DNA of 31,198 nucleotides from the IMG/VR virus record IMGVR_UViG_3300030202_000851, positions 1 through 31,198 of that record; one strand, given 5' to 3'. This document shows, in pieces, positions 1 through 31,198 of this stretch. The translations under genes were made by a program, and so were the position numbers. Source of the stretch: a virus. A model generated the notes under the pieces. That model was not told the origin of the DNA. It worked only from the letters and a program-made list of their open reading frames with translations, and did no database searches. Position 1 is the first letter of the stretch, and every line of letters begins with the position of its first letter.

Positions 1-1
1 A

Positions 2-1303
2 ACTGGTGCATCTACAGATGATGTTCTTGAGATGTTAGTATTTGACACGTTTGGTGTAGCTGACACTGTTAGTGCAAAGGATGGTGGTTCGTTTGCTGGT
101 GCAGTATCTATGGCAAGTACACTTGATGTTACTGGTGCGATTACGTCTAGTGCGGGTGCAACAATTACGACTGATGACAACAACGCACAGCTTACCCTCA
201 AGTCTACGGACGCTGACGGCACTGTTGGTCCCGTATTAGATTTGGTTAGGGATTCTGCTTCTCCTGCTGATGGAGATGCTATTGGTCAAATTAAACATAT
301 TGCTGACAATGACGCTGGCGAAGCTACTACTTACTCAAGCGCATTTACAACTTTGCGAGATGCGTCTGATGGCGCAGAAGATGGTCAGACAATTAATTAT
401 GTAATAGCTGGTGGTACATTAGTAGACCATTTGCGTATGGGTAGAGGGTCTGCTGGTGGTCAATCTGAGGTTGTTATAAATGAGGGGTCTGTTGACCTTG
501 ATTTTCGTGTCGAATCAAATGGCGATACACACGCTCTATTTGTAGATGCTGGCAATGGCAGAGTAGGAGTTAATTGCGATTCACCACTTAACACTGATTT
601 ACAAATTGGCACGAACTCAGGTTCTCTTGCACTAGGTGAAGCTGCGAGTGGGAACGGCTCTAGCCGACTAAAATTTCAAGGTTCTGATTCTGGAAAAAAC
701 TGGGAAGTAGCCACAAATAATCAAATTAGCGGAGCATTTGAAGTTAATTATTCTGCTTCTAATGGCGGCACATCGTTCACAGGAACCCCCGTTTTCTATA
801 TTGCGGCCTCTGGAAACGTAGTGCTGGCATATTCTTTGACTGTTGGCGGCTCAGTATCAAAAGGGTCTGGTTCATTTAAAATACCGCACCCATTAGAAGC
901 GAAAAAAGATACTCACCATCTTGTCCATTCATTTATTGAGGGACCGCAAGCAGACAATATATATAGAGGAAAAGTTACGCTTGAGAATGGCACAGCTACA
1001 CAGAACATTGACACTGTAGCTGGAATGACCGAGGGAACTTTTGCGGCTTTAAATAGAGAAGTTCAATGCTTTACAACAAATGAAACTGGTTGGACTGCTG
1101 TTAAGGGTTCTGTATCTGGTAATGTTCTGACTATTACAGCGCAAGAAAACACTTGTACTGATACAATCTCATGGATGGTTATCGGAGAACGTAAAGACCA
1201 GCATATGTATGATACAGATTGGACAGATGACGATGGTAAAGTAATTGTTGAGCCAGAGGTAGGTTCTAGTGATAATCAACCGGGACCGGGAGCAGGGGGC
1301 TAA
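2..1303 (+). CDS. Tail fibre protein, 3' part (5' end outside window)
   Basis: The frame is open to the left edge of the window, so this is the last 433 residues of a longer gene. An ATG at 32 is just an internal methionine. The visible part is rich in Gly, Ser, Thr, Asp and Ala, with short beta-prone repeats typical of trimeric phage fibres. The last 130 or so residues form a distinct C-terminal domain that begins around a KIPHPLEAKKDTHHLVHSF segment, a type I recognise from tail fibres of marine phages. It ends in an acidic and Gly/Pro-rich tail. It probably contacts the host surface or carries the distal tip. A second fibre-like gene follows 3 bases after its stop codon, which supports a fibre cluster. 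The exact fold and receptor cannot be told from sequence. Confidence 0.75.
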   Translation, partial: TGASTDDVLEMLVFDTFGVADTVSAKDGGSFAGAVSMASTLDVTGAITSSAGATITTDDNNAQLTLKSTDADGTVGPVLDLVRDSASPADGDAIGQIKHIADNDAGEATTYSSAFTTLRDASDGAEDGQTINYVIAGGTLVDHLRMGRGSAGGQSEVVINEGSVDLDFRVESNGDTHALFVDAGNGRVGVNCDSPLNTDLQIGTNSGSLALGEAASGNGSSRLKFQGSDSGKNWEVATNNQISGAFEVNYSASNGGTSFTGTPVFYIAASGNVVLAYSLTVGGSVSKGSGSFKIPHPLEAKKDTHHLVHSFIEGPQADNIYRGKVTLENGTATQNIDTVAGMTEGTFAALNREVQCFTTNETGWTAVKGSVSGNVLTITAQENTCTDTISWMVIGERKDQHMYDTDWTDDDGKVIVEPEVGSSDNQPGPGAGG

Positions 1304-1306
1304 GAC

Positions 1307-2398
1307 ATGAGTAAAGCAGCAGAACTAGCCGCATTGATAGGTTCGCAAACAGCGCAGGGTAACAGAAATCTTATCATCAACGGAAATATGGCAGTCGCAC
1401 AAAGGGCAACCTCCTATGCAGATCCTAGTGATGGCACTTATGGCTCGTTAGATAGGTTTGCTTTCTTTAATAGTAATGATGGTGCATTTACCGCTTCACA
1501 AAGCACTACTGTTCCAAGTGGTGAGGGTTTTTATTACAGCATGAAGTTAGATTGCACTAGCACTGATAGCAGTATCGCGGCTGGTCAATACGCAACTGTG
1601 TATCAAAATATAGAAGGAACTAACAATAGAATATTAGGATATGGTGCATCAGGCGCAAAATCTGTTGTGGTATCCTTTTATGCTAAATCAAATCTCACAG
1701 GGACGTTTTGTTACAGCATCAGAAATAGTGCGGTTGATAGGTCATTTATAAAAGAATTTAGTTTATCTGCCGCAGATACTTGGGAGAGAATTTCTTTTGT
1801 GATTGAGGGTGATACTTCTGGGACATGGCTTGCTACAAATGGAACTGGCGCAAGACACATGATAGCTCTATCAATGGGAAGCACTTTTCATGGCACAAAT
1901 AACACTTGGCAATCTGGTAATAAAACAACGACAAGCAACCAAGTAAATTTCTTATCCAGTACAGATAATGAATTTTTTGTAACAGGATGGCAGGTAGAGA
2001 TTGGAACAGGTGCGCCAACCGCTTTTGAGAGAGAGGACATAGGAACTACCCTTCAAAAATGCCAACGCTACTATGTTAAATTATTATCAAACACGGCTTA
2101 CGATACTTATGGTCCGGGCATAGCTTATGTAACCACTCAATTTTATGCCACACTCCCTATCCCTACACGAATGCGAGGAGACCCATCAATAGGTTCAAGT
2201 GGTAGTTTTGCAGCTATGGCTAATGGATCGCATCATGCAACTGATGGTGCGCCTGCATATAATAGGGCTCTTGCTGAGACCATGTCGTTGGAAGTTTACT
2301 TTGATATGACGACTAACAACTTGGTGGCTGGTCATGCTTGTCAACTTAGAAACAATAATGACAGTGATGCTTACATTGAAATAATTTCGGAGCTGTAA
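1307..2398 (+). CDS. Tail fibre / receptor-binding-like protein
   Basis: This 363-residue protein opens with a short alpha segment followed by NLIINGNMAVAQRATS. That start resembles a family of phage and bacterial fibre or carbohydrate-binding-like proteins that begin NLIINGxMxVAQRGTS and continue with jelly-roll-type beta strands. Residues of about 110-230 match the same family (AKSVVVSFYAKS, then DTWERISFVIEGDTSGTW). The C-terminal part, after a WQVEIGTGAPTAFEREDIG segment, differs and could be the receptor-contacting tip. The ATG lies 3 bases after the previous stop codon. I infer a virion adhesin. No enzymatic motif is seen, and the sugar or protein target is unknown. Confidence 0.75.
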   Translation: MSKAAELAALIGSQTAQGNRNLIINGNMAVAQRATSYADPSDGTYGSLDRFAFFNSNDGAFTASQSTTVPSGEGFYYSMKLDCTSTDSSIAAGQYATVYQNIEGTNNRILGYGASGAKSVVVSFYAKSNLTGTFCYSIRNSAVDRSFIKEFSLSAADTWERISFVIEGDTSGTWLATNGTGARHMIALSMGSTFHGTNNTWQSGNKTTTSNQVNFLSSTDNEFFVTGWQVEIGTGAPTAFEREDIGTTLQKCQRYYVKLLSNTAYDTYGPGIAYVTTQFYATLPIPTRMRGDPSIGSSGSFAAMANGSHHATDGAPAYNRALAETMSLEVYFDMTTNNLVAGHACQLRNNNDSDAYIEIISEL

Positions 2399-2581
2399 AT
2401 GAAAATAGAAAATGCAAAGTATCATGCGTTAGATGGGGATAACAACAATCCAAATGTGTCAATAAATTGCACAATAAATGGAAAATTTTATTCTGTGCCA
2501 ATTTCAGAAGACAACATGGAATACATAGAAATTATGCGCCAAGTAGCGGCTGGCTCTTTAACTATAGCAGATGCGGATTGA
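2399..2581 (+). CDS. Small hypothetical protein of the tail-fibre cluster
   Basis: A 60-residue acidic protein whose ATG directly follows the stop codon of the fibre gene, with 3 bases before the next gene. No family is recognised. It has a basic-to-neutral start, a beta-prone middle (NCTINGKFYSVPISE) and a short C-terminal helix. Such small genes between fibre and hub genes often encode fibre chaperones or minor tail proteins, but nothing here proves that. Tight junctions on both sides and the lack of a better frame support coding. Confidence 0.6.
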   Translation: MKIENAKYHALDGDNNNPNVSINCTINGKFYSVPISEDNMEYIEIMRQVAAGSLTIADAD

Positions 2582-2584
2582 TGA

Positions 2585-4453
2585 ATGCCTCTAAGCAAAC
2601 TACAATTCAAACCTGGAATCAACAGAGAAGGTACAAACTACTCTAACGAAGGCGGTTGGTTTGATGGTGATAAAATACGTTTTAGGGCTGGTTATCCTGA
2701 AAGTATAGGTGGTTGGACTAGGGTTTCTAATACACAAGTAACAGGAACACCTCGCAAAATATTTGATTTTGTAACTTTAACTTCCCAAAACTTATTATTT
2801 ATAGGTACAGAGAAAAAAGTTCTGTTAGAAAATGCGGGAACTTTTAATGATATTACTCCAATAAGATCTACTGTTACATTAGGTAGTAACCCTGTAAATA
2901 CATCAGGTGGCGCAGGAAGTGGTGTTGTTACAGTCACTACACAAGCAGCGCACGGCGCAATAACTGGCGATTTTGTAACTCTTGCCAGCCTAACCGCGAC
3001 AGATGGTATAACAACAGGTCAACTTAATAAAGAGCATGAGATAACATCTGTCCCCAGCACCACTACTTTTACTATTGATACAGGTGGTTCAGCCTCTTCT
3101 GGCGGCACGACAGGGGGTGGCTCAAGTGGCACAGCAGCCTTTCAAATAAATATTGGTTTGAATACTACAGTTCTTGGAGCTGGTTGGGGTGCAGGAACAT
3201 GGGGTAGATTTACATGGGGTTCTGCCGCAGGATCATTATCTGGGCAAACCTTACGTTTATTTTCTGTAGATAATTTTGGTGAAGATCTTATATTTAATAT
3301 ATCAGATGGCAGTATATTTTATTGGGATGCTACCAATGGAACAAGTACAAGAGCAGTAGCTCTTACAAGTTTAACAGGTGCGAGTGATGTGCCTACAGTA
3401 GCTCGTAAAGTTCTTGTTTCTGATGTAGATAGACATGTTATTATATTTGGGTGCAACCCAATAGGTAGTGCGGTACTTGACCCATTACTTATTCGTTTTG
3501 GTAGCCAAGAATCTGTAACTGATTTTACGCCTACCGCTACTAATACGGCTGGTGACCTACGTCTATCAAAAGGCAGTGAAATTATAACTGCCGTACAAAC
3601 CAGTAGACAAATACTTGTTTTTACTGATCAATCCCTATACTCAATGCAATTTATCGGTGCGCCATTTACTTTTGGTGTATCTTTACTTGGTGATAATATA
3701 CGCATTGCTGGTCCAAACACAGCTATAGCTGTTAATGATGTAGTGTTTTGGATGGGTCAAGAAAATTTTTATTTATATGATGGCAGAATACAAGCGATAC
3801 CATGCACTGTGCGTGATTATGTTTTTAATGATATGAATAACCAACAATCATTTAAATTTCATGCTGGCTCTATAGGTAGCCAAACAGAAATATGGTGGTT
3901 TTATTGCTCATCAAGTGCTACTGAAATTGACCGTTATGTAGTCTATAATTACGGTCAACAAGTCTGGTACTATGGCACACTTGTTAGAACAGCATGGAAT
4001 GATAGAGCTTCTGGTTTGCGTAGTTTCCCACAAGCTACTGGTGCTGATTTTTATTTGTATGACCATGAAGATGGTGAAGATGATTTTAGCACAGGTAGTG
4101 CGGTAGCTATCAATGCCTTTGTAGAATCTTCTGATTTTGATATAGGTGATGGTCAACAATTTATGTTAGTAAACAGAATATTACCTGATATTACTTTTGA
4201 TGGTTCTTCTACAGGTAGTCCTGTTGCTAAATTTACAGTAAAGAGTAGAGATTTTTCTGGTAATAATTTTACAGAATCACCCTCTGGTAGTGCTGTTAGA
4301 ACAGCTACCTCTCCTGTAGAGCAATTTACAAATAAAATAGATTTACGCGCTCGTGGTAGACAAATGGCTATACGAGTAGAAAAAGATGCAGTCGGAGTAA
4401 AATGGAGGTTAGGCGCACCTAGATTAGATGCTCGTGCGGATGGCAGAAGATGA
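2585..4453 (+). CDS. Phage stabilization / tail-hub protein (P22 gp10-like)
   Basis: A 622-residue protein whose start (LQFKPGINREGTNYSNEGG, then WFDGDKIRFRAGYPESIGGW) is the hallmark of the phage stabilisation-protein family typified by P22 gp10. In P22, gp10 plugs below the portal and joins the tail needle and tailspikes, keeping packaged DNA in the head. The rest is beta-rich with many short Gly/Ser/Thr strands, consistent with a propeller-like hub. It is longer than P22 gp10, mainly through a Gly/Ser/Thr-rich stretch near residues 100-200. The next gene starts inside its stop codon (ATGA). This is the best single argument that the phage has a short podovirus-type tail. Confidence 0.8.
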   Translation: MPLSKLQFKPGINREGTNYSNEGGWFDGDKIRFRAGYPESIGGWTRVSNTQVTGTPRKIFDFVTLTSQNLLFIGTEKKVLLENAGTFNDITPIRSTVTLGSNPVNTSGGAGSGVVTVTTQAAHGAITGDFVTLASLTATDGITTGQLNKEHEITSVPSTTTFTIDTGGSASSGGTTGGGSSGTAAFQINIGLNTTVLGAGWGAGTWGRFTWGSAAGSLSGQTLRLFSVDNFGEDLIFNISDGSIFYWDATNGTSTRAVALTSLTGASDVPTVARKVLVSDVDRHVIIFGCNPIGSAVLDPLLIRFGSQESVTDFTPTATNTAGDLRLSKGSEIITAVQTSRQILVFTDQSLYSMQFIGAPFTFGVSLLGDNIRIAGPNTAIAVNDVVFWMGQENFYLYDGRIQAIPCTVRDYVFNDMNNQQSFKFHAGSIGSQTEIWWFYCSSSATEIDRYVVYNYGQQVWYYGTLVRTAWNDRASGLRSFPQATGADFYLYDHEDGEDDFSTGSAVAINAFVESSDFDIGDGQQFMLVNRILPDITFDGSSTGSPVAKFTVKSRDFSGNNFTESPSGSAVRTATSPVEQFTNKIDLRARGRQMAIRVEKDAVGVKWRLGAPRLDARADGRR

Positions 4454-4737
4454 CTAAAAAAGTCATACGGCCTATTTTGCCAATCGCACCTAATCAATAC
4501 GATCAGGTTTATGTAAATCAACTTGCACGAACTTTAGAACAATTAATTGATGAAGTGCGTACAGCTAGTATAAATTTTCAGGGGATCCCCAGCTCTGGCT
4601 CGGCAAATGTTTTAGAAGCAGGAGATTTTTATATAGCTGATGGTGGTTTTATTAAAATTATAACAAATAGTGAAATTTATTCAGGTAGTGTTGTAGGCAC
4701 AGGTTCTGTGGGAACAGTTACTATCACGGTTGCATAG
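4450..4737 (+). CDS. Small hypothetical virion-region protein
   Basis: A 95-residue protein sharing an ATGA overlap with the hub gene, so it is probably translationally coupled to it. The N-terminal third is helical (NQYDQVYVNQLARTLEQLIDEVRTA). The C-terminal half is Gly/Ser/Val-rich and beta-prone, ending in SVGTVTITVA. This helix-then-strand layout is common for small tail or head-tail joining proteins of marine podoviruses. I recognise no catalytic motif. A structural role is inferred from position only. Confidence 0.6.
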   Translation: MTKKVIRPILPIAPNQYDQVYVNQLARTLEQLIDEVRTASINFQGIPSSGSANVLEAGDFYIADGGFIKIITNSEIYSGSVVGTGSVGTVTITVA

Positions 4738-4815
4738 GGAAGAAAATATGGTTATGATGCAATTAGCAAATATCAGGCATTGCTACCCTGCATCTCATTT
4801 TATAAGGAAAGTAAG

Positions 4816-6294
4816 ATGCAAGGTATAGCTACACTCCCATACGAGGTACACGAACAACCACTCATTCCAGAAGGTGGTTTGCAAACAATGAAGTCTGCAG
4901 CAGAAATGTTAGCGGAGTTTGGTCGTAATGGTGATACTTATATTGTCCACGCTGCAGAGGGTGAGACAATGGTTCCTATGGAAGTGCTAGATGAAAACCC
5001 TAAATTAAAAAATATGCTATTTGCCCAAATGGAAGAAATGGGTATTGAGCCTGAGCGTTATATTGTAGGTAATGAATTAAATAGTATTAACCCTGTTACT
5101 GGTCAACCTGAGTTTTTCCTAAAAAAGATATTTAGGAAAATAGGCAGAGGTCTTAAAAAAGTTGTTAAAAAAATCGCTCCTGTTGTTTTGCCTATTGCTT
5201 TATCCTTTGCTCTTGGTCCTATCTATGGTGCAGGTCTAGGCTCTGGTATTACTACACTATTACAAGGTGGTAGTTTAAAAGATGCTGCTAAATCAGCTCT
5301 CATATCAGGCGGTATTGGTGCGCTAGGTGCTGGTTTCACTGGTAATCAAGGTAGCTTCTTGAAAAATATACAATTTGCCGCTGGAAGCCCATTACAAGCA
5401 GCCGCCCAACAAAGAGCATCTTTTGCTAAATTATTTGGTGGTGATAAAGCAGTAGATCCTACAGCCACAGCAAAAGCTGGTACTACGGGTACGGATGCTG
5501 CTGGTAAAGTTGCAGATGCAAGTACAATTGATACAGCAGGTGCTCTAAAAGGTGATCCAGGGTTAGCAAAAGGTCAGATAGGAACAGATCAAATTGTGCC
5601 AAAAGGCACAGACCCAAGCCTGTTTGAAAAATATGTTTATGATCCAGCACCAGCACAATTTGATGCTGCTACAGGGCAAGTTACAGGTGAAGGTACATTA
5701 GAATCAATATTTAGCCCAAGTCGTTCAGGTTTAGATCCCACTATACAACAACAAGTAGCATCAGCTGATGTAGCAAAACAGTTAGCTGCCATAGATCCTG
5801 CTTCTCCGATTGCAGCTGAAACAGCAGCACAAATTAAAGCAGCGGGAGCTACAAGAGCAGCGGAGGCTGCGGCATTAAACCCCGGATTTTTACAAAAATC
5901 AGCCCCTCTATTGTATGCTGGAGCTGGTGTAGCAGGAGCGGCTGCATTAGCTGGCTATAAAGATGAAGATGATGATGGTGTAGATGATACTACAGGTCTT
6001 ACCCTTGATGAATATAAACAACAATATCCAGATCGTTTCTTTGGCGATGATTTTTATGGTGATAACCCTTACTACCAAGACCCCACATTTCTTACTCAGC
6101 AAGCAGTGACAGCGGCTAGAGGTGGTGCAATCAATGGTCCTGGAACATCAACCAGTGATTCTATACCAGCTATGCTAAGTGATGGTGAATTTGTCATGAA
6201 TGCAAAAGCTGTCCGTGGAGCAGGGGGTGGTAATCGTAAAGCTGGAGCGCAACGTATGTATGATATGATGCGTAAGTTTGAGAGGATGGCATAA
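4816..6294 (+). CDS. Putative internal virion / ejection protein with hydrophobic segment
   Basis: I chose the ATG at 4816 (492 residues) because AAGGAAAG sits just upstream; the frame stays open to a TTG at 4780. Residues of about 105-170 contain a Lys/Arg-rich amphipathic stretch followed by hydrophobic, Gly/Ala-rich segments (IAPVVLPIALSFALGPIYGA and further Gly-rich turns), which could insert in a membrane. The middle is Ala/Gln/Asp-rich. The C-terminus has a GPGTSTSDSIPAMLSDGEFVM segment, a motif I know from a conserved tail or ejection protein of marine phages. It is followed with a one-base overlap by two further ejection-type genes. Role inferred: a protein released with the DNA or forming the trans-envelope channel. 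Confidence 0.65.
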   Translation: MQGIATLPYEVHEQPLIPEGGLQTMKSAAEMLAEFGRNGDTYIVHAAEGETMVPMEVLDENPKLKNMLFAQMEEMGIEPERYIVGNELNSINPVTGQPEFFLKKIFRKIGRGLKKVVKKIAPVVLPIALSFALGPIYGAGLGSGITTLLQGGSLKDAAKSALISGGIGALGAGFTGNQGSFLKNIQFAAGSPLQAAAQQRASFAKLFGGDKAVDPTATAKAGTTGTDAAGKVADASTIDTAGALKGDPGLAKGQIGTDQIVPKGTDPSLFEKYVYDPAPAQFDAATGQVTGEGTLESIFSPSRSGLDPTIQQQVASADVAKQLAAIDPASPIAAETAAQIKAAGATRAAEAAALNPGFLQKSAPLLYAGAGVAGAAALAGYKDEDDDGVDDTTGLTLDEYKQQYPDRFFGDDFYGDNPYYQDPTFLTQQAVTAARGGAINGPGTSTSDSIPAMLSDGEFVMNAKAVRGAGGGNRKAGAQRMYDMMRKFERMA

Positions 6295-7196
6295 TGGCTA
6301 CAGAAACCATTATCCAAAAAGAATCACCGGAAATAGAAGCCTATAAATTAGGGCTTATGGAGCAAGCTAAAGCTCTGACTTCTGCTCCTCCTACAGGTGG
6401 TCTACCAGCAATTACCTCACAGGGTATGACGCAAGCACAACAAGATGCGTTAAGTGCTGCTCAAACAGGTTTGGGTGCTTATCAACCTTTTATACAATCT
6501 GGGCAAGCTACACAACAAGCAGCTCTTGGTCAGTTTGGTGTTGGTCAAGCTGCCCTAGCTGGTGGTATGGGTGCGCCAACACAAGCCCAGATACAGACTT
6601 ATATGAACCCTTATCAACAAGCCGTGCAAAATGAAATTACTCGTGCTTTTGATATGCAGCGTTCACAAGCTGGTCAGCAAGCAGCACAAGCAGGAGCTTT
6701 TGGTGGTAGCCGTGCAGCCGTACAACAAGCTGAAATAGGACGCAATGAAGCAGCTGCATTAGCAAGAGCACAAGCTGATAATTTTTTGCAAGCTCAACAA
6801 GCTGCACAAAATGAAATGGCTAGAGCTATACAGGTCGGGCAAGCGGCAGGTCAATTAGGGCAGGGTATTGGGCAACTTGGATTGCAACAAGCAGGATTAG
6901 GTGAGTTAACTTCTAAATTAGGTATAGCTGATTCAGCAAATCTATTTGCACTTGGTGAACAAGAACGTGCCTTGCAACAAGCGCAAGATGAAGCTACTCG
7001 TCAAACACAAATGCAAACAGTATTTGAGCCGTATCAACGTCTTGGTTTTTACAGCGATATATTGCGTGGTGCGCCTACTTCACAAATGACAATATCCCAA
7101 GGAGCATCAGCACAGCCGAGTGTTCTCAATCAATTACTAGGTGCTGGTATTGGCGGTCTTAGCCTGTACGGTGCAGCACAGAAGGCATTTAGCTAA
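6294..7196 (+). CDS. Putative internal virion protein, Ala/Gln-rich
   Basis: A 300-residue protein that overlaps its neighbours by single bases (TAATG on both sides). It is strongly Ala, Gln and Gly rich and largely helical. A segment near residues 100-150 (MNPYQQAVQNEITRAFDMQ followed by GAFGGSRAAVQQAE) is characteristic of a conserved marine-phage tail or ejection protein. The C-terminus has a short Gly/Leu hydrophobic patch. Its place between two putative ejection proteins mirrors the three-protein ejection sets of podoviruses (P22 gp7/gp20/gp16, T7 gp14/gp15/gp16), though sequence similarity to those is not visible. Confidence 0.65.
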   Translation: MATETIIQKESPEIEAYKLGLMEQAKALTSAPPTGGLPAITSQGMTQAQQDALSAAQTGLGAYQPFIQSGQATQQAALGQFGVGQAALAGGMGAPTQAQIQTYMNPYQQAVQNEITRAFDMQRSQAGQQAAQAGAFGGSRAAVQQAEIGRNEAAALARAQADNFLQAQQAAQNEMARAIQVGQAAGQLGQGIGQLGLQQAGLGELTSKLGIADSANLFALGEQERALQQAQDEATRQTQMQTVFEPYQRLGFYSDILRGAPTSQMTISQGASAQPSVLNQLLGAGIGGLSLYGAAQKAFS

Positions 7197-9613
7197 TGGA
7201 TCCAGTGCTACAGAGAGCAATGTTTCGTGGGCAACCCCCACAAGCTGCAGGAACAGGTATAACATCTGGACTTGAAACTACACCTGAGCAAGAAGCTCAA
7301 ATGGAAAGTGTATTGGGTGATGTTGCTGGTCAGTTAAAAGAGATGAATGATGGTATAGATAATGCCGATGATTTTGTAGGTATTATGAATGCTATCCGTG
7401 GTGATAATCAAAGTATTGAACAACGTCGTAATGAGCTGGCTGGTTATATAGGTAAAGAAGATGCAAAAGATACACCTGAATCTGCGCTTACTCTTATACA
7501 GCCCTCACTTACTTTACTAGAAGCCACTGAACAAGGCTCTCCAGAAACTGATGATGTAAGTATGAATGAGGGTATTATGTCAGCCCTTACACAAGCTCCT
7601 GGACAGGGTGAAGCTATGGCTCGTATGGCTATGGGTGAACAACCTGTAATGCGAGCTGCTGGTACACCACCGACTGACGCAGGGGGTGAAACTGTTACTT
7701 CTGGGTTAAATAAATTTGGTATATTAGAAAAATTGCTCGAACAAGTACCAGACGCAAAAACACAAGCTGATTTTTTACCTATGTATCAAGAGTTGTATAA
7801 AGATTCAGCAAAAGCATATGAGTTAAACCCTTATATATCAGGATTGCAATTAGCAGCCGCTATAGCTAATGCACCAAAAGGTGAGCTTATTAGTTCTATT
7901 TTAGCACCTGAAACAATTAAAGCTGTTAGTGATCCTATTTTAGAAATGGCAAAAGCTAGAGGTCAAGGTGATTTATTAGCTAAAAAAGCAGCTATTGAAG
8001 CAGCGCAAAAATCATCTGCAGCAGAAACCAGTGCTAAACAAGCTATAAGGACAGCTGGTGTTTCAAAATTATTGGAAGGCGGCAATTTTGATATTATTGA
8101 AAAAGGTGGTAAAGCCTTTCGTTTGAATAAAGATACTGGTGATTATACTGATTTAGGATCTAATACAAAATATGACACCGTTACATTAGGTGATGGTAGA
8201 GTAGCTGTAATAAATCCCCGTGATAAAAATGATGTTACTTATTTGGGGACAGCAAAAAGTGAAAATAAATTTAGTATGACACCTGTTTTGGGTGGTGCTT
8301 TAGTTTTCAATAAGCAAACAGGTCATACAGATTTTAAACCATTAGACAAAATGCCGGTAGACTTTACTGTTCATGGTAATGCTGAAAATGGTTTCTTTAA
8401 AATGGATAAAGCGGGTAATGTTACTCCTCTTGGTGAAAATGAGACAGGTATAAAACCTGGATTTAAACCTACAGAATTACAAAAAAATATTGCTGCTTTG
8501 AATGATGCTCGTTCTTCATTAAGAAAAATGATAGATGAAAATGTTTCACCCGATAATCAAGATTATATTAATGCTAAAAATACAGTAGAGACATTAGCAG
8601 CTGAATTAACACCTATTAAGGGCAGTGAGTTTGAAAGGTTACTGGCTGAAAGAGCAAAAGGAATTTATGAAACGACTCAAGGAACAGCTGAGGCTAAACA
8701 AAAAGCTGTTGATGCTTTCCGCATGAAAGCTATAGATAATTATATTACTGCTAAAAATACCGTGGCTATGAACTATAATCCAAATGAAGCAGTCGATAAA
8801 GAGTTTGCAGAGTTGTTTGGTTCTCAAATAAAAGGCATACAAGAAGGCGCAGCTAACGCAGCTAAACTTTCTGGTTTGGCCGAGCAAGCTACAATCGGTG
8901 CGGAAAGATTTCAAACAGGAGCATTTGCTGAAACTCGTTTGAGTCTATTGAAAATGGCTGATGCAATAGGTGGTAGAGATAGATTAAAATCTCTTATGGG
9001 TGAGAGTGCTTATAATTCTGTATTTGACCCTGCTAATAATGATGTTCCATCTGGTGAATTACTTAAATCAGTAGGCGCAAGGTTTGCTGTTATGTTAGCA
9101 GAAGCATTTCCTGGAAACTTAAACCAATCAGAGGTTGATCTTATAAAAACAGCAGGATCTAATATTGGTGTAAGTAGAGCAGGTCTAAAAGTTTTAAAGA
9201 AAGCTTTTGAAAAAGCATCTCAAAGAGCAGCAGAAGAACAAGAGTATGCTACAAAATTTAATTTAGATCCTGCAAATAAAAATCTTGGTGCAAAAGAACT
9301 CTATGCCAAATTTAATAAAGGTTTAGCTGAAATACGAGCAAAAAATCAAGTTATAACTCAAGAAGATATAAGCGGGGCAGAAACAGAAACAGAAGCAGCC
9401 GCAGCTGGAAGCATACAATTAGTAGATACTTCAGGTAATGAGTTTAACTTAAAAGGCGCGGATGCTCTTATGTTTGAACAAGTTAAAAAATATAATGACA
9501 AACAATCTTTCCTTGCAGATTGGCCTAATATAAAAGCTACAAATCCTAGTATCGCAAACCATAATGCAAGCGCAGCTTTTGATATGCTTTTTCCTTTGAG
9601 TAGGAAACCTTAA
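7196..9613 (+). CDS. Large putative internal virion (ejection) protein
   Basis: An 805-residue, mostly helical, hydrophilic protein without a recognisable enzymatic motif. It begins with a TAATG junction. The N-terminal 150 residues are Met/Gln/Glu-rich. Residues of about 270-430 contain beta-rich, Gly/Asp-rich modules. The remainder is long-helix sequence rich in Ala, Lys and Glu. Size and position, second of three large genes upstream of lysozyme, fit a podovirus ejection protein comparable in role to T7 gp15 or P22 gp20. I looked for transglycosylase or peptidase motifs and saw none. Confidence 0.65.
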   Translation: MDPVLQRAMFRGQPPQAAGTGITSGLETTPEQEAQMESVLGDVAGQLKEMNDGIDNADDFVGIMNAIRGDNQSIEQRRNELAGYIGKEDAKDTPESALTLIQPSLTLLEATEQGSPETDDVSMNEGIMSALTQAPGQGEAMARMAMGEQPVMRAAGTPPTDAGGETVTSGLNKFGILEKLLEQVPDAKTQADFLPMYQELYKDSAKAYELNPYISGLQLAAAIANAPKGELISSILAPETIKAVSDPILEMAKARGQGDLLAKKAAIEAAQKSSAAETSAKQAIRTAGVSKLLEGGNFDIIEKGGKAFRLNKDTGDYTDLGSNTKYDTVTLGDGRVAVINPRDKNDVTYLGTAKSENKFSMTPVLGGALVFNKQTGHTDFKPLDKMPVDFTVHGNAENGFFKMDKAGNVTPLGENETGIKPGFKPTELQKNIAALNDARSSLRKMIDENVSPDNQDYINAKNTVETLAAELTPIKGSEFERLLAERAKGIYETTQGTAEAKQKAVDAFRMKAIDNYITAKNTVAMNYNPNEAVDKEFAELFGSQIKGIQEGAANAAKLSGLAEQATIGAERFQTGAFAETRLSLLKMADAIGGRDRLKSLMGESAYNSVFDPANNDVPSGELLKSVGARFAVMLAEAFPGNLNQSEVDLIKTAGSNIGVSRAGLKVLKKAFEKASQRAAEEQEYATKFNLDPANKNLGAKELYAKFNKGLAEIRAKNQVITQEDISGAETETEAAAAGSIQLVDTSGNEFNLKGADALMFEQVKKYNDKQSFLADWPNIKATNPSIANHNASAAFDMLFPLSRKP

Positions 9614-12600
9614 TGGCACAAACTTTAACTTTACCTCGTATAGGAGCTCCTACCACAGGGGCAGTTACGTCACAAACTTTAACTTTGCCGACGATAGAAT
9701 CTACAACTCCGGATATTGAATACACTCCTGGAGGAGCTAGGTTTACACCTTTTACTGGTGCAGATTTTATCGCTACTGGTGCAGATGAAGATCTGGATGC
9801 AGCAGCTCTTGAAGCACAAATACAAAATGATTTACGCATTATAGGATTAGGTGAGCCTGATCCTAATGAGTTCCAACCTATTGATATAAATATTGCAGCT
9901 GCTCGTGATGCAAGAACTATGGAACAATACAATGAGTTTCTAGAAACAGAAATTATGCGTATTGATCAAGTTGTTGGTGAAACAGTTGGTGATAATTGGC
10001 AGGGTAGTAAAACTGTCGGACCAATGAGTTTTAATGTATCTGATGGATTAGCTCGTAGGCGAACAACAGGTACTTTTGCCGACCGTGAAGCATATTTTAA
10101 AAAACACCATCCTGAAGGTACATACTCAAGGATCCCCACAGGTGGTGGTAAGTTTGCTGAAGTATATAGCATTACAAAAGGTGGTGATGTATTTGCCGTA
10201 GACCCTACTGGGTTTTCTGATACAAGTAATGAAATAGCTAGTATAACTGGTAATCTTTTAAATTTTACTACAGCTGGAAGTGTAGTTGGCTCACTCTTTA
10301 GTCCTTTTTATGGCACAGCTATTGGAGCTGCTCTTGGTAATTTAGTTGATCAAGCTGTTCTTGATGAAACTTCTATGACTCAAAGTGAGTTAATAGAAAA
10401 ACTAAATGCAAAAGATGCTGCAACAATCGGTTTGATTGATGGTTTGGTAACAAAAATTCTTCCTGTTGCTGGTGGTAAATTTAAACAAATTTTCACAGGA
10501 GTTGATGAAACTGGTTCTATTCTTGCTAGAAAAACTGGTGAAAGATCATTACTTGCTCAAGAATCGGCAGAACGTCTTGGTCTACCTTTATTTAGTGTCG
10601 CTCAATTATCTGACAGTCAATTAGTGCGAGGAACGTTTTCACAAACAGCCGGAACATCTAATATTCCCGGACGTTTATTAAATAACCAACAACGAAAATT
10701 GTATGAAACATTAAAACAAAAAGCTGAGAGTAATTTTGATTCATTTAATGCTAGGGAATTAAGTACCTACACAAAACTTCAGCAAGATGCAATACAAGAA
10801 GAAATTTATAAAATAGTAACAGCTCGTTTTGGTGGAAAATTGCCTGATAATATGAGTTTGGAAGCTCTTGAGCAAAACATAAGAAAACTCGCTGGTGATC
10901 TACAAACATCTCATAATGAACTTATTGATGAAGCCTACAAAAAAGCCTTTAATACATCTGGTGCTCAAAATGTCGTTTTTAATCTTACACCCGCGATAGA
11001 AGCAGCACAAAGAATACAACAAGGCACACGAATACGCACCCGTCCAAAACGCCAAGATAGTTTAGGTCGTCCACTTGATGAGAAAGGTAGATTAACAACA
11101 GCTACTACCACTCGTGCTCAAGGTGAATTAAGTGGTGAATTACAATCACTAACCAATGCTCTCATCAATATTATTGATCCTACTGTTTCTAAACTTGTAG
11201 TTAAAGATGGAAAAACAAATGCAAAAACAGCTTTTGACTCATTGACACAGTTAAAGGCTTTAAGAGATAGGGCAAGTAAACTCATACAAACAGATGATAG
11301 TGTTGCTGGTAGAGAGCTTGTGGAAGCTATTGATGATGTAATGAATAATCCGATAGGAGGCAGTAAAGAATTTTTAACTTACTATGATGAAGCAAAAGCA
11401 TTAGCTAAACTTAAAGCGGATACACTTAATGCTTCTAATATAGCGAGTATGTTTTCTCGTAAGTCCGAAGTAATGCCAAATGAGTTAGCGCAAAAATTTT
11501 GGGAAGGTAAATTTACTTCACGTGATTGGGATTATTTTACAAAAATGTCACGAGCTGCTGCTGGCAATAAACCCGAAGCAAAAATTGCCGCAAATCAATT
11601 AATTGCAGATGTGCAGGATGGTTTTATCACATGGCTGTATCAAAATCCTGCAAAAACACAAGATCGTATACGGCAAATTAAGGATGCAGATAATGATTTA
11701 TTTGTCAAAATGGTTCCTGATGCAGGTGATCGTGCAGCTTTAGAAAATTTAGCGCAAAAATCAGCTTGGGTACAATCTGATGGTGTGCAAGCTACTTTAG
11801 GTAGAAAAATGACTGTTGGTGAAAGAGCATTAACAGCTATTAATGAAATGAGTGAAGCTGAAATTATTGAATTTGTGAATAAAAACGGCGGTATCAATGG
11901 TCCGGCTGCTACAAATATGAGAGCAGCAGTGTTTAAGAAAATATTAGCAAAGAATATGGATCTAGATGAGCAAGCATTAGAAACAGTAAATCCTAAAACT
12001 TTGGCTCAAGATTTTATGCAACTTTCAAACTTTAGAGGTGATTACGAAAAGTTAAGACCTTTATTTCAATCTTCTACGCTGAAAAATGATAACCCCATCT
12101 ATGATGCAAAAGCTACAGAGTATATAAAATCTTTACAAGATTTTAAGATCTACTCAGGTTTCTTAGCAGGATATTCTCCTGATGTTGGTGGTCCAATGCA
12201 AGCAGGAGCAGTTAGAGCTGGTTTATCAAGATTAGATTTTGGGGCATATAGAACAGTAATCACTAATAATATTTTAGCGAGTATTTTTGCAAGTCCACCC
12301 TCTGTAAAACAACTTGAAAAACTACACGGGTTCCAAGGTGGCGGTTTTAAAGGTGGTGTAAAAAGATTTTGGAATAAAAGAAGTGCCAATGTTTATGCTA
12401 ATATACTTGGTCAATTAGGTGATAGTTTTAGTAAAGATGTAGAAACACCAAAAGAGGAAGTAGAGCGCACAGGACAACCACCTGAGATGGGTGATCAGTT
12501 TTCAGCTGTTACTACTCCTGCTGCACCCACACAAGTAGTGAGCGCACCAACGGTAGCTGCTCCACCGCCTCCACCAATAGCGAGTGCTCCACCACCAGCA

Positions 12601-12723
12601 AAACCTATGCAGATGGCTGGTCGCGGCACAGGTATTACAAATTTTTCTAGTCTATTCCCACAAGATGAGTTAGGTGGTGCAATAGCAAATCGTCGTAACC
12701 AAGGTATTATGGGAATAGTGTAA
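9613..12723 (+). CDS. Very large putative internal virion (ejection) protein
   Basis: A 1036-residue protein, the largest in the window, starting at a TAATG junction. The first 30 residues carry a duplicated QTLTLP peptide, encoded by two exact 16-bp repeats. Around residues 207-243 is a Gly-rich hydrophobic stretch (GSVVGSLFSPFYGTAIGAAL) that could cross a membrane. Most of the rest is helical. The C-terminal 100 residues are Pro/Ala-rich (APPPPPIASAPPPAKP) and end in a short helix. Its size and position upstream of lysozyme resemble the biggest ejection protein of podoviruses (T7 gp16 type), but no lytic-transglycosylase motif is visible. Function is inferred. Confidence 0.65.
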   Translation: MAQTLTLPRIGAPTTGAVTSQTLTLPTIESTTPDIEYTPGGARFTPFTGADFIATGADEDLDAAALEAQIQNDLRIIGLGEPDPNEFQPIDINIAAARDARTMEQYNEFLETEIMRIDQVVGETVGDNWQGSKTVGPMSFNVSDGLARRRTTGTFADREAYFKKHHPEGTYSRIPTGGGKFAEVYSITKGGDVFAVDPTGFSDTSNEIASITGNLLNFTTAGSVVGSLFSPFYGTAIGAALGNLVDQAVLDETSMTQSELIEKLNAKDAATIGLIDGLVTKILPVAGGKFKQIFTGVDETGSILARKTGERSLLAQESAERLGLPLFSVAQLSDSQLVRGTFSQTAGTSNIPGRLLNNQQRKLYETLKQKAESNFDSFNARELSTYTKLQQDAIQEEIYKIVTARFGGKLPDNMSLEALEQNIRKLAGDLQTSHNELIDEAYKKAFNTSGAQNVVFNLTPAIEAAQRIQQGTRIRTRPKRQDSLGRPLDEKGRLTTATTTRAQGELSGELQSLTNALINIIDPTVSKLVVKDGKTNAKTAFDSLTQLKALRDRASKLIQTDDSVAGRELVEAIDDVMNNPIGGSKEFLTYYDEAKALAKLKADTLNASNIASMFSRKSEVMPNELAQKFWEGKFTSRDWDYFTKMSRAAAGNKPEAKIAANQLIADVQDGFITWLYQNPAKTQDRIRQIKDADNDLFVKMVPDAGDRAALENLAQKSAWVQSDGVQATLGRKMTVGERALTAINEMSEAEIIEFVNKNGGINGPAATNMRAAVFKKILAKNMDLDEQALETVNPKTLAQDFMQLSNFRGDYEKLRPLFQSSTLKNDNPIYDAKATEYIKSLQDFKIYSGFLAGYSPDVGGPMQAGAVRAGLSRLDFGAYRTVITNNILASIFASPPSVKQLEKLHGFQGGGFKGGVKRFWNKRSANVYANILGQLGDSFSKDVETPKEEVERTGQPPEMGDQFSAVTTPAAPTQVVSAPTVAAPPPPPIASAPPPAKPMQMAGRGTGITNFSSLFPQDELGGAIANRRNQGIMGIV

Positions 12724-13163
12724 TGGATCTAGAAACACTTAGAAAACAAATTGAAGCAGATGAGGGGTGTAAGTATGAAATATACTTGGATCATTTGGGT
12801 CTGCCTACTTTTGGGATTGGTCACTTGGTCACTGAATCTGACGAAGAATATAACCGTCCAGTCGGAACATTTATCACAGCAGATAGAGTCGCAGAGTGCT
12901 TTAATAAAGATGTTGGAACAGTCCTCGAAGATTGTGAACGATTGTACCCCGACTTTGATTCCTTACCAGAAGAAGTGCAACTAATAATAGCAAATATGAT
13001 GTTCAATATGGGCTACCCACGTTTGAGTAAATTTAAAGGAATGAAGGCTGGTGTTGATGCACGTGATTGGCAACAAGCAGCTGATGAAATGGTTGACTCA
13101 AAGTGGTATCGTCAAGTAACTAATCGCGCTGAACGGTTAGTTCAAAGGATGAGAGAAGTATGA
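12723..13163 (+). CDS. Endolysin, GH24 (T4-type) lysozyme
   Basis: A 146-residue protein of usual phage-lysozyme length. The T4-lysozyme catalytic triad is visible as Glu14 (ADEG), Asp23 (YLDHLG) and Thr29 (PTFGIGH), followed by the typical GIGHLVT turn. The core helix NMMFNMGYPRLSKFKGM and the C-terminal NRAERLVQRM helix also match the family. It cleaves the beta-1,4 bond between N-acetylmuramic acid and N-acetylglucosamine. No signal peptide or N-terminal membrane anchor is seen, so export would need a holin. It starts at TAATG with the upstream ejection gene. A second hydrophobic reading frame lies inside it (see findings). Confidence 0.92.
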   Translation: MDLETLRKQIEADEGCKYEIYLDHLGLPTFGIGHLVTESDEEYNRPVGTFITADRVAECFNKDVGTVLEDCERLYPDFDSLPEEVQLIIANMMFNMGYPRLSKFKGMKAGVDARDWQQAADEMVDSKWYRQVTNRAERLVQRMREV

Positions 13164-13164
13164 C

Positions 13165-13656
13165 ATGGAACCTATATCCACTGCTCTCGCAGGGATCGCT
13201 TTATTCAAAAGTGCTGTTGATGGCATCAAAGGCGCGATTGGCACTGCTAATGATGTTGGAGAGATTGCGGGTTTTATAGACAAGCTCTTTGAAGGAGAGA
13301 AACAAGTCCAACAACGTCGTAACCAACAGTCTGGAGTTGGTGTTGGTGAACAGTTTGGCATTAAGCATGTTGCTCAAGAAGTCATTGATGCTAAATTAGC
13401 TAAAGAACAAATGCAAGAAATAGCCAGTATGGTTGATTTGCGGTTCGGTCATGGCACATGGAGAAGTATTGTGGATGAAAGAGCTAAACGTATACGCGAA
13501 GCTAAAGAGGCAGAGGCTGAAGCTCGTCGTAAAAGAATTCAAGAAGAAAGAGAACGTGCTGAAAATATGAAACAAGTTCTTACAATTAGTGGTGCTCTAC
13601 TTGTTGCTATCCTCTTTTTTATAGGAATGATTTACATGATTATGAAATCTTCTTAA
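13165..13656 (+). CDS. Coiled-coil protein with C-terminal membrane anchor
   Basis: A 163-residue protein starting one base after the lysozyme stop codon. The N-terminus (ISTALAGIALFKSAVDGIKGAIG) is amphipathic and Ala/Gly-rich. A helical middle is followed by a long Arg/Glu/Ala-rich coiled coil (residues of about 105-135). A single transmembrane helix lies at about residues 139-158, followed by a few residues including Lys. I recognise the family as common in marine phages next to lysozyme or virion genes, without a firm function. Position and topology make it a candidate holin-like, spanin-like or virion-associated membrane protein. Its stop codon overlaps that of the convergent helicase gene. 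Confidence 0.7.
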   Translation: MEPISTALAGIALFKSAVDGIKGAIGTANDVGEIAGFIDKLFEGEKQVQQRRNQQSGVGVGEQFGIKHVAQEVIDAKLAKEQMQEIASMVDLRFGHGTWRSIVDERAKRIREAKEAEAEARRKRIQEERERAENMKQVLTISGALLVAILFFIGMIYMIMKSS

Positions 13657-15089
13657 ACAATCCATTCCCTAAAATCTTCTGCAAGCACTTGGCTGGCTAT
13701 ATTGATTTTGTTACGCAGGGCTTTGAGTATACGCTCATCTACAGTTTTATCAGCAACAATATCTATGTAAGTAACTTTACTTGTTTGACCGATACGGTGA
13801 GCTCTATCCTCACTTTGTAACCTTATCTCAAGGTCAAAATTATTACTGTAGTACACTACTGTTTTAGCTTCTGTAAGCGTTAATCCATAACCACCTGTCC
13901 GTGGTTGCCCAACAAAATATTTGAGTGGGTTATCAGGATCCTGAAAGCGATTTACAATAGCTTGCCGATCATCACTCTCTGTTTCACCGTAGTATGTAGC
14001 AACCGTTTCAGCACCATATACTTTAGATATTTCTTGTTCTATTGTTTTTATATCATGCGTAAAGTTCGCCCATATAATAACTTTACCATCTACTTCTTCT
14101 AATACAGACATAAGCTCTGGTAGTTTAGCAGAGTTAAAAGTTTTCATAACACCATCATCCATTTTTACATGGCCTGAGCATACTTGTTGCAGCCTAAGTA
14201 ATTGTGTGAGTATTGTATCAGTGGTTACTGAGCCTTCCTCTAATAAGGCAAGAGCAAAAGTTTTCAAACTATTGTATACTGATTTTTGTTCATCAGTCAG
14301 TTCAACACTGCGTTTGATGTACACTTTATCTGGTAAATCCAAACAGTCCTCCTTTTTTACTCTGTAACTAAAATTCTCAAGTATACCATTCAGCTTATCT
14401 AAATTACGATAGCCAACTACCTGATTAAAACTGTGCGCTCCCATACTACGCCTTTGTACGATGGCATACTCATATTGGAAACTGAAAAAACTACTATGAC
14501 CCAATAACCATTCATCAAGGAACTCAGCCTGTGTGTACAAATCCATAGGGCTTTTAGTTACTGGAGACCCTGTCAGTATGCGTTTGTAATGCGCTGATTT
14601 ACCTATTTTCACTATACTCTTTGTGCGTTTGGCGTCTTTGTTTTTTATAGTGGTGCTTTCATCTATAGCCATAAGTGACTGATGTGAATTTAAAAAACGC
14701 TCTGCTTCAGTACACCCTTTTTTAGTGCTGAAGGCTTCTACATTCATAACAAATATCTTAAGGTTATCATCTACTTGGTATAACCTCTTTTGTTTTTCTA
14801 TTTGTGTTTTAGTTTGATTAGGGTTCCACAGTACAGTGTCATACATGACATGTTCTGGAATATGCGTGGGCAGTTCACCTTGCTCCCAGTTTCGGTATAC
14901 ACCTTTAGGGGCTACTATCAATGCACCCGTAATCTCTCCACGGTCGTAGAGTACACACATATTATCAATAAGAACTTTTGATTTACCTGTCCCCATATCC
15001 ATGAAGTAAGCAAATTCTTTCTTATTCCAAGATTTTTTCAAAGCCTCGAGCTGATGCTCATATGGCTGGTGCTTAAATTTATAACGCAT
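13653..15089 (-). CDS. SNF2/DEAD-type superfamily 2 helicase
   Basis: I chose the ATG at 15089 (478 residues), which follows an ATAGAAAG leader seen before other genes. The frame is open to 15185, but that extension is Tyr/Cys-rich and atypical. Visible motifs in order are a Walker A-like DMGTGKS at residues 31-37, motif II AIDEST, motif III LTGSPVTKSP, and the C-terminal lobe with QPRTGGYGLTLTEA and the arginine-finger box RAHRIGQT. It belongs to the phage SNF2-like ATPases, DNA translocases or helicases used in replication or recombination. It is the only confident minus-strand gene here and reads away from the replication genes, so it has its own promoter in the divergent region. Confidence 0.88.
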   Translation of the reverse strand: MRYKFKHQPYEHQLEALKKSWNKKEFAYFMDMGTGKSKVLIDNMCVLYDRGEITGALIVAPKGVYRNWEQGELPTHIPEHVMYDTVLWNPNQTKTQIEKQKRLYQVDDNLKIFVMNVEAFSTKKGCTEAERFLNSHQSLMAIDESTTIKNKDAKRTKSIVKIGKSAHYKRILTGSPVTKSPMDLYTQAEFLDEWLLGHSSFFSFQYEYAIVQRRSMGAHSFNQVVGYRNLDKLNGILENFSYRVKKEDCLDLPDKVYIKRSVELTDEQKSVYNSLKTFALALLEEGSVTTDTILTQLLRLQQVCSGHVKMDDGVMKTFNSAKLPELMSVLEEVDGKVIIWANFTHDIKTIEQEISKVYGAETVATYYGETESDDRQAIVNRFQDPDNPLKYFVGQPRTGGYGLTLTEAKTVVYYSNNFDLEIRLQSEDRAHRIGQTSKVTYIDIVADKTVDERILKALRNKINIASQVLAEDFREWIV

Positions 15090-15116
15090 GACACCGCTTT
15101 CTATTGGGTACTTTTT

Positions 15117-15125
15117 ATAATAGCA
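15117..15125 (-). promoter_or_regulatory. Candidate extended -10 promoter for the SNF2 gene
   Basis: Read on the minus strand, the sequence is TGC followed by TATTAT, an extended -10 box about 28 bases upstream of the chosen ATG at 15089. No good -35 box is seen, as is usual for extended -10 promoters. The spacing to the ATG would give a short leader containing the ATAGAAAG ribosome-binding stretch. Inferred from sequence only. Confidence 0.3.
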
Positions 15126-15212
15126 CAGGAAACAAAATCTTGCATAGCTTTTTATGTTCTTAGTATATCTCGCGTAGGGGCTCAAAGTAAGTATTTGTAA
15201 ACGAACAAAACC

Positions 15213-15242
15213 CAGATATCAGATATCAGATATTAAAATATC
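15213..15242. repeat. Three 7-bp tandem repeats and a palindrome in the divergent region
   Basis: CAGATAT occurs three times head to tail (15213-15233), creating two GATATC palindromes. It runs into the near-perfect inverted repeat GATATTAAAATATC (15229-15242). The block lies between the divergent helicase and replication genes in AT-rich DNA. It looks like an operator cluster or short iteron array, for control of divergent transcription or as part of a replication origin. Which of these applies cannot be told from sequence alone. Confidence 0.5.
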
Positions 15243-15245
15243 GGA

Positions 15246-15278
15246 TTGATCAGTAAGATAACTTTTTTGTTTTACCCC
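15246..15278 (+). promoter_or_regulatory. Conserved phage element, copy 1 (candidate promoter or operator)
   Basis: TTGAT, four variable bases, then AAGATAACTTTTTT and a T-rich stretch running into ACCCC. The same arrangement with the same spacing recurs at 29316, and the AAGATAACTTTT core recurs at 21600. This copy lies about 80 bases upstream of the GTG at 15350. No proper -10 sits at 17 bases from TTGAT, so it may be a phage-specific promoter or a regulator site rather than a sigma-70 promoter. The element also contains the small inverted repeat AAG-ATAA-CTT. Confidence 0.45.
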
Positions 15279-15349
15279 TATATATAAAAGTGTAGGGTGT
15301 AGGTGTTTGGTAATAATGCCAAGCATAGAAAGCAGCGGAGTAGAAAGCC

Positions 15350-15673
15350 GTGACAGTCTACATTACACAAGAAGTGCGTGGTAGAGATATCACAGATGCA
15401 GTTGCCTTTGGTGACTTGCAGATACTTGTTCCGGCCAAGGAACAGGTTTCATTCAGCACTCAGCCAACGGTGCGTAGGATTGCTCGTGGTCTTCGTAACT
15501 TTAATGATAATGATTACTTACTAATGTCAGGTGACCCTTTATGTATAGGCATTGCCTGTGCAGAGGCAGCTCGTTTGAATAATGGTAGGTTCAAAGCATT
15601 AAAGTGGGACAGGCTAGAGGAACGCTACTACCCTTTGGAAGTGGATCTGTATCATAGGAAGGAGTCTATATAA
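15350..15673 (+). CDS. Conserved hypothetical phage protein, first gene of the replication block
   Basis: A 107-residue protein starting at a GTG preceded by GGAG about ten bases upstream. No domain of known function is recognised. The sequence has a beta-strand start (TVYITQEVRGRDITDAVAFGDLQILV) and a central RRIARGLRNFNDNDYLLMSGDP segment. I have the impression it occurs at this position in other marine phages, at the head of the early operon. The stop codon overlaps the next ATG (TAATG), suggesting coupled translation. A regulatory or host-takeover role is possible, but nothing in the sequence shows it. Confidence 0.7.
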   Translation: MTVYITQEVRGRDITDAVAFGDLQILVPAKEQVSFSTQPTVRRIARGLRNFNDNDYLLMSGDPLCIGIACAEAARLNNGRFKALKWDRLEERYYPLEVDLYHRKESI

Positions 15674-16215
15674 TGGACTTTGAAAGTGTAGCTGGAGACC
15701 TAACCAGCATAAATCAATCAGGTATCAGCACTGTGAGTAACCTATGCAAACAACAAATTGCGTTGGAAAAACGCATTGCTGATCTAGAGTTAGAGTTAAA
15801 GGACGCTAAACGCGAGCATCGTAAAGTGGCAGAAGATTTATTGCCAGCAGCTTTGCAAGAGTATGGTGTTACTGAACTCAAGATGGAGGATGGCAGTGAG
15901 ATTACTGTTGCACCTTATTATAGTGCAAGCATTGCTAAAGACCGTCAGGATGAAGCCTTTCGATGGCTTACCGAAGCAGGGCATGGTTCGTTAATTAAGA
16001 ACCACGTTACAGCGGCCTTTGGTCGTGGTGAGGATAACTCTGCTAAAGATTTGCTTGCTGAGCTTGAACAGCGCGGTTTGCAAACACAAACTAAGACTTG
16101 GGTTGAACCCATGACTCTCAAGTCGTTTGTGAAGGAACAGGTAGAAAAAGGTGAGAATTTGCCGTATGACCTGTTGGGAATATTTGTGGGGCAGCGAGCC
16201 AAAATACGGAGGTAG
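15673..16215 (+). CDS. Coiled-coil hypothetical protein upstream of the SSB-like gene
   Basis: A 180-residue protein. Residues of about 24-60 form a clear charged coiled coil (LEKRIADLELELKDAKREHR). The rest mixes beta strands and helices with no cysteines or catalytic signature. It sits 2 bases before the SSB-like gene and shares an operon with the primase and helicase, so an accessory replication or recombination role is likely. Similar coiled-coil proteins often neighbour phage SSB genes. The function is not known to me. Confidence 0.7.
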   Translation: MDFESVAGDLTSINQSGISTVSNLCKQQIALEKRIADLELELKDAKREHRKVAEDLLPAALQEYGVTELKMEDGSEITVAPYYSASIAKDRQDEAFRWLTEAGHGSLIKNHVTAAFGRGEDNSAKDLLAELEQRGLQTQTKTWVEPMTLKSFVKEQVEKGENLPYDLLGIFVGQRAKIRR

Positions 16216-16217
16216 AT

Positions 16218-17018
16218 ATGGCAACAGAAGTAGCAAAGAAAGAGTCTTCTGCTGTAGCAGTAGCACAGTTTGAAGATTTAGGTGGGTTGGGTTTTGAAGA
16301 AACCACTTCCCAAGATATGGCTGTACCGTTTTTACGGATACTTGCACAACTCAGTCCACAAGTAAATAAGCGTGATGGTGCTTATGTTGAGGGTGCTGAA
16401 GCTGGTATGATGTTTAATACGGTAGCTAATAAAGTATACGATGGTGAGAAGGGTGTGGCTGTAGTCCCATGCTATTACAATCGTAGGTTTGTAGAGTGGG
16501 CTCCTAGGGAAAAAGGTGGTGGTTATTTTGGTTCATACCACCCAGATGACCCTATCACTAACACTACAACAAAGAATGAGCGTGGTGAAGATATTCTGCC
16601 AAATGGTAATATACTCACTAATACCGCACAGTTCTTTGTAATCCTGCTTGACGATGATGGTCCACAGCGTTGCCTGATTACCATGTCTAGTACACAGCTA
16701 AAGAAGGCTCGTAAATGGGTTACACAAATGCAAGCTCTTACGGCACAAGGTAAAAACGGTCCGTATACTTTGCCTATGATGTCCCATAAATACCAGCTAT
16801 CTACTGTTGCTGAAAGCAATGATAAAGGTAATTGGTTCGGTTGGGAAATTAGTAAGATCGGTCCGATAAGTCTTGGCGATGCTGAAGAAGCTAATGTGTT
16901 TGAGATGGCTGTAGCTTTTGCTAAATCAGTAAAAGCTGGTGAAGTAGAGGTTAAAGAAACAGCCCCTCCTGCACCTGAGGATAAAGGCACAGCACCCGAT
17001 GATGATGTGCCTTTTTAA
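16218..17018 (+). CDS. Putative single-stranded DNA-binding protein
   Basis: A 266-residue protein with an acidic C-terminal tail that ends DDDVPF, the classic SSB tip that recruits partner proteins. The core is beta-rich (MFNTVANKVYDGEKGVAVVP, then FFVILLDDDGPQRCLITMSS), consistent with an OB-like fold, though it is not the bacterial SSB family by sequence. A Pro/Glu linker (residues of about 240-258) separates core and tail. The ATG follows GGAGG. Location between a coiled-coil protein and the primase supports a replication role. The fold assignment is inference; the tail is directly visible. Confidence 0.7.
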   Translation: MATEVAKKESSAVAVAQFEDLGGLGFEETTSQDMAVPFLRILAQLSPQVNKRDGAYVEGAEAGMMFNTVANKVYDGEKGVAVVPCYYNRRFVEWAPREKGGGYFGSYHPDDPITNTTTKNERGEDILPNGNILTNTAQFFVILLDDDGPQRCLITMSSTQLKKARKWVTQMQALTAQGKNGPYTLPMMSHKYQLSTVAESNDKGNWFGWEISKIGPISLGDAEEANVFEMAVAFAKSVKAGEVEVKETAPPAPEDKGTAPDDDVPF

Positions 17019-17032
17019 GTACAACCAAGGGG

Positions 17033-17094
17033 GTTGATCGCCTCTAGGTTGCTCGGGAGGGTAGTGTCTAGGTATCAACTAACATTACTCTCCC
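17033..17094 (+). ncRNA. Predicted structured leader with hairpin and possible pseudoknot
   Basis: GGGAGGGTAGTGT (17055-17067) can pair with ACATTACTCTCCC (17082-17094) as a 13-bp stem with only two G-U pairs and a 14-base loop. The loop contains ATCAAC (17074-17079), which is complementary to GTTGAT at 17033-17038, allowing a pseudoknot. It lies in the 97-base gap between SSB-like and primase genes. No U-run follows, so it is not an ordinary terminator. Either cis regulation of the primase or an RNA-processing signal is possible. Confidence 0.45.
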
Positions 17095-17115
17095 ACCCTT
17101 TCATTGGAGAAAGCA

Positions 17116-18630
17116 ATGACATTAGCTGAACAGTTTTTAAAACTTTTTGATGGTAATAAACGCGCTCATGGGGTGTTTAACCCTGATGAACAACGTGGTG
17201 ATGGTAAACGTCTAGGCGTATACAAAATTATAAAAGAACCACCCACAGAAGAACTCTGGCAACAGCATCTTGATGGTAAACAAGGTCTTGGCATTATACC
17301 CATACGGGATGACAGTCTGTGTAAATGGGGTGCTATTGATATTGATAATTACAGTGTTGACCATAAATCATTAGTAAATAAATTAAAAGAAGCCAAAATC
17401 ATAGGGTGGGTAGGTCGCAGTAAAAGCGGTGGTGCTCATATTTATTTTTTCTTCAAAGATGCGCTACAAGCTGAGTTTGTGCAATCTAAACTTACTGAGT
17501 TAGCTGCATCATTAGGACATGCTGAGGGTGAAATATTCCCTAAACAAACAACCATTCTAGTAGACCGTGGGGATACTGGTAATGGTTTGAATATGCCATA
17601 TTTCAAAGGTGATTTAAGCACACGCTCTGTTTATGATTTTAAGGGTGAACTTATGTCGCCCAAAGATTTTGTAACTAAAGCCTCTAAGTATTTAATCACA
17701 CCCGAGGACTTTGAAAAGTACCGTATATCAGAACCAGAACCTAAGTTAAAGGATGGTCCACCTTGCCTGAATGAACTTTGCCAACAGGGGTTTGGTGAAG
17801 GCTCACGCAACAATGCTCTCTTTAACCTTGGTGTGTATGCAAGGATGTTTGACTCTGATAATTGGGAAGCATTAGTGCAAAGATACAATGTGGATTACTT
17901 ACAGCCACCACTCAGTCATACTGAGGTAGGTGCAGTAATCAAACAGTTACAACGTAAAGATTACTATTACAAATGCGATGACCAACCTATCAAGCCTTTT
18001 TGTAATAAGGATATATGCGTTACTCGTAAATTTGGTGTTGGTCCGGCTGGTGTACAAAACCAGATGTCAAGCCTAACAAAGATTGATGGTGATCCACCCA
18101 TATGGATATTAGATGTTGATGGTCAGCGTGTTGAACTTAGTACTGATGGTTTAATTAGCCAGACAAGATTCCAAAAAGATTGTGTATCACAAATAAATAA
18201 ATTGCCGATTGCTGTTAGCCAAAGAGCGTGGCAGACACGAATACAGTTATTATTAGACAACTTAACTATTGTGGAAGTACCACCTGACGCTACAATAAAA
18301 GGGGAGTTTGAAGATTTACTTTCACAGTTCTGTACTGATAGAGCTAAAGGTACAGAGCGTGAAGATGTGTTACAAGGTGTTGCTGTTTGGCTTGATGGAA
18401 AAGTATTTTTCCAAGTTAAAGATATTAAAAAGCATTTAACAGTAAACGACTTTAACCATTACTCTTCAAATAAAATAACTCTAAGATTGCAAGGGTTGGA
18501 AGCAGAAAAAATGTTTTGGCGTGTGAAAAACAAAGGTGTCCATGTGTGGTCGTTACCACAGGATTACTTTGCAGATAGCCAAGAGCCATTAGCATTACCT
18601 GATTTACCAGAGCAGGAAGAAATACTCTGA
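17116..18630 (+). CDS. Archaeo-eukaryotic-type primase (TOTE-like AEP)
   Basis: I chose the ATG at 17116, placed behind GGAGA; a TTG at 17104 is in frame but lies under that ribosome site. The 504-residue protein has the AEP metal motif GAIDID (Asp75, Asp77), the second motif SGGAHIYFFF (Ser104 to His108), and a downstream EIFPKQ segment. Together these match the AEP subfamily first noted in TOTE elements and used as replication primases in phages. A C-terminal half with CNELCQQ-like and FCNKDICV Cys pairs may bind zinc, followed by helical domains. It would make primers for the family-A polymerase. The SF1 helicase gene starts inside its stop codon (TGATG), so the two are probably partners. 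Confidence 0.85.
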   Translation: MTLAEQFLKLFDGNKRAHGVFNPDEQRGDGKRLGVYKIIKEPPTEELWQQHLDGKQGLGIIPIRDDSLCKWGAIDIDNYSVDHKSLVNKLKEAKIIGWVGRSKSGGAHIYFFFKDALQAEFVQSKLTELAASLGHAEGEIFPKQTTILVDRGDTGNGLNMPYFKGDLSTRSVYDFKGELMSPKDFVTKASKYLITPEDFEKYRISEPEPKLKDGPPCLNELCQQGFGEGSRNNALFNLGVYARMFDSDNWEALVQRYNVDYLQPPLSHTEVGAVIKQLQRKDYYYKCDDQPIKPFCNKDICVTRKFGVGPAGVQNQMSSLTKIDGDPPIWILDVDGQRVELSTDGLISQTRFQKDCVSQINKLPIAVSQRAWQTRIQLLLDNLTIVEVPPDATIKGEFEDLLSQFCTDRAKGTEREDVLQGVAVWLDGKVFFQVKDIKKHLTVNDFNHYSSNKITLRLQGLEAEKMFWRVKNKGVHVWSLPQDYFADSQEPLALPDLPEQEEIL

Positions 18631-20147
18631 TGAATATAATACTCGGACCTCCAGGAACAGGGAAAACAACCTACTTACTGAATAAGGTCGAAGAGTATTT
18701 ACAAAAAGGTGTCCCACCAGATCGTATAGGTTACTTTGGTTTTACTCGTCGTGCAGCAAGTGAAGCTATTGATCGTGCTTGTGAAAAGTTTAAATTGCAT
18801 AGGCGCGATTTACCTTTTTTCCGTACTCTTCATAGCTTGGCATTTATGCAGATGGGTATCAACCATAATCAGATCATGACTGCTGATAAGTTTCCTGAGA
18901 TTGGTGAGTGGTTAAAGATAGGTGGGTTTTTTAACTCAGGGCTTACTGACCAAGGTCCGTACAAAGATTTTGGTTATGGTGATAAGTTTTTAGAGATTAT
19001 TAATATATCTAGGATTTTGCAACAGCCTTTACGCAAAGCCTACAATGAATCTACTGTGCCACTTAAAACAGATTGGGCAAGGGTGGATTATGTAGATAGG
19101 GGGTTACGAGCTTGGAAAGATAGATATCAGCTTTTTGATTATACTGATATGCTTGAGCAGTTTTGTTATAGAGAGTTAGCACCAAAACTAGAGGTTGTAT
19201 TTATTGATGAAGCACAAGATCTATCACCATTACAGTGGAGTATGGTTCATTTATTACAGGCTAACTCCAAAGAGATGTTTGTAGCTGGCGATGATGACCA
19301 AGCCATATTCCGTTATGCGGGTGCAGATGTAGACTATTTCATAGGGCTGCAAGGTTCTGTCACTGTGCTGGATCAAAGTTACAGGATTCCCGCCAGCCAC
19401 CATACACTTAGTCAAAAAGTTATTCAACGAGTGGTTGATCGTAGACCCAAAGAGTTCAACCCACGGGATGAGGATGGTTGTATTAACTGGCATAGGCACT
19501 CCGAAGAAGTAGATATGAGCAGTGGTGAGTGGCTTTTACTAAGCCGAACAACCAGAGGCGCAAAACAAATAGAAGAGGAAGTGCGTCGTAGAGGTCACCT
19601 ATATGTATATAATGGCAGTAAATCTATTGATGGTAAAGTTTTGGAAGCTGTGCGTCTATGGGAAAATATGAGGAATGGTTCTTCACTCAATGCTGAACAG
19701 GTGCGTATAATATACAGCCAGATGTTATTAGGTAGCCAAGTTGAGTATGGGCATAAAACTTTTAGTAAAGGACAATCTGACCAGCGTTATACTATGCAAG
19801 ACCTGTTAGATTTTCATGGTTTATTGCATACCTTACCTTGGGATGAGGGATTGGGTAAAATATCAGAAAATGATAAAAGGTATATTATGGCTTGCCTCCG
19901 TAAAGGTGAGTCATTAACGGAGGAGCCTCGTATCCGAATCTCTACGATTCATTCTGCAAAAGGAGCGCAAGCTGATCACGTTATGCTTCTCACTGATACT
20001 ATGCGTCGTTCCTATTCTATGTGGCGAAAGTTTGAGAACGAACATTTGGATGAGGCTCGCGTTTTTTATGTGGGGCTTACTCGCGCTTTACAACATCTAC
20101 ATCTGGTACATCCAATGTACAGCCGTGGCTATCAAATCCCAGCATAA
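18630..20147 (+). CDS. UvrD/PcrA-like superfamily 1 DNA helicase
   Basis: A 505-residue protein with the SF1 helicase motifs in order: Walker A GPPGTGKTT (residues 6-14), Ia FGFTRRAA, Walker B VVFIDEAQDLS, III VAGDDDQAIFRYAGA, IV LDQSYRIP, V ISTIHSAKGAQAD, VI FYVGLTRAL. It is shorter than bacterial UvrD because the 1B/2B insertions are reduced. It is a 3'-5' translocase by family and the best candidate for the replication helicase, since no DnaB-type helicase is seen in the window. It overlaps the primase stop codon by one base. Confidence 0.92.
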   Translation: MNIILGPPGTGKTTYLLNKVEEYLQKGVPPDRIGYFGFTRRAASEAIDRACEKFKLHRRDLPFFRTLHSLAFMQMGINHNQIMTADKFPEIGEWLKIGGFFNSGLTDQGPYKDFGYGDKFLEIINISRILQQPLRKAYNESTVPLKTDWARVDYVDRGLRAWKDRYQLFDYTDMLEQFCYRELAPKLEVVFIDEAQDLSPLQWSMVHLLQANSKEMFVAGDDDQAIFRYAGADVDYFIGLQGSVTVLDQSYRIPASHHTLSQKVIQRVVDRRPKEFNPRDEDGCINWHRHSEEVDMSSGEWLLLSRTTRGAKQIEEEVRRRGHLYVYNGSKSIDGKVLEAVRLWENMRNGSSLNAEQVRIIYSQMLLGSQVEYGHKTFSKGQSDQRYTMQDLLDFHGLLHTLPWDEGLGKISENDKRYIMACLRKGESLTEEPRIRISTIHSAKGAQADHVMLLTDTMRRSYSMWRKFENEHLDEARVFYVGLTRALQHLHLVHPMYSRGYQIPA

Positions 20148-20170
20148 TTGTCATGTGGAGTGGTTTGTGG

Positions 20171-20199
20171 TTGCGCTCCAAAGCGTACACTTATTTAAT
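20171..20199 (+). promoter_or_regulatory. Candidate sigma-70-like promoter before 20239
   Basis: TTGCGC and TTTAAT are separated by 17 bases, a partial -35 (3 of 6) and a good -10 (5 of 6). They lie in the 91-base gap between the SF1 helicase and the following small gene, about 40 bases before its ATG. This is the only gap in this part of the replication block, so an internal promoter is reasonable. Pattern match only. Confidence 0.3.
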
Positions 20200-20238
20200 A
20201 GGGGCATAACTTAAACAGCCATAGAAGGGGCTTATTAC

Positions 20239-20502
20239 ATGTCAGAAGTAAAATACTTAACCAAAGAGCAGTTCACACGGCTAAATGACCGTGCTATTCA
20301 ACGCAAGGCTAACCGTACAGTTGAGCCTAAGTTTGTAAAGCGTTTGTCAGATGGCCTAAAGTTTCCGATTATTGAAACACTGCTACACAATGATGTGGAG
20401 ATGCGTTGCCACATCGCAACCAGTTCCGACGGTAATACTTGTTGGTTGGACATTGCTTTGTCCGACTTTGATGTATTGCCTACGGTTGACACCAGTGCTT
20501 AA
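20239..20502 (+). CDS. Small hypothetical protein before DUF932 gene
   Basis: An 87-residue protein preceded by a CATAGAAGGGG leader stretch. It is basic in the first half (EQFTRLNDRAIQRKANRTVEPKFVKRL) and beta-prone in the second half, ending in an acidic tail. No family recognised. It lies 24 bases before a DUF932 gene and could be a small DNA-associated accessory protein, but this is only suggested by the basic N-terminus and location. Confidence 0.65.
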   Translation: MSEVKYLTKEQFTRLNDRAIQRKANRTVEPKFVKRLSDGLKFPIIETLLHNDVEMRCHIATSSDGNTCWLDIALSDFDVLPTVDTSA

Positions 20503-20526
20503 CATCTTGCAGAAAGGAGATACATT

Positions 20527-21552
20527 ATGGCACATATGGTAGAAACAATGGCTTATGCAGGACAGGTTCCTTGGCATGGGCTTGGTGAAAAAGTTGAGCA
20601 TAACCTTACACCTGAAGAGATGCTCAAAGCCGCAGGGCTTGACTGGACAGTAAGTAAACGTCCTATCTATTATGCGGATAAACCTAATACATGGGATCTT
20701 AATGACCCACGCGGTGAAGCAGCTATGCTTCGCGCTAACGAACATTATGTAGTTGTTCGTGATACGGACAACCGTGTACTATCCCACTGTGGTGAAGGGT
20801 TTGTACCTTTCCAAAACCACGAAACAATGTCCTTCTTTAAAAAGTTTACTGAAGCAGGGCATATGGAGATGGATACGGCTGGTAGCCTAAGTGATGGTGA
20901 GCGTGTTTGGGGCTTGGCTAAAATCAAGAAAGGCTTCAAGCTGGCTGGCGGTGATGATATTGAAGGTTACTTGCTTATGGCAAATAGCCATAAGGTCGGC
21001 ACAGCTATGACTGTAATGTTCACACCTATCCGTGTTGTATGCAACAATACGATTACCCTAGCTCTTAACCAAGAGGGTATGACTGGTAAGTTTCGTGTAT
21101 TGCATTTGCAAATGTTTGACGAGGAAATTATGCAAGCTGCTGAGACTGCACTCGGTATTAGTGGTGAGCAAATGACTAAGTTCCAAGAACAGTCAGAGTT
21201 CCTTGCTAGTAAGCGAGCTACCAAAGAGCAGATCGATAACTACATTGCCGAGTTGTTCCAACCTAAACTACTTATTGAACGTGCTAAGTCTAAGGAATCT
21301 GACTTACCACCTCTGCATGAGGAGTTTACTAAAACCTCCCAGTCTATACTGGAGGCTATTGAAACATCTCCAGGACATGACCTAAAGTCTGCCAAGGGTA
21401 CTTGGTGGGGAGCACTGAATGGTGTTACTTATGTTATGGATCACCAAAAGCGAGCCAAGACTCGTGACCATGCACTTAACTCTGCATGGTTTGGTTCAGC
21501 TGCGAGCACTAAGCGTAAGGCTATGACCAAAGCACTTGAGTATGCTGCTTAA
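20527..21552 (+). CDS. DUF932 phage/plasmid-like protein
   Basis: A 341-residue protein whose start (MAHMVETMAYAGQVPWHGLGEKVEHNLTPEEMLKAAGLDWTV) is diagnostic of DUF932, a family widespread in phages and plasmids. Central conserved elements include the GYLLMANSHKVGTAMTVMFTPIRVVCNNTITLAL region. The biochemical role of DUF932 is not established; its neighbours in many phages are replication and recombination genes, as here. The ATG follows GAAAGGAG. It ends the replication block: a structured 145-base gap follows before the next gene. Confidence 0.88.
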   Translation: MAHMVETMAYAGQVPWHGLGEKVEHNLTPEEMLKAAGLDWTVSKRPIYYADKPNTWDLNDPRGEAAMLRANEHYVVVRDTDNRVLSHCGEGFVPFQNHETMSFFKKFTEAGHMEMDTAGSLSDGERVWGLAKIKKGFKLAGGDDIEGYLLMANSHKVGTAMTVMFTPIRVVCNNTITLALNQEGMTGKFRVLHLQMFDEEIMQAAETALGISGEQMTKFQEQSEFLASKRATKEQIDNYIAELFQPKLLIERAKSKESDLPPLHEEFTKTSQSILEAIETSPGHDLKSAKGTWWGALNGVTYVMDHQKRAKTRDHALNSAWFGSAASTKRKAMTKALEYAA

Positions 21553-21557
21553 AATGT

Positions 21558-21581
21558 GGTGGTGAGCAGAAGCTCACCGCT
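21558..21581 (+). other. Stem-loop after the DUF932 gene
   Basis: GGTGAGC (21561-21567) and GCTCACC (21572-21578) form a perfect 7-bp stem with the loop AGAA, extendable by three bases with two G-U pairs. It begins six bases after the DUF932 stop codon. No U-run follows, so a Rho-independent terminator is not clear. It may protect the 3' end of the upstream transcript or slow polymerase. Confidence 0.5.
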
Positions 21582-21587
21582 CGCCCG

Positions 21588-21621
21588 ATGCCCTGCTAGA
21601 AGATAACTTTTAGTGGGGCAT
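21588..21621 (+). promoter_or_regulatory. Long hairpin containing the AAGATAACTTTT core element
   Basis: Bases 21588-21602 pair with 21607-21621 as an uninterrupted 15-bp RNA stem with three G-U pairs and an ATAA loop. The stem apex (21600-21611) is the AAGATAACTTTT core also found at 15255 and 29325. Here the TTGAT box is absent. It stands about 75-110 bases upstream of the ATG at 21698, at the head of the putative base-modification genes, and could act as an attenuator, an operator or part of a phage promoter. Confidence 0.4.
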
Positions 21622-21697
21622 TGGAGTAATTAGGGCTTGCTTGATTCCCTATATGTAGTTAGAGTTTATATATTAGCCCCATAGAAAGGAGGCAGTT

Positions 21698-22315
21698 ATG
21701 GCAGCTATCAAAACATATGCGGTGTTAGAAAATGACATTACAAGTAACCGTAACGATGCGTATTCTTACTTTGTTTTCAAATCTTTACGAGAATTAAAAG
21801 GATGTAAAGAGCTAAACGAACACAGTATCGTATTCTCAGAAGTACAACAATTACAGGATACATATAGTGAAGAAGAGTTACGGAGTGTGGTTGCTGCCAC
21901 TCAGGGTGAATGTTCCCTGCCTAACTATCCTAGCTTTCATAAAAACTTTGCTGAGTTTGTACATGAGCGAGCTAAAAAATATAAACCTGTTTCAAAGGAG
22001 AAACAAATGACTGCTGAAGTAGTAGATATCACGCCTGAGCCACAAGGCATTGAGGCTGTTGTAACCGATAAACCAAAGCGTGTAGCTAAATCCAAGTATA
22101 ATACAAATGCAAAGATACTTGTGATCGCTGGTGCTTCAGGTGTGTACCAAAATCCTTACCGTGAGGGTAGTAATCGGTGGCACAATTTTGAAGCCCTTGT
22201 AAAATCCGAGACAGTGGGTGAAGCCCTTGCCGCTATGAAAGCATTGAGTCCAGGAGGCAATAGTGTTGATATTCGCCTTGCTATTGAAAAAGGTGCTATC
22301 AAGCTAGGAGAATAA
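21698..22315 (+). CDS. Hypothetical protein heading the modification gene cluster
   Basis: A 205-residue protein with a strong ribosome site (CATAGAAAGGAGG). The N-terminal half is helical and charged. A variable Lys/Pro/Glu linker (residues of about 97-130) follows. The C-terminal 70 residues (AKILVIAGASGVYQNPYREGSNRWHNFEALVKSETVGEALAA, then a GG-containing turn) resemble a small domain seen in other phage proteins with an NPxREGS-type motif. Its function is unknown to me, possibly DNA binding. It is the first gene of the block that ends with the Nmad1-like gene and sits two bases before the HMUDK-hel-like gene. Confidence 0.7.
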   Translation: MAAIKTYAVLENDITSNRNDAYSYFVFKSLRELKGCKELNEHSIVFSEVQQLQDTYSEEELRSVVAATQGECSLPNYPSFHKNFAEFVHERAKKYKPVSKEKQMTAEVVDITPEPQGIEAVVTDKPKRVAKSKYNTNAKILVIAGASGVYQNPYREGSNRWHNFEALVKSETVGEALAAMKALSPGGNSVDIRLAIEKGAIKLGE

Positions 22316-22317
22316 TT

Positions 22318-23214
22318 ATGGAGAACATAGAAAGGTTCTGCTACTGGATAAATGAGCGTCACGCTATTTACCAAAAACGAGCCAAGGGGCAACCAGCCCC
22401 TTGGACTGATGATCCTATACTACGCGATTATAAGTTTACTAATCCTTTCCGTGAGAATGATAGGGTTACTGTATGGATGCGACAGAATTTTACTAAACCA
22501 AATAGTAACCGTCCACATGGTGAAATCATATTTAATTGCTGTATGTTTCGTATGGTTGGCACTAGTGAGTTTGCTGATGCACATGGTTGGTCGCACGATT
22601 TTAACCCTACTTTTACTAAGGACTTGATAAAGGCTCGGCTTGATCAGGGTTTACGGACTTTTACTGGTGCTTATATAATCACTAACCAAGGACTCAAAGC
22701 ACCAAAATCAGAGGTAGTAGTTGACCATTTCCTTTCGCCAATATGGGAGAACAAAGAAGCGTTGGCGCAGATTGCCGCCGAAACGCAGTCGCTCCAAGCG
22801 GTACATGAAGCGATGGCTAAGTATAAAGGGTGGGGAGGAGGAGGTTTTATGTCATACGAGGTGGTTACCGACCTCAACTACACACCTGTATTGGACAAGG
22901 CAAAAGACCGTTTTAGTTGGGCAAACGCAGGTCCAGGAGCAAAACGAGGCCTCAATAGAATCCATGATAGACCTCTTACAAAAGCGTTAGGTGCTTATCA
23001 AAGCAATAGGGAGATGCACGATTTACTCGAAGATTCGCACCGTTATCTTGGCGATCACATCCCGACTCTGGCTGTGGATATGCGTTGTATTGAACATAGC
23101 CTTTGCGAGTGGGATAAGTATGAGCGTGTACGTCTTGGTCAAGGCACTCCTCGCAGTAAGTATAATGGATTACAAGGTTCAATGCTGGAGGCTGTCAATG
23201 GGGAGGTGGCGTAA
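22318..23214 (+). CDS. HMUDK helical-domain / aGPT-PPlase-family base hypermodification protein
   Basis: A 298-residue protein whose first 60 residues carry the signature of the all-helical family linked to 5-hydroxymethyl-dU kinases and alpha-glutamyl/putrescinyl-thymine pyrophosphorylases: INERHAIYQKRAKGQP (residues 11-26), APWTDDPIL (27-35), FTNPFRENDRVT (40-51). The family was defined by comparative genomics of thymine-hypermodifying phages such as phiW-14 and SP10. Members act, or are predicted to act, on the modified thymine in DNA. No P-loop kinase domain is fused here. A Gly-rich turn (YKGWGGGGFMSYE) and a C-terminal helical half (CIEHSLCEWDKYERV) follow. Its neighbours, a TAGT-like glycosyltransferase and a radical SAM enzyme, strengthen the assignment. 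The exact reaction is unknown. Confidence 0.75.
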   Translation: MENIERFCYWINERHAIYQKRAKGQPAPWTDDPILRDYKFTNPFRENDRVTVWMRQNFTKPNSNRPHGEIIFNCCMFRMVGTSEFADAHGWSHDFNPTFTKDLIKARLDQGLRTFTGAYIITNQGLKAPKSEVVVDHFLSPIWENKEALAQIAAETQSLQAVHEAMAKYKGWGGGGFMSYEVVTDLNYTPVLDKAKDRFSWANAGPGAKRGLNRIHDRPLTKALGAYQSNREMHDLLEDSHRYLGDHIPTLAVDMRCIEHSLCEWDKYERVRLGQGTPRSKYNGLQGSMLEAVNGEVA

Positions 23215-23216
23215 AT

Positions 23217-23510
23217 ATGTTGTGTCCAAAATGCAATGGCAGATCTTCCGTCGTAGACAGTCGATCCTACGAAAGCACGATACGGAGGAAGAGGATCTGT
23301 CAGAAATGCAAGTACAGCTATCGGACATTGGAAGTATTGCAGCCGCAAAAGCTGAAAGAGCCGCCTCAACTGAAGTTGGTGAAACCAAAGAAAAGAAAAT
23401 TAAAACCAAGGAAAAAACCAACGATGTTTGAGTTAGAACATTTAACCGATGAAGAGTTAGAGGCCGCAGTATTGGAAGGCCAAATAAGATTCGATGAGGA
23501 TGAGATATGA
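23217..23510 (+). CDS. NrdR-type zinc-ribbon protein lacking the ATP-cone
   Basis: A 97-residue protein. Residues 3-40 match the NrdR zinc ribbon: CPKC (Cys3, Cys6), a VVDSR-like element, the basic IRRKRICQKC helix (Cys28, Cys31) and SYRTLEV. Bacterial NrdR is about 150 residues with an ATP-cone that senses dATP/ATP and represses ribonucleotide reductase genes. Here the ATP-cone is replaced by a Lys/Pro-rich linker (residues of about 43-68) and an acidic helix. It could bind DNA without nucleotide sensing, so it may be a local regulator or a host NrdR decoy. It overlaps the glycosyltransferase gene by ATGA. Confidence 0.8.
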   Translation: MLCPKCNGRSSVVDSRSYESTIRRKRICQKCKYSYRTLEVLQPQKLKEPPQLKLVKPKKRKLKPRKKPTMFELEHLTDEELEAAVLEGQIRFDEDEI

Positions 23511-24292
23511 TACCAATATATATTCCAACTAGGGGCAGGATGAATAACCAAATTACTTGGGACAGTATTGGTCCGGAAGCCAGAGAGTATGCTGCTCTAG
23601 TATGCCCACAGGAAGAAGTAAACTGGCATATTAAACAAGGTCGTGATTGTATAAATCGTGGCGAGATAACAGGAATCAATAATGTTAGGCAGTTCATATT
23701 AGAACACGCTTTGGAGGCAGGGCATGATAAAATTATTGTTTTGGATGACGATCTTATATTTGGTCGCCGTATACATGGGATGGCTCCCAACCTAAGAAAA
23801 ACAACCCAAGAAGAAATGCACGAATTATGGGAGCGTATGGAGTGGTTGTTAATGAATCATACCCATGTTGGTCTCAGCCCACGGCAAATGAATGATAAGC
23901 ACTTTCCCGATACAGTCAAGTACGGTATGCGACAAAATGCTGTTCATGCTATACGTCCTGAAATTATTCATGGGTTAGGCATACGCTATGATACTATGGA
24001 CTTAATGGAAGATTATTACGTTACTCTTAAACTGTTTCAGCTAGGGCATCGTAATGCTGTGATTGTAGATTGGACATGGGATCAACGTGGTGCTTCTGGA
24101 GCGGCTGGTGGCTGTAGTTCATACCGCAATGCAGAGTTACAAGAAAAAGCAAGTAGGGCATTAGCTGAAGAGTTTCCACTGTATGTAAAAGCAGTGCAGA
24201 AAGAAACTAAAACAGGATGGGAAGGTATGAAAACACGTTGGGATGTTCGTGTTCAATGGAGAAAGGCAGCTAAAGATGGCGGTGCAATCTAA
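23507..24292 (+). CDS. TET-associated-type glycosyltransferase (TAGT-like, GT-A fold)
   Basis: A 261-residue protein beginning IPIYIPTRGR, with GINNVRQFIL (residues 56-65), a metal-binding triple Asp in IIVLDDDL (Asp80-82) and a catalytic-type MEDYYVTLKL (Glu168, Asp169). This order matches the GT-A glycosyltransferase fold, and specifically the family found beside TET/JBP-type oxygenases in phages and predicted to glycosylate hydroxymethylated bases in DNA. No TET/JBP oxygenase is seen in the window, so the acceptor could instead be a hydroxymethylated base made at the nucleotide stage by the TS homologue downstream. The ATGA start is coupled to the zinc-ribbon gene. The sugar donor is unknown. 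Family call fairly sure; DNA as acceptor is inference. Confidence 0.75.
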   Translation: MIPIYIPTRGRMNNQITWDSIGPEAREYAALVCPQEEVNWHIKQGRDCINRGEITGINNVRQFILEHALEAGHDKIIVLDDDLIFGRRIHGMAPNLRKTTQEEMHELWERMEWLLMNHTHVGLSPRQMNDKHFPDTVKYGMRQNAVHAIRPEIIHGLGIRYDTMDLMEDYYVTLKLFQLGHRNAVIVDWTWDQRGASGAAGGCSSYRNAELQEKASRALAEEFPLYVKAVQKETKTGWEGMKTRWDVRVQWRKAAKDGGAI

Positions 24293-25295
24293 TTATCACC
24301 AAGACCCACCCAACTCTATTCAGATAGAATTAACAGAGGGGTGTAACCTTGCTTGCTCTTTTTGCGGCATACAATCCATACGTGAAAATGAAGCAGATGG
24401 TCCACAAAACATACATGGTAAAGCCTCTGCCCCCTACAGATATTTAACAATAGAAAGAGCTAGATCCATTTGTGACCGTATAAAAGAAGCAGGGTGGAAC
24501 CCACGGCTAGAGTTTGCCATGCACGGTGAGCCGACTATGCACCCTTTCTTTATAGATATGATTAGACTGTTCCGTCAGGAGTTGCCAAAAACTTCTCTTA
24601 TGATGACAAGCAATGGCGGTGGTCTTTTACGCGACACTCAAAAAAGTGTCAACCAACTGATGGAAGCAGGGCTTAATGTTTTGTTTCTTGATAATTATGA
24701 TCGTATCAAAATAGTGGATAAGATAAAGGAGAGATATAATGGTCCATACCCTGTATACGAATACCCTGCAGAACGTAACGCAAACCCTCACCAACGACGA
24801 AAAGTTACAGAACATATTATCGTTGTTGGAATGGATCTTACGCTCGCTACAAGCGGAACCCATGCCCAAGTCAGTAACCACGCTGGTAACGCTTTCCATT
24901 TAAACCATGAACAAGATGGTAAACGCTGTGCAAAACCTTTCCGTGAGATGTCTATACGCTGGGATGGTAATGTCGCTGTTTGCTGTAATGATTGGGTTGG
25001 ATGGTATAAGTGTGGCAATGTAGTTGATACACCAATGGAAGAAATATGGCAGGGGGAAGCATTTCATGCAGCGAGAACAAAATTGTATCATGGGCAACGT
25101 GATTTCGGTCCTTGTAACGGTTGTGACAATACCACTCTGCGTAATGGATTGTTACCTGACCGCATGGGACGCAAGGCATTACCCGAGCCTACTGAGGAAA
25201 CAACGCTTGCAATCAAGGAGGCGTTAAAAGGAGGCACTTATACTAAAAGAGTTAAGAAACATTTTGACTTTATTACAGGCTACTCAGACAGCTAG
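24276..25295 (+). CDS. Radical SAM enzyme with SPASM/twitch-like C-terminal cluster
   Basis: I chose the ATG at 24276 (339 residues), preceded by GGAGAAAGG and overlapping the glycosyltransferase end by 17 bases; the frame extends to 24243. CNLACSFC (Cys23, Cys27, Cys30) binds the [4Fe-4S]-SAM cluster, and HGEP (residues 83-86) is the SAM-contact motif. The C-terminal region has Cys218, Cys236-237, Cys246 and a CNGC pair (280, 283) with GNV and EEIWQG segments, as in SPASM or twitch auxiliary-cluster domains. Radical SAM enzymes occur in thymine-hypermodification loci of phages such as ViI and M6, where they remodel the base side chain. I infer a similar role. A peptide or nucleotide substrate cannot be excluded. 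Confidence 0.85.
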   Translation: MAVQSNYHQDPPNSIQIELTEGCNLACSFCGIQSIRENEADGPQNIHGKASAPYRYLTIERARSICDRIKEAGWNPRLEFAMHGEPTMHPFFIDMIRLFRQELPKTSLMMTSNGGGLLRDTQKSVNQLMEAGLNVLFLDNYDRIKIVDKIKERYNGPYPVYEYPAERNANPHQRRKVTEHIIVVGMDLTLATSGTHAQVSNHAGNAFHLNHEQDGKRCAKPFREMSIRWDGNVAVCCNDWVGWYKCGNVVDTPMEEIWQGEAFHAARTKLYHGQRDFGPCNGCDNTTLRNGLLPDRMGRKALPEPTEETTLAIKEALKGGTYTKRVKKHFDFITGYSDS

Positions 25296-25333
25296 AGGGT
25301 TGCTTTTAGTAGTAGGGTAGGGCAAATTAAATC

Positions 25334-25351
25334 AGGCTGCTGTAGCAGCTT
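25334..25351 (+). terminator. Weak hairpin between radical SAM and TS-like genes
   Basis: AGGCTGC and GCAGCTT pair as a 7-bp stem with a TGTA loop, followed only by T and an A-run. It lies in the 83-base gap before the TS-like gene. It could be a weak terminator or pause site. The leader CCCCATAGAAAGGCGG follows, suggesting that the TS-like gene has its own strong ribosome site. Confidence 0.3.
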
Positions 25352-25378
25352 TAAAACCCCATAGAAAGGCGGTTAAAT

Positions 25379-26407
25379 ATGGCATTATATGGCAAAGCAC
25401 CCATGCGAGGGGTGCATACTTTCACCGTAGGAAATGTAAGTGAAGCATTGTTTGTTGTGAAGCAAGCATTAGAAGCCGATGGTGTAGAAGTAGAAACTCG
25501 TAATGGCAAAGCAATTGAGTTCCGTGAACCATGCGCTATTGTCTACAATAACCCACGCGAGCGTGTACTGTTTTACCCCGAGCGTGATGCAAACCCGATA
25601 TTTCACTTTATGGAAAGCCTGTGGATGTTAGCAGGGCGTAATGATCTGCAATGGATACAACGCTATAATGCACGGATGGGTGAGTATAGTGATGATGGTA
25701 AAATATTGCAGGGAGCATACGGATACCGTTGGCGCAATTATTTTCATCGTGATCAGCTTGATGTGATTACTCACAGATTGATGACACATACAAATGATAG
25801 ACGAGCAGTTCTAGCAATGTGGGATGCTGAAGGTGATTTACGGATGGCTAATAGCTGTAAAGACCACCCCTGTAATACTCATATCTATTTTAGTGTGCGT
25901 GATAATGTATTGGATATGACTGTATGCAACCGTAGTAATGATATGATCTGGGGTGCATTGGGAGCTAACGCTGTCCATATGTCCATTCTTCAAGAGTATA
26001 TAGCCTCACGCATTGGCGCGAGTGTTGGTATCTATACACAATTCAGTAATAACCTTCATGCTTATACTGAAGTATTAAAAAAGCTAGAAGGTATGAACCC
26101 TGATTATGAATCATACAATGTGCGTATGATTAGGCCAGATGCTCTTGTAAATAATATAGAATCATTTGATGAAGAGCTTGGTTGGTTTATAGAAGATGCT
26201 GAAAGGCCAAGACCATATAAAAACTCCTGTTTCTCTGATTTGGCACAACCTATGCACCGAGTATGGCAAGCATGGAAAGCTAAAGAATTAGCTTTAGCTT
26301 TTGACCATTGTGCAGATATAAAACCCGATGATTGGCATTTAGCTACTTGGGAATGGTTAGAACGTAGGAGAGATAAATGGCAAGAGAAAGCCACGAACAA
26401 TACATGA
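25379..26407 (+). CDS. Thymidylate-synthase homologue, candidate dUMP hydroxymethylase
   Basis: A 342-residue protein of the ThyA superfamily. Visible features are the phosphate-binding Arg pair DRRAVLAMW (141-142), the catalytic Cys165 in PCNTHIYF, RSND (Ser186, Asp188), Asn197 in GANAVH and HAY (His227, Tyr229). Asn197 aligns with the Asn that selects uracil over cytosine, so the substrate should be dUMP. The Trp pair of the E. coli IWDEW segment (80 and 83) is replaced by Met100 and Tyr103, and the PVAI-type C-terminus is absent. Loss of that Trp is associated with hydroxymethyl rather than methyl transfer. With the flanking modification genes this suggests 5-hydroxymethyl-dUMP synthesis, but a variant thymidylate synthase remains possible. 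Confidence 0.8.
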   Translation: MALYGKAPMRGVHTFTVGNVSEALFVVKQALEADGVEVETRNGKAIEFREPCAIVYNNPRERVLFYPERDANPIFHFMESLWMLAGRNDLQWIQRYNARMGEYSDDGKILQGAYGYRWRNYFHRDQLDVITHRLMTHTNDRRAVLAMWDAEGDLRMANSCKDHPCNTHIYFSVRDNVLDMTVCNRSNDMIWGALGANAVHMSILQEYIASRIGASVGIYTQFSNNLHAYTEVLKKLEGMNPDYESYNVRMIRPDALVNNIESFDEELGWFIEDAERPRPYKNSCFSDLAQPMHRVWQAWKAKELALAFDHCADIKPDDWHLATWEWLERRRDKWQEKATNNT

Positions 26408-26790
26408 AAAGGCGTATGCAGGAATTAGATTGGGAGGAGTATACAAATATGGCAAAAAACGGTGATATTACCCCTGATGATTATAGCCCTATTGTTAATA
26501 ATATCGTTGGGTTAGCTAATCAAGATGTAGAAGGGTTGCATAATTCAGAGCAGTCTTATGGTGATAGCTGGAAACAGCGTGGCGGTATTGGTGCTTTTAT
26601 GATGCTGGCTCGTAAATGGGATAGGCTTGAAAAACAAGTTACAGAATATAATTATGATGTATTTGAAGCTGCCTTTGATGATATGCGTGAGGAAGGTATC
26701 CTTGATGATATCCGTGACTTACGTCGGTATTTATTTCTTGTAGAAGCAGAAGTGCGAATGCGAGGTAATGGTAAACGAAAAGCTGGATAG
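26377..26790 (+). CDS. Nmad1-like (DUF1599) nucleotide-modification-associated protein
   Basis: A 137-residue helical protein overlapping the TS-like gene by 31 bases, with its own GGAGAG ribosome site. The conserved core is YGDSWKQRGGIGAFMML (residues 61-77) followed by RKWDRLE (79-85). This pattern fits the Nmad1 (DUF1599) family, whose name comes from its recurrent linkage to DNA-base modification genes in phages. The function is unproven; a small all-helical, nucleotide-handling role has been suggested. Its place right after the TS homologue supports a shared pathway. Confidence 0.65.
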   Translation: MARESHEQYMKRRMQELDWEEYTNMAKNGDITPDDYSPIVNNIVGLANQDVEGLHNSEQSYGDSWKQRGGIGAFMMLARKWDRLEKQVTEYNYDVFEAAFDDMREEGILDDIRDLRRYLFLVEAEVRMRGNGKRKAG

Positions 26791-26941
26791 AGAAGTATTA
26801 GCCGAGTGTGAGTGTGGTAGGGAAAAGAAGGTAATGACTTTTCGTAAACTCAAAAACAAATGGCCTCACTGCTCTAAATGCAACCAACCTATGAAAGTAA
26901 AAGTAAACGATGCAGTTTCCTCTATTCACACCTCCGACTGA
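26768..26941 (+). CDS. Tiny zinc-ribbon protein
   Basis: A 57-residue gene read from the ATG at 26768, overlapping both the Nmad1-like gene (23 bases) and the polymerase gene (32 bases) in a different frame. It contains CEC (Cys14, Cys16) and CSKC (Cys35, Cys38) with many Lys residues between, so it looks like a small treble-clef or zinc-ribbon DNA- or RNA-binding protein. The spacing of the GAGG ribosome site to the ATG is short. It fills an otherwise empty 119-base gap, which favours coding. Function unknown. Confidence 0.55.
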   Translation: MVNEKLDREVLAECECGREKKVMTFRKLKNKWPHCSKCNQPMKVKVNDAVSSIHTSD

Positions 26942-28829
26942 GTGGGTTATGCCTGATGGCTATCCTAACTTAGCAGAGGCTAGGGAAGTATCTATTGATT
27001 TAGAAACTTGTGACCCTAACCTTACTTCTCGGGGTAGTGGCTGGCCTCGCAATGATGGTTATGTAATTGGCGTCGCTGTAGCTGTAGATGGTGCTTCTTG
27101 GTATTTCCCAATCAGGCATGAAAACGGCAGTAATTTAGATGCAAAACAAACCCTCCGCTGGCTGGCTGATGTATGCTCTATTGAGCGCGATTATATTATG
27201 CACAATGCTATGTATGATCTTGGATGGCTATGGGCAGAAGGTATAGAAGTAAAAGGTCGTATTGTTGATACGATGGTTGTTGCCGCATTACTTGATGAAA
27301 ATAGATTTAGTTATGCCCTAAATGCTCTTGGTCGCGATTACCTTAATGAACGTAAGAGTGAAAGAGATTTATATGAAGCAGCTAATTCTTTTGGTGTAAA
27401 TGCTAAGAGTGAGATGTATAAACTGCCAGCTCATTTTGTTGGGGCATATGCAGAACAGGATGCAACACTTACCCTGAAGCTATGGCAGTTCTTCAAGGGT
27501 CTCATACAAAAAGAAGATGTGGGAGATATATTTGACCTTGAGTTAAATGTTCTTAAAGTTGTATTTGACATGCGTAAGAAGGGTGTGCGTGTAGACCTTG
27601 GTAAAGCTGAAGAGTTAAAACAGTATCTGCAAGCTGAGGAAGAAAAAGTATTACAAGAAGCTGGTGGCAGTGATATTGATATATGGGCAGCAGCTAGTAT
27701 CGCTAAAGCATTTGATGCAAATGGATTGACTTACCCTAAAACGCCCAAATCAGGACAGCCTAGCTTCACTAAAAATTTTCTAGCTAACCATACCCATACA
27801 TTACCTCAGGCTGTGGTTCGAGCTCGTGAGCTGAATAAGGCTAGAACTACCTTTATCGACACTATTATAAAGCACCAACACAATGGTCGCATTCATGCGG
27901 AAGCACACAGCCTTCGCAGTGATGATGGTGGGACGGTTACAGGTCGGTTTAGTTATAGCAATCCTAATCTACAACAAGTGCCAGCACGGAATGCTGAGAT
28001 TGGTCCGATGATACGCGGATTGTTTTTACCAGAAGAAGGTGAACTGTGGGGGGCTTTTGATTACAGTAGCCAAGAACCACGGCTCGTTGTTCATTATGCC
28101 AGTCTACTTAAATTGACAGGCGCACAAGAGTTTGCTGATCAATACAATGTAGATGCTAATACAGACTTTCATCAGATGGCTGCTGATATTGTAGGAGTAC
28201 CACGCAAACAAGCTAAAGATATAAACCTTGGTCTATTTTATGGGATGGGTAAGAATAAACTGGCAGAGCAGCTCGGTTTAGAGTTTGAAGATGCTAAAGA
28301 TTTATTTGCTGAGTACCACGGTAAAGTCCCCTTTGTTCAACAGCTTGCTGATTATGTAGTCAACCGTGCTTCTAATAAAGGTGTTATCCGTACCCTGCTT
28401 GGTCGCAAATGTAGGTTTGATAAGTGGGAACCAAATGCGTATGGATTGTATAAACCACAGACATATGAAGATGCGTATGCAGAGCATGGTCCGGCTATCA
28501 AACGTGCCTTTACTTATAAAGCACTCAACCGATTAATACAGGGTAGTGCTGCCGACCAGACAAAAGCTGCGATGGTAGCTTTGCATAAAGAAGGGATAGT
28601 ACCCCTCATACAAGTGCATGATGAATTAGATATATCAGTTGGTGATCCGGATAATGGATTGAAAATAAAAGAAATAATGCAGACATGTGTTGATATGCAA
28701 ATACCGAGTGTGGTAGATGCTGAGTTTGGTCCGAGTTGGGGCGAGGCAAAAAAGACATTTAGTGATAAGCCGTGGTTAAGAGGGGTAAGCGATGGCGCAA
28801 CGCCAATGCAAGACAATACCGAACATTAA
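26910..28829 (+). CDS. Family-A DNA polymerase with 3'-5' exonuclease
   Basis: A 639-residue polymerase. The exonuclease domain has SIDLET (Asp30, Glu32), HNAMYDLGWL and YAEQDATLTL. The polymerase domain has motif A WGAFDYSSQEPR (Asp384), motif B RKQAKDINLGLFYG (Arg432, Lys436, Tyr444) and motif C QVHDE (Asp571). There is no 5'-nuclease domain and no visible zinc-binding DnaJ-like insertion. At the position of E. coli Phe762 it has Leu440, a marine-virus variant discussed in virioplankton studies as affecting fidelity and rate. It would copy the genome with any modified dNTP made by the upstream genes. An alternative start at 26949 would remove 13 residues. Confidence 0.93.
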   Translation: MQFPLFTPPTEWVMPDGYPNLAEAREVSIDLETCDPNLTSRGSGWPRNDGYVIGVAVAVDGASWYFPIRHENGSNLDAKQTLRWLADVCSIERDYIMHNAMYDLGWLWAEGIEVKGRIVDTMVVAALLDENRFSYALNALGRDYLNERKSERDLYEAANSFGVNAKSEMYKLPAHFVGAYAEQDATLTLKLWQFFKGLIQKEDVGDIFDLELNVLKVVFDMRKKGVRVDLGKAEELKQYLQAEEEKVLQEAGGSDIDIWAAASIAKAFDANGLTYPKTPKSGQPSFTKNFLANHTHTLPQAVVRARELNKARTTFIDTIIKHQHNGRIHAEAHSLRSDDGGTVTGRFSYSNPNLQQVPARNAEIGPMIRGLFLPEEGELWGAFDYSSQEPRLVVHYASLLKLTGAQEFADQYNVDANTDFHQMAADIVGVPRKQAKDINLGLFYGMGKNKLAEQLGLEFEDAKDLFAEYHGKVPFVQQLADYVVNRASNKGVIRTLLGRKCRFDKWEPNAYGLYKPQTYEDAYAEHGPAIKRAFTYKALNRLIQGSAADQTKAAMVALHKEGIVPLIQVHDELDISVGDPDNGLKIKEIMQTCVDMQIPSVVDAEFGPSWGEAKKTFSDKPWLRGVSDGATPMQDNTEH

Positions 28830-29319
28830 AACTTTGACAACAGCGTGGGATGCTCAGTTCTTATTGCGCTTCCACACAGTTGCCATGCAAGCAGAGAGAC
28901 AGACAGTGGGAGCACATTCATACGCAGTAAGTATATTGATTGACCAACTTTGGCCTGATAGTACAAAACAATTGATTATGGCCTCATTGTACCATGATGT
29001 ACCTGAGCTTATCCTTGGTGATATACCAGCTACAGCTAAATGGTCTTTTCCTGAAGTACATAAAGCATTTGAGGATGCTGAAAAGAAAGTGATGGATGAC
29101 CTTGGATTGATATTTGTTCTTACTCCAGAAGAAAAGAACAGATTGAAAATGGCAGATATGCTTGAACTCGTGCTCTATTCCCATCGCCATTCAAATCAAA
29201 GTGACCAGATGAAAGTGATAATGCACACAGGCATCAATTATCTTTACAAAAAGTTTTCTGATCTAGCTGATTTTGAACCAGTGAATAAAGTGTTAATCCA
29301 TTATAATTTAAGCGTTTGA
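28792..29319 (+). CDS. YfbR-like HD-domain 5'-nucleotidase
   Basis: A 175-residue protein overlapping the polymerase end by 38 bases. The HD signature is His42 (VGAHSYAV), His68-Asp69 (LYHDVPELILGDIPATAK, with Glu72 and Asp77) and Asp122 (KMAD). This arrangement matches YfbR, which removes phosphate from deoxynucleoside monophosphates. In a phage with modified thymine it may lower dTMP or balance pools, while in ordinary phages similar enzymes salvage nucleotides. The location right after the polymerase fits nucleotide metabolism. Substrate preference is not readable from sequence. Confidence 0.85.
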   Translation: MAQRQCKTIPNIKTLTTAWDAQFLLRFHTVAMQAERQTVGAHSYAVSILIDQLWPDSTKQLIMASLYHDVPELILGDIPATAKWSFPEVHKAFEDAEKKVMDDLGLIFVLTPEEKNRLKMADMLELVLYSHRHSNQSDQMKVIMHTGINYLYKKFSDLADFEPVNKVLIHYNLSV

Positions 29320-29347
29320 TAAAAAAGATAACTTTTTTATTACCCTG
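29316..29347 (+). promoter_or_regulatory. Conserved phage element, copy 2 (candidate promoter or operator)
   Basis: TTGAT, four bases (AAAA), then AAGATAACTTTTTT, with the same spacing as at 15246 and followed likewise by T-rich sequence and ACCC. Here the flanks make TAAAAAAG-ATAA-CTTTTTTA a perfect 8-bp stem-loop. It overlaps the end of the HD gene and lies about 70 bases before the ATG at 29408. It may drive or control the last small-gene block; terminator function is less likely because the stem has almost no G-C pairs. Confidence 0.45.
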
Positions 29348-29376
29348 AAGTACAAATCCGTAAATAGGTATGCTAC

Positions 29377-29382
29377 TATAAT
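29377..29382 (+). promoter_or_regulatory. Candidate -10 box (TATAAT)
   Basis: A perfect TATAAT, 26 bases before the ATG at 29408 and 39 bases downstream of the conserved element. No matching -35 box is found at 16-18 bases, so an activator or the upstream element would have to substitute. The ribosome site AGAAAGG follows. Confidence 0.3.
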
Positions 29383-29407
29383 TAAGTAAACGCAGAAAGG
29401 TTTGCTT

Positions 29408-29650
29408 ATGGATTGGCAACAATATGAAGACTATATGTTTGACCATGTAGTTTATTACACAATTACAGAGTTCCATGGCTGTGCCAAATACAGCACATGG
29501 CGTTATGATGATTTACAGGATTGCACTATGGCAATACGCAAACTAAAAGCTGAGGAGCCACAGCGTAGGGTGCTCATGTACGCTATATGTCAGCCGCCCA
29601 ATCGCTTACTCACAGTCAGCTTACCTATTCCGGAGCACAGATTACCATGA
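29408..29650 (+). CDS. Small hypothetical protein
   Basis: An 80-residue protein. I chose the ATG at 29408 (behind AGAAAGG) over the in-frame TTG at 29402. It is rich in Tyr, Trp and Asp (WQQYEDYMFDHVVYYTITEF) with a central charged helix and a Pro-rich end. No family is recognised. Its stop overlaps the next start by ATGA. Such small acidic early proteins are often host-interaction factors, but there is no direct sign of that. Confidence 0.6.
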   Translation: MDWQQYEDYMFDHVVYYTITEFHGCAKYSTWRYDDLQDCTMAIRKLKAEEPQRRVLMYAICQPPNRLLTVSLPIPEHRLP

Positions 29651-30120
29651 ATATATTCTGGTTATCTATGGATCCTCAGCAGTGCGCTCAAATGCACTGT
29701 GATAAGCATGTTGTCAAAATGCCACTTGAGATGGTGCAGATGCTTTGCACTACTCATTGGCAGCATGGCAATGAAGCACCTTATCTATCTGTACATGAAA
29801 AACACCCCTGCACTCTATGGGTAGGCCAGACTGTAGATAATTATCGTCTAGCTTGGAGTGTAGGTTATCACTTATTCAAAGAATACACTTACCGATACGG
29901 CAAAGTGCATAAGTCCGAATCAGTATTGTATGCGGTGCGGTGTGCGCCTCCTGCTCTTACCGCTCGTGGATTTACCAAATTTCCACAAGCTATGCCGGAT
30001 GAGTATAAACACCATGATGTTATGGTTGCGTACCGTGATTACTACCGTGGGGAAAAGTCAGAATTTTGTAAGTGGACTAACAGACCTATCCCCGACTTTA
30101 TGTTAGACCTGTGTGCATAG
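29647..30120 (+). CDS. Conserved phage protein with CDKHVVKM motif
   Basis: I chose the ATG at 29647 because it forms an ATGA overlap with the previous gene; this gives 157 residues. The start (MNIFWLSMDPQQCAQMHCDKHVVKMPLEMVQMLCT) and a later HPCTLWVGQTVDNYRLAW block are typical of a family common in phages of marine bacteria. It is sometimes annotated as pyrimidine-dimer-glycosylase-like, though I cannot see the T4 endonuclease V active-site start here. Conserved Cys, His and Asp residues hint at metal binding or catalysis. Function unknown. Confidence 0.75.
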   Translation: MNIFWLSMDPQQCAQMHCDKHVVKMPLEMVQMLCTTHWQHGNEAPYLSVHEKHPCTLWVGQTVDNYRLAWSVGYHLFKEYTYRYGKVHKSESVLYAVRCAPPALTARGFTKFPQAMPDEYKHHDVMVAYRDYYRGEKSEFCKWTNRPIPDFMLDLCA

Positions 30121-30129
30121 GAGAAAGAA

Positions 30130-30576
30130 ATGGACACCAATAACCATAAATCCGTAGCTCTCGATATTGAGACCTATGAAATACTCAAGCGAGTAGCTGA
30201 CCATGAGTGCCGTACTATTGGTGGTCAGATCCGTTGGCTTATCAAACAAATGCCAATGCTCGCTGACCTTAAACCAATGTCGCCAGCCGTGCCTATACGT
30301 CGTAAGAAAAAAGTTACTGCTGCACAAAGCTCAATGCGTACAAAAGAAAGTTACACTTCTAAGATACTTGAGCAGTTTGCACAGACAAGAGCAACAATGT
30401 GTAAAGATGATTTTGACCATCTAGCCAATGAGTGCGACCCATCTAAAATACTGTCAACACTTTGTACTCGTGGTGATTTACAACGTATTGGTTCTTCTGG
30501 TCGCCCTTACTATTACCATATAACACAACAGGGCATCCGTTCTCATAATGCACTTGTAGCAAGGAGGGCAGCATGA
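30130..30576 (+). CDS. Ribbon-helix-helix plus winged-helix-like DNA-binding protein
   Basis: A 148-residue protein. Residues of about 7-41 (KSVALDIETYEILKRVADHE with a following helix) fit an Arc/MetJ-type ribbon-helix-helix. A basic linker with RRKKK (residues of about 58-62) follows. Residues of about 75-140 look like a winged helix (LSTLCTRGDLQRIGSSGRPYYY wing). Two DNA-binding units in one small protein suggest a phage regulator. It has a GGAGAAAG ribosome site and overlaps the next gene by ATGA. Target sites are unknown; the AAGATAACTTTT and CAGATAT elements are candidates. Confidence 0.65.
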   Translation: MDTNNHKSVALDIETYEILKRVADHECRTIGGQIRWLIKQMPMLADLKPMSPAVPIRRKKKVTAAQSSMRTKESYTSKILEQFAQTRATMCKDDFDHLANECDPSKILSTLCTRGDLQRIGSSGRPYYYHITQQGIRSHNALVARRAA

Positions 30577-30830
30577 AACCTATATGGGAAGTCTACCAAG
30601 CTAATGATGTTAGTGATACAGGCTGTAAAATCTGGTTACTGGATGGACCTATGGTTAAAGACCCACTTATGTTTCCATCACTAGATGAGTTACATCGGTA
30701 TATGAAATCATTCCACGCAACACCGAAAGAGAATACCACTCGTCATTATAAGTTGCGCTCGGGTGATTCTAGTACACCTAAACATCCGTACGATAGGCCG
30801 GATGAGTTTTGGGAGGGGCAAAATGGCTAG
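30573..30830 (+). CDS. Small hypothetical protein
   Basis: An 85-residue protein starting in the stop codon of the regulator (ATGA), with GGAGG upstream. It is moderately charged with a KIWLLDGPMVKDPLMF strand-turn segment and a Pro/Asp-rich end. No family is recognised. Its last codons overlap the following HTH gene by 8 bases. The dense coupling suggests a real gene expressed with its neighbours. Confidence 0.6.
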   Translation: MKPIWEVYQANDVSDTGCKIWLLDGPMVKDPLMFPSLDELHRYMKSFHATPKENTTRHYKLRSGDSSTPKHPYDRPDEFWEGQNG

Positions 30831-31149
30831 AACTCCGATTGATGTAGAAACATTGCGTGAAGTTGCAGCTACTGTCGGTAGCCATAAAGAGTTCCGCGAT
30901 CATTTTGATATTGCACCACCAACCGTTCTCCGATGGAAGATGCAGTATAACCTAGATCTACCCGATGGTAGACATACACGCCAAGATGCTGATTGGATTA
31001 CTGCTCGTCGCATTGATATTCGCAATAGACGGGAGGCTGGTGAGACCTTCCAAAGCATTGCAGATGATTATGGTGTAAGCCGACAGATGATATACAATAT
31101 TTATCGGCGTGATAAATTACGGCTTGCACATGAGGCTGTAAATACATAA
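30823..31149 (+). CDS. Helix-turn-helix protein, double homeodomain-like
   Basis: I chose the ATG at 30823 behind GGGAGGGG, giving 108 residues; the longer frame from 30763 reads through the previous gene. Two helix-turn-helix units are visible: SHKEFRDHFDIAPPTVLRWK near residues 20-40 and TFQSIADDYGVSRQMIYNIY near residues 75-95. This tandem layout resembles transposase-type or terminase-small-subunit-type DNA-binding proteins. A regulator is more likely here, but a small terminase-like role cannot be excluded without seeing the next genes. Confidence 0.7.
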   Translation: MARTPIDVETLREVAATVGSHKEFRDHFDIAPPTVLRWKMQYNLDLPDGRHTRQDADWITARRIDIRNRREAGETFQSIADDYGVSRQMIYNIYRRDKLRLAHEAVNT

Positions 31150-31187
31150 AGTTAATTATGGCATATTGTTAGAGAAAGGAGCAAGCC

Positions 31188-31198
31188 ATGACAAGCAA
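31188..31198 (+). CDS. Start of a further gene, cut by the window end
   Basis: An ATG with codons for M-T-S-K at the right edge, preceded by the strong ribosome site AGAAAGGAG and a 38-base gap. Only four residues are seen, so no function can be given. Confidence 0.5.

Follow-up and report, generated by a model that had tools for sequence, protein, structure and literature searches.

Hairpins without a U-tract are found within E. coli operons, where they protect the genes upstream of them, as at malE-malF (PMC5927463, in the portion available to us). The reference list of the same paper on decay-protecting hairpins includes puf. In phage T4 an RNA structure stands beside the SSB gene, gene 32, as a pseudoknot upstream of it (PMC3014915, likewise available in part). 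The STAXI motif is also a structured element near SSB genes, and the accessible part of PMC2864571 describes it as tandem pseudoknots, often with UUCG loops. The PeSL cassettes of T4-type phages, which are cited in the part of PMC4503421 available to us, are stem-loops exchanged among relatives. In addition, the distant phages LMA2 and phiVC8 have a predicted terminator annotated behind a gene homologous to the SSB-like gene considered here.

Here we investigate the gap that follows this gene in a stretch of viral DNA of 31,198 nucleotides (the window; IMG/VR record IMGVR_UViG_3300030202_000851). All of the features of this locus are on the + strand. The SSB-like gene (16218-17018) belongs to Pfam PF23977 (Pam3_Gp34) and PHROG 2402, a family without an assigned function, and its product has an acidic DDDVPF tail. 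After a gap of 97 bases (17019-17115) comes the gene for an AEP primase (17116-18630; AEP-TOTE with PriCT_1, PHROG 21866 primase), and the next gene of the same run encodes a UvrD-type helicase (18630-20147). A putative ribosome-binding stretch read from the sequence, TTGGAGAAAGC (17104-17114), precedes the primase ATG at 17116. Two hairpins lie in the gap, H1 (17022-17051) and H2 (17055-17094), and comparison with relatives indicates that the pair is real and evolutionarily preserved.

The arrangement resembles each of the described systems in part. As in hairpins of the malE-malF type, a stable hairpin stands behind the upstream gene, has no U-tract and is followed by further genes of the run; unlike those in the accessible portion of that source, it is one of two hairpins, of which one has a near-invariant loop and the other is exchanged wholesale. 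With T4 gene 32 it shares an RNA structure beside an SSB gene and a protein model that is weakly gp32-like. Yet the T4 structure, as its source describes it in the part available, is a pseudoknot upstream of the gene, whereas here two plain hairpins lie downstream, and neither a position upstream of the gene's own start nor a conserved pseudoknot was found. The predicted terminators of LMA2 and phiVC8 occupy the same place behind the homologous gene and have a strong hairpin, but the window and its clade have no U-tract directly past H2. Exchange among relatives is shared with the PeSL cassettes. Unlike these, as far as the citing source describes them, the gap has no promoter that we could find, H1 occurs at one site per record, and the SSB-primase order is unchanged in the compared leaders. 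No sigma-70-like site was listed in the gap by a scan that is weak and whose sigma-70 consensus may not be that of the host. The STAXI motif differs, in what is available of its description, through its tandem pseudoknots and UUCG loops, and no Rfam match was obtained here: Rfam 15 gave no gathering-level match for the window or the loci of 10 relatives, and at E <= 5 the region 16980-17160 gave two chance-level snoRNA matches. A tRNA scan found none, and a literature search, conducted mostly outside subscription journals, found no paper describing the H1-H2 element. We regard it as a device of a known kind with an unusual composition.

The comparisons are based on leaders, defined as the sequence between the stop codon of the upstream gene and the start of the primase. 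The primase as query identified 54 viral loci (35-100% identity), the H1 pattern 54 stretches, and the SSB-like protein 62 loci. Of the primase loci, 53 supplied a leader, as did seven more contigs with H1 and 20 of the 62 SSB loci; with the window included there were 50 distinct leaders, one of which is empty (L030-L034). Outside the set are L046, which begins within the primase, and L055, which equals the window. Another 42 SSB loci were not added: 31 are on contigs already in the set, six break off ahead of the gap (L138, L141, L142, L143, L155, L171), and five others were left out (L147, L148, L154, L169, L170). The next frame assigned automatically is more than 300 nt away in L169 and L170, and the gap of L148 is of the L150 type. 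Even L051 and L053, the two primase loci that diverge most, have an SSB-like gene upstream (38% and 41% identity). No DNA-level relatives were found among named phages. The fold z is -2 or lower in 42 of the 49 distinct non-empty leaders, with a median of -4.46, and is above -2 in the remaining seven.

The H2 stem pairs 17055-17067 with 17082-17094 over 13 bp and includes two G-U pairs, as an earlier note on this DNA had described. A helix of this length arises in the gap in only 2 of 300 dinucleotide shuffles, and folding of 17050-17100 and of 17010-17118 gave z scores of -4.6 and -4.2, respectively. The stem structure is present in the folds of all 24 distinct leaders that contain GTTGATC, and its pairing is preserved although the sequence varies. 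This variation is abrupt in four pairs of relatives whose flanks are closely similar: L070/L097 (flank identity 0.92 and 0.95, H2 0.47), L009/L013 (0.95 and 0.93, H2 0.53, a rough value because L013 has two hairpins in tandem), L020/L022 (0.91 and 0.95, H2 0.55) and L015/L054 (0.91 and 0.92, H2 0.53). The reverse is seen in L022/L097, with flanks of 0.68 and 0.69 and an H2 of 0.84. By these comparisons H2 is under structural constraint; if only its pairing matters, its sequence would be expected to turn over. Stems of the H2 type, GGGAGGGTAG..CTACTCTCCC, are present at 22 additional viral loci, some with U-runs, and at E <= 1e-5 none of the 22 fetched stretches matches the SSB-like protein or the primase. 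In 7 of the 17 distinct contexts listed, some of them near-identical, at least five T were counted by eye in the 8 bases past the stem, which is the look of an ordinary terminator.

H1, which was absent from the earlier note, begins 3 nt past the SSB stop codon. It has 11 pair positions, with one A-A mismatch in the window, and a loop, GTTGATCG (17033-17040), that is nearly invariant. The 24 leaders with GTTGATC contain 17 distinct H1 sequences, in whose alignment 92.9% of cells are paired against 85.5% after shuffling and the covariation score is 0.302 against 0.153 (0 of 500 shuffles reach either value), although kinship of the sequences can push such values past shuffles; when the partner is slid by 1-3 columns, pairing falls to 35-56%. 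Four of the 11 pairs are invariant, four change on one side, two show double changes and one departs by unpaired cells only. The two double changes are no excess over shuffles (397 of 500), and it is the other measures that support H1. Across 120 pairs drawn from 16 leaders, with one leader omitted as too short, the loop GUUGAUCG has a mean identity of 98.4%; the inner stem averages 0.419, and the third positions of the first 150 primase codons 0.542. Each of the 10 relatives' records searched (50-69 kb) contains a single H1 core, and a control with the reversed pattern gave zero.

Distant clades have a hairpin at the same site with another loop, AGTGATTCG in L045 and AGTCATGA in the L144 type; the latter clade, with an SSB-like protein about 63% identical, has a uniform loop among its leaders examined. 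In L268 the outer stem of H1 is paired differently, as CAG/CTG, while the loop is unchanged and the hairpin lies directly past the SSB-like gene. This case, which is outside the covariation count, was among the matches listed by a CGGTGTAC palindrome scan, most of which we take as chance. A looser scan revealed no further H1 adjoining a primase among the matches listed. The H1 loop is, on this comparative evidence, under sequence constraint. A fixed loop implies a specific partner, and H1 may thus be a contact site for a particular protein or RNA. For 14 of the 16 leaders, no CGATCAAC-like partner site, with pyrimidines free at three places, lies within 1.5 kb, and the other two have one each, at differing distances.

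Is the structure one of RNA? The earlier note had called the H2 stem RNA-like, and the relatives bear this out for the + strand. The 17 distinct H1 sequences contain 22 G-T pairs and 3 A-C mismatches, and the + strand fold is more stable than the - strand fold in 46 of 49 leaders, counts that are not independent since the leaders are related. Both observations fit a transcript of the SSB-primase run, and they indicate that H1 and H2 are maintained as + strand structures.

To which of the two genes does the element belong? Named phages were hand-picked for diversity out of 503 + 25 phage records, and a z of -2 or lower was counted as a hairpin. Where a different gene follows the SSB-like gene, a hairpin lies 3' of the latter in 10 of 11 phages; CN2 is the single failure (z -0.58), and for Kokobel2 the next gene is outside the piece fetched. 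In contrast, no hairpin was found 5' of the primase when the SSB-like gene is elsewhere (0/6), or 5' of the SSB-like gene (0/10). Where the primase comes next after the SSB-like gene, 6 of the 7 named phages folded have the hairpin. R26L is counted with it (z -2.08), its SSB-like assignment being putative since only the end of the upstream gene was fetched, and MW202510 has no hairpin beyond chance (z 0.14). HTVC023P, with an SSB-primase gap of 5 nt, has none. The upstream proteins of Pan1, HTVC027P and HTVC023P, checked individually, are homologous to the SSB-like protein, that of R5C is 27.5% identical to it over 207 residues, and DSL-LC04, 023Pt and MW202510 are among the SSB-like search matches. 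From the contrast of 10/11 with 0/6 we assign the element to the 3' end of the SSB-like gene and not to the 5' end of the primase. The primase-specific control that had been proposed is not supported by this result. The counter-example of MW202510 leaves our estimate unchanged, because the contrast with the two control sets stands.

The element is common in these phages but not essential. L030-L034 lack a leader, since their primase ATG overlaps the stop codon of the SSB-like gene (SSB-like proteins 51-53% identical in all five), and in L154 the gap to the longest primase frame is 4 nt; these phages indicate that the element is dispensable in some. Other leaders have structures of a different kind. 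L035-L041 and L044, of a related clade, have a two-hairpin leader in which the second loop, CCTCC (CTCTCC in L041), complements the primase ribosome-binding site, and sequestration of that site is possible. In a further clade (L157-L160, L163, L164, L167, L182) and in HTVC027P, a distinct hairpin with internal GGGAGACT lies behind the SSB-like gene.

Our best explanation, to which we give about an even chance, is that H1 and H2 together make up an intercistronic RNA element with which the SSB-like mRNA ends, and which stabilizes this message or demarcates it from the primase-helicase part of the run. H2 would descend from a terminator hairpin whose U-tract disappeared in phages with primase and helicase genes next. 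Transcription would mostly run through H2 into the primase, and processed or partly terminated SSB mRNA would retain a protected 3' end. The outcome would be differential expression through RNA stability or partial termination, with much of the SSB, a stoichiometric protein, and little of the primase, a catalytic one. H1, behind the stop codon, may position processing or tune the element through a specific contact. In favour of this explanation, very different phages have a hairpin behind the SSB-like gene, whichever gene is next. Against it are MW202510 and HTVC023P, which have the SSB-like and primase genes in this order and no hairpin, as well as CN2, L030-L034, L154 and the seven leaders with z above -2. 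Furthermore, a hairpin for stability only would leave the H1 loop unexplained.

Alternatively, H2 could be a leaky intrinsic terminator that stops part of the transcripts past the SSB-like gene, with read-through yielding the primase. The sequence past H2 in the window, ACCCTTTC, has no U-run directly after the stem. Instead ACC (17095-17097) occupies the position of a terminator U-tract, and it is directly past H2 in 21 of the 22 distinct H2-tail combinations of the window's clade. These average 3.7 T over the 8 nt past the stem, and 5 of 22 reach five or more, including L013 through a shifted boundary. The hairpin is G+C-rich, but the terminator scan did not list H2. In phages with another gene next, on the other hand, 8 of 10 have at least five T in the 8 nt past a G-C stem (stem ends set by eye), and L147 has a U-run hairpin between the SSB-like gene and the primase (z -3.92). 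Since T-stretches follow the ACC in some relatives, leaky termination is possible, though we consider it unlikely.

Could the element instead serve autocontrol by the SSB? Feedback by the SSB, which the earlier note had raised for primase translation, is possible. The SSB-like or another phage protein would bind the H1 loop and affect how stable its own message is or how well it is translated, in a gp32-like manner but from the 3' side. Such a reading would account for a loop that is 98.4% identical where primase third positions are 54.2%, for the single H1 core in each of the ten records, and for the different but constant loop AGTCATGA in the clade whose SSB-like protein is about 63% identical. 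The protein itself offers a further argument. Its AlphaFold2 model (pLDDT 79) aligns best with the phiC31 RDF (Z 8.3), followed by the T4 gp32 core (Z 6.2, rmsd 5.4, 163 aligned), RB69 SSB (Z 6.2) and BRCA2 (Z 6.1), and the matches beneath these are mostly OB-fold proteins, although Z below 8 may mean merely a shared arrangement. Foldseek alone gave no match for the model at E <= 0.001, and the SSB-like profile had two matches, at E about 0.7, against sequences of solved structures. SSB identity of the PF23977 protein is plausible from the model. Separately, the phiC31 RDF and the T4 gp32 core among the top alignments suggest a possible fold link between the SSB-like family and phage RDFs. The position of the element behind the SSB gene, not ahead of it, and the low Z both speak against autocontrol, which we hold to be rather doubtful. 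Equally doubtful is the form of it in which a phage protein, plausibly the SSB-like one, on the GUUGAUCG loop behind its own stop codon would gate H2, through decay or read-through, and so set the ratio of SSB to primase. If H1 were such an operator, it would be a new motif of phage RNA that acts through a new mode of feedback, and H2 its exchangeable output part.

The hairpins might also act as single-stranded DNA that primes replication. Single-stranded initiation (ssi) sites serve primed replication, and H1 and H2 could be such a site, or an origin, for the adjoining AEP primase with its PriCT_1 domain; + strand ssDNA could fold into the hairpins. However, the structure travels with the SSB-like gene and is found at none of the six 5' regions of a primase apart from it, the tolerance of G-T is typical of RNA, and the sequence of H2 is freely replaced. 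We consider this function very improbable.

The earlier note had proposed a pseudoknot that steers primase translation, in which ATCAAC in the H2 loop (17074-17079) pairs with the complementary GTTGAT (17033-17038). It held that the stem and this second complementarity were unlikely to be chance. That applies to the stem; a 6-nt complement between the loop and the upstream stretch was found in 266 of 5000 shuffles (about 5%). The complementarity exists in the window and in relatives that share its H2 type, but RNAfold places GTTGAT inside the loop of its own hairpin, H1, although H1 and a pseudoknot need not be sterically exclusive. ATCAAC occurs in 8 of the 24 distinct GTTGATC leaders, every one of a single H2 type, and L013 has ATTAAC instead. 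With the central 20 nt of H2, the H1 loop can pair over up to 6 nt in 11 of the 24 leaders and over up to 3-5 nt in the others; shuffled loops do equally well in 13-35% of trials for those 11, and oftener for the others. Relatives preserve the stem as a structure, while ATCAAC is confined to one H2 type. We rejected the pseudoknot because the complementarity is not conserved, and shuffled loops match the H1 loop as well as those of H2 do. The match is probably a chance feature of one H2 allele, and with no hairpin before any of the six primases whose SSB-like gene is elsewhere, a pseudoknotted primase leader is extremely improbable.

There is just as little likelihood that the hairpins are mainly short shared sequences for recombination between phages, as PeSL cassettes are: H2 is swapped between flanks of about 91-95% identity and is similar in the divergent L022 and L097, but the SSB-primase order is constant in the leaders compared and no promoter-like site was found in the gap, and the exchange of H2 may be a by-product. 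The earlier note's other suggestion, a free small RNA, is conceivable, but nothing points toward it.

The window has other structured or repeated intergenic features. The gap behind the DUF932 gene (21553-21697), with a fold z of -6.0, is still more strongly structured than the gap studied here and contains an 18-bp hairpin preceded by a smaller one. The sequence AAGATAACTTTT occurs three times, each time intergenic (15255-15266, 21600-21611, 29325-29336; 0.30 expected with at most one mismatch), lies inside a predicted hairpin at at least two of these sites, and has five exact copies in the records of 3 of 10 relatives. It is a candidate phage regulatory repeat. CATAGAA(A)G is found shortly ahead of start codons in four gaps (15186-15349, 20148-20238, 21553-21697 and 25296-25378).

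The H1-H2 element, compact and supported by comparison, is an addition to the RNA elements of uncultured phages, which are little studied, and the SSB-like family behind which it lies is large and poorly characterised, with 503 phage records matched. The frozen loop of H1 beside the swapped H2 is a natural experiment that sets a sequence-specific function next to a purely structural one. Through it the control of SSB dosage in phages becomes testable.
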